DNA of 64,000 bases, taken from positions 558,001 through 622,000 of the forward strand of contig NZ_JABFVK010000013.1 in the NCBI RefSeq assembly GCF_013362815.1, written 5' to 3'. Each line of letters begins with the position of its first letter. The stretch's first letter is position 1. Below are positions 1 through 64,000 of the stretch, piece after piece. Made by a program: the position numbers and the translations under genes. Source of the DNA: Hamadaea sp. Its GTDB lineage: Bacteria > Actinomycetota > Actinomycetes > Mycobacteriales > Micromonosporaceae. Under the pieces are notes generated by a model, which ran no database searches, was not told where the DNA came from, and saw only the letters and a program-made list of their open reading frames with translations.

Positions 1-642
1 GCTGCGCCGGTCCTCACCGACGACAGCCGCCGGGCCAACTTCACCAACGAAGCCGGCGTCGACGGCACCATCCGTTATCTGCGCAACGTCATGGGACTCT
101 GGCTCCTGCAGGAGTGCCTGCGGGATTGGGGCGATCCCGATCTCGGCGAGCTGCTGCGGCAGGCGGGCGGCGTACCGGGGTTGCGGGCGGTGGTGGACGC
201 CGGGGACGCCGTGTTCCTGCCACCCGGGGACATGACCGGCCGGATTCGGGCTGAGTGCGTACGCCGCGGCCAGCGGGCGCCCGAGGGCCCGGCCGAGGTG
301 GTGCGCTGCATCCTGGACAGTCTCGCGCTGGCCCACCGAGCTGCCGTCCACGACGCCCAACGGCTTTCCGGTCAGGCCGTCGACGTCGTGCACATCGTCG
401 GCGGCGGCGCGCGCAACGAGTTGTTGTGTCAGCTGACCGCCGATGCCTGCGGGCTGCCCGTCCTCGCCGGTCCGGTCGAGGCGACCGCGCTGGGCAACGT
501 GCTGATCCAGGCCCGCGCGGTCAGCGGCGAGCCGCTGAGCCTGACCGAGCTGCGCACCCTGGTGCGGACGACCCAGTCCGTACGCCGCTACGAACCGCAG
601 GGCGGCGAAGCTCGCTGGCGCGAGGCGGCCGCCCGGCTCTGA
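1..642 (+). CDS. rhaB: Rhamnulokinase, C-terminal part (cut by window start)
   Basis: L-rhamnulokinase phosphorylates L-rhamnulose with ATP in rhamnose catabolism in the cytoplasm. The reading frame is open from base 1, so the N-terminal half lies upstream of the window; 213 residues are visible. They contain the RhaB-typical stretch around 'NEAGVDGTIRYLRNVMG' and the FGGY-kinase C-terminal signature 'VHIVGGGARN...', followed by the 'GPVEATALGN' segment. It is followed 34 bases later by a YesU-like gene, so it sits in a pectin rhamnogalacturonan utilisation cluster where released rhamnose would be phosphorylated. The family assignment is strong; substrate specificity is inferred from the RhaB-like segments and the context. 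Confidence 0.9.
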   Translation, partial: AAPVLTDDSRRANFTNEAGVDGTIRYLRNVMGLWLLQECLRDWGDPDLGELLRQAGGVPGLRAVVDAGDAVFLPPGDMTGRIRAECVRRGQRAPEGPAEVVRCILDSLALAHRAAVHDAQRLSGQAVDVVHIVGGGARNELLCQLTADACGLPVLAGPVEATALGNVLIQARAVSGEPLSLTELRTLVRTTQSVRRYEPQGGEARWREAAARL

Positions 643-676
643 ACTGTCGCACGCCCCTGAGTTCCGGAGGCGAAAC

Positions 677-1306
677 ATGGTGTACCACAACGCGTTGAGC
701 TCTCCCGCCGACCTCGCGGGCTTCCGGCTGGAGGGCGACGGCGCGCTGTCGTTCCCACGCGGGCGGCTGCGGCTGGAGAGCCTGCGCCCGCCCGAAGACG
801 GCCAGGACGCCAACATAGTCCTGTGGTGCCCGGCGGACTTCGGTCCCGACATCCGGGTGGAGTGGGACTTCTGGCCGATCCACGAGCCCGGGCTCTGCAT
901 CCTGTTCTTCCATGCCCGGGGACGCCAAGGCGAGGACCTGTTCGACCTCAAGCCCCGGACCGGCCCCTACGACCAGTACCACCACGGCGACCTGGACGCG
1001 TACCACGTCTCCTACTACCGCCGGATGTGGCCGTCCGAGCGCCGGCTGCACACCTGTAATCTGCGGAAGAGCTACGGCTTCCACCTGGTGGCGCAGGGGC
1101 CGGACCCGTTGCCGGCGGCGCTGGACGCCCAAGGCCCGTACGCCATGCGCCTCACTGTCCGCAGTGGCGAGGTGACGTTCGAGGTCGCCGACCTGGTCTC
1201 GTTCCGCTGGCGGGACGAGAATCCGCTGGTCGGCGGGAAGATCGGCTTCCGCCAGATGGCCCCCATGATCGGCGAGTATGCCAACCTCCGGGTCACGGAT
1301 CTCTAA
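677..1306 (+). CDS. DUF1961 / YesU-like protein
   Basis: A 209-residue protein with no signal peptide. The 'PIHEPGLCILFFHARG' and 'YHHGDLDAYHVSYYRR' segments are typical of DUF1961, whose Bacillus member YesU lies in the yes rhamnogalacturonan operon and has a concanavalin-like beta-sandwich fold. The biochemical role of the family is not established; a part in handling unsaturated rhamnogalacturonan sugars is inferred from context. The ATG at 677 is preceded by GGAGG at 666-670, which fixes the start. Length fits the family. Confidence 0.8.
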   Translation: MVYHNALSSPADLAGFRLEGDGALSFPRGRLRLESLRPPEDGQDANIVLWCPADFGPDIRVEWDFWPIHEPGLCILFFHARGRQGEDLFDLKPRTGPYDQYHHGDLDAYHVSYYRRMWPSERRLHTCNLRKSYGFHLVAQGPDPLPAALDAQGPYAMRLTVRSGEVTFEVADLVSFRWRDENPLVGGKIGFRQMAPMIGEYANLRVTDL

Positions 1307-1340
1307 CCCTTCTGTGGCGGGGCTCTGAGCATCCAATATG

Positions 1341-1374
1341 GACGTTGACATTGAGACGATTCAAAGCTAACGTC
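1341..1374 (+). promoter_or_regulatory. Sigma-70-type promoter with LacI-type operator in the spacer
   Basis: TTGACA at 1345-1350, a 17-base spacer and TAACGT at 1368-1373 form a near-consensus promoter upstream of the yesL-like and transporter genes. The spacer begins with the imperfect palindrome TTGAGACGATTCAA (1351-1364), which matches the LacI-family consensus TTGAAACGTTTCAA at 12 of 14 bases. The arms GACGTT/AACGTC also flank the promoter. I infer repression by a LacI-family regulator that is not encoded in the window. Confidence 0.65.
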
Positions 1375-1474
1375 ACGCTACCTTTTCCCCCGTAACCTCC
1401 TCGTCACAAGGCAGGTGGCCGGTGCAGCGACATGTTCCTCCGCACGGTCTCGCCCCATCCGATCGGTGGCGGCG

Positions 1475-2101
1475 ATGACCACCTCTGCCTGGTCGGTCCG
1501 GCTTTACGAAGCCACCGACGAACTGCTCTGGTCGATCAAGCTCACCCTGATCTGGCTCCTGTTCACGCTGATCGGCGGCGTGGTGCTGGGAGCCGGGCCG
1601 GCGACGCTCGCGGCGTACACGGTGGCTCGTCGGCACGCTCGAAATGAATCGTTTCATATCTGGCCGGCCTTCACGGCGGCCTACCGCCGCGACTTCGGCC
1701 GCGGTCAGCTGACCGTCCTCCCGCTCGCCGGGGCGGCCTTGTTGCTGGTCACGAACTACCACTACTTCGCCGCCATGGGGCCGGGCGGTTCGCCGGCCCG
1801 GGTCGCCACCGGGGTCGCCCTCGTGCTGCTCCTCGTGGTGGCGGCGTACCTGCTGCCCATGCTCGTCCACTACGACCTGCGGCCCTTCGCGTACCTGCCG
1901 AAGGCGTCGCTGTTCGCCCTCACCCGTCCGGGCGCGTCGGCGTTGCTGCTGCTCGTCCTCTCGGCCCTGGCCTTCGCCGTCCAGCTGTTCCCCCTCCTGG
2001 CGGTCGCGGCGATCGGCGGGTGGATCCAGCTCGACACCTGGCTCTGTCTTCGCTTCTTCGCGGAGAACGAGGCGCGTCTTCAATCGAAAGGACTTTCATG
2101 A
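1475..2101 (+). CDS. YesL-family (DUF624) membrane protein
   Basis: A polytopic membrane protein of about 208 residues with roughly four to five hydrophobic segments and the motif 'GAGPATLAAYTVARRH' common in YesL/DUF624 proteins. YesL homologues accompany lipoprotein-dependent sugar ABC transporters in Firmicutes and actinobacteria; their exact function is unknown. I prefer the ATG at 1475 because residues encoded from an upstream in-frame GTG (1415) are arginine- and serine-rich and not YesL-like, although no strong ribosome site is visible. Its stop overlaps the binding-protein start as ATGA (2098-2101), so translation is probably coupled. Confidence 0.8.
   Translation: MTTSAWSVRLYEATDELLWSIKLTLIWLLFTLIGGVVLGAGPATLAAYTVARRHARNESFHIWPAFTAAYRRDFGRGQLTVLPLAGAALLLVTNYHYFAAMGPGGSPARVATGVALVLLLVVAAYLLPMLVHYDLRPFAYLPKASLFALTRPGASALLLLVLSALAFAVQLFPLLAVAAIGGWIQLDTWLCLRFFAENEARLQSKGLS
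1645..1656. promoter_or_regulatory. Second LacI-type operator-like palindrome, intragenic
   Basis: TGAATCGTTTCA matches the LacI-type half-site arrangement TGAAACGTTTCA at 11 of 12 bases. It lies inside the yesL-like coding region, about 290 bases downstream of the promoter-spacer copy at 1351-1364. An auxiliary operator allowing DNA looping is possible but unproven. Confidence 0.4.
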
Positions 2102-3636
2102 CGAAACCGACTCTGCGGCGCCGGCTTCTCGCGGCCGCGCTCGGGCTGACGAGCGTCCTGGGTGTCGCCGCCTGCGGCGACGAACCGGAGCAGTCGTCGC
2201 TCGACACGATCACCATGATGACCCGGCTCTTCGGCACCGCCCCGGATTCGAACGGGGAGCTGCAGAAGGCCGTGGAGAAGCTGATCGGCAAGAAGCTCGA
2301 CATCTCGTGGGTGCCGAACGCGGACTACACCGACAAGACCAACGTGGTGCTCGCGTCGAACAAGATCCCCGACGTGATGGCCGTGGACGAGAAGTCCCCG
2401 ACGTTCGTGAAGGCCGCCGAGGCCGGCGCGTTCTGGGACCTGACCGGCAAGCTCGACAAGTATCCGAACCTGAAGGCCACGGACAAGCAGGTCGAGCGCA
2501 ACTCCTCGGTCAACGGCAAGGTGTACGGCATCTACCGGATCCGCCCGCTGCTGCGGTCGGCCGTCGTCATCCGCAAGGACTGGCTGGCGAAGGTCGGGCT
2601 GACCGAGCCGCAGTCGGTCGACGACCTCTACAAGATCGCCAAGGCGTTCACCGAGCAGGACCCGGACGGCAACGGCAAGAAGGACACCTACGGCCTCATC
2701 ATCCCGAAGTGGCCCGGAAACTACGCGAGCTCCAGCCCGTACGACGTGCTCGAGACGTGGTTCGGGGCCCCGAACGGCTGGGGCGAGCGCAACGGCAAAC
2801 TCGTGCCGGGCTTCGACACGGAGGAGTTCATCCAGGCCAACCGGGAGCTGCGTAAGTGGATCAGCGAGGGCCTGGTCAACAAGGACTTCGCTACGCTCGA
2901 CAGCGCCAACTGGAACGACCCGTTCGTCCAGGGCAAGGGCGGCATCATCATCGACGTCAACGTCCGGGCGAACCAGCTGATCGACCTGTTCAAGCAGAAG
3001 ACCCCGAACGACTTCGACAAGGTCACCATGGTCGGCAACCTGAAGCGGTCGGACGGCCAGAAGTTCTCCTCCCCGTTCACCGGCTACAACAACGTGCTCG
3101 CGATCTCCAAGCAGCACGTGCGCACCGAGAAGCAGCTCGACGAACTGCTCACCGTGCTGGACAAGCTGGAGTCCAAGGAAGGCTCCGCCCTGCTCAGCAA
3201 CGGCATCGAGGGCCGGAACTACAAGGTCGAGAACGGCAAGGCGGTTCCGATCAACCAGACCGACCCCCAGGTGAAGATCATCCAGAACGACGTGGACAAG
3301 GCGTTCATCCAGCTCGGCACCCGGGCGAGCGTCGGCATCGGCCAGTACGCCCCGGCGTACACCGACGAGGTTTCGCAGAAGCTCTACGACCTGCGCGCCA
3401 CCCTGATGAACGAGGACCTCAAGACGGCGGTCCACAACCCGGCGCTGGCGGTCATCTCGCCGACGCTGGTGCAGAAGGGCGCGACGCTGAACCTCATCAT
3501 CCCGGACGCCCGGATCAAGTTCCTGTCCGGTCAGATCACCGAGGAACAGCTGCGGGCCGAGGTGAAGCGCTGGTACGACAGCGGCGGCACGCAGGTCGCC
3601 CAGGAAACCAACGACCTGGTGTCGAAGCTCAAGTGA
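2098..3636 (+). CDS. Extracellular sugar-binding lipoprotein of ABC importer (LplA/YtcQ-like)
   Basis: A 512-residue family-1-type solute-binding protein. The signal peptide (RRR, then a hydrophobic stretch) ends in the lipobox 'LGVAAC', with the lipidated cysteine at residue 26. The mature part has LplA/YtcQ/YesO-like features such as 'FVKAAEAGAFWDLT', 'YGIYRIRPLL' and 'DLYKIAKAFTEQDPDGNGKKDTYG'. It should capture oligosaccharides outside the cell, most likely rhamnogalacturonan fragments judging from neighbours. The start is ATG 2098, preceded by GAAAGGA; the frame extends further upstream but that extension would overlap yesL and hide the signal peptide. Confidence 0.9.
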   Translation: MTKPTLRRRLLAAALGLTSVLGVAACGDEPEQSSLDTITMMTRLFGTAPDSNGELQKAVEKLIGKKLDISWVPNADYTDKTNVVLASNKIPDVMAVDEKSPTFVKAAEAGAFWDLTGKLDKYPNLKATDKQVERNSSVNGKVYGIYRIRPLLRSAVVIRKDWLAKVGLTEPQSVDDLYKIAKAFTEQDPDGNGKKDTYGLIIPKWPGNYASSSPYDVLETWFGAPNGWGERNGKLVPGFDTEEFIQANRELRKWISEGLVNKDFATLDSANWNDPFVQGKGGIIIDVNVRANQLIDLFKQKTPNDFDKVTMVGNLKRSDGQKFSSPFTGYNNVLAISKQHVRTEKQLDELLTVLDKLESKEGSALLSNGIEGRNYKVENGKAVPINQTDPQVKIIQNDVDKAFIQLGTRASVGIGQYAPAYTDEVSQKLYDLRATLMNEDLKTAVHNPALAVISPTLVQKGATLNLIIPDARIKFLSGQITEEQLRAEVKRWYDSGGTQVAQETNDLVSKLK

Positions 3637-3696
3637 CGGTCTCGGAGGGTCCGGCGCGTCAGCCGGGCCCTCCCCACCCCTCGATGGGAGGCCGCC

Positions 3697-4689
3697 GTGG
3701 CCACCGACCTCGTCCCCGGTGTGACGCCGGAGACCCCGAAGACCAGCCCACCGCCGCCGGACAGCGCGCGACGGCGGCAGCGGGCTCGCACCATCGCGTC
3801 CGCACTGCGGCATCGCTGGCTCTACGTCATGCTGCTGCCCGGCGTGGCGTACTTCCTGGTCTTCAAGTACTGGCCGATGTACGGCCTGCACATCGCGTTC
3901 AAGGAATACCTGCCGTTCCTCGGCTACTCGGGCAGTCCCTGGGTCGGCTTCCAGCAGTTCGAGACGTTGTTCTCCGGGCCGGACTTCGACCGGCTCATGC
4001 TCAACACGCTGATCCTGGCGCTGCTGACGATCGTCTTCGTCTTCCCCGCGCCGATCGTGGTCGCGCTGCTTCTCAACGAGCTGCGTACGGTGTTCGTCAA
4101 GCGCTCGATCCAGTCGCTGATCTACATCCCGCACTTCTTGTCGTGGGCCATCGTGGCCTCGCTGACGTACCTGCTGTTCTCGGTGGACTTCGGGGTGCTC
4201 GCCGGGTTCATCCACAGCATCGTCGGCGGGGAGCAGACCGACTACGTGGCGCAGGAAAGCTGGTTCCGCCCGATCATCGTCCTGCAGCTGCTGTGGAAGC
4301 AGACCGGCTGGGGCACGATCATCTACCTCGCCGCCCTGGCGGGCGTGGACACCCAGCTCTACGAGGCGGCCCGGGTCGACGGCGCGGGCCGGTGGCGGCA
4401 GCTCTGGCACATCACCCTGCCCGCCATCCGGCCGGCGATCGTCGTGATGGCCATCCTGACCTCCGGCCACCTGCTGGACTCCGGATTCGAGCAGATCTGG
4501 CTCATGACGACGTCGCTCAACCGGTCGGTGTCCGAGGTGTTCGACACGTACGTCTACTACATCGGCATCACGCAGGGCGCATACAGCTATTCCACGGCCG
4601 TCGGGCTGTTCAAGGGCGTGATCGGCGTACTGCTGATCGCGGGCTCGAACTGGCTGGCCAAACGACTCGGCCAGCGCGGCCTGTACTGA
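3697..4689 (+). CDS. Sugar ABC transporter permease (LplB-like)
   Basis: A 330-residue inner-membrane permease of the LplB/YtcP-partner type, with a proline-rich cytoplasmic N-terminus, six predicted membrane segments and the 'FKYWPMYGLHIAFKEY' segment typical of the family. The EAA loop that docks the ATPase is visible as 'YEAARVDGAGRWRQLWHITLP'. GTG 3697 is preceded by GGGAGG at 3686-3691. It forms a heterodimer with the next permease. No ATPase gene is present in the window, as in Bacillus systems that share the MsmX ATPase, so a shared ATPase is likely. Confidence 0.9.
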   Translation: MATDLVPGVTPETPKTSPPPPDSARRRQRARTIASALRHRWLYVMLLPGVAYFLVFKYWPMYGLHIAFKEYLPFLGYSGSPWVGFQQFETLFSGPDFDRLMLNTLILALLTIVFVFPAPIVVALLLNELRTVFVKRSIQSLIYIPHFLSWAIVASLTYLLFSVDFGVLAGFIHSIVGGEQTDYVAQESWFRPIIVLQLLWKQTGWGTIIYLAALAGVDTQLYEAARVDGAGRWRQLWHITLPAIRPAIVVMAILTSGHLLDSGFEQIWLMTTSLNRSVSEVFDTYVYYIGITQGAYSYSTAVGLFKGVIGVLLIAGSNWLAKRLGQRGLY

Positions 4690-4702
4690 GGGGACGCCGA
4701 TC

Positions 4703-5623
4703 ATGGCAATCGACAACGTCGCCGGTCCGGCGGCCCAGCGACGCCGCGCGCGGCAGCACGAATCGGTCGGCAGCCGCGTCTTCGACGTCCTCAACGTCGT
4801 CATCCTGACGGCGTTGGCGGCCGTGACCGTCCTGCCGATGCTCTACGTGCTGGCCGGGTCGTTCGCCACCGAGGCGGAGATCGACTCGCGCCCGTTCTTC
4901 CTGTGGCCGCAGCACTTCGCCACGGACGCCTACGACTACATCTTCACCGGTGGGACGTTCGTACGCGCTCTGCTGACGACGATCTGCGTCACCGCGGTGG
5001 GCACCGTCATCCAGGTCGGGCTGACCCTGACGATGGCGTACCCGCTGTCGAAGCGGTTCCTCCCGGGCCGGACGCTGGCCATCAACCTGGTCGTCTTCAC
5101 GCTCGTCTTCAGCGGCGGCATGATCCCGACCTACCTCGTCGTCCGGGACCTCGGCCTGCTCGACAGCTACTGGGCGCTCATACTGCCGCTCGCGATCAAC
5201 CCGTTCTACCTGCTGATCGTCAAGAGCTTCTTCCAGGAGCTCCCGGAGGCGCTGGAAGAGGCGGCCCGGATCGACGGCTGCAACGAGCTCGGGGTGTTCT
5301 GGCGCATCGTCCTGCCGTTGTCCAAACCGGTCATCGCCACGTTCTCGCTCTTCTACGCGGTCGCCATCTGGAACGACTACATGTCGCCGCTGCTCTACAT
5401 CGAAGACGAGCACAAGTGGACGCTCCAGGTCCTGGTCCGCCAGCTCACCGCGCCCAACGCGGACTCGGAGAACGCGCTCAACGCGTTGGAAGGCGCGTTC
5501 TTCCCGCAGCAGGGCGTGAAGTTCGCGATCATCGTGCTCGCGACGCTGCCGATCCTGCTGGTGTATCCGTTCCTGCAGAAGCACTTCGCCAAGGGCGTGC
5601 TGATCGGCTCGGTCAAAGAATGA
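4703..5623 (+). CDS. Sugar ABC transporter permease (LplC/YtcP-like)
   Basis: A 306-residue permease of the MalG/LplC type with six predicted membrane segments. 'FSGGMIPTYLVVRDLGLLDSYWALILP' and the EAA loop 'EEAARIDGCNELGVFWRIVLP' identify it. It lies 13 bases after the first permease, and its stop overlaps the next gene as ATGA (5620-5623), so the importer and the intracellular lyase-like enzyme are translationally coupled. This supports import of oligosaccharides for intracellular cleavage. Confidence 0.9.
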   Translation: MAIDNVAGPAAQRRRARQHESVGSRVFDVLNVVILTALAAVTVLPMLYVLAGSFATEAEIDSRPFFLWPQHFATDAYDYIFTGGTFVRALLTTICVTAVGTVIQVGLTLTMAYPLSKRFLPGRTLAINLVVFTLVFSGGMIPTYLVVRDLGLLDSYWALILPLAINPFYLLIVKSFFQELPEALEEAARIDGCNELGVFWRIVLPLSKPVIATFSLFYAVAIWNDYMSPLLYIEDEHKWTLQVLVRQLTAPNADSENALNALEGAFFPQQGVKFAIIVLATLPILLVYPFLQKHFAKGVLIGSVKE

Positions 5624-8226
5624 GCGGTCCGACGACGGTGTCGTGGTTGGACGGTCCCCGTCGGCACGGCGCCACCTGGGGAGTGCCCTGGCCACGGGGC
5701 ACGGTCGCGGCGGACAGCCGGTTCGCGCTGGCCGACGGCACTCCGGTGCAGAGCTGGGTCACGGCGACGTGGCCCGACGGCTCGGTCAAGTGGTCGGCCC
5801 ACGCCCTTTCCCCAGCCGGTCCGCCGCTTTCGGCGTACCAGTTGATTCCCGGACGCGAACCGAGCGTGCCCCCGGAGCCGGTCTCCGTGCGGGATTCGGA
5901 GGGGGAGGTGCGGGTCGCGACCGGGCCGGTGACCTGGACGTTGCGCGCGCCGTGGGTGATCGCGGCGATCGAGCACGACGGGCGTCCGATCGTGCGCGAG
6001 GTGCGGCCGGTGAGCCTGCGGCAGCACGAGCCCGACGAGGGCGGCAGCCGCGAGCGCGTGCCGGGCACCGGCGTGGTCGAGCAGGTCACGGTGGAGCAGG
6101 ACGGGCCGGTGCGGGCGGTCGTGCGGCTCGACGGACGGCACGGTGACTGGCTGCCGTTCAGCATCCGGCTCTACTTCTATGCCGGGCAGAGCGACGTCCG
6201 GATGGTGCACACGTTCGTGTGGGACGGTGATCCGGAGCGGGACTTCCTTGCCGGCCTGGGCCTGAGCGTGGAGGTCGTCCTGCGCGACCCGCCGCACGAT
6301 CGCCACGTGCGGTTCGCCGGGCCCGAAGGCTTTCTCACCGAGGCGGTTCGCGGGCTCACCGGGCTGCGCCGCGATCCCGGCGAGAGCGCGCGGCAGGCGC
6401 AGATCGCCGGGCGTGCGGTGACCGAGATCGAGCCCGGCGTTGCGGAGTTGCTGGACCTCGTCCCGGTCTGGAACGACTACACGCTGGACCAGACCAGCGC
6501 CGACGGATTCCTGCTGCGCAAACGGACCGCGCCCGGGCATGCCTGGGTCACGATTCCGGCCGGGACCCGTTCGGACGGGTACGCCTATGTCGGCGGTGTG
6601 AGCGGCGGGCTGGGCTTCGGCCTGCGCGACTTCTGGAAGCTGCATCCGACGCGGCTGGACGTGCGCGGCGCGGCGGGTGACGTCGCGACGGCGACGGTGT
6701 GGCTGTGGTCGCCGAGCGCGCCCGCGATGGACCTGCGGTACTGGCACGACGGTCTCGGCCAGGACACGCATGCCGAGCAGCTGCGTGGCCTGGAGATCAC
6801 CTACGAGGACTACGAGCCCGGATTCGGTACGCCGCATGGCATTGCGCGTACGCACGAGCTCAGGTTGCGGGTGTATCCGGCGACTCCGTCGCATGAGGAA
6901 CTGGCCGACGAGGTGGCCGAGCTGAACGCGCCCGGACTGCTGGTCGCCGACCCGGCGCGGTTGCGCGCGGCGAACGTCTTCGGCAGCTGGGCGTTGCCCG
7001 ATCCCCGGCACTCCGACATCGAGGACCGGCTGGACTTCCTCTTCCGGCACTACGCCGATCAGCAGGAACAACGGCGCTGGTACGGGTTCTGGGACTACGG
7101 CGACGTCATGCACACCTACGACGCCGACCGGCACACCTGGCGCTACGACGTCGGCGGGTACGCCTGGGACAACTCGGAACTGTCGCCCGACCTGTGGCTG
7201 TGGTACCAGTTTCTGCGTACCGGGCGGGCGGAGATCTTTCGGTTCGCCGAGGCGATGACTCGCCACACCGGCGAGGTCGACGTCTACCACCTGGGCCGCT
7301 GGCGCGGGCTCGGCACCCGGCACAACGTGCAGCACTGGGGGTGCAGCTGCAAGCAGCTGCGCATCTCCAACGCGGCCTACCGGCGGTTCTACTACTACCT
7401 GACCGCCGACGAGCGTACGGGTGACCTGCTCGACGAGCTGACCGACGCCGAGGCGACCTTCCTCGCGATCGATCCCATCCGCAAGATCCGAGCCGACGCG
7501 TACGCCCCCGACCCGCGCGCGGTCTCCATCGGGCTCGGCACCGACTGGGGCGCGCTCGCCGCCGCCTGGCTGACCCGGTGGGAGCGGCACGGCGACGCCC
7601 AGGCCCGGGATCGGCTGCTCGGCACGATGGCCGGCATCGGTGCGCTGCCGCACGGCTTCCTCACCGGGGAAGCCCTCTTCGACCTGGTCACCGGCGATCT
7701 CCGGGCGGCCCGGCCGGGGATCTCGGTCTCGCATCTGTCGGCCGTCTTCGGGCTGCCCGAGATCATCGCCGAACTGCTGGACCTCGACCTCGGGGTGCCC
7801 GAGTTCGAAGACGCCTGGCTGGCGTACTGCCGGCTCTATCTCGCCTCGCCGGAACAGCAGGCCGCCGCCGTCGGCGCGCCGCTGACCGGCGTCTCCCTCG
7901 TCCAGGCGCACAGCCGCCTGGCCGCGTACGCCGCCGCCCGCACGGGCGACGCCGAGTTGGCCGCCCTCGCCTGGCGCAAGTTCAGCCTCGACGAAGGCGA
8001 CCAGCTCAACACCAACCCACTGCAACGGCAAGCGCAGTGGCAGACCACCCGGATCACCGGCCCGCAAGTGCTCATGCCCGTCACGGAGGCGTCCTTCGTG
8101 AGCACCAACGACGCCGCCCAGTACGGGCTCGCCGCAATCCAGTTGCTCGCGCTCGCCGCGGACAAACGCCCAACTGCATTCGGAGGTCCCGACCCGTGGA
8201 GCCGATCAAACGACGTACCGTCCTAG
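5620..8226 (+). CDS. Exo-rhamnogalacturonan lyase-family / YetA-like protein, cytosolic paralogue
   Basis: An 868-residue protein without signal peptide. Its N-terminus ('VSWLDGPRRHGATWGVPWPRGTV', 'TWPDGSVKWSAHAL') matches the RIFT-barrel N-domain of PcRGLX/YetA-like proteins, a family that includes PL26 exo-rhamnogalacturonan lyase. The middle and C-terminal parts carry 'RWYGFWDYGDVMHTY', 'YAWDNSELSPDLWLWYQFLRTG' and 'RHTGEVDVYHLG', typical of an alpha/alpha-barrel. Start ATG 5620 overlaps the permease stop. It probably cleaves or processes imported rhamnogalacturonan oligosaccharides. It is a close paralogue of the following exported protein. Enzyme activity is inferred, not shown. Confidence 0.8.
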   Translation: MSGPTTVSWLDGPRRHGATWGVPWPRGTVAADSRFALADGTPVQSWVTATWPDGSVKWSAHALSPAGPPLSAYQLIPGREPSVPPEPVSVRDSEGEVRVATGPVTWTLRAPWVIAAIEHDGRPIVREVRPVSLRQHEPDEGGSRERVPGTGVVEQVTVEQDGPVRAVVRLDGRHGDWLPFSIRLYFYAGQSDVRMVHTFVWDGDPERDFLAGLGLSVEVVLRDPPHDRHVRFAGPEGFLTEAVRGLTGLRRDPGESARQAQIAGRAVTEIEPGVAELLDLVPVWNDYTLDQTSADGFLLRKRTAPGHAWVTIPAGTRSDGYAYVGGVSGGLGFGLRDFWKLHPTRLDVRGAAGDVATATVWLWSPSAPAMDLRYWHDGLGQDTHAEQLRGLEITYEDYEPGFGTPHGIARTHELRLRVYPATPSHEELADEVAELNAPGLLVADPARLRAANVFGSWALPDPRHSDIEDRLDFLFRHYADQQEQRRWYGFWDYGDVMHTYDADRHTWRYDVGGYAWDNSELSPDLWLWYQFLRTGRAEIFRFAEAMTRHTGEVDVYHLGRWRGLGTRHNVQHWGCSCKQLRISNAAYRRFYYYLTADERTGDLLDELTDAEATFLAIDPIRKIRADAYAPDPRAVSIGLGTDWGALAAAWLTRWERHGDAQARDRLLGTMAGIGALPHGFLTGEALFDLVTGDLRAARPGISVSHLSAVFGLPEIIAELLDLDLGVPEFEDAWLAYCRLYLASPEQQAAAVGAPLTGVSLVQAHSRLAAYAAARTGDAELAALAWRKFSLDEGDQLNTNPLQRQAQWQTTRITGPQVLMPVTEASFVSTNDAAQYGLAAIQLLALAADKRPTAFGGPDPWSRSNDVPS

Positions 8227-10919
8227 CCGGTCTCGCCGGCGTACCGCTGACGACGATGCTGCCCGATCTCGGGCCGCTCGCCGGCCTCACCCCGACCGCC
8301 GCGTACGCCGCGGCGCCGATCCCCGACGTGAAGCTGACCTGGCTCGAAGGCGCGCCAGGCAGCTCCGCCACCACCACCTGGGGTACGCCGTGGCCCCGCG
8401 GAACCGTCCCCGGCGACCAGTCCTTCCAGCTCACCGCCCCGGACGGCAGCGCGGTGCCGGTGCAGAGCTGGCCGTTGGCGTACTGGCCGGACGGGACGCT
8501 CAAGTGGAGCGCGCACGCGACCGCCGTGGCGAACCCGGCCGCCTCCTACACCCTGGCCGCGGGCGCTTCGGCGAACCCGGCAACCGCCGTGAAAGTCACC
8601 GATCAGCAGAGTTACCTCGACGTCGACACCGGCGTCATCCGGGCACGCATCCGCAAGAGCGGCCGCGAACTCATCAGCCAGATCTGGCGTGGTGACGTCG
8701 AGATCGCTCGCAAGGGCGTACTGGTCAACCTGCGCCAGGACCACATCGAGGAGGACGAGGAGAAAGCCGTTCCAAGGGAGCGCTTCGAGAGTGCGATCAG
8801 TTCGGTGACGGTCGAGCAGTCCGGCCCGGTCCGGGCGGTCGTCCGGATCGAGGGCACGCATTCGAACGAACGCGGGAAGTCGTGGCTGCCGTTCACCGTC
8901 CGGCTGTACTTCTACGCCGGCGCGGAGAACGTCCGCATGATGCACACCTTCGTCTACGACCGCGACGGCAGCCACGACTACATCGCCGGACTCGGCGTAC
9001 GCTTCCGGGTCCCGATGCGGGACGCGGCGTACGACCGGCATGTGCGCTTCGTCGGCGACGGCCACGGCATGCTCACCGAGGCGGTCAAGGGCATCACCGG
9101 CCTCCGCCGCGATCCCAGCGCCTCGGTACGCGCAGCCCAGGTCGCCGGAGCGAAACTGGCTGATCCGTCCACTTGGGACCAGCGGGTCACGACGCGGCTT
9201 CAGTACGTCCCCGAGTGGGGCGACTACACGCTGAGTCAGCTGTCCGCCGACGGGTTCACGCTCAAGAAGCGGACCAAGAAGGGCTACGGCTGGATCGGCG
9301 TCGACCAAGGACGCCGCGCCTCCGGCGTGGCCTACGTCGGCGGCGTGAGCGGCGGCTTCGCCTTCGGCCTGCGCGACTTCTGGCAGCGGCACCCCACGCA
9401 GCTCGACATCCGGCAGGCCCACACCGACGAAGCCGAGGTCACCGTCTGGCTGTGGTCACCCCAGGCCGAACCGATGGACATGCGGTTCTACCACGACGGC
9501 ATGGGCCAGGACACCTATCCCGAGCAGCTCGAAGGCCTCAACATCACCTATGAGGACTACGAGCCCGGCTTCGGCACGCCGTACGGCATCGCGCGTACCA
9601 GTGAGCTGACCTTCTGGGCGCTGGCGGCGACTCCGTCGGCCGACCGGCTCGCCGACATCGCGGATCAAGTGCGTACGCCGCCGCAGCTGATCAACCCCGT
9701 CGCACACCTCGTCGACAGCAAGGTCTTCGGCGGGCTGTTCGCGCCGGTCGACCGCACCCACCCGGTCAAGGCGGTCATCGAAGACCACCTGGACTTCCTG
9801 TTCGGCTTCTACCAGCGTCAGGTCGAGCAGCGGCACTGGTACGGCTTCTGGGACTACGGCGACATCATGCACACCTTCGACGAGGACCGCCTGGTCTGGC
9901 GGTACGACGTCGGCGGGTATGCCTGGGACAACTCCGAGCTCTCCCCGGACCTGTGGCTCTGGTACGCCTTCCTCCGCTCCGGCCGCGCCGACATCTACCG
10001 GTTCGCCGAGGCGATGACCCGGCACACCGGCGAGGTCGACGTCTACCACCTGGGCAAGTGGGCCGGTCTCGGCACCCGGCACGGGGTGCAGCACTGGGCC
10101 GACAGCGCCAAACAGCAGCGCATCAGCACGGCGGTGTACCGGCGCGTCTTCTACTTCCTCACCGCCGACGAGCGTACGGGTGATCTCCTGTCGTCCCTGG
10201 TCGACTCGGATCGCACGTTCCTCGTGCTCGACCCGCTTCGCAAGATCCGCACCGAGCCGTACACGCCGGACCCGCACGCGCTGTCCATCGGGCTCGGCAC
10301 CGACTGGAGTGGACTCGCCGCCGCCTGGCTGACCGAATGGGAACGCAACGGGCCCAAGGCCGACATCGCGAAGGCGAAGCTCACCGCGACCATGGAGACG
10401 ATCGCGGCGATGCCGAACGGCTTCGTCACCGGCAGCGGCCTCTACGATCTCGACACCGGCCGGTTCGCCCCGGTGGCCGACAAGACCGTCAGCGTCTCCC
10501 ACCTGAGCGCGATGTTCGGCCAGGTGGAGATCTGCGCCGAGGTCATCGCGCTGCTGGACGTCGCCGGGTTTGAGAACGCCTGGCTCCAGTACTGCCGGCT
10601 GTTCAACGCGTCCAAGACCGAACAGGCTGCCGAGTGCGGGGCCAACTTCGGCAACCTGATCCTCAAGCAGGGGCATGCCCGGCTGACCGCGTACGCGGCC
10701 GTCCGGCTCAACCGCGACGACCTGGCCGCTCGTGCCTGGAAGGAGTTCTACACCGGCGACGGCTACGGTCCCGCACTGCCCTGGACGAGCACTAAGGTGA
10801 CATCCACCCTGAATCCGAGCGAGGCCGCCACCTGGGTGTCGACCAACACGACTGCGCTTTACGGGTTGGCCGCCATCCAGAACCTGGCCCTGATCGGCGA
10901 CAAGATCGTCGCCCCCTAG
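8196..10919 (+). CDS. Exo-rhamnogalacturonan lyase-family / YetA-like protein, Tat-exported paralogue
   Basis: A 907-residue protein beginning 'VEPIKRRTVLAGLAGVPL', a twin-arginine signal, with likely cleavage near 'AYAAAP'. The mature part is collinear with the preceding gene: 'VKLTWLEGAPG', 'YWPDGTLKWSAHA', 'RHWYGFWDYGDIMHTF', 'RHTGEVDVYHLGKWAGLGTRH'. The start is GTG 8196, supported by GGAGG at 8182-8186; it begins 31 bases inside the 3' end of the upstream gene. It should act outside the cell on rhamnogalacturonan backbone, producing fragments for the upstream importer. Family assignment is confident; lyase activity on this substrate is inferred. Confidence 0.8.
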   Translation: MEPIKRRTVLAGLAGVPLTTMLPDLGPLAGLTPTAAYAAAPIPDVKLTWLEGAPGSSATTTWGTPWPRGTVPGDQSFQLTAPDGSAVPVQSWPLAYWPDGTLKWSAHATAVANPAASYTLAAGASANPATAVKVTDQQSYLDVDTGVIRARIRKSGRELISQIWRGDVEIARKGVLVNLRQDHIEEDEEKAVPRERFESAISSVTVEQSGPVRAVVRIEGTHSNERGKSWLPFTVRLYFYAGAENVRMMHTFVYDRDGSHDYIAGLGVRFRVPMRDAAYDRHVRFVGDGHGMLTEAVKGITGLRRDPSASVRAAQVAGAKLADPSTWDQRVTTRLQYVPEWGDYTLSQLSADGFTLKKRTKKGYGWIGVDQGRRASGVAYVGGVSGGFAFGLRDFWQRHPTQLDIRQAHTDEAEVTVWLWSPQAEPMDMRFYHDGMGQDTYPEQLEGLNITYEDYEPGFGTPYGIARTSELTFWALAATPSADRLADIADQVRTPPQLINPVAHLVDSKVFGGLFAPVDRTHPVKAVIEDHLDFLFGFYQRQVEQRHWYGFWDYGDIMHTFDEDRLVWRYDVGGYAWDNSELSPDLWLWYAFLRSGRADIYRFAEAMTRHTGEVDVYHLGKWAGLGTRHGVQHWADSAKQQRISTAVYRRVFYFLTADERTGDLLSSLVDSDRTFLVLDPLRKIRTEPYTPDPHALSIGLGTDWSGLAAAWLTEWERNGPKADIAKAKLTATMETIAAMPNGFVTGSGLYDLDTGRFAPVADKTVSVSHLSAMFGQVEICAEVIALLDVAGFENAWLQYCRLFNASKTEQAAECGANFGNLILKQGHARLTAYAAVRLNRDDLAARAWKEFYTGDGYGPALPWTSTKVTSTLNPSEAATWVSTNTTALYGLAAIQNLALIGDKIVAP

Positions 10920-10932
10920 CCCCCGCGCCTCT

Positions 10933-11001
10933 CGCGTTGATCATGAACCCAGGGTCCGGCTGGACCGGCGTGTCGTCACTGGAAACTCCATGATCAACGC
11001 G
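10933..11001. repeat. Inverted repeat, 13-bp arms, possible terminator
   Basis: CGCGTTGATCATG (10933-10945) is perfectly complementary to CATGATCAACGCG (10989-11001), with a 43-base loop. It begins 14 bases after the stop of the Tat-exported enzyme gene, so it may end the operon. Similar GATCA-containing hairpins occur at 39369-39420 and 63436-63498. Confidence 0.6.
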
Positions 11002-11064
11002 ATGGGCGGTGCGCATGGTGGATTGCGGGCGGCCTCCGGTTGACAGGCAACGTCAAGTGCCCGT

Positions 11065-11163
11065 GATCTGCGCTCGGAGGCCGATTTTCAAGGTCAAGTT
11101 CCCAAGGCATGCGCTCAAGGGCCGCTTCGGCGCAGATCCAGGGAACTTGACCTTGAAAATGGG
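11065..11163. repeat. Nested inverted repeats in intergenic DNA
   Basis: The outer-loop arms ATTTTCAAGGTCAAGTTCCC (11084-11103) and its exact reverse complement (11141-11160) form a 20-bp perfect stem with a 37-base loop, extendable by 3 bases with one mismatch. A second pair, GATCTGCGC (11065-11073) and GCGCAGATC (11130-11138), interlocks with it. This is too long for a simple terminator and looks like a mobile or regulatory palindromic element; no transposase is nearby. Confidence 0.6.
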
Positions 11164-11513
11164 GTCGGAATCGCATACCGGAGGCATTGGATCTTGTGAC
11201 GAGCCGGTGGGGCTCAGATCATGAGGTCGTGAAGGCGACGTCCAAAATGGAGTCGAGGACGAGGTAGCCGCCGAGGCCGACAACGGCGATCGGCGCGATC
11301 GCGGCCAACCCGAGCAGCCGCTCCCGGCCCGAGCGGCCCAAGGCCAGGGGAACCACGTCGACGGCAGTTCGGCGACTATGGCTCTGCGGATCGGCTGGCG
11401 GCGGCCGACTTCTTCGTCGTCTTAGTCTCCTGTGTGGATGTTTCGCCTGAGGTAGCGCGATCGCCCGGGATAGGTACACAATGTCCGACGTCCCTCGACA
11501 TCGGAGCGAATTA

Positions 11514-12095
11514 ATGCGTTGGAAGAACACCCTCGTCGTCCTCGCCGCCACCCTCGCTGCCACGGCCTGCGCCACCCTGATGATCCCCGGGCAGGCGTCC
11601 GCGCACACGTCCGTCGTCAGCGGCTCCGCGCCGTGCGACCAGGCCGGCAAGCGCACTGTGACCTGGACCATCAAGAACAACTGGCACAGCGAGGAAACGG
11701 TGAAGAACCTCTCGCTGAGCCCCAAGCCGCTGGGCGGGGCCGAACCCGGCCTGCCGACCACCATCAAGGAGAACGGCAGCTACACGTTCTCGTATGAGGT
11801 CCCGGCGGACGTCTCCAAGATCTCGATCTCGTTCACCGCGACCTGGCCCGACCGGTATCAGGAGGACGTCAAGGGATCGATCGACAAGGTCCCCGCCTGC
11901 CCGAGCCCGAGTCCGACGCCCAGCCCGGTACGCAGTAGCGCGACCCCGGTGCCGCCGAGCCCCACGCCCAGCAAGCCGACGCTGCCCACCACTGGTGTGG
12001 CGATGCCGCTGCTGTTGGGCGGTGCGCTCGTGCTTATCAGTGGGGGCGTGCTGTTCGCCCTGATCGGCCGTCGCCGCCGCCTGCAGGAGTCGTAG
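11514..12095 (+). CDS. LPxTG-type cell-wall-anchored surface protein
   Basis: A 193-residue secreted protein. A signal peptide occupies residues 1-30 (ending 'GQASA'), followed by a beta-rich domain of about 100 residues with two cysteines (41 and 129), a serine/proline/threonine linker (about 130-155), the sortase motif LPTTG at 157-161, a hydrophobic segment and the positive tail 'GRRRRLQES'. Sortase should cut between T and G and link it to peptidoglycan. No sortase gene is nearby. The ATG at 11514 is chosen over an in-frame upstream start because GGAGCGA precedes it and the signal peptide then begins correctly. The ligand or role of the globular domain is unknown. Confidence 0.8.
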   Translation: MRWKNTLVVLAATLAATACATLMIPGQASAHTSVVSGSAPCDQAGKRTVTWTIKNNWHSEETVKNLSLSPKPLGGAEPGLPTTIKENGSYTFSYEVPADVSKISISFTATWPDRYQEDVKGSIDKVPACPSPSPTPSPVRSSATPVPPSPTPSKPTLPTTGVAMPLLLGGALVLISGGVLFALIGRRRRLQES

Positions 12096-12109
12096 TCCGG
12101 GCGGCGCTA

Positions 12110-12375
12110 TCCCGGGATGACGCGCCATCCCGGGATAGCGGGCCGGCTCGCGCGCCTGGGGAAGCATCATTCCGGGATGGCGGGCTGGGCCCGCGCGCGC
12201 CGGGAAGCGCATCCCGGGATAACGCGGTTATTCGTGCGCGGATAACGACGTTGTCCCGGGATAACGCGCTAAACCCCGTGCGCCAGACCCGTGTGCCAGC
12301 CCCCGCGCGCCAGCCCCCGCGCGCCAGCCCCCGCGCGCCTGACCCCGCGCGCCGGACCCGCGCGCTAAACCCCGC
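12110..12375. repeat. Intergenic 14-bp-period tandem repeats with TCCCGGGATAACGC units
   Basis: This stretch fills the 350-base gap between the surface protein and cytidine deaminase genes. TCCCGGGAT or a one-mismatch form occurs at 12110, 12128, 12170, 12212 and 12254; the last four are spaced exactly 42 bases (three 14-base periods). From 12266 it continues as eight near-identical 13-14-base units of type GCGCCAGCCCCCGC. No protein is evident across it. The same GGGATAACGCG core recurs at 24293-24350. Confidence 0.75.
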
Positions 12376-12410
12376 GCGCCGCGCCGGCAGCGGAGGCGTT
12401 GAATAACGCG

Positions 12411-12439
12411 TTGCCCGGTTCGTAGCTCACTGCCATGAT
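12411..12439 (+). promoter_or_regulatory. Candidate leaderless promoter of the cytidine deaminase gene
   Basis: TTGCCC (12411-12416), a 17-base spacer and CATGAT (12434-12439) lie 6 bases before the GTG start at 12446. Transcription would begin at or next to the start codon, and no ribosome-binding site is visible. Confidence 0.45.
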
Positions 12440-12445
12440 CGGCTC

Positions 12446-12889
12446 GTGGATCTTGATCAAGAACTCTTCGACGCCGCGGTCGCGCAGCTGGAGCGCCGTT
12501 GGCCGGCCGACGAGCCCGGTGGCGCAGCGGCGATGTATCTGGACGACGGCCGGATCGTCACGAGCGTCGGGCTCGACAACGTCAACGGGGGAGTGACGCT
12601 GTGCGGTGAGACCGGCGCGATCTGTCAGGCGTACACGTTGGATCGGCGGGTCACCGCGTCCGTCTACGTATACCGCGAGGTCGGTGGCGAGCCGAAGGTG
12701 CTCGCGCCGTGCGGCATCTGTCAGGAGCGGCTGGCCATGTGGGGACCGGATGTCCAGGTCGCCGTCCCCGATCCCGACGCACCGGCGGGATGGTCGGTCC
12801 ACACCCTGGCCGAGGTGCATCCGTACTACTGGGCGAAGGCGTTCGCGGACGGTCAATGGCCGCCGACCAGCCTGCACACCGCACCCTGA
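12446..12889 (+). CDS. Cytidine/blasticidin deaminase-family protein
   Basis: A 147-residue zinc-dependent nucleoside deaminase of the cytidine deaminase fold. The zinc site is visible as 'LCGETGAICQA' (C-x-E, with catalytic Glu) and 'APCGICQERL' (PC-x-x-C). It would deaminate cytidine or deoxycytidine to the uridine form in the cytoplasm, for pyrimidine salvage; blasticidin-type or other substrates remain possible because this short form is less typical than classical Cdd. The GTG start is supported by a promoter 6 bases upstream. It is convergent with the pectate lyase gene, separated by a terminator. Confidence 0.75.
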   Translation: MDLDQELFDAAVAQLERRWPADEPGGAAAMYLDDGRIVTSVGLDNVNGGVTLCGETGAICQAYTLDRRVTASVYVYREVGGEPKVLAPCGICQERLAMWGPDVQVAVPDPDAPAGWSVHTLAEVHPYYWAKAFADGQWPPTSLHTAP

Positions 12890-12902
12890 CGGGAAGCACG
12901 GT

Positions 12903-12927
12903 GGGGGCCGTCGGTCGGACGGCCCCC
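12903..12927. terminator. Bidirectional hairpin terminator
   Basis: GGGGGCCGTC (12903-12912) and GACGGCCCCC (12918-12927) form a perfect 10-bp stem with a 5-base loop between the convergent deaminase and pectate lyase genes. Confidence 0.7.
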
Positions 12928-12940
12928 GCGACTGTGCTGG

Positions 12941-14515
12941 TCAGGAGGCGTACGTCTCGAATTCGCCGACTCGGGGCGTCGCGCTCGAACTGGTGATCCG
13001 GAAGACGACCTTGGTCATCGAAGTGGCGGTGAAGGTGATGGTGCCCGCGCCGCTGCCCGACTTCAGGACTGCGCCGGTGTCGTTGTTGATGAGCTGCCAG
13101 GACCCGATGGCTCCGACGCCGCCGGAGGCCTCCCGGATGACGACTCGCGAGATGGTCTTGGCGGTGCTCCACTTGATCGCGATGTCGCCGGTCGACCCGG
13201 CGGGTGACCAGTAGGTGCTCATGTTGGCGTCCCGGACGTTGCCGTAGCTCGTCCCGTCGGCCTTGCTCGACCCGTCCGAACCCGCGCCGATGCTGAGGTT
13301 GGTCCCGCTCGGCGAGCTGGTGGGCGAGCTGGTGGGAGAGGTGGTCGGCGACGCCGACGCGGTGGGTGACGGCGTCGCGGAGCGACTCGGGGAAGCCGTC
13401 GGAGACTGCGCGCTGCAGCTGCCGTTGGACTCCAGCAGACCCTTGTTCGCCCCCGCAGTCTGGCTGACGATGCTGGGTACGCAGCTGGCCGCGTCGAGCT
13501 GGTACGCGTACGGGATGCTCACCGTGGTGGTGGACGGCATACCGGGGCCGGCCGGGTTGGTCTCGCTGTCCGGGCTCGACCACGTCACGTTGTCGAGGAT
13601 GTTGCCGCTGGCCTGCCAGGTGCCGGCTGCGCTGGTGTAGAACGTGCCCAGGACGTCGTGCGAGTCCTTGAAGTAGTTGTTCTCCACCTTCGCCTTGGCG
13701 CCGGCCCGGGAGTTGATGCCGGACTCGTTCAGGCTCACGTAGGAGTTGTTGTAGATGTGCGCGATGCCGCCCCGCAGCAACGGCGTACGCGAGTCGATGT
13801 TGGTGTACAGGTTGTGGTGGAACGTGACGAAGCCATTGGTCGTGTCGGTCTCGCTCGACCCGATGAGCCCACCACGTCCGGAGTTCCGCAGGATGCTGTA
13901 GGACAGCGTCACGTACTGGGTGTTGTCCTTCATGTCGAACAATCCGTCGAAGCCCTCGGCCTCACCGCCCGATGCCTCCAGGGTGGCGTGGTCGACCCAG
14001 ATGTTGCGGACGTCGGTCTCCATGCCGATGGCGTCGCCGCCGTTCGAGGTGGGCGAACCGGACTTCTTGACGTTGCGTACCGTCACGTTGCGGATGATGA
14101 TGTTGCGCGACTCTCGGATGTGGATGCCCAGCTGGTCGAAGATCGCGCCACTGCCGACGCCGATGATCGTGACGTTGCTGATCTGCTTCAGCTCGATCTT
14201 GTCGGCCGCGGTGTTGCAACTCGCGCCGGAGACCTGGGTCGTGTTGCCGTGGTTGATCGTGCCCTCGACCTCGATGATGATCGGGGTGCTGCTGCTGGCG
14301 CGGTTGCAGAGCGCGGCGTGGATGGCGGTGCCGGTGGTGGCGCGTACGGTCTGCCCGCCCGCTCCGCCGGTGGTTCCGCCGTTCTGGGTCGCGTAACCCG
14401 TGGCGGCGCCGGTGGCGGCGGACGCCTGAAGCATCGGCAGGGCCACCCCGGCAGCAGCGGCGGCCAGCGAGGCGGCGGCGGCCGCGAGCCAACGCCATGC
14501 GATCGGTCGTTTCAT
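12941..14515 (-). CDS. Secreted pectate lyase (PL1) with C-terminal carbohydrate-binding-like domain
   Basis: A 524-residue exported protein. The signal peptide runs to about residue 34 ('LQASA'). A parallel beta-helix pectate lyase domain follows (about 35-360), with PL1 hallmarks 'GGDAIGMETDVRNIWVDHATLE', 'DGLFDMKDNTQYVTLSYS' (Ca-binding aspartates) and 'VTFHHNLYTNIDSRTPLLRGG'. A serine/threonine/proline linker (about 365-400) leads to a domain of about 120 residues resembling F5/8-type or CBM modules ('YGNVRDANMSTYWSPAGS'). It cleaves polygalacturonate outside the cell by beta-elimination, complementing the rhamnogalacturonan cluster. A LacI-type palindrome lies 68 bases upstream of its start. 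Confidence 0.9.
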   Translation of the reverse strand: MKRPIAWRWLAAAAASLAAAAAGVALPMLQASAATGAATGYATQNGGTTGGAGGQTVRATTGTAIHAALCNRASSSTPIIIEVEGTINHGNTTQVSGASCNTAADKIELKQISNVTIIGVGSGAIFDQLGIHIRESRNIIIRNVTVRNVKKSGSPTSNGGDAIGMETDVRNIWVDHATLEASGGEAEGFDGLFDMKDNTQYVTLSYSILRNSGRGGLIGSSETDTTNGFVTFHHNLYTNIDSRTPLLRGGIAHIYNNSYVSLNESGINSRAGAKAKVENNYFKDSHDVLGTFYTSAAGTWQASGNILDNVTWSSPDSETNPAGPGMPSTTTVSIPYAYQLDAASCVPSIVSQTAGANKGLLESNGSCSAQSPTASPSRSATPSPTASASPTTSPTSSPTSSPSGTNLSIGAGSDGSSKADGTSYGNVRDANMSTYWSPAGSTGDIAIKWSTAKTISRVVIREASGGVGAIGSWQLINNDTGAVLKSGSGAGTITFTATSMTKVVFRITSSSATPRVGEFETYAS

Positions 14516-14582
14516 TCCTGTCTCGCCTTCGTAGCGGGTGGACTGCGGAGGGCACCCGGGGCAGGGTGGTCATACCGCAGGG

Positions 14583-14596
14583 GGAAAGCGCTTTCC
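14583..14596. promoter_or_regulatory. Perfect LacI-type operator upstream of pectate lyase gene
   Basis: GGAAAGCGCTTTCC is a perfect 14-base palindrome with the central GCGC-type core typical of LacI-family operators. It lies 68 bases before the pectate lyase start, in the divergent region shared with iolC. A second, imperfect palindrome GTGAAAACGTGTCAAC is at 14621-14636. Repression of pectate lyase in the absence of pectin sugars is inferred. Confidence 0.6.
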
Positions 14597-14728
14597 GGCA
14601 GCTGGACGATATCGGCGCATGTGAAAACGTGTCAACGAATTGCGGGAATCCTGCAACAAACCTGCACATGGCCCGATGGTCGCATCGATTATTCGCACTA
14701 TCGGACGTCAGAATGTCAGGACAATGAG

Positions 14729-14761
14729 TTGACATCGCGCTTGTGGGCTAGAAACCTAGCC
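14729..14761 (+). promoter_or_regulatory. -35-like element and palindrome upstream of the iol operon
   Basis: TTGACA at 14729-14734 is followed by GGCTAG (14746-14751), a 4-base centre and CTAGCC (14756-14761). The palindrome covers the expected -10 region, so it is a plausible operator for inositol control; a clear -10 hexamer could not be fixed. Confidence 0.4.
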
Positions 14762-14796
14762 ACGTAAGCACTCGGGTCTTGGGGAGGAGTTCGAGG

Positions 14797-15756
14797 ATGC
14801 GGACGGTCAGCCACGACCTCGTCACCGTCGGCCGGATCGGGATCGACCTGTACCCGCTGCGATCGGGCGTACCACTGTCCGAGGTGGACACGTTCGCCCG
14901 GTTCCTCGGCGGCAGTGCGACCAACGTCGCCGTGGCGGCGGCCCGGCTCGGGCTGCGCTCGGCCGTCGTCTCGCGTACCGGGGACGATCCGTTCGCGGGG
15001 TTCGTCCACACCGCCCTGCGCGGCTACGGCGTAGACGACTCCTTCGTCACCCCGGTCGAGGGCCGGAAGACCCCGATCACCTTCTGCGAGATCTTCCCGC
15101 CCGACGACTTCCCCATCGTCTTCTATCGCGATCACGCTCCGGACCTGGTGATCCGCCCGGAGGAACTCGACGCCGACGCCCTGGGCGCGGCCCGGATCGT
15201 CTGGCTGACCGGCACCGGGCTCTCGGCCGAACCGAGCCGGTCCGCGCACGCGGCGATCCTCGGTCTGCGCCGGGGGAACGCCGGGGAGACTGTGCTCGAC
15301 TTGGACTACCGCCCCATGCTGTGGCCGGATCGTGCCACCGCCGAGCGGGAGGTACGCCAGGCGCTGGCCGCCGGTGCGGTCACCGTCGCGGTCGGCAACC
15401 GCGAGGAATGCGAAGTCGCGACCGGGCGGAGCGATCCCGATCAAGCCGCGGACGTGCTCCTCGGACACGGCGTACGCCTTGCGATCGTCAAGCTGGGCCC
15501 GGCCGGGGTGCTGGCGAAGACGTCCGTCGGGCAGCGTCTCGTGGTGCCGCCCCGCCCGGTCGAGGTGGTCAACGGGCTCGGTGCCGGGGACGCCTTCGGC
15601 GGCGCGCTCTGCCTCGGGCTGCTCCGGGGCTGGCCGCTCGACGAGACCCTGCGCTTCGCCAACGCCGCCGGTGCCTACGTCGCCGCCCGATTGGCCTGCT
15701 CCGACGCCATGCCCACCACCGACGAGGTGTACCAGTTGATGGGAGAGACCCGATGA
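14797..15756 (+). CDS. iolC: 5-dehydro-2-deoxygluconokinase
   Basis: A 319-residue PfkB-family sugar kinase that phosphorylates 5-dehydro-2-deoxy-D-gluconate in myo-inositol degradation. Visible are the N-terminal 'GRIGIDLYPLRSGVPLSEVDTFARFLGGSATNVAVAAARLG' arrangement characteristic of IolC and the PfkB catalytic signature 'NGLGAGDAFGGAL' with the base Asp. The start is ATG 14797, preceded by GGGGAGGA at 14781-14788. It is the first gene of a four-gene operon joined throughout by four-base overlaps. Confidence 0.92.
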   Translation: MRTVSHDLVTVGRIGIDLYPLRSGVPLSEVDTFARFLGGSATNVAVAAARLGLRSAVVSRTGDDPFAGFVHTALRGYGVDDSFVTPVEGRKTPITFCEIFPPDDFPIVFYRDHAPDLVIRPEELDADALGAARIVWLTGTGLSAEPSRSAHAAILGLRRGNAGETVLDLDYRPMLWPDRATAEREVRQALAAGAVTVAVGNREECEVATGRSDPDQAADVLLGHGVRLAIVKLGPAGVLAKTSVGQRLVVPPRPVEVVNGLGAGDAFGGALCLGLLRGWPLDETLRFANAAGAYVAARLACSDAMPTTDEVYQLMGETR

Positions 15757-16622
15757 GCTCCGACGACGAGATCCGGTCGCTGGTCCGGCAACGTGCCGGG
15801 CGGCCGGAGCAGGTGGCCGAGGCCGCCGCCGGTCGCCGCCGCCCGGTGGGCTGGGGTGAGCAGCGGCTGATGATCATCGCTGCCGATCACCCGGCGCGCG
15901 GCGCGATCGGCGTACGCGATCGGCCGGACGCGATGGCGAGCCGGGTGGATCTGCTGCGGCGGCTGCGGACGGCGTTGTCCCGGCCCGGCGTGCACGGTGT
16001 GGTCGGCACCGCCGACATCGTCGAGGACCTGCTGCTCATGGGCGAGCTCGACGACCGGCTCGTGATCGGTTCGATGAACCGGGGCGGGCTGACGGGCACC
16101 GTGTTCGAACTGGACGACCGGTTCACCGGCTACGACGCCCGGACGATCGCCGAAATGGGGTTCGACGGCGGCAAGATGCTGTGCCGCATCGATCCCGGCG
16201 ACCCGGGCACCGCCAGCACCTTGGAGTCCTGCGGCCGGGCGGTCACCGAACTGGCCCGGCTGAAGATGATGGCGATGGTGGAACCGCTGCCCGTGCGGCG
16301 GGCCGACGGCCGGGCGGTGCTGGACGCCGATCCGGACGCGCTCATCCGTGCTATCGGCGTCGGGCAGGCGCTCGGGGCGTCGTCGGCGTACACCTGGCTC
16401 AAACTGCCCGTGGTCGAGGACATGGACCGCGTGCTGGAGGCCACGACGCTGCCCGTCCTGTTGCTCGGCGGCGACTCCGGCGGTGAGCAGACCTATAACG
16501 CCTGGCAGAAGACGCTGACCAACCCCGGCGTCCGCGGCTTGGTCGTGGGGCGCGCGCTGCTCTATCCGCCGGACGACGACGTCGCGGCCGCAGTCGACGC
16601 CGCTGCGGCGATGGTGCGGTGA
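15753..16622 (+). CDS. Cgl0158-type (beta/alpha)8 aldolase-like protein of the iol operon
   Basis: A 289-residue TIM-barrel protein of the kind found next to iolC in corynebacteria and other actinobacteria (Cgl0158/cg0198-like). It contains 'MIIAADHPARGAIGVRDRP' and 'TVFELDDRFTGYDARTIAEMGFDGGKMLCRIDPGD', resembling DhnA/class I aldolases, and a C-terminal phosphate-binding-like 'VLLLGGDSGGE'. It may act as the 2-deoxy-5-keto-gluconate-6-phosphate aldolase, since no IolJ-type gene is seen; that function is inferred from position. It overlaps iolC as ATGA. Confidence 0.75.
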   Translation: MSSDDEIRSLVRQRAGRPEQVAEAAAGRRRPVGWGEQRLMIIAADHPARGAIGVRDRPDAMASRVDLLRRLRTALSRPGVHGVVGTADIVEDLLLMGELDDRLVIGSMNRGGLTGTVFELDDRFTGYDARTIAEMGFDGGKMLCRIDPGDPGTASTLESCGRAVTELARLKMMAMVEPLPVRRADGRAVLDADPDALIRAIGVGQALGASSAYTWLKLPVVEDMDRVLEATTLPVLLLGGDSGGEQTYNAWQKTLTNPGVRGLVVGRALLYPPDDDVAAAVDAAAAMVR

Positions 16623-17464
16623 GCGCCGTGTACCTGCCGATCGGTTCCGCCTCGGGCGGCTCGCAGACGCCGGTCGCCATCACCCCCGAGCGGGCCGGCT
16701 GGACCTATTGCGGCCTGCGGATCGTCGAGTTCACCGGCTCGTTCAGCCTGTCGACCGGCGGCGACGAGATGCTCGTCGTGCCGCTGTCCGGCGGCTGCGA
16801 GGTCGTCTGCGATGGCTCCACTGTGGAGCTCGAGGGCCGCGCCGACGTCTTCGCCCGCGTCACCGACTTCGCGTACCTGCCCATCCAGGCCGAGGTCACG
16901 CTCCGGTCCGCGGGCCCGGTCCGGCTCGCGCTTCCGTCGGCCCGGGCGGCCCGGCGGCTGCCTTTCCGGCATGCCAAGGCCGAAGACATTCCCATAGAGG
17001 TACGCGGAGCGGGGCCGGCGAGTCGGCAAGTCACGAACTTCTGCGCTCCGGAAGCCTTCGAGTGCGACAAGTTGGTGGCGGTCGAGGTGCTGACGCCCGG
17101 CGGCAACTGGTCGTCGTATCCGCCGCACAAGCACGACGCCGAAGGACCGGGCGAAGCCGTGCTGGAGGAGATCTACTACTTCGAGACGCCGGGGCTGGCG
17201 TACCAGCGGGTCTACGGCACCACCGAAGTGCTGGCGGAGGTGTCGACCGGCGACGTCGTCCTGGTGCCCGACGGGTACCACGGCCCTTCGATGGCCGCCC
17301 CCGGCTTCGACCTCTACTACCTCAACGTCCTCGCCGGACCCGCCCCGGTACGCACGATGGCGTGCACCGACGATCCGGCGTACCACTGGATCCGGGAATC
17401 GTGGCGGGAGCAGGGGATCGACCCCCGGACGCCGATGACGTCACATCGAGGGAGGCTTTCATGA
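16619..17464 (+). CDS. iolB: 5-deoxy-glucuronate isomerase
   Basis: A 281-residue double-cupin protein converting 5-deoxy-glucuronate to 5-dehydro-2-deoxygluconate in inositol catabolism. The metal-binding segment 'NWSSYPPHKHDAEGPGEAVLEEIYYFE' provides the HxH...E residues, with a further His in 'VPDGYHGPS'. Length and motifs match IolB. Its GTG start overlaps the preceding stop (GTGA at 16619-16622), and its end overlaps iolD as ATGA (17461-17464), indicating translational coupling. Confidence 0.92.
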   Translation: MSAVYLPIGSASGGSQTPVAITPERAGWTYCGLRIVEFTGSFSLSTGGDEMLVVPLSGGCEVVCDGSTVELEGRADVFARVTDFAYLPIQAEVTLRSAGPVRLALPSARAARRLPFRHAKAEDIPIEVRGAGPASRQVTNFCAPEAFECDKLVAVEVLTPGGNWSSYPPHKHDAEGPGEAVLEEIYYFETPGLAYQRVYGTTEVLAEVSTGDVVLVPDGYHGPSMAAPGFDLYYLNVLAGPAPVRTMACTDDPAYHWIRESWREQGIDPRTPMTSHRGRLS

Positions 17465-19305
17465 GGATGACGGTGGCGCAGGCGACGGTCGCCTTTCTGG
17501 CCAGCCAGTTCACCGAGCGCGACGGCGTACGGCGGCGGTTGATCGCCGGGACGTTCGGCATCTTCGGCCACGGCAACGTCGCCGGGCTCGGCCAGGCGCT
17601 TCTGCAAGCCGGTCCGGCGATGCCCTATCACCAGGCGCGCAACGAGCAGGCGATGGTGCACACCGGCGCCGCGTACGCCCGTGCCTCGCTGCGTACGTCG
17701 ACCTTCGCGTGCACGACGTCGATCGGGCCGGGTGCGACCAACCTCGTGACCGGAGCCGCACTGGCCACCGTCAACCGGCTGCCGGTGCTGCTCCTGCCGA
17801 GCGACGTCTTCGCCACCCGGGTCGCGAGCCCGGTCCTGCAGGAACTTGAGGACCCGCGATCGTTCGACGTGAGCGTCAACGACACACTCCGTCCGGTCAG
17901 CCGTTACTGGGATCGGATCAACCGACCGGAGCAGCTGCCCGCCGCGCTGCTGGCGGCGTGCCGGGTGCTGACCGATCCGGCCGAGACCGGGGCGGTCACC
18001 GTCTGCCTGCCGCAGGACGTGCAGGCCGAGGCGTACGACTTCCCGGACGAGCTGTTCCGGACCCGGGTGTGGCGGATCAGGCGGCCCCGGCCAGATGCGA
18101 CCGCTCTTCGCGACGCCGCCGAGCTGCTGCGGTCCGCCGAACGCCCGGTGATCATCGCCGGTGGCGGAGTCGTCTACAGCGCCGCCTCCGAGGAGCTGGC
18201 CGCCTTCGCCGAGGCGACCGGCATCCCGGTGGTGGAGACGCAGGCCGGCAAGGGTTCGCTGCCGCACGGCCGGCCGATGCTCGCCGGATCGGTCGGCGTC
18301 ACCGGATCGGATGCGGCCAACGCCCTGGTACGCGCCGCCGACGTGGTCTTCGGGGTCGGCACCCGGTTCAGCGACTTCACCACCGCGTCGCGAACTCTGT
18401 TCGCCGATCCGGCCGTACGCTTCGTCACCCTCAACGTCTGCGGCTTCGACGCGTACAAGTTGAGTTCTTCGGTGCCATTGGTGGGTGACGCGCGCGTGGG
18501 TCTGGCGGAACTGCGGACACTGCTCGAAGGCTGGACCGCGCCCAAGCGGAGCTGGCGCGACGGCGTGGCGAACTGGGAGGCACGCATCGACGCGGGCCGC
18601 GCGACGGCGGGTCCGCTGACCCAGACCCAGGTGATCGGCGTGGTCAACGACGCGGCCGAGCCGGCGGACATCATGGTGTGCGCGGCCGGGTCGATGCCCG
18701 GCGACCTGCATCGGCAGTGGCGCGCGGCGCGGCCGGGGCAGTACCACGTCGAGTACGGCTATTCGTGCATGGGCTACGAGATCGCGGGCGGGCTGGGCGC
18801 GAAGCTCGCCGCCCCCGACGCCGAGGTGTTCGTGCTGGTCGGCGACGGTTCCTACCTGATGATGGCGCAGGAGCTGGCGACCGCCGTCGCGGAGAACATC
18901 AAGCTGACCGTCGTCCTGGTCGACAACCGCGGCTTCGCGTCGATCGGCGCGTTGTCGCAGAGCGTCGGTGGCGAGCGGCTCGGGACGTCCTACGGCTATC
19001 GCTCGCCCACGGGCGGGTTCGACGGCGGCGACCTGCCGGTCGACCTGGCCGCCAACGCGGCGAGCCTGGGCGCGGCGGTGCTCGTCGCGACCACTGTGGA
19101 CGAACTGCGATCGGCGCTGGACAAGGCGCGGCAGTCCGATCGCACGACGGTCGTGTACGCCCGCACGGCGCTCATCGGCGATCCCGCTCCCAGCTCGGAC
19201 GCCTGGTGGGACGTGCCGGTGGCGCAGACCGGGTCGACGCCCTCGCTGCCCGAGGCGCAGGCCGCCTACCGGACCGGCAAGGCGAGCCAGCGCGGTCACT
19301 ACTGA
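17461..19305 (+). CDS. iolD: 3D-(3,5/4)-trihydroxycyclohexane-1,2-dione acylhydrolase (decyclizing)
   Basis: A 614-residue thiamine-diphosphate enzyme that opens the ring of the inositol-derived trione to 5-deoxy-glucuronate. The N-terminal PYR domain carries the catalytic Glu in 'QARNEQAMVHTGAAYAR'; the C-terminal PP domain has the ThDP motif 'GDGSYLMMAQELATAVAENIKLTVVLVDN'. The start ATG 17461 is supported by GGGAGG at 17450-17455; ATG 17467 is an alternative. It ends the operon; iolA, iolE and iolG are not in the window and must lie elsewhere if the pathway is complete. Confidence 0.92.
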   Translation: MRMTVAQATVAFLASQFTERDGVRRRLIAGTFGIFGHGNVAGLGQALLQAGPAMPYHQARNEQAMVHTGAAYARASLRTSTFACTTSIGPGATNLVTGAALATVNRLPVLLLPSDVFATRVASPVLQELEDPRSFDVSVNDTLRPVSRYWDRINRPEQLPAALLAACRVLTDPAETGAVTVCLPQDVQAEAYDFPDELFRTRVWRIRRPRPDATALRDAAELLRSAERPVIIAGGGVVYSAASEELAAFAEATGIPVVETQAGKGSLPHGRPMLAGSVGVTGSDAANALVRAADVVFGVGTRFSDFTTASRTLFADPAVRFVTLNVCGFDAYKLSSSVPLVGDARVGLAELRTLLEGWTAPKRSWRDGVANWEARIDAGRATAGPLTQTQVIGVVNDAAEPADIMVCAAGSMPGDLHRQWRAARPGQYHVEYGYSCMGYEIAGGLGAKLAAPDAEVFVLVGDGSYLMMAQELATAVAENIKLTVVLVDNRGFASIGALSQSVGGERLGTSYGYRSPTGGFDGGDLPVDLAANAASLGAAVLVATTVDELRSALDKARQSDRTTVVYARTALIGDPAPSSDAWWDVPVAQTGSTPSLPEAQAAYRTGKASQRGHY

Positions 19306-19322
19306 AGCAGGTCGCTTCGCCG

Positions 19323-19353
19323 ACCGGCCGCCGGTGTCACGCCGGCGGCCGGT
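19323..19353. terminator. Bidirectional hairpin terminator after iolD
   Basis: ACCGGCCGCCGG (19323-19334) and CCGGCGGCCGGT (19342-19353) form a perfect 12-bp GC stem with a 7-base loop between the convergent iolD and SGNH hydrolase genes. Confidence 0.75.
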
Positions 19354-19373
19354 GCTCTTCGCGTACGCCGGGA

Positions 19374-20180
19374 TCAGGCCGCCGCGGCCGAGCGGAAGAC
19401 CGGGTAGTAACCACCGGACTGCCCGCTGGCGAACGGGTGGTAGGAGACGCTGAGTTCGGCGAAGTTGAGCGCATGCAGCCACTTGTCACCGCTGCACAAC
19501 TGGTGCCCGACGAAGATCGACCGCACATCGGCGAACACGAATCCGCTCGCCTGCGCGGCCGTCTTGGTGATGTTGTCGATGAGGTTGATGCCCTCGTCGA
19601 TCTTCGCGTGCGAGGTCGCGCTCAATCCGACGCAGAACGTGTTGAGCTGGTAGAACACCGGGTAGGACAGCACGACGACCTTGGCGTTCGGCGCCTTGGC
19701 CCGGATCTTGCCGTACAGCGTGGTCAGCAGCCCGTTGAGCGTCGAGTTCGCCTTGTCCTCCGCGGCCTGTACGGACGCCACGCATTCGGTGGTCCCGTAC
19801 AGCGCGCAGGTTCGCATGATGGTGGAAAAGCCCATGTCGTTGCCGCCAATGGTGATGCTGACCAGCGTCGTGGTGCTGCTCAACGCGGACAGCTGGCTGC
19901 TGGCGACGGTCGACGTGGTCGCGCCGGAGCAGGCGACCGACACATAGGACGCCGGGGCGTTGGCCGCCGCCCAGAGCGCGGAGTACGCGTTCGTGCTGCG
20001 CTGGCACGAGCCGCTTTCGGCGGTGTAGCTGCCGGCGCCGACGCCGGAGGAGTAGGAGTCGCCGAGGGCGACGTAACGGACGGTGGACGCCGCGTTGGCG
20101 GGGGTGGCCACGAGGCCGACCAGCACTGTGAGGGTGGTTGCGAGGCTGGCCGTCAGCGTGAGCAGACGCGATCGAGTCAA
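19374..20180 (-). CDS. Secreted SGNH/GDSL hydrolase (Streptomyces lipase-type)
   Basis: A 268-residue exported esterase or lipase. The signal peptide ends near 'ATPANA'. Block I 'VALGDSYSSGVGAG' holds the catalytic Ser, 'ITIGGNDMGFS' the oxyanion Asn, and 'SVSYHPFASGQSGGY' the catalytic His; six cysteines suggest three disulphides as in Streptomyces SGNH lipases. I chose the TTG at 20180 because GGAGG lies just upstream and the signal peptide then starts properly; an ATG at 20222 in frame would add 14 residues but has no ribosome site. The substrate is unknown. Confidence 0.85.
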   Translation of the reverse strand: MTRSRLLTLTASLATTLTVLVGLVATPANAASTVRYVALGDSYSSGVGAGSYTAESGSCQRSTNAYSALWAAANAPASYVSVACSGATTSTVASSQLSALSSTTTLVSITIGGNDMGFSTIMRTCALYGTTECVASVQAAEDKANSTLNGLLTTLYGKIRAKAPNAKVVVLSYPVFYQLNTFCVGLSATSHAKIDEGINLIDNITKTAAQASGFVFADVRSIFVGHQLCSGDKWLHALNFAELSVSYHPFASGQSGGYYPVFRSAAAA

Positions 20181-20289
20181 GGGGGCCTCCGGGTCGGGGG
20201 TGAACTCGGTGGTACTCGGTCGCATATAGATATCAATAAACGCGCCAGTTGGGAAGATCGTGATGCGCAAGGAGTGACGCGTCGCGTGC

Positions 20290-21408
20290 TTGAATGAGAC
20301 CGTGGGCGGAGCGGTAGAACCGGAGAACCGGGAACCTTCACTGGCGGAACGCGTACCGCCGTCGCTGGTCTTCCGGTGGGCCGTCGCGGCCGCCGCGGGC
20401 GCCGTCGCCGTCGCGGCCGTCGTGCTCGGCCTCTACACCGTCCGCAACATCCTCGTGCTGGTGCTGATCGCGCTGTTCGTCGCGGTCAGTCTCGACCCGG
20501 CCGTCCGCTGGATGGTACGCAAGGGGCTGCGCCGCAGCTGGGCGGTCAGCATCGTGGTGCTGCTGCTGGTCGCGCTGTTCGGCTTGTTCGTGTGGTCGAT
20601 CGTGCCGCCCGTCGTCGACCAGAGCGGGACGTTGCTGCAACGGCTGCCCGGCTACGTGCAGACGCTGTCGGAGAAGTCGCGGGCCATCCAGGAGGTCACC
20701 GACCGGTACAACCTGACGGATCGGCTGACGGCGCTGGCCGGCGAGCTGCCCGGACGGCTGGCCAACGGCGCGCTCGGCTTCGTCCAGAAGCTCTTCGGGA
20801 CGATCGCCGCCGCGCTGACCGTGCTGGTCCTGGCGATCTACTTCATGGCGGACATGCCCCGGCTGCAACGGGGCGTCGTGCGGCTGTTCCCGCCGGCCCA
20901 TCGCGCGCGGGGTGCGAACATCGTCTCCGTCGTGGTCGACAAGGTCGGCGGCTACATGATCGGCAACATCGTCATCTCGCTCATCGCCGGAGTGGTGTCG
21001 TTCATCTGCTTCCAAGCCGTCGGCGTCCCGTACGCCGTCCCACTGGCGGTCACGGTCGCCATCACCGACCTCATCCCGATGATCGGCGCCTCTCTCGGGG
21101 CGGTGATCGGCGTCGGGGTGTCTCTGCTGACGGTCGGGCTCTGGCCACGCTCGATCATCGTGCTGATCTTCTTCATCGCGTACCAGCAGTTCGAGAACTA
21201 TGTGATCCAGCCCCGGGTGATGCGCAACGCCGTCGACCTGTCCGCCGTGGCGGTGCTGGTGGTGGCGCTCGTCGGCGGGACCGTGCTCGGCCTCGTCGGC
21301 GCGCTCATGGCGATCCCGATCGCCGCCGCCGTCAAGGTCGTGCTCACGCCGATGGTCGCCGGGGACGAGCTGTCCGACGACGAGGAGCCGGAGACCGCGG
21401 TCAGCTGA
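20290..21408 (+). CDS. AI-2E family (PerM-type) membrane transporter
   Basis: A 372-residue membrane protein of the AI-2E/PerM superfamily, with about eight predicted transmembrane segments. The C-terminal half carries the family segments 'AVTVAITDLIPMIGASLG' and 'YQQFENYVIQPRVMRNAVDLSAVAVLVVALVGG'. Members export autoinducer-2, exchange ions or have unknown cargo, so substrate cannot be assigned. The N-terminus is uncertain: TTG 20290 or GTG 20302, with AAGGAG lying 15 or more bases upstream. The C-terminus is acidic ('DELSDDEEPE'). Confidence 0.85.
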   Translation: MNETVGGAVEPENREPSLAERVPPSLVFRWAVAAAAGAVAVAAVVLGLYTVRNILVLVLIALFVAVSLDPAVRWMVRKGLRRSWAVSIVVLLLVALFGLFVWSIVPPVVDQSGTLLQRLPGYVQTLSEKSRAIQEVTDRYNLTDRLTALAGELPGRLANGALGFVQKLFGTIAAALTVLVLAIYFMADMPRLQRGVVRLFPPAHRARGANIVSVVVDKVGGYMIGNIVISLIAGVVSFICFQAVGVPYAVPLAVTVAITDLIPMIGASLGAVIGVGVSLLTVGLWPRSIIVLIFFIAYQQFENYVIQPRVMRNAVDLSAVAVLVVALVGGTVLGLVGALMAIPIAAAVKVVLTPMVAGDELSDDEEPETAVS

Positions 21409-21417
21409 CCGCCCGGG

Positions 21418-21999
21418 TCACTGGCCGACGCGGCCGTCGATCCGTTCGCGCAGCAGGTCGACGTGGCCCATGTGGCGGGCGTACTCCTCGACCATGCCGA
21501 GCACGACGTCCCGATAGGACAGCGAGCCACCGCCGCTGCCGTGCTTGTTCTCGGGATCGTCGACGATCGCGTCGAGGCTCGGCGCGTCGGCGAGGAACCG
21601 GGTGGAGAACTCGACCTCGGCTCGCCACGTCGCCCAGGCCTCGGCTACCACCTCGGGGTCGGCGACCGCGCCGTCGAAGTCGCCGTCACGGTTGGTCTCG
21701 GAGCAGTACAACTTCGGCACGTCCTGCCCGGCGAGCAGTACGCGGAACGTCCCGCGCTCCATCTCGGCGAGGTGCCGCACGAGCCCGAGCAGCGACATCG
21801 TCGAGGGCTCGACCGAGCGCCGGGCCATCTGCCCGGCGTCGAGACCGGCGCACTTCAGCTCCAAGGTGAGGCGTTGACAGCGCAACGACTCGGCCAGCGT
21901 GGTGCGCTCGTCGGCCATCGCGGGGCCGTGCTCGCGGGGATCGTCGTCGGAAGGCCGGCCGTCGGAGGTGAACATGTCGGCCCGTCGCATCGAGGTCAT
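21418..21999 (-). CDS. DinB-family (DUF664) putative metal-dependent enzyme
   Basis: A 193-residue four-helix-bundle protein of the DinB/YfiT superfamily. Metal-ligand histidines are visible in 'LVRHLAEMERGTFR' and 'EEYARHMGHVDLLRE'. Actinobacterial members include mycothiol- or bacillithiol-dependent transferases, but the thiol partner is not indicated here. I use ATG 21999, which begins 'MTSMRRADMF'; ATG 21918 ('MADERTTL') would also give a complete domain. It is convergent with the AI-2E transporter gene, 9 bases apart. A second DinB protein is at 62954. Confidence 0.75.
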   Translation of the reverse strand: MTSMRRADMFTSDGRPSDDDPREHGPAMADERTTLAESLRCQRLTLELKCAGLDAGQMARRSVEPSTMSLLGLVRHLAEMERGTFRVLLAGQDVPKLYCSETNRDGDFDGAVADPEVVAEAWATWRAEVEFSTRFLADAPSLDAIVDDPENKHGSGGGSLSYRDVVLGMVEEYARHMGHVDLLRERIDGRVGQ

Positions 22000-22041
22000 G
22001 TCGCCATCGTGGGCCGGGCGTTGTGCGTATAACAACCGAAT

Positions 22042-23802
22042 TTATCCGAGACGCCGCGCGGCATTGACGAGGCCGACGTGGCTGAAGGCCTGCGGCGTGT
22101 TGCCGAGCTGGCGCTTCGCGGCCGGATCGTACTCCTCGGCGAGGATGCCCAGGTCGTTGCGGAGCGTGAGCAATCGCTCGAACAACTCCACCGCCTCGCG
22201 GTCGCGGCCGATGCCGGACAGCGCCTCGGCGAGCCAGAAGGTGCATGCGATGAACGCGCCCTCGGTGCCGGGCAGGCCGTCCACGCCGCCGTCGGCCCGG
22301 GGGTCGTAGCGCAGCAGGAAGCCGTCGTGACTGAGCTCGCGCTGCAACGCGTCCACCGTCCCGGCGATGCGCGGGTCGTCCCACGGCAGGAAGCCGACGC
22401 GGGGCATGAGCAGGAGCGCGGCGTCGAGCCCGCGCGAGCCGTAGAACTGCGTGAACGTGTTGCGCGCTGAGTCGAAGCCGCGCTCGCAGACCTCGGCGTG
22501 AACGGCGTCGCGGGCGGCCCGCCACCGATCCGCGTCGCCCGGCAGCCCGAACTTCTCCACGGCCTGGACCGCGCGGTCGAAACCGGCCCACGCCATCACC
22601 TTCGAGTGGACGAAATGCCGCCGGTCGCCGCGGACCTCCCACAAGCCGTTGTCCGGCTCGTCCCAATGGCTTTCGAGGTAGTCCAGCAGCGCCCGTTGCA
22701 GGTCCCAGGCCTCGTCGGTCGCGCCCATGCCCACCGCGCGTGACTGGTGCAGCCCATCGAGGACCTCGCCCCACACGTCCAGCTGGAATTGGCTCGACGC
22801 GGCGTTGCCGACGCGTACGGGGGACGACCGTTCGTAGCCGGGCAACCAGTCCAACGTGTACTCGGTGAGTCGGCGGGTACCGTCGATCCCGTACATGATC
22901 TGCAGATCGGCCGGATCGCCGGCGGCCGCCCGCAGCAGCCACTCGCGCCAGGCCTTGGCCTCCGCGACGAACCCCGTCCCGAGCAGGGCCTGCAAGGTGA
23001 ACGTCGCGTCGCGGAGCCAGCAGTAGCGGTAGTCCCAGTTCCGGGGACCGCCCGGCTGCTCCGGCAACGACGTCGTGGCCGCGGCGAGGATGCCACCGGT
23101 CGGGGCGTAGGTCAGCGCCTTGAGCAGAATCAGCGACCGGCGTACGGGCTCCTGCCAGCGCCCGGTGTAACGGAAGCGCGCCATCCAGTCCGCCCAGAAC
23201 TGCTCGGTGTCGGCCAGCGCCCGGTACGGATCGACGTGCTTGGGCCGGGGCTCATGCGACGGCCGGTAGGTCAGCACGAAGGGCACCCGCTGGCCGGCGC
23301 TCACGGTGAACTCCGCGTAGCTCGTGAAGTCCTCGCCGTGCACCACGACCGGGCTGCTCAGCCAGGCGGCGTCCGGTCCGGCGATGGCCGCCAGCTGACC
23401 GTCGAGGTGGCGTACCCAGGGGACGATGCGGCCGTAGTCGAAGCGCAGGCGCAGCGCCATCTTCATCGGTACGCTGCCGCTGACGCCCTCCACGATCCGG
23501 ACGACGTCGGCCGCCTCGCCGCGCGGCGGCATGAAGTCGACCACCCGGACCGTGCCGCCCGCCGACTCCCACTCCGACTCGAGGATGAGCGAATCGCCGC
23601 GATAGCGCCGTCGCTGCGCCGGGCCGCCGTCCGCCGGAGCCAGCCGCCAGAACCCGGCGGGCTCCCCGCCGAGCAGCGCGGCGAAGCACGCCGGGGCGTC
23701 GAACCGCGGCAGGCACAGCCAGTCGACCGAACCGTCCCGACCGACGAGCGCGGCGGTGTGCAGATCCCCGACAAGCCCGTAATCCTCGATACGCTGCGGC
23801 AT
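22042..23802 (-). CDS. Glycoside hydrolase family 15 protein
   Basis: A 586-residue cytosolic protein of the GH15 trehalase/glucoamylase-like group. An N-terminal beta-sandwich begins 'RIEDYGLVGDLHTAALVGRDGSVDWLCLPRFD', and an alpha/alpha-six barrel follows, with 'RNWDYRYCWLRDATFTLQAL' and 'GILAEEYDPAAKRQLGNTPQAFSHVGLVNAA' containing the catalytic acids expected in GH15. It probably acts on alpha-glucosides such as trehalose or oligoglucans; the substrate is not determinable here. The start ATG 23802 gives the canonical 'MPQRIEDYG' N-terminus; the frame continues upstream with basic, unconserved sequence. Confidence 0.85.
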   Translation of the reverse strand: MPQRIEDYGLVGDLHTAALVGRDGSVDWLCLPRFDAPACFAALLGGEPAGFWRLAPADGGPAQRRRYRGDSLILESEWESAGGTVRVVDFMPPRGEAADVVRIVEGVSGSVPMKMALRLRFDYGRIVPWVRHLDGQLAAIAGPDAAWLSSPVVVHGEDFTSYAEFTVSAGQRVPFVLTYRPSHEPRPKHVDPYRALADTEQFWADWMARFRYTGRWQEPVRRSLILLKALTYAPTGGILAAATTSLPEQPGGPRNWDYRYCWLRDATFTLQALLGTGFVAEAKAWREWLLRAAAGDPADLQIMYGIDGTRRLTEYTLDWLPGYERSSPVRVGNAASSQFQLDVWGEVLDGLHQSRAVGMGATDEAWDLQRALLDYLESHWDEPDNGLWEVRGDRRHFVHSKVMAWAGFDRAVQAVEKFGLPGDADRWRAARDAVHAEVCERGFDSARNTFTQFYGSRGLDAALLLMPRVGFLPWDDPRIAGTVDALQRELSHDGFLLRYDPRADGGVDGLPGTEGAFIACTFWLAEALSGIGRDREAVELFERLLTLRNDLGILAEEYDPAAKRQLGNTPQAFSHVGLVNAARRLG

Positions 23803-23960
23803 GTCCCCATGATCCCCCTCCGTCGCCCGGCGCGGCGGTGCACGACGCGGTGTCGGCACGACATCGACGGTTCGTCCCATCGTCGACCGGGTCCGGTCGG
23901 TCACGGATCGAGGTTCTTCGGCGGAGGTCGCCGGGCCCATCACCAGGCATCCTCGTACGC

Positions 23961-24233
23961 GTGCCCCAGCTCAAACTCGGCGCGGTGCTGCGCGCCATGC
24001 AGACCGCGTACGCCGATCTCATCCGCGACTTCATCACCGACCGCGTCCGTAGCCGGACCGGCCGACTCCTGTTCGCCCTCGTCGTGCTGATCGTCGGCGC
24101 TCTGACCGGCGGGAACGTCCTCGTCCAGGGGTACGCCGAAGGCAGCGCCCTCGTTCGTGTCGTCGCTGTGGTCGCCGCCGCTTCGTGGGTGCTCGGGTTC
24201 GGGCATACCGCTGCGCTGATCGCTCGGCGGTAG
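23961..24233 (+). CDS. Small two-helix membrane protein, hypothetical
   Basis: A 90-residue protein, not recognised. It has an amphipathic N-terminus with 'YADLIRDFITDRVRSRTG' and two hydrophobic helices ('LLFALVVLIVGALTGGNVLV' and 'VVAVVAAASWVLGFGHTAAL'). It is divergent from the GH15 gene. Start GTG 23961 is the first that avoids overlap with the GH15 upstream region; an internal ATG at 23994 is possible. Function unknown. Confidence 0.5.
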   Translation: MPQLKLGAVLRAMQTAYADLIRDFITDRVRSRTGRLLFALVVLIVGALTGGNVLVQGYAEGSALVRVVAVVAAASWVLGFGHTAALIARR

Positions 24234-24507
24234 GTCCTCGCGCGCTCGTCTCTGCGCGTTACCCGTGGCGTCCAGCCCCGTGTTGTGCGTTATCCGGGAT
24301 AACGTGCCTATTCCGCGCGGGATAACCGCGATGTCCCGGGATAACGCGACGGCACCGGGCACCGCAGCACCTGGGATAACGCGACGGCAGCTGGGTAGCC
24401 AAGCGGGCACACGACACGTTTCGGGCATCAAGGACAACGCAGGTTAGCCGGGCGGCGTGGCAGGGTAGTCGAGCGATCCGGAAGTGCCCGCCGACGGGAA
24501 GGACGGC
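24234..24507. repeat. Intergenic region with second cluster of GGGATAACGCG repeats
   Basis: Four GGGATAAC elements occur at 24293-24304 (TCCGGGATAACG), 24319-24326, 24334-24348 (TCCCGGGATAACGCG) and 24373-24383, followed twice by CGACGGCA. The first and third are 42 bases apart, the same spacing as in the repeat block at 12110-12375. No gene is evident. They may be dispersed regulatory sites or repetitive DNA. Confidence 0.65.
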
Positions 24508-24957
24508 ATGCCCGACTCTGATGACCGCCCGCTCCTGGACCGGCACCGGGTGCGTTTCGACGGCCCGTTCACCTCGGCGGATCTGGAGCCCATCCGGCGT
24601 CGGCTCGACGCGGAGTGCGCGGGGTGGGGCGTACCGGCCCGGTTCCGTTCGGTGCTCGAGCTCGTCGCGACCGAGCTCGTGGCCAACATCGTGGTGCACT
24701 GCGAGGGCGAAGGCCGCCTGCAGGTCTCCCTCTATCGCGGACGGCTCATCTGCCAGGCGCTCGACCAGGGTCCGGGCATACCTCGGAGTCATCGGGCGGG
24801 CTGGCGGCCGCCGTCGCCGTCCGCACCGGGCGGCCGCGGGCTCTGGCTGGCCCGCGTCTTCGCCGATCGGTTCGCCGTGGACTCCAGTCCGCTCGGCACC
24901 ACGGTCACCGCGGTGATCGACGTACGCGGAACGATGTCCACGCAATCACCAAGTTGA
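24508..24957 (+). CDS. Anti-sigma-factor-type serine/threonine ATP-binding kinase (HATPase_c_2)
   Basis: A 149-residue GHKL ATPase of the RsbW/SpoIIAB type. The N-box is 'ELVATELVANIVVHCEGEG', the G1 box 'LDQGPGIP' and the G2 box 'GGRGLWLARVF'. Such proteins bind a sigma factor or phosphorylate a STAS antagonist; the STAS gene 31 bases downstream is the natural partner. ATG 24508 is preceded by GGAAGGA at 24497-24503, preferred over GTG 24484. No sigma factor of this class is adjacent. Confidence 0.8.
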   Translation: MPDSDDRPLLDRHRVRFDGPFTSADLEPIRRRLDAECAGWGVPARFRSVLELVATELVANIVVHCEGEGRLQVSLYRGRLICQALDQGPGIPRSHRAGWRPPSPSAPGGRGLWLARVFADRFAVDSSPLGTTVTAVIDVRGTMSTQSPS

Positions 24958-24981
24958 GGTAGTGATCAAACACGTTAGGGT
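24954..24981 (+). promoter_or_regulatory. Candidate leaderless promoter of the STAS gene
   Basis: TTGAGG (24954-24959), a 16-base spacer and TAGGGT (24976-24981) end 6 bases before ATG 24988. The STAS gene could therefore be expressed separately from the ATPase, from an mRNA starting at the ATG. Confidence 0.45.
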
Positions 24982-24987
24982 GTAGCG

Positions 24988-25287
24988 ATGTTGAGCGTCG
25001 AGATCTCCGGCGATGCCGCCGTGACCAGGGTCGCCCTGGCCGGCGAGCTCGACCTGGCATCGAAGGCGCTGTTCGCGCAGGCCGTGCGCGAAGCGCCCGC
25101 GGAAATCGTGGAACTGGACCTCGCCGCGCTGACCTACTGTGATTCGGCGGGGATCGGCGCCCTCGTGGCGGCGCAACGGCTGGCGCGCGACGACGGCCGC
25201 GCCCTCTACGTCGTCAACGTACGCGGGATGGTGCAGACGGTGCTGCAGGTGTCCGGCGTACTCACCGAATTGACGCAGCGCGCCTAG
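24988..25287 (+). CDS. Anti-anti-sigma factor (STAS domain)
   Basis: A 99-residue STAS protein of the RsbV/SpoIIAA type. The conserved loop 'YCDSAGIGALVAAQR' contains the serine that partner kinases phosphorylate. When unphosphorylated it would bind the upstream ATPase and free a sigma factor. The complete domain fills the protein. It is convergent with the DNA glycosylase gene; their ends overlap by four bases. Confidence 0.85.
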   Translation: MLSVEISGDAAVTRVALAGELDLASKALFAQAVREAPAEIVELDLAALTYCDSAGIGALVAAQRLARDDGRALYVVNVRGMVQTVLQVSGVLTELTQRA

Positions 25288-26102
25288 GTCTGCTCGACCG
25301 GGCACCACCAGGTGGTGCGGGTTCCCACGACGCCGACCTGCAACGCGGCTCCGCAGCGGGGGCAGGTGCCACCGGCCCGGCGCGCCGGAATGAACGACAG
25401 CGTATGCACACCGCCGTTGGCGAGGCTGTCGGCGACGGACTCGCGTACGGCGTCGTAGAGGCGGTCGACGTCGTCGGTGGACAGCTCGTCGACCGGTCGC
25501 GACGGCCGGATCCGGGCGGTCCACAACGCCTGGTCGGCCAGCAGGTTGCCGACTCCGGCCAGCGCCTCCTGATCCAGCAGCCGCGCCTTGACGGGTGCGG
25601 TCCCACGGTGCATCGCCGACTGGAACTCCTCCCGGGTGACCACCGCGGCGTCCGGCCCGAGCTTCTCGACCGGCGGATCGAGGCGTACGCGGCCCAGCCG
25701 TCGCGGGTCGACCAGGACGAGGAAGCCGCCGTCGGTAAAGGAGAGCCGGAATCGGCTGAACCGCAGGTCGCCGGGCTTGCGGCCACGTTCCCAGTAGTCG
25801 CCGCCGTCCACCTCGGACCCGTTCGCCTTCCCGACGACGATCTTGCCGGACATGCCCAGATGGAAGCCGAGCAGCGGACCTGGTTTACGGGAACGGCCGA
25901 CTCCCGTGGTCTCACACCACATGCTCTTGCCCCGGCGATGGACTGCCGACAGCCGCCGGCCCAGCAATGCCGACCGGATCTCGCCCGGCGTATGCGGCCG
26001 GCACACGTAGGTGTCGGAGTCGTCGACCTCTTCGATCACCCGGCGGAGTGCGTACTGGTCGATGATCCTGCGGGCGGATTCGACCTCCGGCAATTCGGGC
26101 AT
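25284..26102 (-). CDS. Fpg/Nei-family DNA glycosylase with atypical zinc finger
   Basis: A 272-residue base-excision-repair glycosylase/AP lyase. The mature N-terminus 'PELPEVE' supplies the catalytic Pro and Glu, 'VHRRGKSMW' the beta-hairpin Lys, and the H2TH region is 'ARLLDQEALAGVGNLLADQALWTA'. The C-terminal zinc finger has Cys247, Cys250 and Cys267, but the fourth ligand, normally in CPxC, is replaced by Glu270 ('WWCPVEQ'). It should excise oxidised bases. A TATTTT hexamer ends 7 bases before the ATG, suggesting a leaderless mRNA. Fpg versus Nei specificity is not resolved. Confidence 0.85.
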   Translation of the reverse strand: MPELPEVESARRIIDQYALRRVIEEVDDSDTYVCRPHTPGEIRSALLGRRLSAVHRRGKSMWCETTGVGRSRKPGPLLGFHLGMSGKIVVGKANGSEVDGGDYWERGRKPGDLRFSRFRLSFTDGGFLVLVDPRRLGRVRLDPPVEKLGPDAAVVTREEFQSAMHRGTAPVKARLLDQEALAGVGNLLADQALWTARIRPSRPVDELSTDDVDRLYDAVRESVADSLANGGVHTLSFIPARRAGGTCPRCGAALQVGVVGTRTTWWCPVEQT

Positions 26103-26168
26103 GTGCCCAAAAATAGCGGGTGCCGCCCGCTGGCTCACGAGCGGCACCCGCTGGTGCTTCCGATCGGG

Positions 26169-28352
26169 TCAGTGGCGGCCGGGTTCGAACCGCCGGAGCG
26201 CGAACCGCGCCGCGACCAGCAGAACAACGATGTGCAGCAGCAGGACGGCGACAGCCCGCCACCAGTTGAACGGTGTCGGCGCCCAGATCGCCTCCGGGAA
26301 CGGGAACCCGACCAGGTTGGTCGTGGCCGCTCCGGCGGCGAAGCCCCACCGTGACGGGTCGATCGCCGAGATGATCTCCAGGGCGCGCTGGCCGCTGATC
26401 TCGAACAGGCCACCCGAGAGAACCAGCTGGAACATCACGCTGACGACCAGGATCGGTGTCGTCTGCTCCGTTGTGCGTACCAGTGCGCTCGCGAGAAGGC
26501 CGAGGGACGTCGAAGCGATGGCGACAAGCGTGGCCGCCACCGTGATCTCGATCATCGGATCGCCGAGCACCAGCGCCGCGGGCGGCTTGGGCCGGTCGAA
26601 CATCGCCAGGTAGACGAAGATCGCACACTGAACCGCGTCGATGATGAGGAAGACGACGACCTTGGACAGCAGGTAGGCGGTGGGGGACAGGCCGATAGCC
26701 CGTTCCCGCCGATAGATGGACTGCTCGTTGACGATCTCGCGGATCGCGACCGCCACGCCCATGAACGCCGCGCCGATCACGAACACGACGATCAGCCGTT
26801 GTCCCTCCAGCGCGAAGCCGTCCGGGTCCGCGCTCAGCCCCTTGTCGCCGGGCACCGCGCGGCTCAGCACCGCGAGCGCCAGCGGCAGGCCCAGCAGGAA
26901 CGCGGCATACCCGCGGTCCGAGGCGATCACGGCGACCATTCGCCAGCACAGCGTCAGGAAAGCCCGCAGCGGCGCTCGCGGATGCCGAGCCCGCTGTGTC
27001 ATGGACAGATCTTGTACGCCGGAAGGTGCGGTCTGCGTTGGTTTGGCGGCATCGGCGAACCGGGTCGTCTCCGCCTCCGGCGGACCGGCCTGTCGTGGCA
27101 CTGAGGGGACCGTCACGGGTTCTTCGACGGCGACGGGCTCGGCAACCGGGGCGGGGTCCTCGACGGGAGCGGGTTCCGCAACCGGAGCAGTGGCCACGGT
27201 GACGAGTTCCCGGCGGGCGTCCTCGACGCGAGCGAGTTCCTGGGCCACCTCACCGATGTACCGGCGATAGACCTCGGAGTTGCGGAACTCCTGCGACCAA
27301 CGGCGGGGCTCGTTGGTGACCTTGTGGAAGACATCGGCGTAGTCCTCCGCGCCGAAGAACGGCAGCACCTCGTCGGGCGGGCCGAAGAAGCCCATGTGAC
27401 CGCCCATGCACATGACCAGGACGCGGTCGCAGATGTCCAGGTGCAGCACGCTGTGCGTGACCACCACGACGGTACGCCCACGGTCGGCGAGCAGCCGCAG
27501 CTCGCGCATGACCTCCTTGTCCAGGGCGGGGTCGAGGCCCGAGGTGGGCTCGTCCAGGGCCAGCAGGGACGGCTCGGTCAGCAGCTCCAGCGCGACCGAG
27601 GTTCGTTTGCGCTGGCCGCCGGAGAGCGTGTCGATCCGCTGCCGGGCGCGCTCGCGCAGACCGAGAAGCTCCAGCACATCGGCGACGCGTTGCTTGCGCT
27701 GCCTGCGCGGCACGTCGTCGGCGAACCGCAGCGAGGCCGAGAAGCGCAGCGCCCGCTGGACGGTCAGCTGCCGGTGCAGCACGTCGTCCTGCGGCACCAT
27801 GCCGATGCGGTGACGCAGCTCGGAGTAGTGCTCGTAGAGGTCGCGCCCGTCGTACAGCAGCCCGCCCCGCGACGGCTTCTGGAAGCCGGTCATCGCCTTG
27901 ACCAGGGTGGACTTGCCGCAGCCGCTCGGACCGATGATGCCCAGCAGAGTGCCCTGCTGCAACGCGAAGCTCACGTCGTCGAGCAGAGTCGCCTTGCCGA
28001 CGTCCACGGTGATGTCGTCCGCGACGAAGGACGTCGGACCCTGGTCGTCGTGCTGGTACAGCCGGCTGCCGTCGAACAGGAACTCGTGCCGCCCGACGGT
28101 GAACCGGTCACCGGGCTTCAGGTCCCCCTTCTGGACGCGCCGTCCATTGTGGTGGATGCCGTTGGTGCTGCCCAGGTCCACCAGCTGATGCCCGGAGCCG
28201 ACGCGCCGGATCTCCGCGTGCGAGCCGGAGACCCAAAGGTCCGGCAACACGATGTCGTTACCCGGATCGCGACCGATCCGGATTCTGCCCTTGTCGTCTA
28301 GCACTGCCACCGGTGTGAGGGCGTCGGTGCCAGCGTGGCCGCTCGAAGTCAC
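26169..28352 (-). CDS. FHA-domain ABC transporter, ATPase and permease fused (Rv1747-like)
   Basis: A 727-residue exporter half-transporter. An FHA domain (about 25-95; 'IRIGRDPGNDIVLPDLWVSGSHAEI', 'LGSTNG') should bind phosphothreonine. The ABC domain has Walker A at 141-149, the signature LSGGQ at 243-247 and Walker B with DEPTSGLDP near 263-275. A proline/alanine/valine/glutamate-rich linker (about 385-425) follows, then an ABC-2 permease domain with six helices. Domain order is ABCG-like, as in mycobacterial Rv1747, which has two FHA domains. The cargo is unknown; Ser/Thr-kinase control is inferred from the FHA domain. Start GTG 28352 has CATGAT 6 bases upstream and no ribosome site. Confidence 0.88.
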   Translation of the reverse strand: MTSSGHAGTDALTPVAVLDDKGRIRIGRDPGNDIVLPDLWVSGSHAEIRRVGSGHQLVDLGSTNGIHHNGRRVQKGDLKPGDRFTVGRHEFLFDGSRLYQHDDQGPTSFVADDITVDVGKATLLDDVSFALQQGTLLGIIGPSGCGKSTLVKAMTGFQKPSRGGLLYDGRDLYEHYSELRHRIGMVPQDDVLHRQLTVQRALRFSASLRFADDVPRRQRKQRVADVLELLGLRERARQRIDTLSGGQRKRTSVALELLTEPSLLALDEPTSGLDPALDKEVMRELRLLADRGRTVVVVTHSVLHLDICDRVLVMCMGGHMGFFGPPDEVLPFFGAEDYADVFHKVTNEPRRWSQEFRNSEVYRRYIGEVAQELARVEDARRELVTVATAPVAEPAPVEDPAPVAEPVAVEEPVTVPSVPRQAGPPEAETTRFADAAKPTQTAPSGVQDLSMTQRARHPRAPLRAFLTLCWRMVAVIASDRGYAAFLLGLPLALAVLSRAVPGDKGLSADPDGFALEGQRLIVVFVIGAAFMGVAVAIREIVNEQSIYRRERAIGLSPTAYLLSKVVVFLIIDAVQCAIFVYLAMFDRPKPPAALVLGDPMIEITVAATLVAIASTSLGLLASALVRTTEQTTPILVVSVMFQLVLSGGLFEISGQRALEIISAIDPSRWGFAAGAATTNLVGFPFPEAIWAPTPFNWWRAVAVLLLHIVVLLVAARFALRRFEPGRH

Positions 28353-28403
28353 CGGCCTATCATGCCGAAGCCGTCAAGCCCCCACCTTCACGCCTCCTCC
28401 CGG

Positions 28404-28529
28404 TCGGTCCGGCTCGATGCGGGCGTCAGCCCGCGAGGACCGGGCTCGACCGGCACAAATGGCTCGGCTCGGTCCGGCTCGATGCGGGCGTCAGCCCGCG
28501 AGGACCGGGCTCGACCGGCACAAATGGCT
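28404..28529. repeat. Direct tandem duplication, 65-bp period
   Basis: The 61-base sequence at 28404-28464 is repeated without mismatch at 28469-28529. Each copy contains the hairpin GCGGGC-GTCA-GCCCGC. The second copy runs to the stop codon of the hydrolase gene, so both copies form a duplicated terminator-like structure between the hydrolase and FHA-ABC genes. Confidence 0.8.
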
Positions 28530-29334
28530 AGCCCAGGATCGCGGTGAGCTGCGCGGCGAACTCGGGCGCGTGCGCGGCGAAGCCGCCGTGGTCCCCGGCG
28601 AACTCGACCGGGGTCAGTCCCAAGTGGCCCGCGAGCACCTCGGCGCACCGCCGCGCGAACTGTCCCTCCGAGGCCACGCCGACGCCGACGACTATGCGTA
28701 CCGGCGATGTGCGCAAGGCTTCGAGGTCGGGCACGAACGCCGTGGTCTGCCGGATCAGGTGACCGAAGAACACCTTGTTCGTGAACTCCATATGGGCCAG
28801 CTGTTCCGGCGACGGCTCCCAGCGCGGGACGTCGTCCTGCTGGCCCAGGCCGCCGAGTCCGGCGTACGTGAGGAACATGTTCAACGCCGGCATGCTGCCC
28901 TGCGCCAGATAGGTCTGGTAGATCTCCTCGAACTTCGCGTGCACTTCCGCCGAGTCGGGCAGCGTCTCGACGACCGGGGGCTCGTGGGCGACGAGCGTAC
29001 GCACATCGCCCGGATGGGCGGTGATCAGCGCCAGCCCGACGACCGCGCCGCCGCTGCTGCCCAGATACTCGACCGGCCCGCCGCCGAGCGCCTCGATCAG
29101 CCGGTGGACGTCGTCGGCCTGCATCTCGGGGGTGATGTCCTCATCGGCGTCCTCGCGGGTGCTCTTGCCGATCCCCCGGGGGTCGTAAGTCACGACCGTG
29201 TGCCGGTCCGACATCACCTGGGCCAGCGGGGCGAAGCCGGTGCTGTCCATCGGCGAGCCGATGAGCAGCAGCAACGGGCCCTCGCCCTGGGTCTCGTAGT
29301 ACAGCCGGGCGCCGGGGACATCGAGAAAGCTCAT
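28528..29334 (-). CDS. Alpha/beta hydrolase
   Basis: A 268-residue alpha/beta-hydrolase-fold protein. The nucleophile elbow is 'YLGSSGGAVVGL' (G-x-S-x-G), preceded by 'VTYDPRGIGKST', and the catalytic His is probably in 'FAGDHGGFAAH'. No signal peptide. ATG 29334 ('MSFLDVPGARLYYETQG') begins the domain directly, and TAGCGT lies 7 bases upstream, consistent with a leaderless start. Substrate unknown; haloperoxidase-like or esterase activity are the usual options. Confidence 0.82.
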   Translation of the reverse strand: MSFLDVPGARLYYETQGEGPLLLLIGSPMDSTGFAPLAQVMSDRHTVVTYDPRGIGKSTREDADEDITPEMQADDVHRLIEALGGGPVEYLGSSGGAVVGLALITAHPGDVRTLVAHEPPVVETLPDSAEVHAKFEEIYQTYLAQGSMPALNMFLTYAGLGGLGQQDDVPRWEPSPEQLAHMEFTNKVFFGHLIRQTTAFVPDLEALRTSPVRIVVGVGVASEGQFARRCAEVLAGHLGLTPVEFAGDHGGFAAHAPEFAAQLTAILG

Positions 29335-29392
29335 GGCTCGGACGCTACCCGCCCGGCGCGCCTCCCGCCCGCGACGACCTCGGCGCGGCGGC

Positions 29393-30493
29393 TCAACCCT
29401 GAACGGCGGCGGGTTCGCGTACGGGGATCGGCCGGGCGGCGACGGCTTTCGCGATGCGCTCGGCGTCACGACCGGCGCCCTGCACCATGCCCGACGAGAA
29501 GGCGTACAGGAAGTGCAGTCCGGTGAAGTAGAGCCCGGGGACCTCCGGCACGATGCCCCGAACGTGGCGGGGCTCCGTCCCGTCGAGGATCGGGATGTTC
29601 AGCCAGGAGAAGCCCGGCTGATAGCCGGTGCACCACACGACGTTCGCCGCCTGGATCACCTGGCCGTCTTCGAGCAGTGGTAGTCCATCTTGGACACCGG
29701 TCATCCGGGCCGTGCGGACCACACCCGCCGCCGCCAGCTCCTGCGGCCGAGTCCGGATCAGCGGCGCACCACCGGCGCGTGCCGTCCGGGCTTTGCGGCC
29801 GATCGGGGTCGCCACCGTCAGCAGCCGATGGAACACGAACCGGATGACGATGCGGCTCAGCAGCAGGCGGCTGAGCGTACCGCCGATGCGGAACGGCACG
29901 TGCCCGGTGTCCCGGCCGGCCAGGACGACTTCGTGCGTACGCGCGAGTTCGACGCCGATCTCGGCTCCCGAGTTGCCCGCCCCGACGATCAGCACCCGGC
30001 CGGCGCGCAGCTGCTCGGGATTGCGGTACGCCGACGAGTGCAGCTGGACGATCGCCGGATCGAGATCGGCGGCGTACGCGGGCAGCACGGGCTCCTGCAT
30101 CGTCCCCATCGCGACGACGACGTTGTCCGCGGTGTACTGCCGAGGCCCGGCGTCGACGAGGAACCCGTCGCTGGTCTTGGTGACCCCGTCGACGCGTACG
30201 CCGGTCTGCACGTCCAACGCGAAGCGTTCGGCGTACGCCCGCAGGTAGTCGGCCATCTGGTCCTTGGTGGGGAAGGAGAACCCGGGAGCGGGGAACGCCA
30301 TTCCGGGCAGGGAGTCGTAGCGGGCCGGTGTGAACAGCCGCAGCGAGTCCCAGCGCTCCCGCCAGACCTCGCCGACCTCGTCGTGCGCGTCGACGATGAG
30401 GAACGGCCGGCCGAGCCGGCGCAGGTGGTATCCGGTGGACAGACCGGCCTGACCGGCCCCGATGATCAGTGTCTCGACATGATTCGTACCCAT
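29393..30493 (-). CDS. FAD-dependent monooxygenase / NAD(P)-binding oxidoreductase (CzcO-like)
   Basis: A 366-residue class B flavoprotein. The FAD-binding Rossmann motif 'LIIGAGQAGLSTGYHL' is at the N-terminus and the NADPH motif 'VLIVGAGNSGAEIGVELA' in the middle; 'WCTGYQPGFSWLNIP' matches the ATG-type motif of YUCCA/CzcO-like enzymes. It oxidises a small organic substrate with NADPH and O2, or acts as a related oxidoreductase. The LuxR-type gene lies 81 bases upstream in the same direction and may regulate it. TAGCGT 6 bases before ATG suggests leaderless transcription. Confidence 0.82.
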   Translation of the reverse strand: MGTNHVETLIIGAGQAGLSTGYHLRRLGRPFLIVDAHDEVGEVWRERWDSLRLFTPARYDSLPGMAFPAPGFSFPTKDQMADYLRAYAERFALDVQTGVRVDGVTKTSDGFLVDAGPRQYTADNVVVAMGTMQEPVLPAYAADLDPAIVQLHSSAYRNPEQLRAGRVLIVGAGNSGAEIGVELARTHEVVLAGRDTGHVPFRIGGTLSRLLLSRIVIRFVFHRLLTVATPIGRKARTARAGGAPLIRTRPQELAAAGVVRTARMTGVQDGLPLLEDGQVIQAANVVWCTGYQPGFSWLNIPILDGTEPRHVRGIVPEVPGLYFTGLHFLYAFSSGMVQGAGRDAERIAKAVAARPIPVREPAAVQG

Positions 30494-30574
30494 GCCCCGA
30501 CGCTATGAGCGACGGTTGCCTCCGCGCTTCGGCAGAATCCCGCATGCCGCCGCGTACGCGCTGAGGGAAATCCC

Positions 30575-32224
30575 TCAGGACACCAAGTGCTGCTGGAAGG
30601 CGTACGCCGTCGCAGCGGCCCGCGACGAGACGCCGATCTTGGTGAAGACGTTGCTTAGATGGCGCTCTACCGTCTTCTCCGACAGCGACAGCTCCCGCGC
30701 GACGGCGCTGTTCGTCTTGCCGGTCGCCACCAGCCGCAGCACTTGGAGCTCGCGAGCCGTCAGGCCGCTCGGCGCAGTCGGAGCGCCCAGGAGAGCGGCC
30801 ACTCGATCGGCGTCGGGCCGGGCTCCGAGCTGGGCGAAGGCTGCCTCCGCAGCGGTCAGTTCGCCGATGGCGGTGTCTTCGTCGCCGAGCGCCCGGCAGG
30901 CCTGGGCGATCAGCACCCGGGCTCGGGCCGCCTCGTAGGGCACGTCGAGTTCACGCCACAATGCCGCCGCCGTCCGCAGGTCGGCCAACGCCGGTCCCGG
31001 TCGCTCTTCGGCGAGGAGGACTGCGCCTTGGGCGTACCGGACTTGGGCCCGCAGGGCCGGAGTGGCGTAAAGCTCGGCGATCCGGGCCAACTCGGCCGCC
31101 GCGTCCCGGGCGCTGGGGAGATCGTCGGCGGCCAGCTCCACCTCGACCTGGGCAGGCAGGAGGCGTACGCGACGCAGGCGGTCCGTCGTCTCGCCCAGGG
31201 CCCGGCGCAGCGCTGATCGTGCCGCGGCGAGGTCGCCCTGGGCCCAGCGCAGCAGCGCCAGCCCGGGACACGGGTCGTGGCCCCATTCCCCGGCGGCCCG
31301 ATAAGCCTGCTCGGCTGCCTCGTAGTCGCCCCATCGGCGCAGCACTTCGGCCTGCTGATACCGCGCGCCGCCGCTCGACGTCACTTCCGGGGAGAGGGCG
31401 AGCCGATCACAGGCCCGCTCGGCCTCCTCGACCGCGCCGGGCCAGTCGCCGTGCAGCTGCCGCAGCTCGGCGCGGTGCACGAGACACCGCCCGGAGAACA
31501 CGATCATGTTGTGGTGCTGGTCGAGCCAGCCGGTGAGCGCGTCGGTCCACTCCTGCGCCCGGCGGATCTCGGCCATCTCGCTGAACACCGAGATGACGAC
31601 GCAGTAGACCGTCCCGGCGGCGATGGGGGAGATCTCGCGGCTCACCACGGCAAGCATCGCCTCGTCGAGGATCGGCACCGCCTCCGCCACCTCGCCGAGC
31701 CGGACCAGCGCGCCACCACACTGCGCCGAGGCCATCGCCAGGACGTCGGGATCACCGGCCCGCCGGCCGATCTCGACCGCCTGCCGGGCGAAACCGGCGC
31801 CGCGCTCGAACTCACCCGCCGCGTTGCTGCGAAACGCGTGGGCCGACAACACGAGGCCACGCTCGGCGCAATCAGGGCCGTCCTGCTCCAGCAACGCCTC
31901 GGCGCGGGCCAGCCAGGCGCTGGCCTGGCCGATCTCACCGCGGTTGCCCAGCGCGAAAGACATCCAGAAGGCGGCCCGCGCGGCTCGGCGCGTGTTGATC
32001 GATTTTTCCATCTCGTACGCCTGACGCAGCGCGTCGACGCAAGCCGAGACCTCGCCGCGCAGGTACGCCGCAGTGCCGAGCAGGTAGAGGTCGTCGGGGG
32101 CCAACGGTCGGGCCGCCGCAGCGCGGGCGAGCGAGGCGTACGCGTCGGCCCACACATGCCGGGCCGCCGCCGATCGACCCTCGACGAGGTCGCGGGCCGG
32201 GCCGGTCTGGTCGATCGCTGCCAC
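30575..32224 (-). CDS. LuxR-family transcriptional regulator with TPR-like repeats
   Basis: A 549-residue regulator. Most of the protein is a helical TPR-like array (about 20-470; 'LYLLGTAAYLRGEVSACVDALRQAYEME' and similar), and the C-terminus is a LuxR/NarL helix-turn-helix (about 480-545; 'LTARELQVLRLVATGKTNSAVARELSLSEKTVERHLSNVFTKIGVSSRAAA'). No ATPase domain is visible, unlike MalT/LAL regulators. It precedes the flavin monooxygenase gene in the same orientation. GTG 32224 is the start; the ligand is unknown. Confidence 0.85.
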   Translation of the reverse strand: MAAIDQTGPARDLVEGRSAAARHVWADAYASLARAAAARPLAPDDLYLLGTAAYLRGEVSACVDALRQAYEMEKSINTRRAARAAFWMSFALGNRGEIGQASAWLARAEALLEQDGPDCAERGLVLSAHAFRSNAAGEFERGAGFARQAVEIGRRAGDPDVLAMASAQCGGALVRLGEVAEAVPILDEAMLAVVSREISPIAAGTVYCVVISVFSEMAEIRRAQEWTDALTGWLDQHHNMIVFSGRCLVHRAELRQLHGDWPGAVEEAERACDRLALSPEVTSSGGARYQQAEVLRRWGDYEAAEQAYRAAGEWGHDPCPGLALLRWAQGDLAAARSALRRALGETTDRLRRVRLLPAQVEVELAADDLPSARDAAAELARIAELYATPALRAQVRYAQGAVLLAEERPGPALADLRTAAALWRELDVPYEAARARVLIAQACRALGDEDTAIGELTAAEAAFAQLGARPDADRVAALLGAPTAPSGLTARELQVLRLVATGKTNSAVARELSLSEKTVERHLSNVFTKIGVSSRAAATAYAFQQHLVS

Positions 32225-32387
32225 GCGTACCCGCTTTCATGCTCCGTGCCCGGAAAGTGCCCTCGCCGGTCAGGATACGTCCGGCGTACCCCGAGGGAGT
32301 GTCGGCGCTGCTCACGGCGCACGGAATGCCCTATATTCGACGGGCGCGCATCCTCAATGGACGCGGCTTCGACGGACGGGTGGCCAC

Positions 32388-34055
32388 GTGGCTGGATCGA
32401 TCACGGTCTACTATCGGGCCGGTAAGGGCCCCCTGCAGGGCGGTTACGTCTACGACTTCGGGCACGTCATGGTCGAGGTCCGCGACGACGCGACGGGGAA
32501 GGTCAGCAGCCTCGACGTCTGGCGAGCCGCCGACGGGTCGATGTACGTCAACCCCGCCGTCGACGACGCGCGCCGGGCGGAGTTCGCGAAGGTCACCTTC
32601 AAGCTCACCGACGCGCAGGTCGCGGCCGGTCAGCAAGCCATCGCCGAGAAGGCCGCGCATCCGGGTCAGTACGATCTGGACGTCAACAGCTGCGTCACCG
32701 CGACCGCCGGCATCCTGAAGTCGACCGGCCTCATGGACTACCACAAGCCGTACTCGACACCGTCCGACCTGTGGCGTGAGATCTGGCGGCGGATCGACGA
32801 CCATCGGCTCATTCCGACCTCGACCGGTCAGCCGACCGTCGTCGGGCACGGTCAGGCGGGCGAGTCGGCCGACATCGGGCTGAGCGGCGAGACCGGTCAC
32901 CTGGCGCAGCTCGCCGACGTCGGGAACGCCGGGCACATCGCCGAGATCGGCCTGGCCGGCGAACTGGCGCAGGTCGGCCACTTCGCCGTCGGGCCGGTTG
33001 GCCACGGCGGCGAGGTCGGACCGGTTGGCCCCGGCGGTGGGCAGGGCGAACTCGGCCCGCTCGGCGGCCACGTGGGCCACCACGCGGAGTTCGCCGAGAC
33101 CGGTCAAGTCGCCCACCACGCGGACTTCGCCGAGCTGGGCTCTCAGTTCGCCGAAGAGGGTCAGACCGGCCAGATCGCCGAGATCGGGCAGGCGGCCCAG
33201 TCGGCGCAGCAGGCCGAGTTCGCCGAGCTGGGCGGCCAGTTCGCCGAGGAGGGCCAAACCGGTCAGCACGCGGAGACGGGGCAGGCCGGTCAGCACGCAG
33301 AGCTGGGCCAGGCCGGCCAGCACGCCGAGACCGCCGAGACGGGAGAGCTCGGGTCGCAGTTCGCCGAGGAGGGCCAGGGAGCGCAACTCGCCGAGCTAGG
33401 CGAGGTGGCGCACCACGCCGAGCTGGGGGAGACGGCGCAAACGGCCGAGATGGCCGAGCTAGGCTCGCAGTTCGCCGAAGAGGGCCACGCGGGTGAGTTC
33501 GCCGAGTTGGGTCAGCACACGGAAACGGGCGAGCACGCGGAGACCGGCGAGACTGGCGAGCAAGCCGCTCAAGGCCAGAGCGGGCAGGCCGGGCAGACGG
33601 GGCAGTCCGGCGAGACCGGCGATCAAAGTCAGGGCGGCGGCGAGCAGGGACCCGGCGGCGAGCAGGGCGACTTCGGCGAGTGGGCTGATCTCGGCGAGGG
33701 CGGCGAGGGCACGGAACAAGGCGATCAGTCCGAGCAGGGCCAGTCCGCAGAGACGGGCGAGTCGGGCGAGTCCGCGGAGACCGGTGACAGTGGCGAGGTC
33801 GGCGTGAGCGCCGAGTTCGGTGACGGCGGTGACTTCGGCGATGGCGGCGAGTTCGGCGATGGCGGCGAGCTCGGTGACGGCGGTGTCTTCTGGCCTGGCG
33901 GAGAAGTGAAGGTCGTCAAGGCGAAGACGGAGTTCGACGAGGTGGAGGCCTTAGGCGCGAGGGTCGGCGAGACCGAGAAGGCCGGTCGGCCGCGTGACGT
34001 GCTGCCCAGTGCCGAGGACGTCATCGAGTCGCTCGACCGACCGGCCGAAGGCTGA
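32388..34055 (+). CDS. Repeat protein: permuted papain-like domain plus (A/G)(E/Q/D/H)X tripeptide array
   Basis: A 555-residue acidic protein without signal peptide, not recognised as a whole. Residues 1-140 resemble permuted NlpC/papain-like hydrolase domains found in polymorphic-toxin proteins: His26 in 'YDFGHVMVEV' precedes Cys102 in 'YDLDVNSCVTATAGILKSTG'. Residues about 156-518 are a low-complexity array with a three-residue period, small (A/G) then E/Q/D/H then variable, for example 'AELGSQFAEEGQTGQ', which recurs in four variants. The end becomes Gly/Asp-rich ('FGDGGDFGDGGEFGDGG') and is followed by a normal 35-residue tail. It starts at GTG 32388 and is followed 5 bases later by an SdpA-like gene and an HTTM gene. 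Catalysis and substrate are inference. Confidence 0.7.
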   Translation: MAGSITVYYRAGKGPLQGGYVYDFGHVMVEVRDDATGKVSSLDVWRAADGSMYVNPAVDDARRAEFAKVTFKLTDAQVAAGQQAIAEKAAHPGQYDLDVNSCVTATAGILKSTGLMDYHKPYSTPSDLWREIWRRIDDHRLIPTSTGQPTVVGHGQAGESADIGLSGETGHLAQLADVGNAGHIAEIGLAGELAQVGHFAVGPVGHGGEVGPVGPGGGQGELGPLGGHVGHHAEFAETGQVAHHADFAELGSQFAEEGQTGQIAEIGQAAQSAQQAEFAELGGQFAEEGQTGQHAETGQAGQHAELGQAGQHAETAETGELGSQFAEEGQGAQLAELGEVAHHAELGETAQTAEMAELGSQFAEEGHAGEFAELGQHTETGEHAETGETGEQAAQGQSGQAGQTGQSGETGDQSQGGGEQGPGGEQGDFGEWADLGEGGEGTEQGDQSEQGQSAETGESGESAETGDSGEVGVSAEFGDGGDFGDGGEFGDGGELGDGGVFWPGGEVKVVKAKTEFDEVEALGARVGETEKAGRPRDVLPSAEDVIESLDRPAEG

Positions 34056-34060
34056 CCGCC

Positions 34061-34567
34061 GTGCGTACGGCGATCGCCGTAGTGCTCGTCGGCGTCTTCG
34101 CGCTGTGGGCGGCGGCCTCAGCGATCTCTCAGATCCGGCGGCCAGGCGTACGCCGGCTGCGGCGGTTCGACGTGCTCGGCCTCGTTCCGGTGTGGAACCT
34201 GTTCGGTCCGCGACCCATCGTCTCGGACTACTTCGTGAGCTACCGGGCGTGGGACGAGGCCGGGCAGGAGGTCCACGACTGGCGACGGCTGCCGCTGCCG
34301 GGTCGGCGGCGGGTGCTCGACGCGGTCATGAACACCCGCCGGCGGGCCCGCAAGGCGCAGTGGGGCAGCGCGAATTACCTGCTCAGCCTGCGTCGGCCGC
34401 CAGTCACGACGCCGAGCTATCTCCTCCTGCTCGGCGCGGTCACCCGGGACGCTCGCCGGGACGAGGCGGCGTACACGGTGCAGTTCCGCGTCGAGTGCGT
34501 CGCCGGGCACTATTCCGAGCAGCCGCGGCGGATCGGGGCGTACGAGTCCGAACGGCACCTCGTGTGA
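34061..34567 (+). CDS. Small membrane-anchored protein, SdpA/DUF5819-like
   Basis: A 168-residue protein with one N-terminal transmembrane helix ('AIAVVLVGVFALWAAASAI') and an extracytoplasmic domain. The segment 'LVPVWNLFGPRPIVSDYFVSYR' resembles the W-x-x-F-x-P-x-P motif of DUF5819 and SdpA-type partners of HTTM proteins. In Bacillus, SdpA works with SdpB in maturing the SdpC toxin. It lies 5 bases after the repeat-protein gene and overlaps the HTTM gene as GTGA, so it is the middle gene of a coupled operon. The family call is moderate and rests on motif and neighbour. Confidence 0.55.
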   Translation: MRTAIAVVLVGVFALWAAASAISQIRRPGVRRLRRFDVLGLVPVWNLFGPRPIVSDYFVSYRAWDEAGQEVHDWRRLPLPGRRRVLDAVMNTRRRARKAQWGSANYLLSLRRPPVTTPSYLLLLGAVTRDARRDEAAYTVQFRVECVAGHYSEQPRRIGAYESERHLV

Positions 34568-35481
34568 CGGCGACCGGCTGGACGGCGGGGGAGGTGCTGG
34601 ACCTGGGATGTCGCCTGGCGGCGCTCGCCCACGCGCACACCGCGTTACAGATTCTCCTGACTCGCCGGGACTTCGCGCCCGGTGGCGCCCTCGATCCCCG
34701 GCTGACCGGGCGGCGGGTGGGCAACCCGCTCGATCGGGCGTTCCGGCGGCTCGTCGGGCTCCGGCGAGCCCGGGCGACCGTGGTCCCCGTCGCACTGGCC
34801 CGGTTCGCCGGAGCGCTCGTGGTCCTCGTCTTCCCCCGCGCGTGGCCCGTGCTGCTGCTGTTGTGGCTCACCGAACTGGCGGCGCAACCGCTAGTGCGGC
34901 CCGGCCTGGACGCCGGGGACGAGATGCTCCGCGTGGTGACGATAGTTTTCACCCTGCGGGCGTTGACCAGCAGCGACGCGGTGCAGGTGGCGGCCGCCGG
35001 CTTTCTTACATTCCAGCTGTGCCTCGCGTACGCCGTCGCCGGGCTCTCCAAAGGACAGTCGGCCATGTGGTGGTCGGGTGTGGGTCTGCGAGGGGTGCTC
35101 GCGACGGAGTACTTCGGCATCGGCCGGATCGCTCGCCGCCTGGCCCGTTCGCCGGGGCTCGCCCGGACGCTGGGCTGGGCCACGATCGTCGGTGAGTCGT
35201 TGTTCTTCGTCGCCATCCTCGCCGGACCGGTCGCTACGGTTATCGCCCTGGCCGGGGCGGTGGCCTTCCACACCATGTGTGCCGTCGTCATGGGGCTGGA
35301 CGGCTTCGTGCTCCCGTTCGCGGCTACTTTCCCGAGTGCGTACTGGATCTCGGCCGCCCTCGCCGACGAGGTGCCCGGCATCCTTCGTCTCCTGATCGGT
35401 GCGGTCCTCGTCTGCGCCGTGACCGGGTGGCTGGCCCATTGGCATGCGACCGAGTCGGTGCGTACGCGGTCGCGGAGCTGA
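34564..35481 (+). CDS. HTTM-domain membrane protein (SdpB / vitamin-K-carboxylase-like)
   Basis: A 305-residue polytopic membrane protein with about six to seven hydrophobic segments. The segment 'TFQLCLAYAVAGLSKGQSAMWWSGVGLRGVLATEYFG' matches the HTTM core shared by vitamin-K-dependent gamma-carboxylase and SdpB. Eukaryotic members carboxylate glutamates; SdpB is needed for toxin-peptide maturation. GTG 34564 overlaps the preceding stop; the reading frame runs further upstream but only as antisense-like sequence over the repeat gene. It is followed by a strong hairpin terminator. The true reaction here is unknown, but pairing with a Glu-rich repeat protein is striking. Confidence 0.72.
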   Translation: MTATGWTAGEVLDLGCRLAALAHAHTALQILLTRRDFAPGGALDPRLTGRRVGNPLDRAFRRLVGLRRARATVVPVALARFAGALVVLVFPRAWPVLLLLWLTELAAQPLVRPGLDAGDEMLRVVTIVFTLRALTSSDAVQVAAAGFLTFQLCLAYAVAGLSKGQSAMWWSGVGLRGVLATEYFGIGRIARRLARSPGLARTLGWATIVGESLFFVAILAGPVATVIALAGAVAFHTMCAVVMGLDGFVLPFAATFPSAYWISAALADEVPGILRLLIGAVLVCAVTGWLAHWHATESVRTRSRS

Positions 35482-35486
35482 CAAGG

Positions 35487-35524
35487 TCATTGCGTCAGCC
35501 GAGTCACCGAGGCTGACGCAATGA
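35487..35524. terminator. Bidirectional hairpin terminator after the HTTM operon
   Basis: TCATTGCGTCAGCC (35487-35500) pairs perfectly with GGCTGACGCAATGA (35511-35524), a 14-bp stem with a 10-base loop between convergent genes. Confidence 0.85.
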
Positions 35525-35536
35525 TCCAGCGAAGGG

Positions 35537-35881
35537 TCAGGCAGGCAGCGGTTTGCGCAGCCCCGGGCTCACCAGCGCGACGGCGGCCACCGTCAGCGCG
35601 CAGATCGCGGCGGCGGCGATGCGAGCGGCGGCCGGGACGTCCGGCACGAAGAACGCCGGGACCGCCGACAGCGCCGACAGCAGCCGGGTGACCACCACGG
35701 CTACGGTGGCGATCCGGTTGCCGCGCCAGGCGTACACCGCTGACCCGATGGTGATCAGACCCAGGGCGGCACCGGCGATCGCCACCCCCATCGGCGGGAA
35801 GTCACCGCCGCTGAACGGTTGGGCGACGTCGGCCAGGCCGAGCAGGACGGCGAGCACCAGACCAGTACGCAGAGCAGTCAT
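35537..35881 (-). CDS. Small four-helix membrane protein, hypothetical
   Basis: A 114-residue hydrophobic protein with four predicted transmembrane helices and no recognised motif beyond 'MTALRTGLVLAVLLGLADVAQPF'. Proteins of this type are common next to DUF4386-like or unassigned membrane proteins in actinobacteria. It follows the next upstream membrane-protein gene by 13 bases in the same direction, so the two are likely co-transcribed. Function unknown. Confidence 0.65.
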   Translation of the reverse strand: MTALRTGLVLAVLLGLADVAQPFSGGDFPPMGVAIAGAALGLITIGSAVYAWRGNRIATVAVVVTRLLSALSAVPAFFVPDVPAAARIAAAAICALTVAAVALVSPGLRKPLPA

Positions 35882-35894
35882 CGGAAGATTCCTT

Positions 35895-36596
35895 TCAGGC
35901 GGAGGGACCGAGGTCCCAGTCGTCGTTCGAAGTGCGCAGTACGCGTACCGCCGCGACGGCGAACCCGAGCGCGGTGAGCCCCCAGGCCGCGGCGTCGCCG
36001 ATCGGGTTGGGCACGATCGCGGCGAACACGAGATGCAGCGGCTGGGAGACGATCAGGGCGATTCCGGCCCACGCCGGGATCGCGCCGGACCGCCACAGGG
36101 CGGTGCCGAGCAAGATCGCGCCGAGGATGTGCCCGGCGACGAAGAGCACCCCGGCGGCCAGCGCCGCTCCGTGGGAACCGGCGGAGTCCAGGATGCGCAG
36201 CGCCGCTGTGCGATCGGCGTCCGCCGCGGCTGTGCGTACCAGGATGTCGTTGTTGACGATGGGCAGCACGAGATAGGCCGGCACGAGGAGTGTGAGGCCC
36301 GCGAGCGTCAGCCTGGGCGCACGGCGTTGCGCGAGGCGGCCGGCGGCGAGCGCGGACGGCACGAGCGTGAGCGTCGCGAGCAGGCCGAGCCAGACGACGG
36401 CGTCCAAGCGGCCGAGCGCGGACGCCGAGTGATCGAGCAGGTCCGGGCCCTCGTCCGTGGTGTGGTACGGCAGGATGCCGCGCAGGACGGCGACCGTCAG
36501 CGGGCCGAGCGGCAGCAGGACCGCCGCCGCGACCCGCCGCACCGTGCGGGTGTCGGCCCGCGCCGTGGCCGATGGGCGAGTGAGTGTCGTAGTCAT
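35895..36596 (-). CDS. Polytopic membrane protein, hypothetical
   Basis: A 233-residue protein with about six transmembrane helices, an N-terminal polar stretch and features such as 'HTTDEGPDLLDHSASALGRLDAVVWLG' and 'NDILVRTAAADADRTAALRILDSAGSHGAALAAGVLFVAGHILGAILLGTALW'. It resembles DUF4386-type membrane proteins only loosely. It is divergent from a histidine kinase gene 130 bases away, whose system may sense or control it. Function unknown. Confidence 0.7.
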   Translation of the reverse strand: MTTTLTRPSATARADTRTVRRVAAAVLLPLGPLTVAVLRGILPYHTTDEGPDLLDHSASALGRLDAVVWLGLLATLTLVPSALAAGRLAQRRAPRLTLAGLTLLVPAYLVLPIVNNDILVRTAAADADRTAALRILDSAGSHGAALAAGVLFVAGHILGAILLGTALWRSGAIPAWAGIALIVSQPLHLVFAAIVPNPIGDAAAWGLTALGFAVAAVRVLRTSNDDWDLGPSA

Positions 36597-36726
36597 GGGA
36601 CTGACGCTCCGCCGGAGCCGCCCCCGAGCGCCCGGGGCTCCGCCGCCGCCTGTGCCGGGAAAACGCCCGGGACGCGTAGGGGCAGGACCCCACCCACTCA
36701 GGCCCAGCAGGCCCCACCATGGAGAC

Positions 36727-38679
36727 GTGACCAGAACGCGACCGCTCGCCTGGCTGCTCCTCGGAGTGGCCGCCGCGCTGCTGGTCGCCGCCGTCGCCGG
36801 GGCGGCGGCCCTGCGGCTGTCCGCGAGCGACGTCGTGGACAGCTACCTGCTCACGAACTCGGCGATGGGAGTCGGATTCGCCGTCTGCGGCGGCATCCTC
36901 GCCGTGCAGCGCGGTCGCAATCCGATCGGCTGGCTGCTGCTCGCGGCCGGGGTCGCCCACCTGCTCACCGCGGCGAGCGGGGCAGTGGGCGCCTACGGCT
37001 TCGATCAAGGCTGGCCGGAGCCGGTGCTGCGGATTCTGGCGAGCCTGTTCGTGTTCGGCTGGCCGTGGGGGATCTGTCTGCTCCTGCCCTTGTCGCTGCA
37101 GCTGTTTCCGGACGGCCGTCCGGTCACGCCCCGGTGGCGCTGGCTCGTGGTCGTGACGGTGATCGCCGGAGTCGGCTTCGTCGCGGCGATGTCGCTCGAC
37201 TCGGTTCCGGTGGAATTCCGGTCCGGCGTCGCCGTCCGCACCTACCTCGGGCTGCCGTTCTACCATCAGCTCAGTCCCTTGTGGACGGCCGCCAACACTG
37301 CGCCGCTGCTCGGCCTGCTCGGCGCGATCTCCGGCCTCGTGGTGCGTTATCGGCGCGGTGACGAGCGCCTGCGCCGCCAGCTGCTCTGGCTCGTCCTCGC
37401 GCTCATCGCGGCGGTCGCGGTCAACCTGCCACGCTGGATCGTCGGTGACGGCCCCATCCTGCTGCTGCTCGCGGTGCCGCTCGTCCCGATCGCCATCACC
37501 ATCGCGATTCTGCGGTATCAGCTGCTCGACATCCGGCTCGTCGTCTCGCGCTCGCTGCTCTACCTGTTGCTCACGCTCGGCGTCGTGGTCGCGTACCTGG
37601 GCCTGGTCGCGCTTTTCGACGCCCTGCTGCGCGGTGCGGGGGCGCCGCTCGTGGCCACGTTGCTCATCGCGATCCTCTTCAATCCTGTGCGGGTACGCCT
37701 TCAGCGGGCGGTCGATCAGCTGCTGTACGGGTCGCGGTCCGACCCGGTCGCCACGGTGTCCGCGGTCGGGGCCCGGTTGGCCGCCGACGATCTCGGGGGA
37801 GTGCTGACCGGCATCCGGGAGACGTTGCGGCTGCCCTTCGCGACGCTGCGCTCCCGATCCGGGGAGGTCGCCTCGGCCGGTACGCCGCCCGGCCGCCTGG
37901 AGACGGTGGCGCTGACCTACGGCGGCGAGCGCGTCGGCGACCTGCTCGTCGGCGTACGCGCCGGGGACAAGGCGCTCGGGGACGCCGACCGGGCGGTGCT
38001 GAACCTGCTCGCCGCACCGCTGGCCGCCGCGCTCCATGCGACCGAGCTGGCGGAGGAGGTCCAGGCCAGCCGCGAACGGATCGTCACCGCGCGCGAGGAG
38101 GAACGCCGCCGCCTGCACCGGGATCTGCACGACGGGCTCGGCCCGACGCTGACCGGGGCCGGGTACAAGGCCGACGCCGCCCTCAACCTGTCCACCTCGG
38201 ACCCCGACCAGTCGCGGCTGCTCCTCGGCGAACTGCGTGCCGACATCGGCACCGCGATCGACGACGTACGCCGTCTGGTCTACGGGCTGCGTCCGCCCGC
38301 GCTCGACGAGGTCGGCCTGATCGGAGCGCTGCGACGGCACTGCGAGCGCCTGCCGCTGGAGGTCACCTTCGCAGCGCCCGCTCAAGTGCCGGCGCTGCCC
38401 GCCGCGGTGGAGGTGGCGGCGTACCGGATCGTCACCGAGGCGCTGACGAACGTGACCCGCCACGCGGCTGCCACCGCCGTCACCGTCACGATCGCCGTCG
38501 GCACCGAGGTCGAGGTCTCCGTCGTCGACAACGGCCGCAACGGCGGTCCGTGGCCGGCCGGCGTCGGCCTCACCTCGATCCGGGAGCGTGCCGCCGAACT
38601 CGGTGGCCTCTGCACGGCCGGTCCCGGCCCCGGCGGCGGGCGCGTCATGGCAGTCTTGCCCCTGGAGGTTTCCGCATGA
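36727..38679 (+). CDS. Membrane sensor histidine kinase (NarL/DesK type)
   Basis: A 650-residue sensor kinase. The N-terminal ~300 residues hold about eight to nine hydrophobic helices; a GAF-like or linker region follows; the HisKA_3 motif 'EEERRRLHRDLHDGLGPTLTGAG' has the phospho-acceptor His near residue 468; the HATPase domain ends the protein ('EALTNVTRHAAATAV', 'VVDNGRNG', 'GVGLTSIRERAAELGG'). It autophosphorylates and passes phosphate to the overlapping response regulator gene. GTG 36727 is chosen because GGAG precedes it and the first membrane helix then starts at residue 7. The signal is unknown. Confidence 0.88.
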   Translation: MTRTRPLAWLLLGVAAALLVAAVAGAAALRLSASDVVDSYLLTNSAMGVGFAVCGGILAVQRGRNPIGWLLLAAGVAHLLTAASGAVGAYGFDQGWPEPVLRILASLFVFGWPWGICLLLPLSLQLFPDGRPVTPRWRWLVVVTVIAGVGFVAAMSLDSVPVEFRSGVAVRTYLGLPFYHQLSPLWTAANTAPLLGLLGAISGLVVRYRRGDERLRRQLLWLVLALIAAVAVNLPRWIVGDGPILLLLAVPLVPIAITIAILRYQLLDIRLVVSRSLLYLLLTLGVVVAYLGLVALFDALLRGAGAPLVATLLIAILFNPVRVRLQRAVDQLLYGSRSDPVATVSAVGARLAADDLGGVLTGIRETLRLPFATLRSRSGEVASAGTPPGRLETVALTYGGERVGDLLVGVRAGDKALGDADRAVLNLLAAPLAAALHATELAEEVQASRERIVTAREEERRRLHRDLHDGLGPTLTGAGYKADAALNLSTSDPDQSRLLLGELRADIGTAIDDVRRLVYGLRPPALDEVGLIGALRRHCERLPLEVTFAAPAQVPALPAAVEVAAYRIVTEALTNVTRHAAATAVTVTIAVGTEVEVSVVDNGRNGGPWPAGVGLTSIRERAAELGGLCTAGPGPGGGRVMAVLPLEVSA

Positions 38680-39320
38680 TCCGGATCGTGGTGGCTGACG
38701 ACCATCCCGTCGTACGCGACGGGCTGCGCGCCCTGTTCACCTCGCTGCCCGGCACCGAGCTGGTCGGCGAGGCGACGAGCGGGCGGGAGGCGATCCGGGC
38801 CGCCGTCGTCGAGCGCCCGGACGTGCTGGTCATGGACCTGCGGATGCCCGACGTCGACGGCATCGCCGCCACGGCCGAGATCCGCCGGGTCGCACCCGAG
38901 GTCGCCGTCCTCGTCCTGACGATGTTCGACGACGACGAATCGGTGTACGCCGCGATGCGCGCCGGAGCGCGCGGCTACCTCGTCAAAGGCGCGGCCCAAG
39001 ACCAGATCTCGCAGGCGATCACCACGGTGGCCTCAGGCGGGGCGATCTTCAGCCCCGGGGTCGCCCGCCAGATCCTCGACTACTTCACCGGCCCGGCGCC
39101 GGCGGCGCAGACCGAGCCGTTCCCGGAGCTGACGGCCCGGGAACGCGAGATCCTCGACCTCATCGCAGCGGCGCTGCCCAACGCGGCGATCGCCACCCGG
39201 CTCGGGCTCGCCCCGAAGACGGTCGGCAACCACATCTCGGCGATCTTCGCCAAGCTGCAGGTCGCCACCCGGGCCGAAGCGATCGTCCGGGCCCGGGAGG
39301 CCGGCCTCGGCCGCTTGTGA
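38676..39320 (+). CDS. NarL/FixJ-family response regulator
   Basis: A 214-residue two-domain regulator. The receiver domain has phospho-acceptor Asp54 ('VLVMDLRMPDVDG') with acidic 'VADDH' and the conserved Lys in 'YLVKGA'; the C-terminal LuxR helix-turn-helix is 'LTAREREILDLIAAALPNAAIATRLGLAPKTVGNHISAIFAKLQVATRAEA'. It overlaps the kinase gene as ATGA (38676-38679). The likely target includes the divergent membrane-protein genes, by analogy with autoregulated systems; no binding site was identified. Confidence 0.92.
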   Translation: MIRIVVADDHPVVRDGLRALFTSLPGTELVGEATSGREAIRAAVVERPDVLVMDLRMPDVDGIAATAEIRRVAPEVAVLVLTMFDDDESVYAAMRAGARGYLVKGAAQDQISQAITTVASGGAIFSPGVARQILDYFTGPAPAAQTEPFPELTAREREILDLIAAALPNAAIATRLGLAPKTVGNHISAIFAKLQVATRAEAIVRAREAGLGRL

Positions 39321-39368
39321 CCCGCGCCTTTTCCGCGCTGCGCTTGAGAGCTGCGCTTTTTGGCGCTG

Positions 39369-39420
39369 GATCAGGGTTCTGGGCCGAATCTTGGCGCGCA
39401 TAAGACCCAGAACCGTGATC
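39369..39420. repeat. Inverted repeat, 15-bp arms, possible terminator
   Basis: GATCAGGGTTCTGGG (39369-39383) pairs with CCCAGAACCGTGATC (39406-39420) with one mismatch and a 22-base loop, 48 bases after the response regulator stop. Its right arm shares GATCACGGTT (reverse complement) with the hairpin at 63436-63498. The rest of this 202-base gap holds nothing else I recognise. Confidence 0.6.
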
Positions 39421-39522
39421 TGGTGACGACCCTCAGGTGGTCAGTTTCGGAGAAGCCACCGCCACCGGCGTCTCCCTAGGCTTACCGTCACAGGGAGCAA
39501 GATTCACAGGGAGGAAGCTGGC

Positions 39523-39972
39523 ATGGCCACTGCGAAGAAGGCGACCCCCAAGGGCGGCAAGTCCTACGACGGGTTCACCGCCGAAGAGCGCGCGGCGATG
39601 AAGGAGCACGCCAAGGAGATGAAGGCGGCTCAGGCCGGCGCCGACGCGGAGGCCGAGGTCCTGGCGAAGATCGCCGAGATGGACGGCTCCGATCGGGCGA
39701 TGGCGGAGAAGATCCACGCCATCGTCAAGAAGGTCGCGCCGGAACTCACCCCGCAGACCTGGTACGGGCAGCCCGCGTACAAGAAGAACGGGAAGGTCGT
39801 CTGTTTCTTCCAGGCGAAGGCGAAGTTCAAGACGCGGTACGCCACCTTCGGCTTCCAGGAGGCCGCCCAGCTCGACGAGGGCGGCATGTGGCCGACGTCG
39901 TACGCCTTGACCAAGCTCAGCGCCGCCGACGAGAAGCGGATCGCCGAGCTGGTCAAGAAGGCGGCGGGCTGA
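39523..39972 (+). CDS. DUF1801-domain protein (YdhG-like)
   Basis: A 149-residue cytosolic protein. A lysine-rich N-terminus (1-55) is followed by a DUF1801-type domain with 'IVKKVAPELTPQTWYGQPAYKKNGKVVCFFQAKAKFKTRYATFGF'. Family members include the Bacillus frataxin-like protein Fra (YdhG), but not all share that role. ATG 39523 is preceded by GGGAGGAAG. It is convergent with the penicillin-binding-protein homologue, 10 bases apart. Function is not determinable. Confidence 0.78.
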   Translation: MATAKKATPKGGKSYDGFTAEERAAMKEHAKEMKAAQAGADAEAEVLAKIAEMDGSDRAMAEKIHAIVKKVAPELTPQTWYGQPAYKKNGKVVCFFQAKAKFKTRYATFGFQEAAQLDEGGMWPTSYALTKLSAADEKRIAELVKKAAG

Positions 39973-39982
39973 TGGCTCCGTC

Positions 39983-42115
39983 CTAGGGGGACGGCGTCGG
40001 GGAGACGCCGTTGGCGAGGGGGAAGTCGATCCGGCCCACGTGAGACGGTCCGGCGAGCTTCTCCTTCGGCATACCCGTGCTGTAATCGGCGACGACGCCC
40101 GACCAGATGCGGAAGGGCGCGGTCCCGGCCGTGATCGTCGCCTTGGTCAGCGGGTCGACCACCGGGGCGGAGCCCGCGGCGTTGCCGGTCCAGATCGCGA
40201 CGGTCACCTGCTTGGTGAAGCCGACGACCCAGGCGTGGGCGTTCTCGGGCGTCGGCTGGAGCTTGCCGTCGCGCAGCACCGAGCCCTCCCACGTCCCGCC
40301 GACCGTGGCGATCTCTCGGCCGTCCACGGCGGCGGTCCATCGCCGGTCGGCCGCGACCTGCGTCATCGCGTAGGTGACGTCGCCCGCGACGGCCGGGCGC
40401 ATGACCTGCTTCGGGGCCTGCTTCGCCCCGACGCCGGCGATGGGCAGGTAGCTTCCCGTGACGGGGTCGCGCTTCTCGACCTTCTGCACGAAGTACGGCT
40501 TGTTGTAGACGCCGCCGTTGGCGATCGTGCCGATGCCGGCCGCGTTGTCCAGCACGGTGACCGCGTACTGGCCGTAGCCGACCGGGCGGTCGAACGGAAA
40601 GCGGCTGTTCGGGCTCTGAACCGAGGCGCGCGCGAGCTGCTCCTTGCCGTCGGCGTCCCACATGCAGCGGATGCCCGCCTGGTACGCCGTCTTCACGATC
40701 GCGCCCGGGCCGAGCTGCCGGGCGACCCAGTAGAACGGCACGTTGTACGACTTCACGAAGCTTTCGGTGAGCGTGCAGTACTCCTTGCAGGGAGCGGAGG
40801 ACGCTCCGTTGTTGCCGACGCGGATCTTGTCGGTGGGATCGGTGTAGGGCAAGGATCTCCAGTGCGAATCCAGCGAGGCTCCCGCCTCCAACGCTGCCGC
40901 CAGCGTATAGGCCTTCATCGTTCCACCCGCCGGGTGTCCGCCGACCAGCGCATTGTCCACCGTGTTCAGTCCGGCGAGGTCCGGGCCGTTGCCGTCGAGC
41001 CCGCCGTAGTACGCGAGGACCGCCCCGGTGGCGTGGTCGAGGACCACCCCGGCCGCTTCGAGATCCTGCTGCACCTTGCCGTTCGCGTCGCGTACCACCT
41101 TGGTGCCGTAAAGCTCGGAATCCTTGAGATCCGGCCGGGCGGCCTGTTCCAGCAGCAGCTGCGCGCGTGGGTCGATCGTGGTGTAGACACGGTAGCCGCC
41201 GTTGCGCAGGTCCGTCGGCTCGATGCCCTGCTGGCGGAGCTCCTCGTATACCTGGTTCACGACGTGGCCGGTCGCGCGTCCCGCGTTCTCGCCGGGCTTG
41301 ACGACGATGCCCCACTCCGCGGTCGGCGTCACCGTGGCGTACGCCCGGACGGAGGGGAACGCCTGCTGCGACCGCTCGTCCGGCGTGATCCACCGCCCGA
41401 CCAAGTTGTCGAGCACGTACGCCCACCGGTCCTTGGCCTCCGCCGGATGCGCTTCGGGATCGAACGGGCTCAGCCCGCCGTCAGCGGCGTACGGCTCGTG
41501 CAGGACACTGCCGAGAACGGCCGCCTCCGCCACCGTCAGATCCTTGGCCGGCTTGCCGAAGTACGCCTGCGCCGCGGCCTCCACGCCGACGGCTCCGCGG
41601 CCGAAGTCGACCGAGTTCAGGTAGAACCCCATGATCGTCAGCCGGTCGTATTGGTCCTCGAGCTTGCGGGCGAGCACCGTCTCCCGATAAGAGTTGCCGG
41701 TCATCTGGGTGGCGAGCCGCACATACCGGTGAGTGAGCTCCGAGCCGCGGAAGGAGTCCTTGAAGAAGTCCCGGTCCTCACCGGCGATCAGCGCGCCGCG
41801 CACCTTGTCGGGGATCACCGTCATCGGGACGGCGATCCGGTTCACCGTGCCGAGCTGGGCGAGCTGCGTCTTGCCGTCGGCGGCCATGATCGTTGTGACG
41901 CCCGCAGACTGGAAGCTCTCCGGTTGCAACGCATCGACACTGTCCACATAGTACGTCGTGACCAGGAGGCCGCCACCGAGCAGCACGGCCAAGGTCGCCG
42001 CCAGCGCCACGACAACCCGATACTTCCGGCTCCGCCGGCGTTTGCGCCCAGCTGGTTCTGCCGACACCTCCGGTGCTGCTGGTGTGATCGCCTGCGGTTC
42101 CTCGTTCGCCGTCAT
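39983..42115 (-). CDS. Penicillin-binding-protein homologue with degenerate active sites
   Basis: A 710-residue bitopic membrane protein with a basic cytoplasmic tail, one transmembrane helix (about 33-54), a GT51-like domain and a transpeptidase-like domain. The GT51 Glu is present (Glu113, 'AGEDRDFF'), but the GGSTITQQ motif reads 'RGSELTHR' and about 20 residues before it are missing. In the transpeptidase domain SxxK reads G398-T-M-K401 ('PAGGTMK'), SxN is kept (S456-Y-N) and KTG reads V605-G-G. The protein is intact, so it appears to be a pseudo-enzyme for peptidoglycan synthesis. The start ATG 42115 gives 'MTANEEPQ'; the frame upstream is not protein-like. No partner gene is adjacent. 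Confidence 0.82.
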   Translation of the reverse strand: MTANEEPQAITPAAPEVSAEPAGRKRRRSRKYRVVVALAATLAVLLGGGLLVTTYYVDSVDALQPESFQSAGVTTIMAADGKTQLAQLGTVNRIAVPMTVIPDKVRGALIAGEDRDFFKDSFRGSELTHRYVRLATQMTGNSYRETVLARKLEDQYDRLTIMGFYLNSVDFGRGAVGVEAAAQAYFGKPAKDLTVAEAAVLGSVLHEPYAADGGLSPFDPEAHPAEAKDRWAYVLDNLVGRWITPDERSQQAFPSVRAYATVTPTAEWGIVVKPGENAGRATGHVVNQVYEELRQQGIEPTDLRNGGYRVYTTIDPRAQLLLEQAARPDLKDSELYGTKVVRDANGKVQQDLEAAGVVLDHATGAVLAYYGGLDGNGPDLAGLNTVDNALVGGHPAGGTMKAYTLAAALEAGASLDSHWRSLPYTDPTDKIRVGNNGASSAPCKEYCTLTESFVKSYNVPFYWVARQLGPGAIVKTAYQAGIRCMWDADGKEQLARASVQSPNSRFPFDRPVGYGQYAVTVLDNAAGIGTIANGGVYNKPYFVQKVEKRDPVTGSYLPIAGVGAKQAPKQVMRPAVAGDVTYAMTQVAADRRWTAAVDGREIATVGGTWEGSVLRDGKLQPTPENAHAWVVGFTKQVTVAIWTGNAAGSAPVVDPLTKATITAGTAPFRIWSGVVADYSTGMPKEKLAGPSHVGRIDFPLANGVSPTPSP

Positions 42116-42270
42116 CTGCACCCCGTTTCCGTCCCGACCGTGCGTACGCCGAGAGGCCAGACGCGCGGAGCACCGTCGATGGTTGCCGGTCCGCGTCAGA
42201 CTACGGAAACCTGCCATGCCGCGGGGGCCCGTCGCTCGGTGCGTACAGGCCCCCAGGGTTCGCGGCCAAC

Positions 42271-42750
42271 TCAACCCTGCTGCTGGGCAGCCCACTCGGC
42301 CACCCGGCGGGCGCTCTCCTCGGGGGAGAGGTCCTCGACTCGGGTCATGATCGACCAGCGCACCCCGAACGGGTCGCGGATCGACGCGTACCGGTCGCCG
42401 GAGACGAAGGTCGACAGCGGCTCGCGTACCGTCGCCCCGGCCGCCTCGGCCCGCGCGACGAGGGCGTCGGCGTCGGCGCAGTAGAGGCCCATCGAGTAGC
42501 AGTCGTCGTCGCCCTCCGGGGCAGCGACCAGGTGATATTCCGGGCTGGGCTCGCCGAGCTGCAGGTGGCCGTGGCCGAAGTCGAGGTCGGCGTGCGCGAC
42601 GACCTCACCGAACTTCGTGACGTCGACGACCTTCGCGCCGAACACCTCTTCGTAGAACTTGATGGCCCCGGCTGCGTTCGGAATCGCGAGGAAAGGCGTG
42701 AGGCTGGTGTGGCCGTTGGGAATGCCGTTGGTGGTGTGCTGTCCGTTCAT
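42271..42750 (-). CDS. VOC-family (PhnB/glyoxalase-like) protein
   Basis: A 159-residue vicinal-oxygen-chelate protein of the PhnB-like group with two beta-alpha-beta-beta-beta modules ('LTPFLAIPNAAGAIKFYEEVFGAKVVD', 'DRYASIRDPFGVRWSIMTRVEDLSPEE'). Its reaction is unknown; such proteins include bleomycin-resistance-like binders and small enzymes. TAGGGT lies 7 bases before ATG 42750, suggesting a leaderless mRNA. It is divergent from the AraC-type regulator gene, which may control it. Confidence 0.82.
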   Translation of the reverse strand: MNGQHTTNGIPNGHTSLTPFLAIPNAAGAIKFYEEVFGAKVVDVTKFGEVVAHADLDFGHGHLQLGEPSPEYHLVAAPEGDDDCYSMGLYCADADALVARAEAAGATVREPLSTFVSGDRYASIRDPFGVRWSIMTRVEDLSPEESARRVAEWAAQQQG

Positions 42751-42848
42751 GTGTTCGACCCTATTCGCGCCGGCGCCCGCCGGGCTTGGAGATTCGCGCC
42801 AGGTACGCGCAGGCCGGCTCGCCGAGAACGGCCAGTAGGCTGGGCCGG

Positions 42849-43631
42849 GTGAGTGGCGAGAACCGCGGCATCCTCTATCCGGCCCGGCTGCCGGACCTCC
42901 AGCGGCTGGCCGCCCCGGACTCGGTCGCCGAGCTGGTTCGGTGGTTCTGGATCCCCGAGTGGGACATCGCCCCCGGGCGTACCTCGCGGCAGCATCTGGT
43001 GTCGTTCCCGGCGAGCAACCTGGTCGTGCAACCGGACCTGGTGATGTTGTCCGGCCCGCAGACGCGGGCGTCCCATCGCGACCTGACCGGCCGAGGCTGG
43101 GCGGTCGGCGCGCTGCTGCGCCCGGCGGCGACTCCGTCGTTCACCGAGGCACCGGCCGATCTGCGCGACACCGTACGCCCGTTCGACGCACCTGAGCTGC
43201 AGGAAGCGGTCGTGGCGGCGATGACCGTCGCCGATCGCGACGAACGGCACGCCGCCGCGGTGGACGCCTTCTCGACGTGGCTGGACAAGAACTTCCAGCC
43301 CGCGACGGATCAGGGTCGCCAGGCCAACGATCTGGCCGACCTGCTGGACGGTGACGCCACGGTGCGTACGCTCGACGACGCCGCCGCGCGGCTGCACCTG
43401 GCCCCGCGTACGGTGCAACGCCTGGCCACCCGCTATGTGGGGTTGTCCCCGGTGGAGATGATCCGCCGCCGTCGCCTGCAAGAGGCGGCTCAGCGGGTGC
43501 GTACCGAGCCGGGGGTGAGCCTCGCCGGGATCGCCACCGAACTCGGCTACGCCGACCACGGCCACCTGACCCGGGAGTTCCGCGAGCGGCTGGGTTTCAC
43601 CCCGAGCGGCTACCGCGCCGAGGCCGATTAG
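42849..43631 (+). CDS. AraC-family transcriptional regulator
   Basis: A 260-residue regulator with an N-terminal sensing domain (DUF6597-like, 'VRWFWIPEWDIAPGRTSRQHLVSFPASNLVVQPDLV') and a C-terminal AraC double helix-turn-helix ('LAPRTVQRLATRYVGLSPVEMIRRRRLQEAAQRV', 'IATELGYADHGHLTREFRERLGFTPSGYR'). GTG 42849 is preferred over the in-frame ATG 42786: TAGGCT ends 7 bases before it and the extension is not conserved-looking. It is divergent from the VOC gene, 98 bases away. Confidence 0.88.
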   Translation: MSGENRGILYPARLPDLQRLAAPDSVAELVRWFWIPEWDIAPGRTSRQHLVSFPASNLVVQPDLVMLSGPQTRASHRDLTGRGWAVGALLRPAATPSFTEAPADLRDTVRPFDAPELQEAVVAAMTVADRDERHAAAVDAFSTWLDKNFQPATDQGRQANDLADLLDGDATVRTLDDAAARLHLAPRTVQRLATRYVGLSPVEMIRRRRLQEAAQRVRTEPGVSLAGIATELGYADHGHLTREFRERLGFTPSGYRAEAD

Positions 43632-43635
43632 GCGC

Positions 43636-43851
43636 TCAGACGACGAGCTGCTGGTGGTAGGACCACTCCGCGCCGCCGTAGCCCCGGGGCGTCTCGTGAT
43701 CCGGCCGCCCCTCCGGGCCGAAGTCGTGGTCGGCCACCGACAGGCCGTTGTGCTCGGACGCGAAATCCGGCTCCCACGCGAGCTCGAGGGCCTCCTCGGA
43801 CCGGTTCGGCCCGGTTTCGCGGGGTTGTTCAGCGTCGACCATGGTCACCAC
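43636..43851 (-). CDS. Small acidic hypothetical protein
   Basis: A 71-residue hydrophilic protein with no membrane segment or recognised domain ('SEEALELAWEPDFASEHNGLSVADHDFGPEGRPDHETPRGYGG'). Codon usage looks coding, and it fills the gap between convergent AraC and WYL regulator genes. The start could be GTG 43851, GTG 43848 or ATG 43842. Function unknown. Confidence 0.5.
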   Translation of the reverse strand: MVTMVDAEQPRETGPNRSEEALELAWEPDFASEHNGLSVADHDFGPEGRPDHETPRGYGGAEWSYHQQLVV

Positions 43852-43905
43852 CCCGTATGCCAGTGTGCCCCGCCGGACGCTGTCGCGCTGGGGAAGGCGC
43901 GGACT

Positions 43906-44877
43906 CTAGTCCAGCGCGGCGGTGAATCGGGCCGCGACGGCAGCGACGGCGGCCCGCAGCTCCGGTCCGCCCACGACCCGGAACGCGAACGGGACGGCGG
44001 CCAGCCATTCCTGGGCGTACATCGCGGGGTTGTTCGTCGTGCCGACCACTCGGCAGCCGTCGCCCCACGGTTCCAGCCGGCCCATCGTCGGGCGGATCCA
44101 CGGCGCGACCTCGGCCATCGGCGCGTCGAACACCACCTCGGTCGCCATCGGCCAGCCCGATCCCAGGTTCTCGGCCAGCGCGCGGACGGGGTCGAGGTTC
44201 TCCGGCGGGATGAACTGCTGATCCGTCGGCTCGACGGCGCTGATGCGGTCGATCCGATAGGTACGCACGGCGTCCGCCCGATGTGAGTGGCACAGCAGGT
44301 ACCAGCGTCCATATCGGACGACCACCGCCCAGGGGTCCACATCGGATTCCCAGTCGGTGTCACCGTCCGGCCGCCGGGTACGCGGGCTGCGATAGGTCAG
44401 CCGGACCCGCCGATGCTCGGCGACGGCGGCGACCAGGACGCTGGTGGTAGCCGGATCCGGGCGGGAGGCGTACTGGTCGGGGGTGGCCGCGATGTTCTCG
44501 CGGAGGGCGGCGGCCTGACGGCCGATGCCCTCCGGCAGCGCCCGGATGACCTTGCCGAGGGCGGAGCCGACCGTGTCGTCCGAATCGGTCGCGGCGGGTC
44601 GGCCGTCCAGCACCGCCATGACGAGCGCCAGCGCCTCACCCTGCGAGAACACGATCGGTGGCAGGCGTACACCCCGGCCCAGCCGGTAGCCGCCGTGCGG
44701 GCCGCGCAGCGAGTCCACCGGTACGCCCGCCTCGCGCAGGATCTCGACGTAGCGACGGGCCGCGCGCTCGGTGACGCCGAGCCGTTCGCCGAGCTCCTCG
44801 GCGGTGACGCCGGGCCGGGTCTGCAGGATCTCCAGCGTGCGGAGCGCGCGGGCGGTCGGGCTCGGTTGGGCGGACAT
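43906..44877 (-). CDS. WYL-domain transcriptional regulator (YafY/DeoR-like)
   Basis: A 323-residue regulator with an N-terminal winged helix-turn-helix ('ARALRTLEILQTRPGVTAEELGERLGVTERAARRYVEILREAGVPV', 'GPHGGYRLG'), a WYL ligand-binding domain ('YGRWYLLCHSHRADAVRTYRIDRIS') and a WCX C-terminal domain. It is divergent from the alpha/beta hydrolase gene and likely controls it. ATG 44877 is chosen over the frame extension because TACGCT ends 6 bases upstream; no ribosome site is visible. Confidence 0.88.
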   Translation of the reverse strand: MSAQPSPTARALRTLEILQTRPGVTAEELGERLGVTERAARRYVEILREAGVPVDSLRGPHGGYRLGRGVRLPPIVFSQGEALALVMAVLDGRPAATDSDDTVGSALGKVIRALPEGIGRQAAALRENIAATPDQYASRPDPATTSVLVAAVAEHRRVRLTYRSPRTRRPDGDTDWESDVDPWAVVVRYGRWYLLCHSHRADAVRTYRIDRISAVEPTDQQFIPPENLDPVRALAENLGSGWPMATEVVFDAPMAEVAPWIRPTMGRLEPWGDGCRVVGTTNNPAMYAQEWLAAVPFAFRVVGGPELRAAVAAVAARFTAALD

Positions 44878-44987
44878 CCGGCCAGCGTAAACCGACTGAA
44901 TCACAAACCGGAAGTAGAACGTCCGGAATCGGGTCTACGGTGACCGGGTAAGCCTCACAGGGACACCCGGCAGAAAGCGATCACGAC

Positions 44988-45674
44988 ATGGACATCCTGC
45001 TCATCGGCGGTCTTTGGCTCAGCGGAGCGGCTTGGGACGAGGTGGTTCCGGCGCTCGAGGACCTCGGTCACCGCCCGATCCCGGTCACGCTGCCCGGCCA
45101 GGGCGCGGAGCCGGCCGACGCCACGCTCGACGACCAGGTGGCCGCCGTGGTCGCCGCCGTCGACGGAGCGTCCGGCCGGCCGCTCGTCGTGGGTCATTCC
45201 GCCGCCTGCTCGCTGGCCTGGCTCGCCGCCGACGCCCGGCCGGACCGGGTCGCGAAGACGGCTCTGATCGGCGGCTTCCCGTCGGCCGACGGCGACTTCT
45301 ACGGGCCTTCCTTCGACATCGTCGACGGGGCAATGCCGTTCCCCGGCTGGGGCCCGTTCGACGGACCGGACTCCGCCGACCTCGACGAGGCGGCCCGGCA
45401 GCGGCTGGCCGACGCCGCCATCCCGGTTCCCGAGGGCGTCGCCCACGCCGTCGTACGCCTGACCGACGAGCGCCGCTACGACATCCCGGTGGTGCTGATC
45501 TGCCCGGAGTTCTCTCCGGCCCAGGCCCGGGAATGGGTCGACGGCGGTGAGGTGCCGGAGCTGGCGAAGGCCAAGCACGTCGAATACGTCGACATCGACT
45601 CGGGACACTGGCCGATGGTCAGCTGCCCGGTCGAGCTGGCCCGCGTCATCGCGGCGGTCGCCGACGCCAAGTGA
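44988..45674 (+). CDS. Alpha/beta hydrolase (short, EstC/SalE-like)
   Basis: A 228-residue cytosolic alpha/beta hydrolase. The core begins at once ('ILLIGGLWLSGAAWDEVVPAL'), the nucleophile elbow is 'VVGHSAACSLAWL' and the catalytic His is 'DIDSGHWPMVSCP'. The length fits the small esterase/thioesterase-like subfamily. Its promoter region is shared with the divergent WYL regulator, so it is the likely regulated gene. Substrate unknown. Confidence 0.85.
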   Translation: MDILLIGGLWLSGAAWDEVVPALEDLGHRPIPVTLPGQGAEPADATLDDQVAAVVAAVDGASGRPLVVGHSAACSLAWLAADARPDRVAKTALIGGFPSADGDFYGPSFDIVDGAMPFPGWGPFDGPDSADLDEAARQRLADAAIPVPEGVAHAVVRLTDERRYDIPVVLICPEFSPAQAREWVDGGEVPELAKAKHVEYVDIDSGHWPMVSCPVELARVIAAVADAK

Positions 45675-45680
45675 GCGCGC

Positions 45681-45710
45681 GGGCTGCCCTCACCATTCGG
45701 AGGGCAGCCC
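45681..45710. terminator. Hairpin terminator overlapping the sigma-factor stop codon
   Basis: GGGCTGCCCTC (45681-45691) and GAGGGCAGCCC (45700-45710) form a perfect 11-bp stem with an 8-base loop between the convergent hydrolase and sigma-factor genes; the stem includes the sigma-factor stop. Confidence 0.75.
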
Positions 45711-46691
45711 GAACCACCGCAGCGATCGGTCGTCGAACCTGGTCAGGGCGGCGATCCGGGAGCCGCTCAGGGTCGCCGCCATCACCCCGATCCCGGTATG
45801 CGTACCGTCGTCCGCGGGGCGGTAGATGCCGAATGCCGGTGATCCGTTGGCCCGCGTCGGCAGCAGAGCGTAGTGCCGGCCGGTGCTGAACACCGTCTCG
45901 CAGAACCTGGTGGCGGCGGCGATCCCGATGTACTCGAACGGCACCGGCGGCATCGAGATGAACACGTCGTCGGTCAGCAACGCCACGAGCGCACCGACGT
46001 CGGCCGACTCGTACGCGCTGACGAACTTCGCGACGATCGCGTCCTCGGCCGCCGACGCCGTCGGCGGCGCGGGCGCGCGGTCGCTCGGGTCGGGCAGGCG
46101 GGTCTGCAGACCGGCCCGGGCTCGGCGGAGTGCGCTGGTCACCGACTCGACCGTCGTGTCGAGCATGTCGGCCACCTCGGCGGCGTGGAAGCCGAGCACG
46201 TCCCGCAGCACGAGGACGGCGAGCTGGCGCGGCGGCAGGATCTGCAACGCCGTCACGAAGGCCAGCGAGATGGACTCGGTCTGCTCGTAGCGGGCCTCCG
46301 GCCCGATCGGCACGCCCGAGGCGCCCGCCAGCAACGCGTCGGGATACGGCTCCAGCCAGGGCACTTCGCCGAGCTGGGTGGGCTCGGGCGGGCTCACCCC
46401 CGGAAAGCCCCACTCCGTGGCCGGTCGCCGTCGCGCCGAGCGGAGCGTGTTGAGGCACCGGTTGGTGGCGATCCGGTAGAGCCAGGTCCGGATCGACGAT
46501 CGCTCCGCGAATCCGGCCAGGCCCTGCCAGGCGGCCAGCATGGTGTCCTGCAACGCGTCCTCGGCGTCCTGCACCGAACCGAGCATGCGGTAGCAGTGCA
46601 CGTGCAGTTCCCGCCGATACGGCTCGGTGAGCGCCCGGAACGCGTCGCCGTCGCCGGCCCGCGCCCGGGAGATCAGATCCGTCGTGACCAC
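45690..46691 (-). CDS. ECF sigma factor with C-terminal SnoaL-like domain
   Basis: A 333-residue extracytoplasmic-function-type sigma factor. Region 2 is 'VHCYRMLGSVQDAEDALQDTMLAAWQGLAGF...SIRTWLYRIATNRCLNTLRS'; region 4 is 'LPPRQLAVLVLRDVLGFHAAEVADMLDTTVESVTSALRRAR'; a SnoaL/NTF2-like domain (about 225-330) follows. Such fused sigma factors (SigG/SigJ-like) usually lack an anti-sigma factor and use the C-terminal domain for control; no anti-sigma gene is seen here. Start GTG 46691 has AAGGACGG upstream. Confidence 0.9.
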   Translation of the reverse strand: MVTTDLISRARAGDGDAFRALTEPYRRELHVHCYRMLGSVQDAEDALQDTMLAAWQGLAGFAERSSIRTWLYRIATNRCLNTLRSARRRPATEWGFPGVSPPEPTQLGEVPWLEPYPDALLAGASGVPIGPEARYEQTESISLAFVTALQILPPRQLAVLVLRDVLGFHAAEVADMLDTTVESVTSALRRARAGLQTRLPDPSDRAPAPPTASAAEDAIVAKFVSAYESADVGALVALLTDDVFISMPPVPFEYIGIAAATRFCETVFSTGRHYALLPTRANGSPAFGIYRPADDGTHTGIGVMAATLSGSRIAALTRFDDRSLRWFGLPSEW

Positions 46692-46733
46692 AATCCCGTC
46701 CTTCCGCCGTCTACGCCCATCCTGACCACATCG

Positions 46734-48188
46734 TCAGCGGCTCGCCGTGGCACTCTCCGACGAACCGGCGCTCTGCGAAGGAGTGGACACCGCCGGGGTC
46801 GCGAACTGGGCGGTGATCCGGCGGCCGAGCGTACCGGTTCCGGCGAGGGCCGCCCCGACGGCGAGCGCCGCGCAGCCGACCAGCGCCGGAGTGAACCCCC
46901 CGACGAAGTCGGCGGGCGAGGCGTACCCGCCGGCGACGGCGAACACGGCGACGACCGCCGCCACGCCGAACGCCCCGCCGAGCTGCCGCAACGCGCCGTA
47001 CGCCCCGGACGCCTTGCCGAGATCGGGCGGAGCGACCGCACCGAGCACCGCGCTCTGCGTCGCCGGGATCGAGGCGGCGACCCCGATGCCGGACAAGATC
47101 AGCGGCGCCACGAGCTCCCAGTACGCGACCCCGGGCGCGGCGACGGCGGCGATCCACACCATCGAGAGGCCGTGCAGCAGCATGCCGCCCACGATGAACG
47201 GGCGCTCGCCGTACCGGGGGATCAGCGAGCCGACCAAACGGGGGACCAGCGCCGTCATCGCACCCCACGGCACCAGCCGCAACCCGGCCTCAAGCGGTCC
47301 CGTCGACAGCCCCACCTGGAAGAACTGTGCCATGAAGTAGACCGAGCTGAAGGCCGACGCCCACACGAAGAAGATCGCGGCGTTGCCCGCCGCGAAGGCG
47401 CGTACGCCGAACAGCCGCAACGGCAGCATCGGCTGATCGGTCCGGCGCTCCACCAGGAGGAAGGCCACCGTCAGGACGACTCCCGCGCCCAGCGTCAGCA
47501 GCGTCTCCGGGCCGGTCCACCCGGCGGTGTTGGCCCGGACGAGGCCCCAGACGAGCCCCAGCGCCGCCCCGCTCGACAGCAGCAGTCCGGGCAGGTCCAG
47601 GCGTACCTTCACGCCCGCGCTGGGCGAGATCCGGGTCAGCACCAGCCCGATGAGGATCGCCGCGAGCGGCACGTTGATCCAGAAGATCCAACGCCAGGAC
47701 GTGCCGTCGGCGATCGCGCCGCCGAGCACCGGCCCGAGCGGGACGGACGTGCCGACGACCGCGGAGAACATGCCCAGCGCGCGGGCTCGGGTCGCTGGGG
47801 AGACCGCCGCGCCGAGCAGTGTCAGCGCCAGCGGCATGACGGCCGCCGCGCCCGCGCCCTGGACCGCGCGGGCGGCGATGAGCCAGCCCGCGTCCGGTGC
47901 GGCGGCGCAGCCCGCCGAGGCCACGGCGAAGACGGCGAGACCCAAGAGGAAGATCCGCCGCCGGCCGAACCGATCGCCGAGCGCTGCCGCCGTCAGCAGC
48001 AAGACGGCGAAACTCAACGTGTACGCGTTCACCGTCCACTCGAGTTGTTCGGTGGACGCGTGCAGATCCAGGCGCAGTGTCGTCAACGCGGTCGCCACGA
48101 CGGTGGTGTCGAGCCCGACGAGCAGCGCGGAGATCGCCGTGAGCCCGACGACCCAGCGCTGCGAGGTGGTCAGAGAGTGGTGAGTCAT
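46734..48188 (-). CDS. MFS multidrug exporter (DHA2/EmrB-QacA type)
   Basis: A 484-residue exporter with about 14 predicted helices. Motif A 'LGDRFGRRRIFLLGLAVFAVASAGCA' and motif C-like 'SAVVGTSVPLGPVLGGAIADGTSWRWIFWINVPLA' identify DHA2 drug:proton antiporters. ATG 48188 is chosen since the first helix begins shortly after; the upstream frame is arginine-rich. It is divergent from another membrane-protein gene. Substrates unknown. Confidence 0.88.
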   Translation of the reverse strand: MTHHSLTTSQRWVVGLTAISALLVGLDTTVVATALTTLRLDLHASTEQLEWTVNAYTLSFAVLLLTAAALGDRFGRRRIFLLGLAVFAVASAGCAAAPDAGWLIAARAVQGAGAAAVMPLALTLLGAAVSPATRARALGMFSAVVGTSVPLGPVLGGAIADGTSWRWIFWINVPLAAILIGLVLTRISPSAGVKVRLDLPGLLLSSGAALGLVWGLVRANTAGWTGPETLLTLGAGVVLTVAFLLVERRTDQPMLPLRLFGVRAFAAGNAAIFFVWASAFSSVYFMAQFFQVGLSTGPLEAGLRLVPWGAMTALVPRLVGSLIPRYGERPFIVGGMLLHGLSMVWIAAVAAPGVAYWELVAPLILSGIGVAASIPATQSAVLGAVAPPDLGKASGAYGALRQLGGAFGVAAVVAVFAVAGGYASPADFVGGFTPALVGCAALAVGAALAGTGTLGRRITAQFATPAVSTPSQSAGSSESATASR

Positions 48189-48295
48189 GGCGATGGTGAC
48201 ACCGCCGCCGGCCCGAACTGGGCGGCGCGCACCCGCGAATGAGACGGCCGTCACGGTCGCGCTCTCATTGTGTGCGCTCCCATTAGGGTACGCGT

Positions 48296-48820
48296 GTGCG
48301 AACGGTCAAGGTCGAAACCCCCAGCGGCCAGACGTGGGGCGTACGCGTGGTGTGGCAGCCGCGGTGGAGCGCGCTGGTGCGGCGGTTCGGGGCCTGGCGG
48401 CGCAAACGCAAGGGCGAGAAGAGCTCCGGTGTCGGCGACTTCAGCGGCTGTGGTGACGTCGGGGGCTGCGGCGGCGACGACTTGGGCGCGATCGTTCTCG
48501 GGATCGTGCTGTTCATCGTCGGCGTACTGCTCTTCTGGTTCATCCTGCTGCCGTTGCTGCTGCTCGTCGTCGACATCCTCGTCATCGTTCTGCTGCTCCT
48601 GGTCGCCATCCCGGCCCGGGTGCTGTTCCGTCGTCCGTGGACGGTCGAGGCGGCGTACGACGACGGGCAGAACGAGCAGATCTTCTCCACCGACGTCGTC
48701 GGCTGGCGGCGCGCGCTGGCGACCCGGGACGACATCGCGGCGAAGTTGGCGCAGGGCTATCCGGTGCCGGTCGTGGGCACGCTGCGTACGCGGCTCAGCG
48801 GCCCGCCCGCCGAGTCATGA
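48296..48820 (+). CDS. Membrane protein with Cys/Gly-rich segment, hypothetical
   Basis: A 174-residue protein, not recognised. A basic N-terminal region is followed by the Cys/Gly/Asp-rich stretch 'GVGDFSGCGDVGGCGGDDLG', two adjacent hydrophobic helices ('AIVLGIVLFIVGVLLFWFILL', 'LLLVVDILVIVLLLLVAIP') and a soluble C-terminal domain of about 60 residues. GTG 48296 has TAGGGT 6 bases upstream and no ribosome site. Its stop overlaps the following MFS gene as ATGA, so the two are coupled. It may assist that transporter; this is inference. Confidence 0.65.
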   Translation: MRTVKVETPSGQTWGVRVVWQPRWSALVRRFGAWRRKRKGEKSSGVGDFSGCGDVGGCGGDDLGAIVLGIVLFIVGVLLFWFILLPLLLLVVDILVIVLLLLVAIPARVLFRRPWTVEAAYDDGQNEQIFSTDVVGWRRALATRDDIAAKLAQGYPVPVVGTLRTRLSGPPAES

Positions 48821-50034
48821 CCACCACCGAGACGCGGGCCGCCGCCGGTCGGCTCGGGCGCGCGATGCTGCCGCTCGCGCTCGTCTTCTTCTCCGTCGGC
48901 GTCTCGACCGCGCTGGTCTACCCGTTCCTCGCGCTGTTTCTCGACACCGCGGTGCACGCCAGCCCGCTCCAGATCACGGTGTTCCTGGTCGTTTCGCCCC
49001 TGTCCGGCGTCTTCGCCGCCAGCGCGCTCGGCCGGTTGTCGGACCGGCGGGCCGTCCGGCGCGGGCTCATGCTCCTCGCAGCGGTGGGCGGGTTCGCCAG
49101 CGCCGGGCTGACCGCCGTCGTCCGGAACTACTGGCTGCTGCTCACGCTCGCGGTGACTGGCTGGGCCCTGGCCAATGCGCTCTTCCCGCAGACTTTGGCG
49201 TACGCCCGCCAGGTGCTCGTGCGCGATCGGCCGGATCGGGCCACCCTGGGACTGAGCGCACTGCGGACGGTGTTCTCCGTCGCCTGGGTCGTCGGCCCGT
49301 CGCTGGCGGCGTTCGTCATGAAGGCCGGCGGCTTCACCTGGTTGTACGCCTTCGCCGGAGCGATGTACGCCGTCGCCGGGCTGCTGGTGTTCTTCCTGTT
49401 CGACTCCGATCAGCCCCAGCCGAAGGCCACCCCGTCCGGCGCGGCCGACGCCGACGTCCCGCTGGAGACCTCCTGGTGGACGCTGATGGCGACCGCGGCG
49501 GGGTTCACGTTGCTGCAAGCGCCGCTGACGCTGATCTCCCAGGTCCTGCCGATCTACATCGGGCGGTACCTCGGCGGCGACGTCACCGACACCGGCCTGA
49601 TCCTCGGCGTGTGCGCCTTCCTGGAGATCCCGTTCATGCTCGGCCTCGGCGCGATCACCAGCCGGATCAGCGTACGCACGGTGGTGCTCGCCGGCAGTTG
49701 CTGCGGCGTGGCGTACTTCGCCCTCGCGTCGACGGCGACCGCCGTCTGGCACCTGGTGGCCGCGCAGATCCTGAACGCGCTGTTCATCTCGGCCGTCGCC
49801 GGAGTCGGCATCTCCTACATGCAGGGCATGCTGCCCCGGCATCCCGGGCGGGCCACCGCGCTGTTCACCAACTCGTTCCCGATCGGGGCGATGGTCGCCG
49901 GGCCGCTGTTCGGCGTGGCCCAGCATTTCGGGTTCCGGCTGGCCTGGCCGATCGCGACCGCCGTCTGCGCCGTCGGCCTGCTCCTGCTGTGGACCACCCG
50001 GCCGACGCCGGCTGCCGAACCGGCCGTCACGTAG
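48817..50034 (+). CDS. MFS transporter, sugar-efflux-like (SetA type)
   Basis: A 405-residue 12-helix MFS protein. The N-terminal helix 'GVSTALVYPFLALFLDTAVHASPLQI' and the loop 'GRLSDRRAVRRGLMLL' resemble sugar efflux transporters of the SetA/SotA group. ATG 48817 overlaps the previous stop. The 3' end overlaps the convergent nhaC gene by 8 bases. Substrate is not determinable; sugar or drug export are both possible. Confidence 0.85.
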   Translation: MTTTETRAAAGRLGRAMLPLALVFFSVGVSTALVYPFLALFLDTAVHASPLQITVFLVVSPLSGVFAASALGRLSDRRAVRRGLMLLAAVGGFASAGLTAVVRNYWLLLTLAVTGWALANALFPQTLAYARQVLVRDRPDRATLGLSALRTVFSVAWVVGPSLAAFVMKAGGFTWLYAFAGAMYAVAGLLVFFLFDSDQPQPKATPSGAADADVPLETSWWTLMATAAGFTLLQAPLTLISQVLPIYIGRYLGGDVTDTGLILGVCAFLEIPFMLGLGAITSRISVRTVVLAGSCCGVAYFALASTATAVWHLVAAQILNALFISAVAGVGISYMQGMLPRHPGRATALFTNSFPIGAMVAGPLFGVAQHFGFRLAWPIATAVCAVGLLLLWTTRPTPAAEPAVT

Positions 50035-51487
50035 CGCCGGTGGACTGGTCTGACGCCTTCTCGATCTTGAATCCGGTGATGCCGTACAGCACGCTCAACG
50101 CCGGGCTCGCGTAGTTGAAGATCGCGTACGGCAGATAAGACAGCACCGGTACGCCCAGCACCGCGCCCATGAACGCCCCGCACGAGTTCCACGGCACTAG
50201 CGGCGAGGTGACCGTGGCGCTGTCGGCCGCCAGGCGGGACAGGTTCGTCGCGGCGAGGCCCCGCTTCTCGAACTCCAGGCGGAACACTCGCGACGGCAAG
50301 ACGAGCGCGATGTACTGGTCGCCGGCGACGACGTTGAGCCCGAAGCCGCAGGCGAACACCGCGAGGAACAGCCGGCCGGTGCTGCTCGCCGCCCGGATCA
50401 GTGGATCGACCAGCCGGTTGATCAGGCCGAACTCCTCGAGGATCGCGCCGAAGGTGACGGCGCCGATGATCAGCCAGAGGGTGGGCAGCATGCTGTCCAT
50501 GCCACCGCGCGACAACAGCCGGTCGATTTCGCCGATGCCGGAGTCGATCTCGAACCCGTTGGCCATCGCCCGCCAGATCCCCTTGATCGAGCCGACCACC
50601 GGATTCTCGGCCGTGCCGACGAAGTCCCGCATGACCTGCGGTTGCAGGAACGCCCCGAGGATGCCGGCGAACAACGCCGAGATCATCAGCGCGAGGGTGG
50701 CCGGGACCTTCCGGACGGACAGCACCGCCAGCAGCACCAAGGGCAGCAGATTCCACGGGTTGATGTGGTAGATGTCGCCGAGACTGGCCAGCTCCACCTC
50801 TTTGCCGACCGGATTGTGCACGTCCGGTGCGCGTACCAGACTCAGAACCAGAAAGGCCACCGTGGCCAGGACGAACGCGGGGACCGAGGTCCAGGCCTGG
50901 CGTTTGATGTGCTGATGGACGTCCACCTTGACCATCTGCGCGGTCAGGATGGTGGTCTCGGACAACGGCGAGAGCTTGTCGCCCAGGTATGCCCCCGAGA
51001 TCACCGCGCCCGCCGTGATGGCGGGGGAGACGCCGAGCATCGCCGCCACCCCGATGAGCCCGGCCCCGATCGTTCCCGCGGTCGTCCACGAGCTGCCGAT
51101 GCTCATCGCGACCGCGCCGCAGATGATCGCCGCCGCGGCGTAGTACCACGACGGCGACAGCGCTTGAATGCCGTAATAGACCAGCGTCGGGATGGTTCCC
51201 GAGAGGTTCCAGATGCCGATCAGCGCGCCGACCGCGAGCAGGATCAGCACCGCGCTGGTGATCGAGGTGAACGCGTTCTGCGCGGCCCGTTCGACGTCGG
51301 CCCAGGTGTGGCCGTTCTTCATGCCGATCAGCCCGGCGACCAGCACGCAGACGATCAACGCGGCCTGGATCGGGCCGTCGAGCGCGTCGAGGCCGAACAT
51401 GGCCAGCGCCGCGGCGATCAGACCGGCCAGGACGACGAGCGGAACGATCGCGTCCAGGAGCGACGGCTCCCGCTGCTGTCTCGACAT
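50027..51487 (-). CDS. nhaC: Na+/H+ antiporter NhaC
   Basis: A 486-residue antiporter of the NhaC family with about 11-12 helices. Family segments are 'GSSWTTAGTIGAGLIGVAAMLGVSPAITAGAVISGAYLGDKLSPLSETTILTAQ' and 'NVVAGDQYIALVLPSRVFRLEFEKRGL'. It exchanges cytoplasmic sodium for protons in pH and salt homeostasis, though some members exchange malate and lactate. It is monocistronic and divergent from the peroxiredoxin gene. Confidence 0.9.
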   Translation of the reverse strand: MSRQQREPSLLDAIVPLVVLAGLIAAALAMFGLDALDGPIQAALIVCVLVAGLIGMKNGHTWADVERAAQNAFTSITSAVLILLAVGALIGIWNLSGTIPTLVYYGIQALSPSWYYAAAAIICGAVAMSIGSSWTTAGTIGAGLIGVAAMLGVSPAITAGAVISGAYLGDKLSPLSETTILTAQMVKVDVHQHIKRQAWTSVPAFVLATVAFLVLSLVRAPDVHNPVGKEVELASLGDIYHINPWNLLPLVLLAVLSVRKVPATLALMISALFAGILGAFLQPQVMRDFVGTAENPVVGSIKGIWRAMANGFEIDSGIGEIDRLLSRGGMDSMLPTLWLIIGAVTFGAILEEFGLINRLVDPLIRAASSTGRLFLAVFACGFGLNVVAGDQYIALVLPSRVFRLEFEKRGLAATNLSRLAADSATVTSPLVPWNSCGAFMGAVLGVPVLSYLPYAIFNYASPALSVLYGITGFKIEKASDQSTGAT

Positions 51488-51576
51488 GCTGCCCCCTGGT
51501 CGTGACTGTACGGACGCGGCAGCTGTTCTGGGCGATATCTGGGATAAGGTGCCGAGACTCGGGTAACGATGGCGGT

Positions 51577-52056
51577 ATGACCGAGATGCCGCAGTCCGGC
51601 GACAAGGCGCCCGACTTCACCCTGCCGTTCGGCCCGGGAGAGACCGTCAGCCTCAGCTCGCTGCGCGGACGCCCGGTCGTGCTCGCCTTCTATCCGGCTG
51701 ACTTCAGCCCCGTGTGCAGCGACCAGATGGCGCTCTACCAGGCGGTCAAGAGCGAGTTCGACCGGTACGACGCCCAGCTGTTCGGGATCTCCGTTGACGG
51801 CGTCTGGTGCCACCGCGCGTTCGCCGACAGCCGCAATCTGCGGTTCCCGCTGCTGTCGGACTTCGAGCCGAAGGGCGAGGTGTCGCGGGCGTACGGGTCG
51901 TATGACGCCGAGCTCGGCGAATCGTTGCGCAACCTGTTCGTCATCGACGCGTCGGGCACGGTGTTCTGGAGTTTCGCGTCGCCGAACGGGGTGAATCCGG
52001 GTGCCGACGGCATACTGTCGGCGCTGGAGGCGATGTCGGGCGGGGATGCGTCATGA
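51577..52056 (+). CDS. Peroxiredoxin (AhpC/TSA, AhpE/BCP-like)
   Basis: A 159-residue thiol peroxidase. The peroxidatic Cys lies in 'FYPADFSPVCSDQMALY', matching P-x-x-x-(T/S)-x-x-C; the conserved Arg is likely in the C-terminal half. It reduces hydroperoxides using thiol donors. ATG 51577 gives the usual N-terminus 'GDKAPDFTLP'; a GTG start at 51502 would add unconserved sequence. It overlaps the DsbA-like gene as ATGA (52053-52056), suggesting joint redox function. Confidence 0.88.
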   Translation: MTEMPQSGDKAPDFTLPFGPGETVSLSSLRGRPVVLAFYPADFSPVCSDQMALYQAVKSEFDRYDAQLFGISVDGVWCHRAFADSRNLRFPLLSDFEPKGEVSRAYGSYDAELGESLRNLFVIDASGTVFWSFASPNGVNPGADGILSALEAMSGGDAS

Positions 52057-52598
52057 CCACCCCGTTCGAGATCCAGACCGGGCGGCTGACCATCCCGGTC
52101 GGCGCGGGCGATCACATCCGCGGTTCCGAGTCCGCCCCGGTCACGCTCGTGGAATACGGGGATTACCAGTGCCCGTACTGCGGGGCGGCGTACCCGATCG
52201 TCGAGGAGCTGCTGAGAGAGCGCGCCGACGTCGTACGCCTCGTGTTCCGCAACTTCCCGCTGAGCGACATCCATCCGTCCGCCGAGCCGGCCGCGGAGTT
52301 CGCGGAGTCGGCCCCGCCCGACCGCTTCTGGGACGCCCACGACTGGCTGTTCACGCATCAGGACCGGCTCGATCCGCCGCATCTGGCGTCGGCCGCCGCC
52401 GAACTGGACCCGTCCGGTCAGATGGTGAAGTCGATGGCCGGCCGCGTCTTCGCCGACCGGATCCGCCACGACTTCCTCGGCGGCGTACGCAGCGGGGTAA
52501 ACGGGACGCCGACGTTCTTCGTCAACGGCGTACGCCATGACGGCGGGTACGAGCTGTCCGAGCTGATCGCGGCGGTCGACGCCGCCCGCCCGATGTGA
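52053..52598 (+). CDS. DsbA-family thioredoxin-like protein
   Basis: A 181-residue cytosolic thioredoxin-fold protein of the DsbA type. The redox site is 'YGDYQCPYCGAAYP' (CPYC) and the cis-Pro loop 'VNGTPTFFVNG'. Without a signal peptide it probably acts in the cytoplasm, perhaps as reductant of the co-translated peroxiredoxin; NhaA-associated and FrnE-like roles are alternatives. Confidence 0.88.
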   Translation: MTTPFEIQTGRLTIPVGAGDHIRGSESAPVTLVEYGDYQCPYCGAAYPIVEELLRERADVVRLVFRNFPLSDIHPSAEPAAEFAESAPPDRFWDAHDWLFTHQDRLDPPHLASAAAELDPSGQMVKSMAGRVFADRIRHDFLGGVRSGVNGTPTFFVNGVRHDGGYELSELIAAVDAARPM

Positions 52599-52629
52599 CG
52601 GGGAGGCGACGCCGTACGCCTTCGATGCG

Positions 52630-53232
52630 CTACCGGCCGTTCTGGTCACGCTCCTCGATCACGTGATCGATGAGGCCGTACTGCTGGGCGGCCACAGCGG
52701 TGAACACGCGGTCATGGTCGGTGTCGGCGCGCAGAGTCGCAGCACTCTGCCCCGTATGCCGGGCGAGGACCTCCTCGATGTCGGCCCGGACCCGGACCAC
52801 CTCGTCGGCCTGGAGGATCAGGTCGGGGATCGCGCCGCGTCCCTGTGCGGCGGGTTGATGCAGCACGATGCGGGCATGCGGCAACGCCGCGCGCTTGCCG
52901 GACGTACCCGCCGCCAGGAGCACCGCGCCGACGGCGACCGCCTGCCCGACACAGATCGTCGCGATCTGCGGCCTGATGTAGCGCATCGTGTCGTAGACGG
53001 CCAGCATCGCGCTGGGATCTCCGCCCTCGCAGTTGATGTAGAGCTGGATCTCGCGCTCCGGGTTGTCCGCCTCCAGGTGCAGCAGCTGTGCCACGAGCGC
53101 GTTAGCGACTCCGGCGTCGAGCGCCGTGCCGAGATAGACGACGCGCTCGGTCAGCAGGTGCGAGTAGACGTCCATGACGCGATCGCCGCGCGGATGCTGG
53201 GCGATGACGTTCGGGATCATGTAGCTGCTCAT
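52630..53232 (-). CDS. clpP: ClpP-family subunit lacking the catalytic serine
   Basis: A 200-residue ClpP homologue. The serine loop, normally GQAASMGA, reads 'GQAVAVGA', so the catalytic Ser is Ala100. His125 ('LHQP') and Asp174 ('DTDHDRVF') remain. The handle and N-loop segments ('VYSHLLTERVVYLG', 'LYINCEGGDPSAMLAVYDTMRYIRP') are intact. It should form a mixed ring with the upstream, complete paralogue, as with cyanobacterial or plastid ClpR. Its ATG overlaps the end of the upstream clpP (53229-53232). Role inferred as structural or regulatory. Confidence 0.88.
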   Translation of the reverse strand: MSSYMIPNVIAQHPRGDRVMDVYSHLLTERVVYLGTALDAGVANALVAQLLHLEADNPEREIQLYINCEGGDPSAMLAVYDTMRYIRPQIATICVGQAVAVGAVLLAAGTSGKRAALPHARIVLHQPAAQGRGAIPDLILQADEVVRVRADIEEVLARHTGQSAATLRADTDHDRVFTAVAAQQYGLIDHVIEERDQNGR

Positions 53233-53861
53233 CGAGACGCCCCCTCCTCGGTCGCGCGGAGACCGACGTAGCGGCGGCGGCCCCGAGGCGCGATGTCGTC
53301 GAACTCCGCCACGATCTCGTCGATGAACCCGTACTCGAGCGCCTCTTGGGCGGTGTACCAACGGTCGTGCAAGGAGTCCTCGAACACCCGCTCGACGGGC
53401 TGGCCGGTGTCCTCGGCGATCAGGCGCAACACCGTGTCGCGCGTATGCCGCAGGTCGTTGGCCTGCAACTCGACGTCGACCGCGGTGCCTGCGATGCCCG
53501 CCGAGCCTTGGTGCATGAGGACCCGGGCGTGCGGCATCGCCCGGCGCTTGCCGCTGGTCCCGGCTGAGAGCAGGAACTGGCCGGCGCTGTAGGCGATGCC
53601 GAGCGCCAAGGTCGACACGGCGCACGGAATCAGCCGCATGACGTCGCGGATGGCCAGCATCGCCGGGACCGACCCGCCCGGCGAGTGAATCCACAGTGCT
53701 ATGTCGGTGGACGGATCATCCATCGCCAAGGTGATCAGTTGTGACGTCAGGAGGGTGCCGTTGTCGTCGTCCAGCGGGCCGTCTAGGACGAGGACGCGCT
53801 GCTCGTACAGCTCGCGCCGGACGCGCTCGGTGAACATCAGGGGCTTGTGCTCATCGCTCAT
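53229..53861 (-). CDS. clpP: ClpP protease subunit, catalytically complete
   Basis: A 210-residue ATP-dependent Clp protease proteolytic subunit. The triad is present: Ser92 ('ALGIAYSAGQFLLSAG'), His117 ('PHARVLMHQGSAG') and Asp166 ('HDRWYTAQEALEYG'). With a Clp ATPase (encoded elsewhere) it degrades regulatory and damaged proteins. The serine loop differs from the GQAASMGA consensus, as in the ClpP3-type subunits of streptomycetes. It leads a two-gene operon, divergent from a PopR/ClgR-like regulator across 137 bases that contain a PopR-box-like palindrome. Confidence 0.9.
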   Translation of the reverse strand: MSDEHKPLMFTERVRRELYEQRVLVLDGPLDDDNGTLLTSQLITLAMDDPSTDIALWIHSPGGSVPAMLAIRDVMRLIPCAVSTLALGIAYSAGQFLLSAGTSGKRRAMPHARVLMHQGSAGIAGTAVDVELQANDLRHTRDTVLRLIAEDTGQPVERVFEDSLHDRWYTAQEALEYGFIDEIVAEFDDIAPRGRRRYVGLRATEEGASR

Positions 53862-53900
53862 GCGTCCACCCTGCCCGCCGCATACGGCCGAACGCGGGCT

Positions 53901-53919
53901 CGTCTGCCGTCGGCAGATC
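53901..53919. promoter_or_regulatory. PopR-box-like operator between clpP operon and regulator
   Basis: CGTCTGCC-GTC-GGCAGATC contains the perfect half-sites TCTGCC (53903-53908) and GGCAGA (53912-53917) with a 3-base centre. From memory, the Streptomyces PopR box is TGTCTGCC-N3-GGCAGACA; 13 of 16 positions agree. It lies 40 bases upstream of the clpP start. A TACGAT hexamer ends 5 bases before the regulator start at 53999. Confidence 0.65.
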
Positions 53920-53998
53920 TGCTCACAGCAGCGAAGAACGCGTTCGGCTGTGGGCGGAAGAGCCGCTCGTGGGGCCCTTGCCCGCCTTACGATGAGGC

Positions 53999-54328
53999 GT
54001 GGCTGAGACCCCCCGGACAGACGACACTTCCGCCGGCCGCGAGCCGCTGTGGCGGCACGCCCTCGGCGAGCAGCTCCGATCGCTTCGCCAGGAGCGTGGG
54101 GAGACGCTGGCCGAAACGGCGGGACGGGCAGGAGTGTCGCCGCAGTACCTCTCCGAGATGGAGCGCGGCACCAAGGAACCGTCCAGCGAGATGATCGCCG
54201 CGGTCACCGGAGCGCTGGACGTCGCTCTCGTCGACGTCGCGGCGGCGATCGCGGAGAACCTCAGGAACCTGCGGCCGAGCGTGTTCACCGGGCCGACCTG
54301 CCGGGCGGCGTACGCACTAGCCGCCTGA
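53999..54328 (+). CDS. PopR/ClgR-like XRE-family regulator of clpP
   Basis: A 109-residue helix-turn-helix protein. 'LGEQLRSLRQERGETLAETAGRAGVSPQYLSEMERGTKEPSSEMIAAVTGALDV' closely follows the ClgR/PopR pattern, activators of clp genes in actinobacteria. The C-terminus 'RAAYALAA' ends in two alanines, the signal by which ClgR/PopR are degraded by ClpP in Streptomyces and similar to the ssrA tag. It is divergent from the clpP pair, so a feedback loop is likely: loss of proteolysis stabilises the activator. Start GTG 53999. Confidence 0.85.
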   Translation: MAETPRTDDTSAGREPLWRHALGEQLRSLRQERGETLAETAGRAGVSPQYLSEMERGTKEPSSEMIAAVTGALDVALVDVAAAIAENLRNLRPSVFTGPTCRAAYALAA

Positions 54329-54339
54329 CCGCCCAAACC

Positions 54340-54909
54340 TCAGCGCAGGACCGAGTCGACGATCGTGCGTACCGCCTCCGGCGTGGGCGGTCCGGCGCTG
54401 CGGTCGGCGAACCGCAGGTGAGCGGTCCCGATCAGCATCGCGCCCAGGGTCTCGGGGTCGGCGTACGCGTCGACCCGGCCCAGGCGCTGTTCCGCGGCGA
54501 GGTATTCGCCGAGCATGATCGCGCCGTCGGTCAGCACCGGAATGCCGGCCGGCCACGTTTCGCGCAGCCGCGTACGCAGTTCGTCCCGGAACGTCACCAG
54601 CGGCACGATGGCGAGCGCGACCGAGCTGAACAGGGCGGTCAACGCGTTCGTGACGTTCTCCGCGACGGAACCGACGCCGACGAGCTCCGGAAGATCACCG
54701 GTTGCGGTCTGCTGGAACCGGTCGAGGACGAAGTCGGCGAGGAACCCGTCGAAGTCGGCGAAGTGCTTGTGCAGTACGCCTTTCGCCACCCCCGCCTCGT
54801 CGGTGACCGCCCGGCTGGTGAGCGCGCTCGGCCCGTCCCGCAGCAGGATGCGCTCGGCGGCGTCGAACAGCTGTTGGCGTACGTCGCGTAGGGCCACGCC
54901 GGTCGGCAC
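54340..54909 (-). CDS. TetR-family regulator
   Basis: A 189-residue repressor-type protein with an N-terminal helix-turn-helix ('LFDAAERILLRDGPSALTSRAVTDEAGVAKGVLHKHFADFDGFLADFV') and a helical ligand domain. It is divergent from a methyltransferase gene 47 bases away; two palindromes in that gap (54928-54945 and 54950-54963) are its likely operators. Start GTG 54909, with GGGAGA upstream. Ligand unknown. Confidence 0.88.
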   Translation of the reverse strand: MPTGVALRDVRQQLFDAAERILLRDGPSALTSRAVTDEAGVAKGVLHKHFADFDGFLADFVLDRFQQTATGDLPELVGVGSVAENVTNALTALFSSVALAIVPLVTFRDELRTRLRETWPAGIPVLTDGAIMLGEYLAAEQRLGRVDAYADPETLGAMLIGTAHLRFADRSAGPPTPEAVRTIVDSVLR

Positions 54910-54921
54910 AGGTCTCTCCCG

Positions 54922-54963
54922 TTGCTAAGTGGGCAAGCGCCCACTAGTGTGGGCACATGCCCA
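54922..54963 (+). promoter_or_regulatory. Leaderless promoter with two TetR-type operators
   Basis: TTGCTA (54922-54927), a 17-base spacer and TAGTGT (54945-54950) lie 6 bases before ATG 54957. AGTGGGCAAGCGCCCACT (54928-54945) fills the spacer. A second palindrome TGGGCA-CA-TGCCCA (54950-54963) covers the start codon; the two centres are 20 bases apart, on the same face of the helix. Confidence 0.7.
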
Positions 54964-55742
54964 TTCTAGAGCCGCACCAGAACCGGCAGATGGCGGAGTC
55001 GTTCGGCGTGGACGCGGTCCGCTACGACCGCACACGTCCGGCGTACCCGGCGGAGATGATCGCCCGGATCGTCGAGCTCAGCCCCGGGCCGGCGGTCCTC
55101 GACGTCGGCTGCGGCACCGGCATCGCCGCCCGGCAGTTCCGGGCCGCCGGGTGCGTGGTGCTCGGCGTCGAGCCCGATCCCCGGATGGCCGCGTACGCCG
55201 AAAGCACGGGGATCACCGCCGAAGTGGCGACCTTCGAGAGCTGGGACGCGGGGGAGCGACGATTCGACGCGGTGGTCGCCGGAACGGCGTGGCATTGGAT
55301 CGATCCGCTGGCCGGCGCACGGAAGGCGGCCGACGTACTGCGGCCGGGCGGCGTACTGGCTCCGTTCGGGCACGCCTTCGAGCCACCGGCCGAGATCGGG
55401 CGGGCGAGCGTGGCCGTGATCCGCCGGATCGCGCCGCAGCTGCCGGTGCCGCCGCCGGACGTCTCGGTCCTCGACGGCTACCAGGGCATGTACGCCAAGT
55501 TCGCCGAGGTGGCCGGTCAGACCGGCCGATTCGGGGAGCCGAAGCCGTTCCGGTTCGACTGGGAGCGCGCGTACACCCGAGACGAATGGCTTGCGCAGCT
55601 GCCCACGTCGGGCGGTCTCACCCGCCTCGCGCCGGAGCAGCTGGCCGAGGTGCTGGCGGCGACCGGCGCGGCGATCGACGAGCTCGGCGGCACGTTCACG
55701 ATGCGCTACGCCACCGTCGGCTTCACCGCCGTCCGCGACTAG
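54957..55742 (+). CDS. Class I SAM-dependent methyltransferase
   Basis: A 261-residue methyltransferase of the Methyltransf_11 type. Motif I 'VLDVGCGTGIAARQFRAAGCVVLGVEPDPRM' binds S-adenosylmethionine; motif II-like 'RFDAVVAGTAWHWIDPLAGARKAADVLRPGGVLA' is the fingerprint of the YcgJ/UbiE-like subgroup. Its promoter is controlled by the divergent TetR gene. The methyl acceptor is unknown, possibly a toxic small molecule sensed by the repressor. Confidence 0.87.
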   Translation: MPILEPHQNRQMAESFGVDAVRYDRTRPAYPAEMIARIVELSPGPAVLDVGCGTGIAARQFRAAGCVVLGVEPDPRMAAYAESTGITAEVATFESWDAGERRFDAVVAGTAWHWIDPLAGARKAADVLRPGGVLAPFGHAFEPPAEIGRASVAVIRRIAPQLPVPPPDVSVLDGYQGMYAKFAEVAGQTGRFGEPKPFRFDWERAYTRDEWLAQLPTSGGLTRLAPEQLAEVLAATGAAIDELGGTFTMRYATVGFTAVRD

Positions 55743-55754
55743 CACGGAAATGCG

Positions 55755-56456
55755 TCAGCCGATTCCGCTTAGGAGGCGCGCCAAGCCGTACTGGAAGAGC
55801 CGGTCGAACCGGTCGGCGGCGTGTGGCGTCTCGGCCTCCAGCATGATCCGGCTGAGCTCGGGATACCGCCCGCTGCCCATGATGGACTCGCCGTACGCGC
55901 TCTGGATGTCGAGCCAGCCGCGCAGATCCTGCCCGGAACGCCGGACGGCCTCGCGTTCGGCGAGTTCCTCGATGACGTGGCCGCGGACGAAGGTCAGCAC
56001 GGTCTGCACCCGGAGCAGCGTCTCGTCGGCGGTCAGCCCGAGTCCGGCGAGGGTGGCATAGGTGGCCTCCTGCCAGGCCAGCCCGTTCGGGCCGAGCGAC
56101 GGCCGGGACGCGGGGAGGCCCGCCAACCAGGGATGCCGCAGGGCGAGCTCGCGTTGCGCGGCGGCCACCGCCGAGAGATCCGTCCGCCAGTCGCCGGACG
56201 GCTCGGGTGGCCGAGCCTCCCCGAGGACGGCGTCCACCATCAGGTCGAACAGCTCGTCCTTGTTCACGATGTAGCGGTACAGCGTGGCCGGGCCGGTGCC
56301 GAGCTCGGTGGCGACCCGGCGCAGGGACACTCCGTCGAGGCCCTCGGCGTCGGCGAGGCGTACCGCCGTCGCGGCGATGTCTTCCCGGCGATGGGCCGGC
56401 CGGGGACCCCGAGCGCCTCGTTCGGGGCGCAGCCAGATCGGTTCGGTCACGCTCAT
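55755..56456 (-). CDS. TetR-family regulator (TetR_C-like)
   Basis: A 233-residue regulator with the helix-turn-helix 'DIAATAVRLADAEGLDGVSLRRVATELGTGPATLYRYIVNKDELFDLMVDAVLGE' and a C-terminal TetR_C_1-like domain. It is divergent from the alpha/beta hydrolase gene by 46 bases and probably represses it. ATG 56456 is preferred to GTG 56459 because an AATAAT hexamer lies 6 bases before it. Ligand unknown. Confidence 0.87.
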   Translation of the reverse strand: MSVTEPIWLRPERGARGPRPAHRREDIAATAVRLADAEGLDGVSLRRVATELGTGPATLYRYIVNKDELFDLMVDAVLGEARPPEPSGDWRTDLSAVAAAQRELALRHPWLAGLPASRPSLGPNGLAWQEATYATLAGLGLTADETLLRVQTVLTFVRGHVIEELAEREAVRRSGQDLRGWLDIQSAYGESIMGSGRYPELSRIMLEAETPHAADRFDRLFQYGLARLLSGIG

Positions 56457-56502
56457 CACCCCATTATTGCGATCACTGTACGCGGTAAGCTACCGTCGCA
56501 TT

Positions 56503-57354
56503 ATGCGAACAGCGTTCTCAGTTTCTCAGGAGTCGGTGACCTCCGCCGACGGCACCGTCATCGGATACCGGCTGCTCGGCGACGGACCCCCGATCCTGGT
56601 CCTGCACGGGAGCATGCTCGCGGCGCAGCACATGATGCGGCTGGCGTACGCGCTCGCCGGGGACTTCACGGTCGCCGTTCCCGATCGGCGGGGACGTGGC
56701 AGTAGCGGACCGCACGGTTCGGAGTACCAGCTGGCTCGGGAAGTGGAGGACGTCGCAGCTCTCGCCGAAGCGACGGGAGCGACCCGGATCTTCGGGTTGA
56801 GCTCGGGCGGCCTGATCGCCCTGTACGCGGCCCGCACGCTGCCGCAACTTGACCGAGTGGCGGCCTACGAGCCGCCGCTGTCGGTCGGCGGCTCCGCCCC
56901 GACCGCCTGGCTGGACCGTTTCGACCGCGAGATCGCCGCCGGGAAGTCGGGCAAGGCGCTGGTGACCGCGCTCAAGTCGATGGGCGTCGAGCCGCTGTTC
57001 AATCGCGTGCCCCGGCCGGTGCTGGACCTGCTGATGCCGCTCGCGGTCCGGCTGCAACGCGATGTCCCGGCGGGCGATGTGTCGATCGAGGCGCTCACGC
57101 CGACCATGCACTACGACATGGCGCTCGTTCGCGAAGCCGCGGACACTGCGGGCCTGTTCGCCCAGCTCGACGCCCGCGTGCTGCTCCTCGGCGGCAGCCG
57201 CAGCCCGGCGTACCTCGGAGTCGCGCTGGACGCGCTCGCCGCCGTCATCCCCGGCGTCAGCCGACGCACAATGCCTGGTCTCGGCCATTCCGGACCCGAG
57301 AACGACGGCCGGCCCGAGCAAGTGGCCGAAGTCCTCCGCGACTTCTTCGCGTAG
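56503..57354 (+). CDS. Alpha/beta hydrolase
   Basis: A 283-residue alpha/beta-hydrolase with the oxyanion motif 'LVLHGSMLAAQHMM', 'VPDRRGRGSSGPHG', nucleophile elbow 'FGLSSGGLIALYAA' and catalytic His in 'PGLGHSGPEND'. Promoter-like TTGCGA, an 18-base spacer and TACCGT end 6 bases before the ATG at 56503, so the mRNA may be leaderless. Divergence from the TetR gene suggests repression by it. Substrate unknown. Confidence 0.87.
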   Translation: MRTAFSVSQESVTSADGTVIGYRLLGDGPPILVLHGSMLAAQHMMRLAYALAGDFTVAVPDRRGRGSSGPHGSEYQLAREVEDVAALAEATGATRIFGLSSGGLIALYAARTLPQLDRVAAYEPPLSVGGSAPTAWLDRFDREIAAGKSGKALVTALKSMGVEPLFNRVPRPVLDLLMPLAVRLQRDVPAGDVSIEALTPTMHYDMALVREAADTAGLFAQLDARVLLLGGSRSPAYLGVALDALAAVIPGVSRRTMPGLGHSGPENDGRPEQVAEVLRDFFA

Positions 57355-57425
57355 GGCCCCGCCCGCGACGCCAACCCCGGTACGCTTCGGCGCCGGCCGA
57401 ACCGTCGCCGAGGCATCATGGGACG

Positions 57426-58103
57426 GTGACCACGCCTGACCTGGCCGGATTCGCCTCTCTGCTCGCCGACCGCACCCGCGCCGGGTTCTGCCTGGCGTTG
57501 CTGGACGGCCGGGCCTGGACCGTCTCCGAGCTGGCCCGGCAGGGCGGGGTGGCCGCGTCGACCGCCACCGAGCATGTGCACCGGCTGGTCGCCGGGGGCC
57601 TCCTCGTCGAGCAGCGCCAGGGACGGCACCGATACGTCCGGCTGCGCGACACCGATACGGCCGCCCTGATCGAGGCGATGGCGCAGGCGGCACCGAAGAT
57701 TCGCGTACCGGTGCGGGGGCTGGCCGACGACCGGCGCGGCCAGGCGCTCGCGTACGCCCGGACCTGTTACGACCATCTCGCGGGCGCGCTCGGCGTCACC
57801 ATCGCCCGAGCGATGACCCGGCACGAGTTCGTCACTTGGACGGATGGCCCGGCGCTGACCGACCGCGGCTCCGACTGGCTTGCCGAACTCGGTGTCGTGC
57901 TGCCCGCCCCGTCGCGGCGGCCTCCGCTGCGTGGCTGTCTGGACTGGACCGAGCGCGTCGAGCATCTCGGCGGCGCGATCGGTGCGGCGTTGTGCGCTCA
58001 GGCCAAGGCCGACGGCTGGGTCACCCCGATCGGCACCGGGCGGGCGCTCGCCCTGACTTCGCGCGGCCGGGCCGTCCTCGAGCCCTGGGACGCCGTTCCC
58101 TGA
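57426..58103 (+). CDS. ArsR-type winged-helix transcriptional regulator
   Basis: A 225-residue regulator with an N-terminal winged helix ('FASLLADRTRAGFCLALLDGRAWTVSELARQGGVAASTATEHVHRLVAGGLLVEQRQGRHRYVRL') and a C-terminal domain of about 130 residues with 'RTCYDHLAGALGVTIARAM', typical of ArsR-like proteins of actinobacteria with unknown effector. GTG 57426 has CATCAT 6 bases upstream. It lies 71 bases downstream of the hydrolase gene in the same direction. Target unknown. Confidence 0.82.
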   Translation: MTTPDLAGFASLLADRTRAGFCLALLDGRAWTVSELARQGGVAASTATEHVHRLVAGGLLVEQRQGRHRYVRLRDTDTAALIEAMAQAAPKIRVPVRGLADDRRGQALAYARTCYDHLAGALGVTIARAMTRHEFVTWTDGPALTDRGSDWLAELGVVLPAPSRRPPLRGCLDWTERVEHLGGAIGAALCAQAKADGWVTPIGTGRALALTSRGRAVLEPWDAVP

Positions 58104-58131
58104 GGTATCGGCAAGATCCGCATCCCGATAC

Positions 58132-58159
58132 GTGTCACAATCCGGGCCAGCGGTGACAC
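58132..58159. terminator. Weak hairpin between convergent regulator and reductase genes
   Basis: GTGTCAC (58132-58138) and GTGACAC (58153-58159) form a 7-bp stem with a 14-base loop, followed by TTTT on the plus strand. A factor-independent terminator is plausible but the stem is short. Confidence 0.35.
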
Positions 58160-58203
58160 TTTTCGGGCTGATGATCTCGCATCGTCGCTTGTGGACGGCT
58201 CCG

Positions 58204-59217
58204 TCACCGGCCGTCCACGCGACGGCCGGCTTCGCCGAACACCCAGTCGCTGGTCTGCGCGATGAACTCGGTGGGGAAGCCGACGGAGAAGTCGGCGGCT
58301 TCGGTCAGACGGCGTACCACATGGTCGGGAAGCGTGAGGTCGAGCGCGCCGAGATTGTCGTCGAGCTGGGCGAGGGACCGCGCGCCCACGATGGGGTGTA
58401 CGGACCGTGAGCGGGCGCGGACCCAGGCCAGCGCGACCTGCGAGGGGGTCGCGCCGAGCTCGTCGGCGGCCTGTTGGACCGCGTGGGCGACGGTGTGATC
58501 GCGCTCGGACAGATTCGCCGCGGTGAGACGGCTCGACGCTTCGGCGGTCCCGGCGGTGTACTTGCCGGACAAGATGCCGCCCGCGAGCGGACTCCACGCG
58601 GCGACGGTCATCCCGGTGGCCTCGGCCATGGGCAGCAGTTCGCGCTCGATGTCGCGATTGAGCAGGCTATATGGGACTTGCAGACCGGCGAACGGCGTCC
58701 AGCCGCGCCACTGCGCGAGGACGTTGGCCCGCGCCACGACCCACGCCGGAGCGTCGGAGATGCCGATGTACAGCACCTTCCCGGCCCGGATCACGTCGTC
58801 GAGCGCACGCATCGTCTCCTCGACGGGCGTGTGGCGATCCCAGAGATGCACCCAGTAGACGTCGAGGTAATCCGTGCGCAGCCGTCGCAAGCTGGTCTCC
58901 AGCGAACGCACCAGATTCTTGCGATGATTCCCGGCGGCGTTCGGGTCGCGGCCGTCGCGCGAGACGGTGTACTTGGTCGCCAGCACGAACTCGTCGCGGC
59001 GACCGTCGAGCAGCTCACCCAGGAACTCCTCGCTCGCCCCGCCCCGGTAGTTCACCGCGGTGTCGACGACGTTGCCGCCTGCTTCGGCGTACCGGTCGAG
59101 GATGCGGCGACACTCGTCGAGGGGCGCGCCGACGCCGCCTTGCTCGCCGAAGGTCATCGCGCCGAGGAACAGTTCGGAGACTCGCAGGCCGGTATTGCCG
59201 AGGAGGCGGTAGCGCAT
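58204..59217 (-). CDS. Aldo/keto reductase
   Basis: A 337-residue NADPH-dependent reductase with TIM-barrel fold. The N-terminus 'MRYRLLGNTGLRVSELFLGAMTFGEQGG' is typical; catalytic Asp ('DTAVNY'), Tyr ('NYRGGASEEFLGELL'), Lys ('LATKYT') and His ('VYWVHLWDRHTPVEETMRALDDVIRAGKVLYIGISD') are all visible. It starts 5 bases after the GH95 gene stop, so the two are probably co-transcribed and it may reduce a released sugar or aldehyde. ATG 59217 or 59223 both fit. Confidence 0.9.
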   Translation of the reverse strand: MRYRLLGNTGLRVSELFLGAMTFGEQGGVGAPLDECRRILDRYAEAGGNVVDTAVNYRGGASEEFLGELLDGRRDEFVLATKYTVSRDGRDPNAAGNHRKNLVRSLETSLRRLRTDYLDVYWVHLWDRHTPVEETMRALDDVIRAGKVLYIGISDAPAWVVARANVLAQWRGWTPFAGLQVPYSLLNRDIERELLPMAEATGMTVAAWSPLAGGILSGKYTAGTAEASSRLTAANLSERDHTVAHAVQQAADELGATPSQVALAWVRARSRSVHPIVGARSLAQLDDNLGALDLTLPDHVVRRLTEAADFSVGFPTEFIAQTSDWVFGEAGRRVDGR

Positions 59218-59222
59218 GATCA

Positions 59223-61571
59223 TCAGCCTAGCGCGTGTCGTTCTCCGGCCTCGAGGGTGATCCGCTTGCGGCGTCCACTCCAGACGACGTCCACAGTGGC
59301 CGGAGCAGTGGCGAGCAACCGGGCGCGGGTGAGCTCGCCATCGGCCCAGGTCAGCTCCTCGACGGTGACCCCACCCCGGGCGCGCAGTCCGGTGACGCGG
59401 CCGGACGGCCACGCCGACGGCAGCGCCGGAAGCAGCTCGATCACTGGTACGCCGTCGGCCCGCCCGTGGCTCTGCACGAGCAGCTCGGCGATGCCCGCCG
59501 TGACGCCGAAGTTGCCGTCGATCTGGAACGGTGGATGCGCACAAAGCAGGCTCGGATAGACCCCGCCGCCTTCTCCCGTGGTCGGCCGCAGGTATTCGCC
59601 CAGCAGCCGATGGGCGGCGTCGCCGTCCCGGAGCCGCGCCCAGAGCCCGATCTTCCAGGCGATGGACCAGCCCGTTCCGGCGTCCCGCCGCAGTTCCAGT
59701 GACCGCCGCGCGGCTGCTTCGAGCGCTGCGTCCCCAGTGGACGTACGCCCGGGGAAGAAGCCCACGAGATGCGACACGTGCCGGTGATGCGGCTCGACCT
59801 CGGTACGCTCGGCCGACCACTCCAGCAGCTGGCCCTGACTGCCGATCCGCAGCGGTGCCAGCCGGGCGAGCGCCTGCCGGGCCTCCTCGATCGTGGCCCG
59901 ATCCTCGGGATCTCCCTCTTCGGCTGGCCCGAGCGCGGCCTCGGCCCTTCCGGCTGGCCCGAGCGCGGCCTCGGCCTCGATCAGGAACTCGAAGAGTTCC
60001 CGGGCCAGCACGAGGTCCATGACCGTGCCCTCTTCGACGCTGGCCGGACCGGCCGGGGTAACGAACTGGTTCTCCGGGCTGGTCGACGGGGAGGTGATCA
60101 GGTGGCCGTCGGCGTTCTCGACGAGCAGGTCGAGGACGAAGCGGGCGGCGTCGGCCGCGATCGGCAGCGCTTGCCGCAGGAAGTCCAGATCCCGCCCGAA
60201 CCGCCAGTGCTCGGCCAGGTGCGTGACCAGCCAGGCCCCGGCCATCGGCCACTGCGCCCACATCGGGTCGCCCTGGCCGAGCCCGACCGGCACGGTGATC
60301 CGCCACAGGTCGGTGTTGTGGTGGCAGGTCCAGCCGCGGGCGCCGTACAGCTCGCGGGCGGTCGGCCGGCCCGCCTGGGCCAGCTCGCCGATCATCCGCA
60401 GCAGCGGCTCATGACAGTCGGCGAGCGCCGTCGTCTCCGCCGGCCAGTAGTTCATCTGCGTGTTGATGTTCACCGTGTACTCACAGTTCCACGGTGGGAC
60501 GACGTGCGGGTTCCACAGGCCTTGGAGGTGGGCTGCCTGCGTACCGGGGCGGGAGGAGGCGGCCAGCAGATAACGCCCGTATGCGAAGGCGAGCACCGGC
60601 AGCTGCTCGTCTGGCTCCCCGGCGGCCCGGCGGCGTAGGCGTTCATCGGTCGGCTGCGCGGATCGGTCGTCTTCGGTGTCGAGGGTCAGCGTGACCCGGT
60701 CCATCAGCGCTCGATGCTCCGCGATGTGCGCTGCTTTGATCGCCGTCCAGCCTGCTGCTCGGGCGCGGTCGAGGTCAGCGCGGGCCGCCTGTTCGTAACC
60801 GTGTTTGGACGGTGGCCGATCCCAGCCGTCGAAGCTCGTCCGGATCGCGACGTAAACGGTCGCCGACCGCGCCTGCCGGATGCTCACGGTGTCCACAGTG
60901 GTCTGGACACTGCCGCCGTCCGTGGCCACGTGGAAGACGGCGTACGCCCGCATCGACCCGTCGTCGGCGGGGACTTCGCCATCGCGGCGAGGCCAGGGAA
61001 TGACGTGCCGGGGTGCGGCCACCTCCAGGACGAGACCGTCGCCGTCGGGCCGGATCTCCGCTCGCTGCTGCGGCGTCCTCCAGCGGAGGTCGGCGTCCAC
61101 GCCGCCGTCCAGACGGATGGCGATGACCTGATAGTCGGCGCTGGCCAGGACTTCCTGCCGGAAACCGCCGCAGTCTCCGCGTTCGGCGGCCTTCTCGCGT
61201 TCGGCGGTCGCGATGCCGTCGCGGAGGTCGAGCGTTCGGCGGTAGGTACCGCCGCCGGCCGGCTCCACGTGCGTGATCTCCAGATCACCGACCGGCTGGT
61301 ACGCCTCCGCATCGGCGCCCTGCGTACGCCGGAGGAGGTCGCCCGCCGCGACGAACTCGCCTGCTCGAATGAGGCGGCGTACCTCGTCGAGCAGGCCCGC
61401 CGGGACATCGGGGACGGTGGTGTCGCCGGGGCCGGACCAGAACGTGTCCTCGTTCAGGCTGATCCGTTCGACGGGGAAGCCGCCGTACACCATCGCGCCC
61501 AGGCGGCCGTTGCCCACCGGGGTCGCCTCTTCCCAGGTGGCGGCGGGGGATACGAAGATCAGTTCCGGCAC
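59223..61571 (-). CDS. Glycoside hydrolase family 95 (alpha-L-fucosidase-like)
   Basis: A 782-residue cytosolic glycosidase. The N-terminal GH95 domain reads '[40 protein letters not shown]', the alpha/alpha barrel includes '[42 protein letters not shown]' and '[13 protein letters not shown]'. GH95 comprises alpha-1,2-L-fucosidases and alpha-L-galactosidases; plant cell-wall xyloglucan or pectin side chains are plausible targets. A ten-residue direct repeat ('[10 protein letters not shown]' / '[10 protein letters not shown]') expands a loop. GTG 61571 is chosen because TTGGCC, a 17-base spacer and TAGGCT end 7 bases upstream; the frame extension is arginine-rich. Confidence 0.88.
59921..59976. 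repeat. In-frame 30-bp-period tandem duplication in GH95 gene
   Basis: A 26-base sequence at 59921-59946 is repeated exactly at 59951-59976, adding ten residues. It keeps frame and is probably a recent slippage event. Confidence 0.7.
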
Positions 61572-61578
61572 GGCCGAC

Positions 61579-61607
61579 AGCCTAGACTTCGTCGGGCGCC
61601 CGGCCAA
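61579..61607 (-). promoter_or_regulatory. Candidate leaderless promoter of the GH95 gene
   Basis: On the minus strand TTGGCC (61607-61602), a 17-base spacer and TAGGCT (61584-61579) lie 7 bases before the GTG start at 61571. Confidence 0.5.
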
Positions 61608-61612
61608 CGGCA

Positions 61613-62062
61613 CTAGGTCGTCAGTGGGCCGGGTACCGCATCCGCGGATTCGATCGCGCGGCGCATGTCGGCGATGCCGTACTCCATCCGCGTGCGTACC
61701 TCGGCTGCGCGGTGGGGCGGCAGAACTCGGGCGGTCCACACGAGCCGGCTGCGCCCTTCGCCGGCGGGAAACACCTGGAACTCCGCCTCGTGATGATCTA
61801 GCGGCGGCCGCGCGCCCTCGGCGACGGCGTACGCCAAGCGCCGGGAGTCCTCCTCGATCGACCGGATGACCTCGCGGATCACGTGGCCGTCGGGGAACGT
61901 CAGGAACCGCTGGTCGCCGTCGATCCGCGTACCGGCGACCCGGGTGGGCAGCAGGCGGCGGTGCACTGCGCCGACATCCCGGACGACATCCCAGACCTGC
62001 TCGGGGTGTACGCCGATCTCGGTCTCCACGACGATCGCGGTGGGCTCGGGCTGGCGCGGCAT
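61613..62062 (-). CDS. SRPBCC-family protein (polyketide cyclase/START-like)
   Basis: A 149-residue protein of the SRPBCC superfamily, with '[30 protein letters not shown]' at the N-terminus and the C-terminal helix '[22 protein letters not shown]'. The fold encloses a hydrophobic ligand cavity; function is not predictable. TAGGCT ends 6 bases before ATG 62062, so the mRNA may be leaderless. It is upstream of GH95 in the same direction but has its own likely promoter. Confidence 0.8.
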
Positions 62063-62124
62063 CGGGTCAGCCTACAGTCGGAAATGCGCCACTCCTTGAG
62101 GCCGCGGGCCGCCACACTCTCCAG

Positions 62125-62943
62125 GTGAGGTTCATCAGGCTCGTGGCGCCGTTCGTGATCATGGCAGTCCTCGTGTCCGGCTGCGGTGGCAAGCCGGCCG
62201 GAACGGCTGCGCCTTCGGAGACGCCGACGGGTACGCCCGCGCCCCAGGAGACGGTCGGCATCTCGGCTACCACGGCTCCGTCGGTCGCCGGCTCCTCGAA
62301 GAGCCCCACGGCGAAGGCCTCGACCCAGCGGCCGGGACGCAAGATCAAGGTAATGGTGCTCGGCGACTCCATCTCCGCCGGAGCCCAGGACGAGGTGATG
62401 AACGGCTACCGCCTCGATCTGCTGAAGAAGCTTCCGGCGTACGCCATCGACTACGTCGGCTCGTACAAGCGGGGCGACAGCCGCCTGGCGGACAAGGACA
62501 TGCAGGCCGAAGGCGGTGCCTGCATCCACGCGACGCCGTGCAACAGCACCAGCATGTACGAGGAGACGGCGGGCTGGATCACCGCCGCCCAACCGGAGGT
62601 GGTCATCCTCCAAGGCGGCGGCAATGACTACTGCTGCGGGCGCAACGACCAGCCCGATTCGGTCGTGATCCAGGCGATGACCGACTGGATCAACCTCATC
62701 TTCAAGACCAAGCCGGGGGTCTACATCGTGGTCATCGGCATGACCGACTACCACTACGGCTACAAGGACTGGATCCCGAAGTACGTCAAGAGCCAGGCGG
62801 CGGCGGGCAAGCGCATCGCGTTCGTGTCCTACGACGGAGTGTCCACATACGACACCGTCCACCCGAACATCGCCGGATATCAGCAGCTCGCAGGTCGCAT
62901 CGCGCTGGTGGTCAAGCCGATCTTCGACAAGCTCCTCGCCTAG
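62125..62943 (+). CDS. SGNH-hydrolase lipoprotein
   Basis: A 272-residue exported lipoprotein. The lipobox is 'VLVSGC', followed by a threonine/serine/proline-rich linker to about residue 70 and an SGNH hydrolase domain: catalytic Ser in 'VLGDSISAG', Gly/Asn in 'LQGGGNDYCCG' and the Asp/His pair in 'YDTVHPNIAGY'. It should deacylate a carbohydrate or lipid at the cell surface, and rhamnogalacturonan acetylesterase-like activity is possible but not shown. GTG 62125 starts the signal peptide. Confidence 0.85.
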   Translation: MRFIRLVAPFVIMAVLVSGCGGKPAGTAAPSETPTGTPAPQETVGISATTAPSVAGSSKSPTAKASTQRPGRKIKVMVLGDSISAGAQDEVMNGYRLDLLKKLPAYAIDYVGSYKRGDSRLADKDMQAEGGACIHATPCNSTSMYEETAGWITAAQPEVVILQGGGNDYCCGRNDQPDSVVIQAMTDWINLIFKTKPGVYIVVIGMTDYHYGYKDWIPKYVKSQAAAGKRIAFVSYDGVSTYDTVHPNIAGYQQLAGRIALVVKPIFDKLLA

Positions 62944-62953
62944 ACTGGGGCGC

Positions 62954-63427
62954 ATGGCTGATCAGCGACCGCCCCGCCTCGTCACCGGCGAACGGGAGAC
63001 CCTCGTCCAGTTACTCCAGTTCCAGCGTGAGTCGATGGTCCGCAAGGTCACCGGCGTCTCCGACGAGGCCGCCCGCCAATCCCCGGTCGGCAGCGGCACA
63101 AGTCTGTTGTGGCTGCTGAAACACCTCACGCAGACCGAGTACTCGTGGTTCCGCCGGCGGTTCGCCGGCGAGGAGGTCGAGTTGCCGTCCGAGGAGGTGC
63201 TACCCGGCGACACCGTGTCGTCCGCGGTGGCGGCATATCAGCAGTCCTGGTTGGACGTCGCGCCGATCCTGGAGCAGGGTGACCTGGACGCCGAGTGCGG
63301 GCAGCCCGGTCCGCAGCCGCCGTCGAACCTGCGCTGGGTTCTCGCCCACATGCTGGAGGAGACGGCCCGGCACGCCGGTCACGCCGACATCATCCGCGAG
63401 CTGATCGACGGCTCCACCGGCCGCTGA
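62954..63427 (+). CDS. DinB-family (DUF664) protein
   Basis: A 157-residue DinB-superfamily four-helix bundle. Metal-binding histidines are in 'LLWLLKHLTQTEYSWFRRRFAGEE' and 'VLAHMLEETARHAGHADIIRELIDG'. A mycothiol-dependent transferase role is common in actinobacteria but unproven here. TAGACT (62941-62946), which includes the stop codon of the preceding gene, lies 7 bases before the ATG. Confidence 0.82.
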   Translation: MADQRPPRLVTGERETLVQLLQFQRESMVRKVTGVSDEAARQSPVGSGTSLLWLLKHLTQTEYSWFRRRFAGEEVELPSEEVLPGDTVSSAVAAYQQSWLDVAPILEQGDLDAECGQPGPQPPSNLRWVLAHMLEETARHAGHADIIRELIDGSTGR

Positions 63428-63435
63428 CCTCTCCG

Positions 63436-63498
63436 CTGCAGATCACGGTTACGCATGCTTCCGCCGGCGGTTTTGGCCTGCGTAACCGTGATCCGCAG
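63436..63498. repeat. Long hairpin after the DinB gene, likely terminator
   Basis: The 20-base arms at 63436-63455 and 63479-63498 pair with one mismatch (core GATCACGGTTACGCA), separated by a 23-base loop. It lies 9 bases after the DinB stop. The remaining bases to 63603 show no gene. Confidence 0.7.
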
Positions 63499-63603
63499 GG
63501 AATGCGCCCGGTCGGAAATCCGTTGCCAAGGTCGAAGTCGGCGACATCGTCGGGTTGCCCGGCCCCGGACCGCCACCAAGGTGAAGCCCGAGGCCGGCTC
63601 CGC

Positions 63604-64000
63604 TTAGCCCTGGAGGGGGAGCCAGGTCCCGTGCGGGGCGGTGCGGAGCAGCGACGACAGGCCCGCGTCGTCGAATGCGCGCTCGATCTCGGCGAGACCT
63701 TGGGCGAAGTGCGTCCAGCCGTCGTAGTGCGCGGGCACCACGATGCCGGCGCCGAGCACTGCCGCGGCCGCCGCGGCCCGGTCACCGTCGAGAGTCAGCG
63801 CACGACCGTTGAATCGCGCTGGTACGCGGGCTGCCCCGACGTTGAGCACGGCGACGTCGATCGGCGGTACGCGCCGGGCGATCTCGGCGACCGTGCGGAT
63901 CGAGGCGTTGTCCCCGCTCAGGTAGACGGTCGGCAGCCCCGGTCCGGTGAGGACGAACCCGGCGACCTCGCAGTTGACGTTGCCGTCGGCGTCGCGTTCG
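63604..64000 (-). CDS. Metallo-beta-lactamase-fold hydrolase (UlaG-like), partial
   Basis: The frame is open to the window edge, so the N-terminal part with the HxHxD motif lies outside; 131 codons are visible. They include 'VYLSGDNASIRTVAEIARR', with the metal-ligand Asp, and 'VVPAHYDGWTHF', with a late His, as in MBL-fold proteins that yield 'GDTG' and 'HFDGW' motifs in the UlaG-like group. The substrate is unknown. Confidence 0.75.
   Translation of the reverse strand, partial: ERDADGNVNCEVAGFVLTGPGLPTVYLSGDNASIRTVAEIARRVPPIDVAVLNVGAARVPARFNGRALTLDGDRAAAAAAVLGAGIVVPAHYDGWTHFAQGLAEIERAFDDAGLSSLLRTAPHGTWLPLQG

Follow-up and report, generated by a model that had tools for sequence, protein, structure and literature searches.

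A class A penicillin-binding protein gene of Hamadaea without intact catalytic motifs in either domain and under purifying selection

The gene, its domains and its catalytic motifs

The stretch of DNA analysed here (the window, 64,000 nucleotides from a 7.4-Mb genome of Hamadaea, a soil actinobacterium of the family Micromonosporaceae) carries on its minus strand, at positions 39983-42115, an uninterrupted frame that translates into a protein of 710 residues. Both domains typical of class A penicillin-binding proteins (PBPs) are found above the Pfam cut-offs, namely Transgly (PF00912, E 3.8e-27, with the best stretch starting at profile position 66 of 178) and Transpeptidase (PF00905, E 9.2e-26). 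The protein is a class A PBP by descent according to the Pfam matches, the tree and a fold match, with an anchor placed from the sequence, followed by a GT51 glycosyltransferase domain and a transpeptidase (TP) domain. The features of the locus are as follows.

39983..42115, minus strand: gene of a probable class A PBP pseudoenzyme, 710 residues plus stop (translation, Pfam, orthologues)
42159..42187, minus strand: candidate promoter of the sigma-E type, GGCAACC-N17-CGTCT, within a conserved non-coding block and 43 nt upstream of the start codon (cross-species conservation, consensus of PMC6767563)
41945..42016, minus strand: putative N-terminal membrane anchor, approximately residues 34-57, after a short basic tail (sequence, alignment, partial low-confidence model helix)
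41723..41779, minus strand: ruined GT51 motifs I-II, residues 113-131, EDRDFFKDSFRGSELTHRY (alignment with active paralogues)
40913..40924, minus strand: SxxK position, here Gly398-Thr-Met-Lys401 (sequence, alignment)
40742..40750, minus strand: SxN motif, kept as Ser456-Tyr-Asn (sequence, alignment)
40295..40303, minus strand: KTG position, here Val605-Gly-Gly (sequence, alignment)

The GT51 signatures EDxxFxxHxG (motif I) and QGxSTITQQ (motif II) are not intact. Glu113 of motif I is present, and approximately 20 residues are deleted between EDRDFF and the remnant of motif II relative to the active paralogue L002, which takes out the His and Gly residues of motif I. Motif II reads RGSELTHR (FRGSELTHR with the preceding residue) where GGSTITQQ is expected. 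Motif III (RKxxE) is shortened from ARKLRE to YRE, with four residues (ARKL) missing and Glu145 still in place, and the residues beyond it (YLN..DFGRGAVGVE) are retained.

In the TP domain, the catalytic Ser of the SxxK motif is replaced by Gly398 and the KTG motif by VGG, and SxN is present as SYN. No Ser that could take over is aligned at or beside position 398; Thr399 aligns with the second, non-catalytic Ser of SSMK. The preliminary description of this DNA had listed the full-length frame, these substitutions and a local GT51 deletion, all of which we found as described; the possibility that it had raised of a different Ser in the active site finds no support in the alignment.

The KTG motif holds the substrate carboxylate. 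From the known chemistry of SxxK enzymes and GT51 domains, the protein is expected to have neither activity and not to bind penicillin covalently. We thus infer from the motifs that the glycosyltransferase and the transpeptidase are inactive and that beta-lactams, penicillin included, are not bound covalently; the latter is predicted because the nucleophile is missing.

The nearest solved protein by sequence is PonA1 of Mycobacterium tuberculosis (TP domain 5crf, E 7.7e-28). An AlphaFold2 model built with 20 sequences (mean pLDDT 79.5, pTM 0.71) superposes its TP domain on that of PonA1 (5cxw) with a Z score of 43.5 and 2.4 A over 364 residues. The protein would thus keep the TP fold, although the intact fold is partly assumed, since most sequences in the alignment given to AlphaFold2 are active homologues and bias the model towards a canonical fold.

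The gene is flanked upstream by a gene for a glyoxalase-like protein and downstream by one with a weak DUF1801 match, and this synteny is not preserved in Hamadaea tsunoensis. We therefore rejected a functional operon and inferred no partner from this unhelpful context. Past the 3' end of the gene, on the opposite strand (36457-39317, plus), are genes for a HisKA_3 histidine kinase and a LuxR-type response regulator; we found no link between this pair and the PBP gene.

Origin, distribution and selection

Each of the four Hamadaea genomes searched, which make up our sample of the genus (that of the window and three others), contains one such motif-deficient copy. All four copies share the GT deletion and lack both the catalytic Ser and the Lys of KTG. 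Their SxxK regions read GGTMK, GGTMK, GGTMR and GATME, such that Gly398 corresponds to Gly, Gly and Ala in the orthologues and Lys401 is altered to Arg or Glu in two of them; their KTG positions read VGG, VGG, VGG and QTG. The SxN Ser and Thr404 of the TP domain are each altered in one orthologue, the former in H. tsunoensis, which has GYN. The survival of SYN and of Glu113, put forward in the preliminary description, thus holds for the protein of the window but not across the orthologues. In one of them (L010, genome G001), the GT51 catalytic Glu is replaced by Gln (AGQDKDFF), so that in this species motif I has lost its Glu in addition to the losses of motif II and of the RK in motif III.

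The orthologue survey that the preliminary description had proposed thus uncovered the same losses in three further genomes. Neither chance nor sequencing error accounts for them, because the orthologues carry the same changes; orthologues with intact motifs, which would have pointed to an error, were looked for, and each genome of the sample yielded a motif-deficient copy.

The genomes that carry these copies also code for active class A PBP paralogues with intact motifs. The closest one in the same genome (L002) is 61% identical, with every motif intact. In a quick protein tree, the motif-deficient copies form a single clade (SH-aLRT 99), and their sister group consists of the active A and B copies from three species. 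This shows that the gene arose by duplication from an active class A PBP of Hamadaea. Given the single clade and the common losses, the degeneration of the catalytic sites of both domains most likely predates the divergence of the four sampled genomes, and some details (Lys401, the SxN Ser) appear to have changed after the sampled species split.

We also searched 301 Micromonosporaceae genomes with a profile of the motif-deficient copies. Scores of 1285-1416 bits were obtained for the four Hamadaea genes alone; their active paralogues in Hamadaea reached at most 1069 bits, and no hit from another genus exceeded 638 bits. Motifs were read in the retrieved loci, including 48 active full-length relatives, and they are intact in every other inspected relative that has the motif region. 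In this sample, the motif-deficient form therefore appears to be confined to Hamadaea.

We determined which positions have been lost and which kept. The 48 active relatives share 120 invariant columns, of which all four motif-deficient copies preserve 88. Changes affect 16 of the 24 catalytic-motif columns as compared with 16 of the 96 others (odds ratio 10, Fisher p=3.9e-6), such that 80 of the 96 non-motif invariant columns are retained. With gapped columns excluded, the proportions are 13 of 21 and 9 of 89 (p=1.8e-6). The dN/dS values of the motif-deficient copies, calculated by the Nei-Gojobori method for the three closer species, are 0.29-0.38 (bootstrap 0.23-0.46), and those of the GT and TP domains taken separately are <0.5. 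These ratios are if anything overestimates, because the codon bias (GC3 0.92) tends to depress dS. For comparison, the values for the active paralogues are approximately 0.20 (A and B) and 0.06-0.13 (C).

The gene is thus under purifying selection, albeit clearly weaker than that acting on its active paralogues. Selection is partly relaxed, because dN/dS is above that of the active copies and the protein is less similar to its orthologues (68-72% identity) than most syntenic neighbours are to theirs (78-94%). With catalytic residues lost in all orthologues and the remainder under purifying selection, the protein has the sequence hallmarks of a pseudoenzyme.

A conserved block upstream of the gene

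In the spacer that separates the PBP gene from the glyoxalase-like gene, three species have in common a non-coding block GGCAACC-ATCGAC-N11-CGTCTGG, at about 43 nt from the ATG. Its CGTCT, which resembles a -10 element, ends 43 nt ahead of the start codon in the window and in G001; we found no clear sigma-E-type element upstream of the H. tsunoensis gene. In the sigma-E consensus of Streptomyces coelicolor, spacers of both 16 and 17 nt occur, and hrdD has GGCAACC-N16-CGTCTT (PMC6767563). The element upstream of the Hamadaea gene fits this consensus in its AAC, its spacer and its TC.

An exact search of the 7.4-Mb genome for GGCAACC-N16/17-CGTCT gave three occurrences (none in the reversed control), each of them 33-44 nt before a gene start, and the same genes have the pattern in G001. 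Besides the PBP gene, these are the genes of a SigE-family sigma factor (TIGR02983) and of a small lipoprotein-like protein. In G001, the pattern is also found ahead of an MraY paralogue and of a second class A PBP, with seven matches as compared with three in the reversed control. Variants of the element stand ahead of the active B copy. As the motif was selected after the block had been seen, this evidence is suggestive of transcription from a sigma-E-type envelope-stress promoter rather than proof of it. A riboswitch or structured leader was rejected, as no Rfam match came near the gathering score.

The sigma factor gene (L088:1501-2124 in G000; L094 in G001) has GGCAACC-N16-CGTCT 42-44 nt upstream in both species, which suggests autoregulation and designates its product as a candidate sigma factor for the PBP gene. 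The lipoprotein-like gene (L090:1501-2086 in G000; L096 in G001) has the element 33 nt upstream in both species, and its product has no match in NCBIfam or Pfam. At another locus of G001 (L085:9701-15004), the active B paralogue is found beside a divergent second MraY (TIGR00445) and a winged-helix (HTH_34) regulator. Sigma-E-like elements precede both enzyme genes, and the group looks like a spare envelope-synthesis cassette.

Possible roles and relation to known systems

We consider it likely that the gene codes for a class A PBP pseudoenzyme, conserved within the genus and specific to it, with a non-enzymatic role. Selection for such a role, as proposed in the preliminary description, finds support in the losses common to four orthologues, the conserved non-catalytic core, dN/dS values of ~0.3-0.4 and the promoter-like element, with the qualification that selection is weaker than on the active paralogues.

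This qualification would suit a slowly decaying pseudogene, in which sites were lost under relaxed selection after duplication and the frame is as yet unbroken, high GC making stops rare. Such decay would explain the raised dN/dS and the evolution faster than that of the active paralogues. Moreover, a simulation of neutral evolution at 92% GC gave a probability of ~0.04 that a frame this long remains open in a single lineage, and open frames alone are weaker evidence of function than the other signals of selection. However, all four frames are open and devoid of frameshifts, even the upper bootstrap limit of dN/dS is 0.46, the losses cluster in the catalytic motifs and not in the other invariant columns, and the promoter-like block is conserved. 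We therefore regard decay as unlikely.

A further reading is an enzyme that is still active, with another residue in place of the Ser or with the glycosyltransferase alone surviving through Glu113; in its favour, Glu113 and Glu145 persist in the protein of the window. We deem it highly improbable, since deletions or substitutions affect motif II, the C-terminal end of motif I and the RK of motif III, G001 has lost Glu113, the alignment offers no substitute Ser and Lys401 is replaced in two orthologues. A sub-case of the pseudoenzyme reading, not exclusive of it, is a receptor or sensor that binds lipid II, a stem peptide or a beta-lactam non-covalently instead of serving as a partner scaffold. 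The retention of SxN, of much of the surroundings of the TP cleft and of the GT51 residues past motif III is consistent with it, and the candidate envelope-stress promoter would suit a sensor or buffer. Nevertheless, the carboxylate-holding KTG is gone in all four copies, and the scattered changes in the cleft (Lys401 in two copies, the SxN Ser and Thr404 in one) argue against a conserved ligand pocket. We consider this possibility rather unlikely.

Returning to the pseudoenzyme with a non-catalytic role, the conservation of the scaffold while the catalytic sites were lost indicates that the protein probably acts via protein contacts, perhaps during cell-wall stress. A duplicate of an active class A PBP lost the catalytic motifs of both domains, and the remaining membrane-anchored protein has stayed under purifying selection. 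Perhaps expressed from a sigma-E-type envelope-stress promoter, it may occupy or bridge peptidoglycan-synthesis complexes, where it might hold partners such as active PBPs together or, by analogy with the restraint of RipA-RpfB by mycobacterial PBP1/PonA1, restrain cell-wall hydrolases. We propose this stress-regulated, partner-binding mechanism only tentatively. Nothing distinguishes the scaffold and regulator roles, both named in the preliminary description; its third suggestion, a beta-lactam-insensitive partner, is no more than a possibility.

In the literature searched, outside which most subscription journals lie, we found no example of a genus that maintains a naturally inactive class A PBP. 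It is conceivable, if rather less than probable, that this protein, as the first of its kind to be described, is a class A PBP pseudoenzyme inactive in both domains and serves as an envelope-stress-induced, beta-lactam-proof decoy or adaptor that replaces active PBPs in peptidoglycan-synthesis complexes and limits or redirects synthesis and hydrolysis during wall damage. If so, the structural role of bifunctional PBPs, hitherto inferred from engineered mutants, would here be found in nature apart from the catalytic one, and the protein would suggest a stress response built on a drug-insensitive copy of a drug target.

The active paralogues of Hamadaea (A, L002; B, L016; C, L003) share the TM-GT51-TP architecture with the motif-deficient copy, which is 61% identical to A and 44% to C. 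In contrast with it, they retain the GT51 motifs, SxxK (SSMK or SSFK) and KTG. They also have a long cytoplasmic N-terminal tail with GRASVP-like repeats and a long C-terminal tail. These long tails are absent from the motif-deficient form, which may thus miss some of the contacts of its paralogues.

The S. coelicolor sigma-E regulon, which includes PBPs, has the same GGCAACC-N16/17-CGTCT element; sigma dependence in Hamadaea is predicted from the element. Inactive cell-wall enzyme folds that regulate wall hydrolases are already known: dead LytM factors such as DipM regulate hydrolases via protein contacts (PMC10336132). They differ in being hydrolase-derived and unrelated in sequence, and in that their regulatory role has been experimentally shown. 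The structural role of PBP 2B in Bacillus subtilis does not depend on its catalysis (PMC5656894). Finally, M. tuberculosis PonA1/PBP1 belongs to class A, as does the ancestry of the Hamadaea protein, but its active site is intact and it does bind penicillin (5cxw, complex with penicillin V). It has a reported regulatory contact, as mycobacterial PBP1 binds RipA and inhibits the RipA-RpfB synergy (PMC2912383). The PBP1-RipA and PBP 2B precedents make a contact role for the Hamadaea pseudoenzyme plausible.
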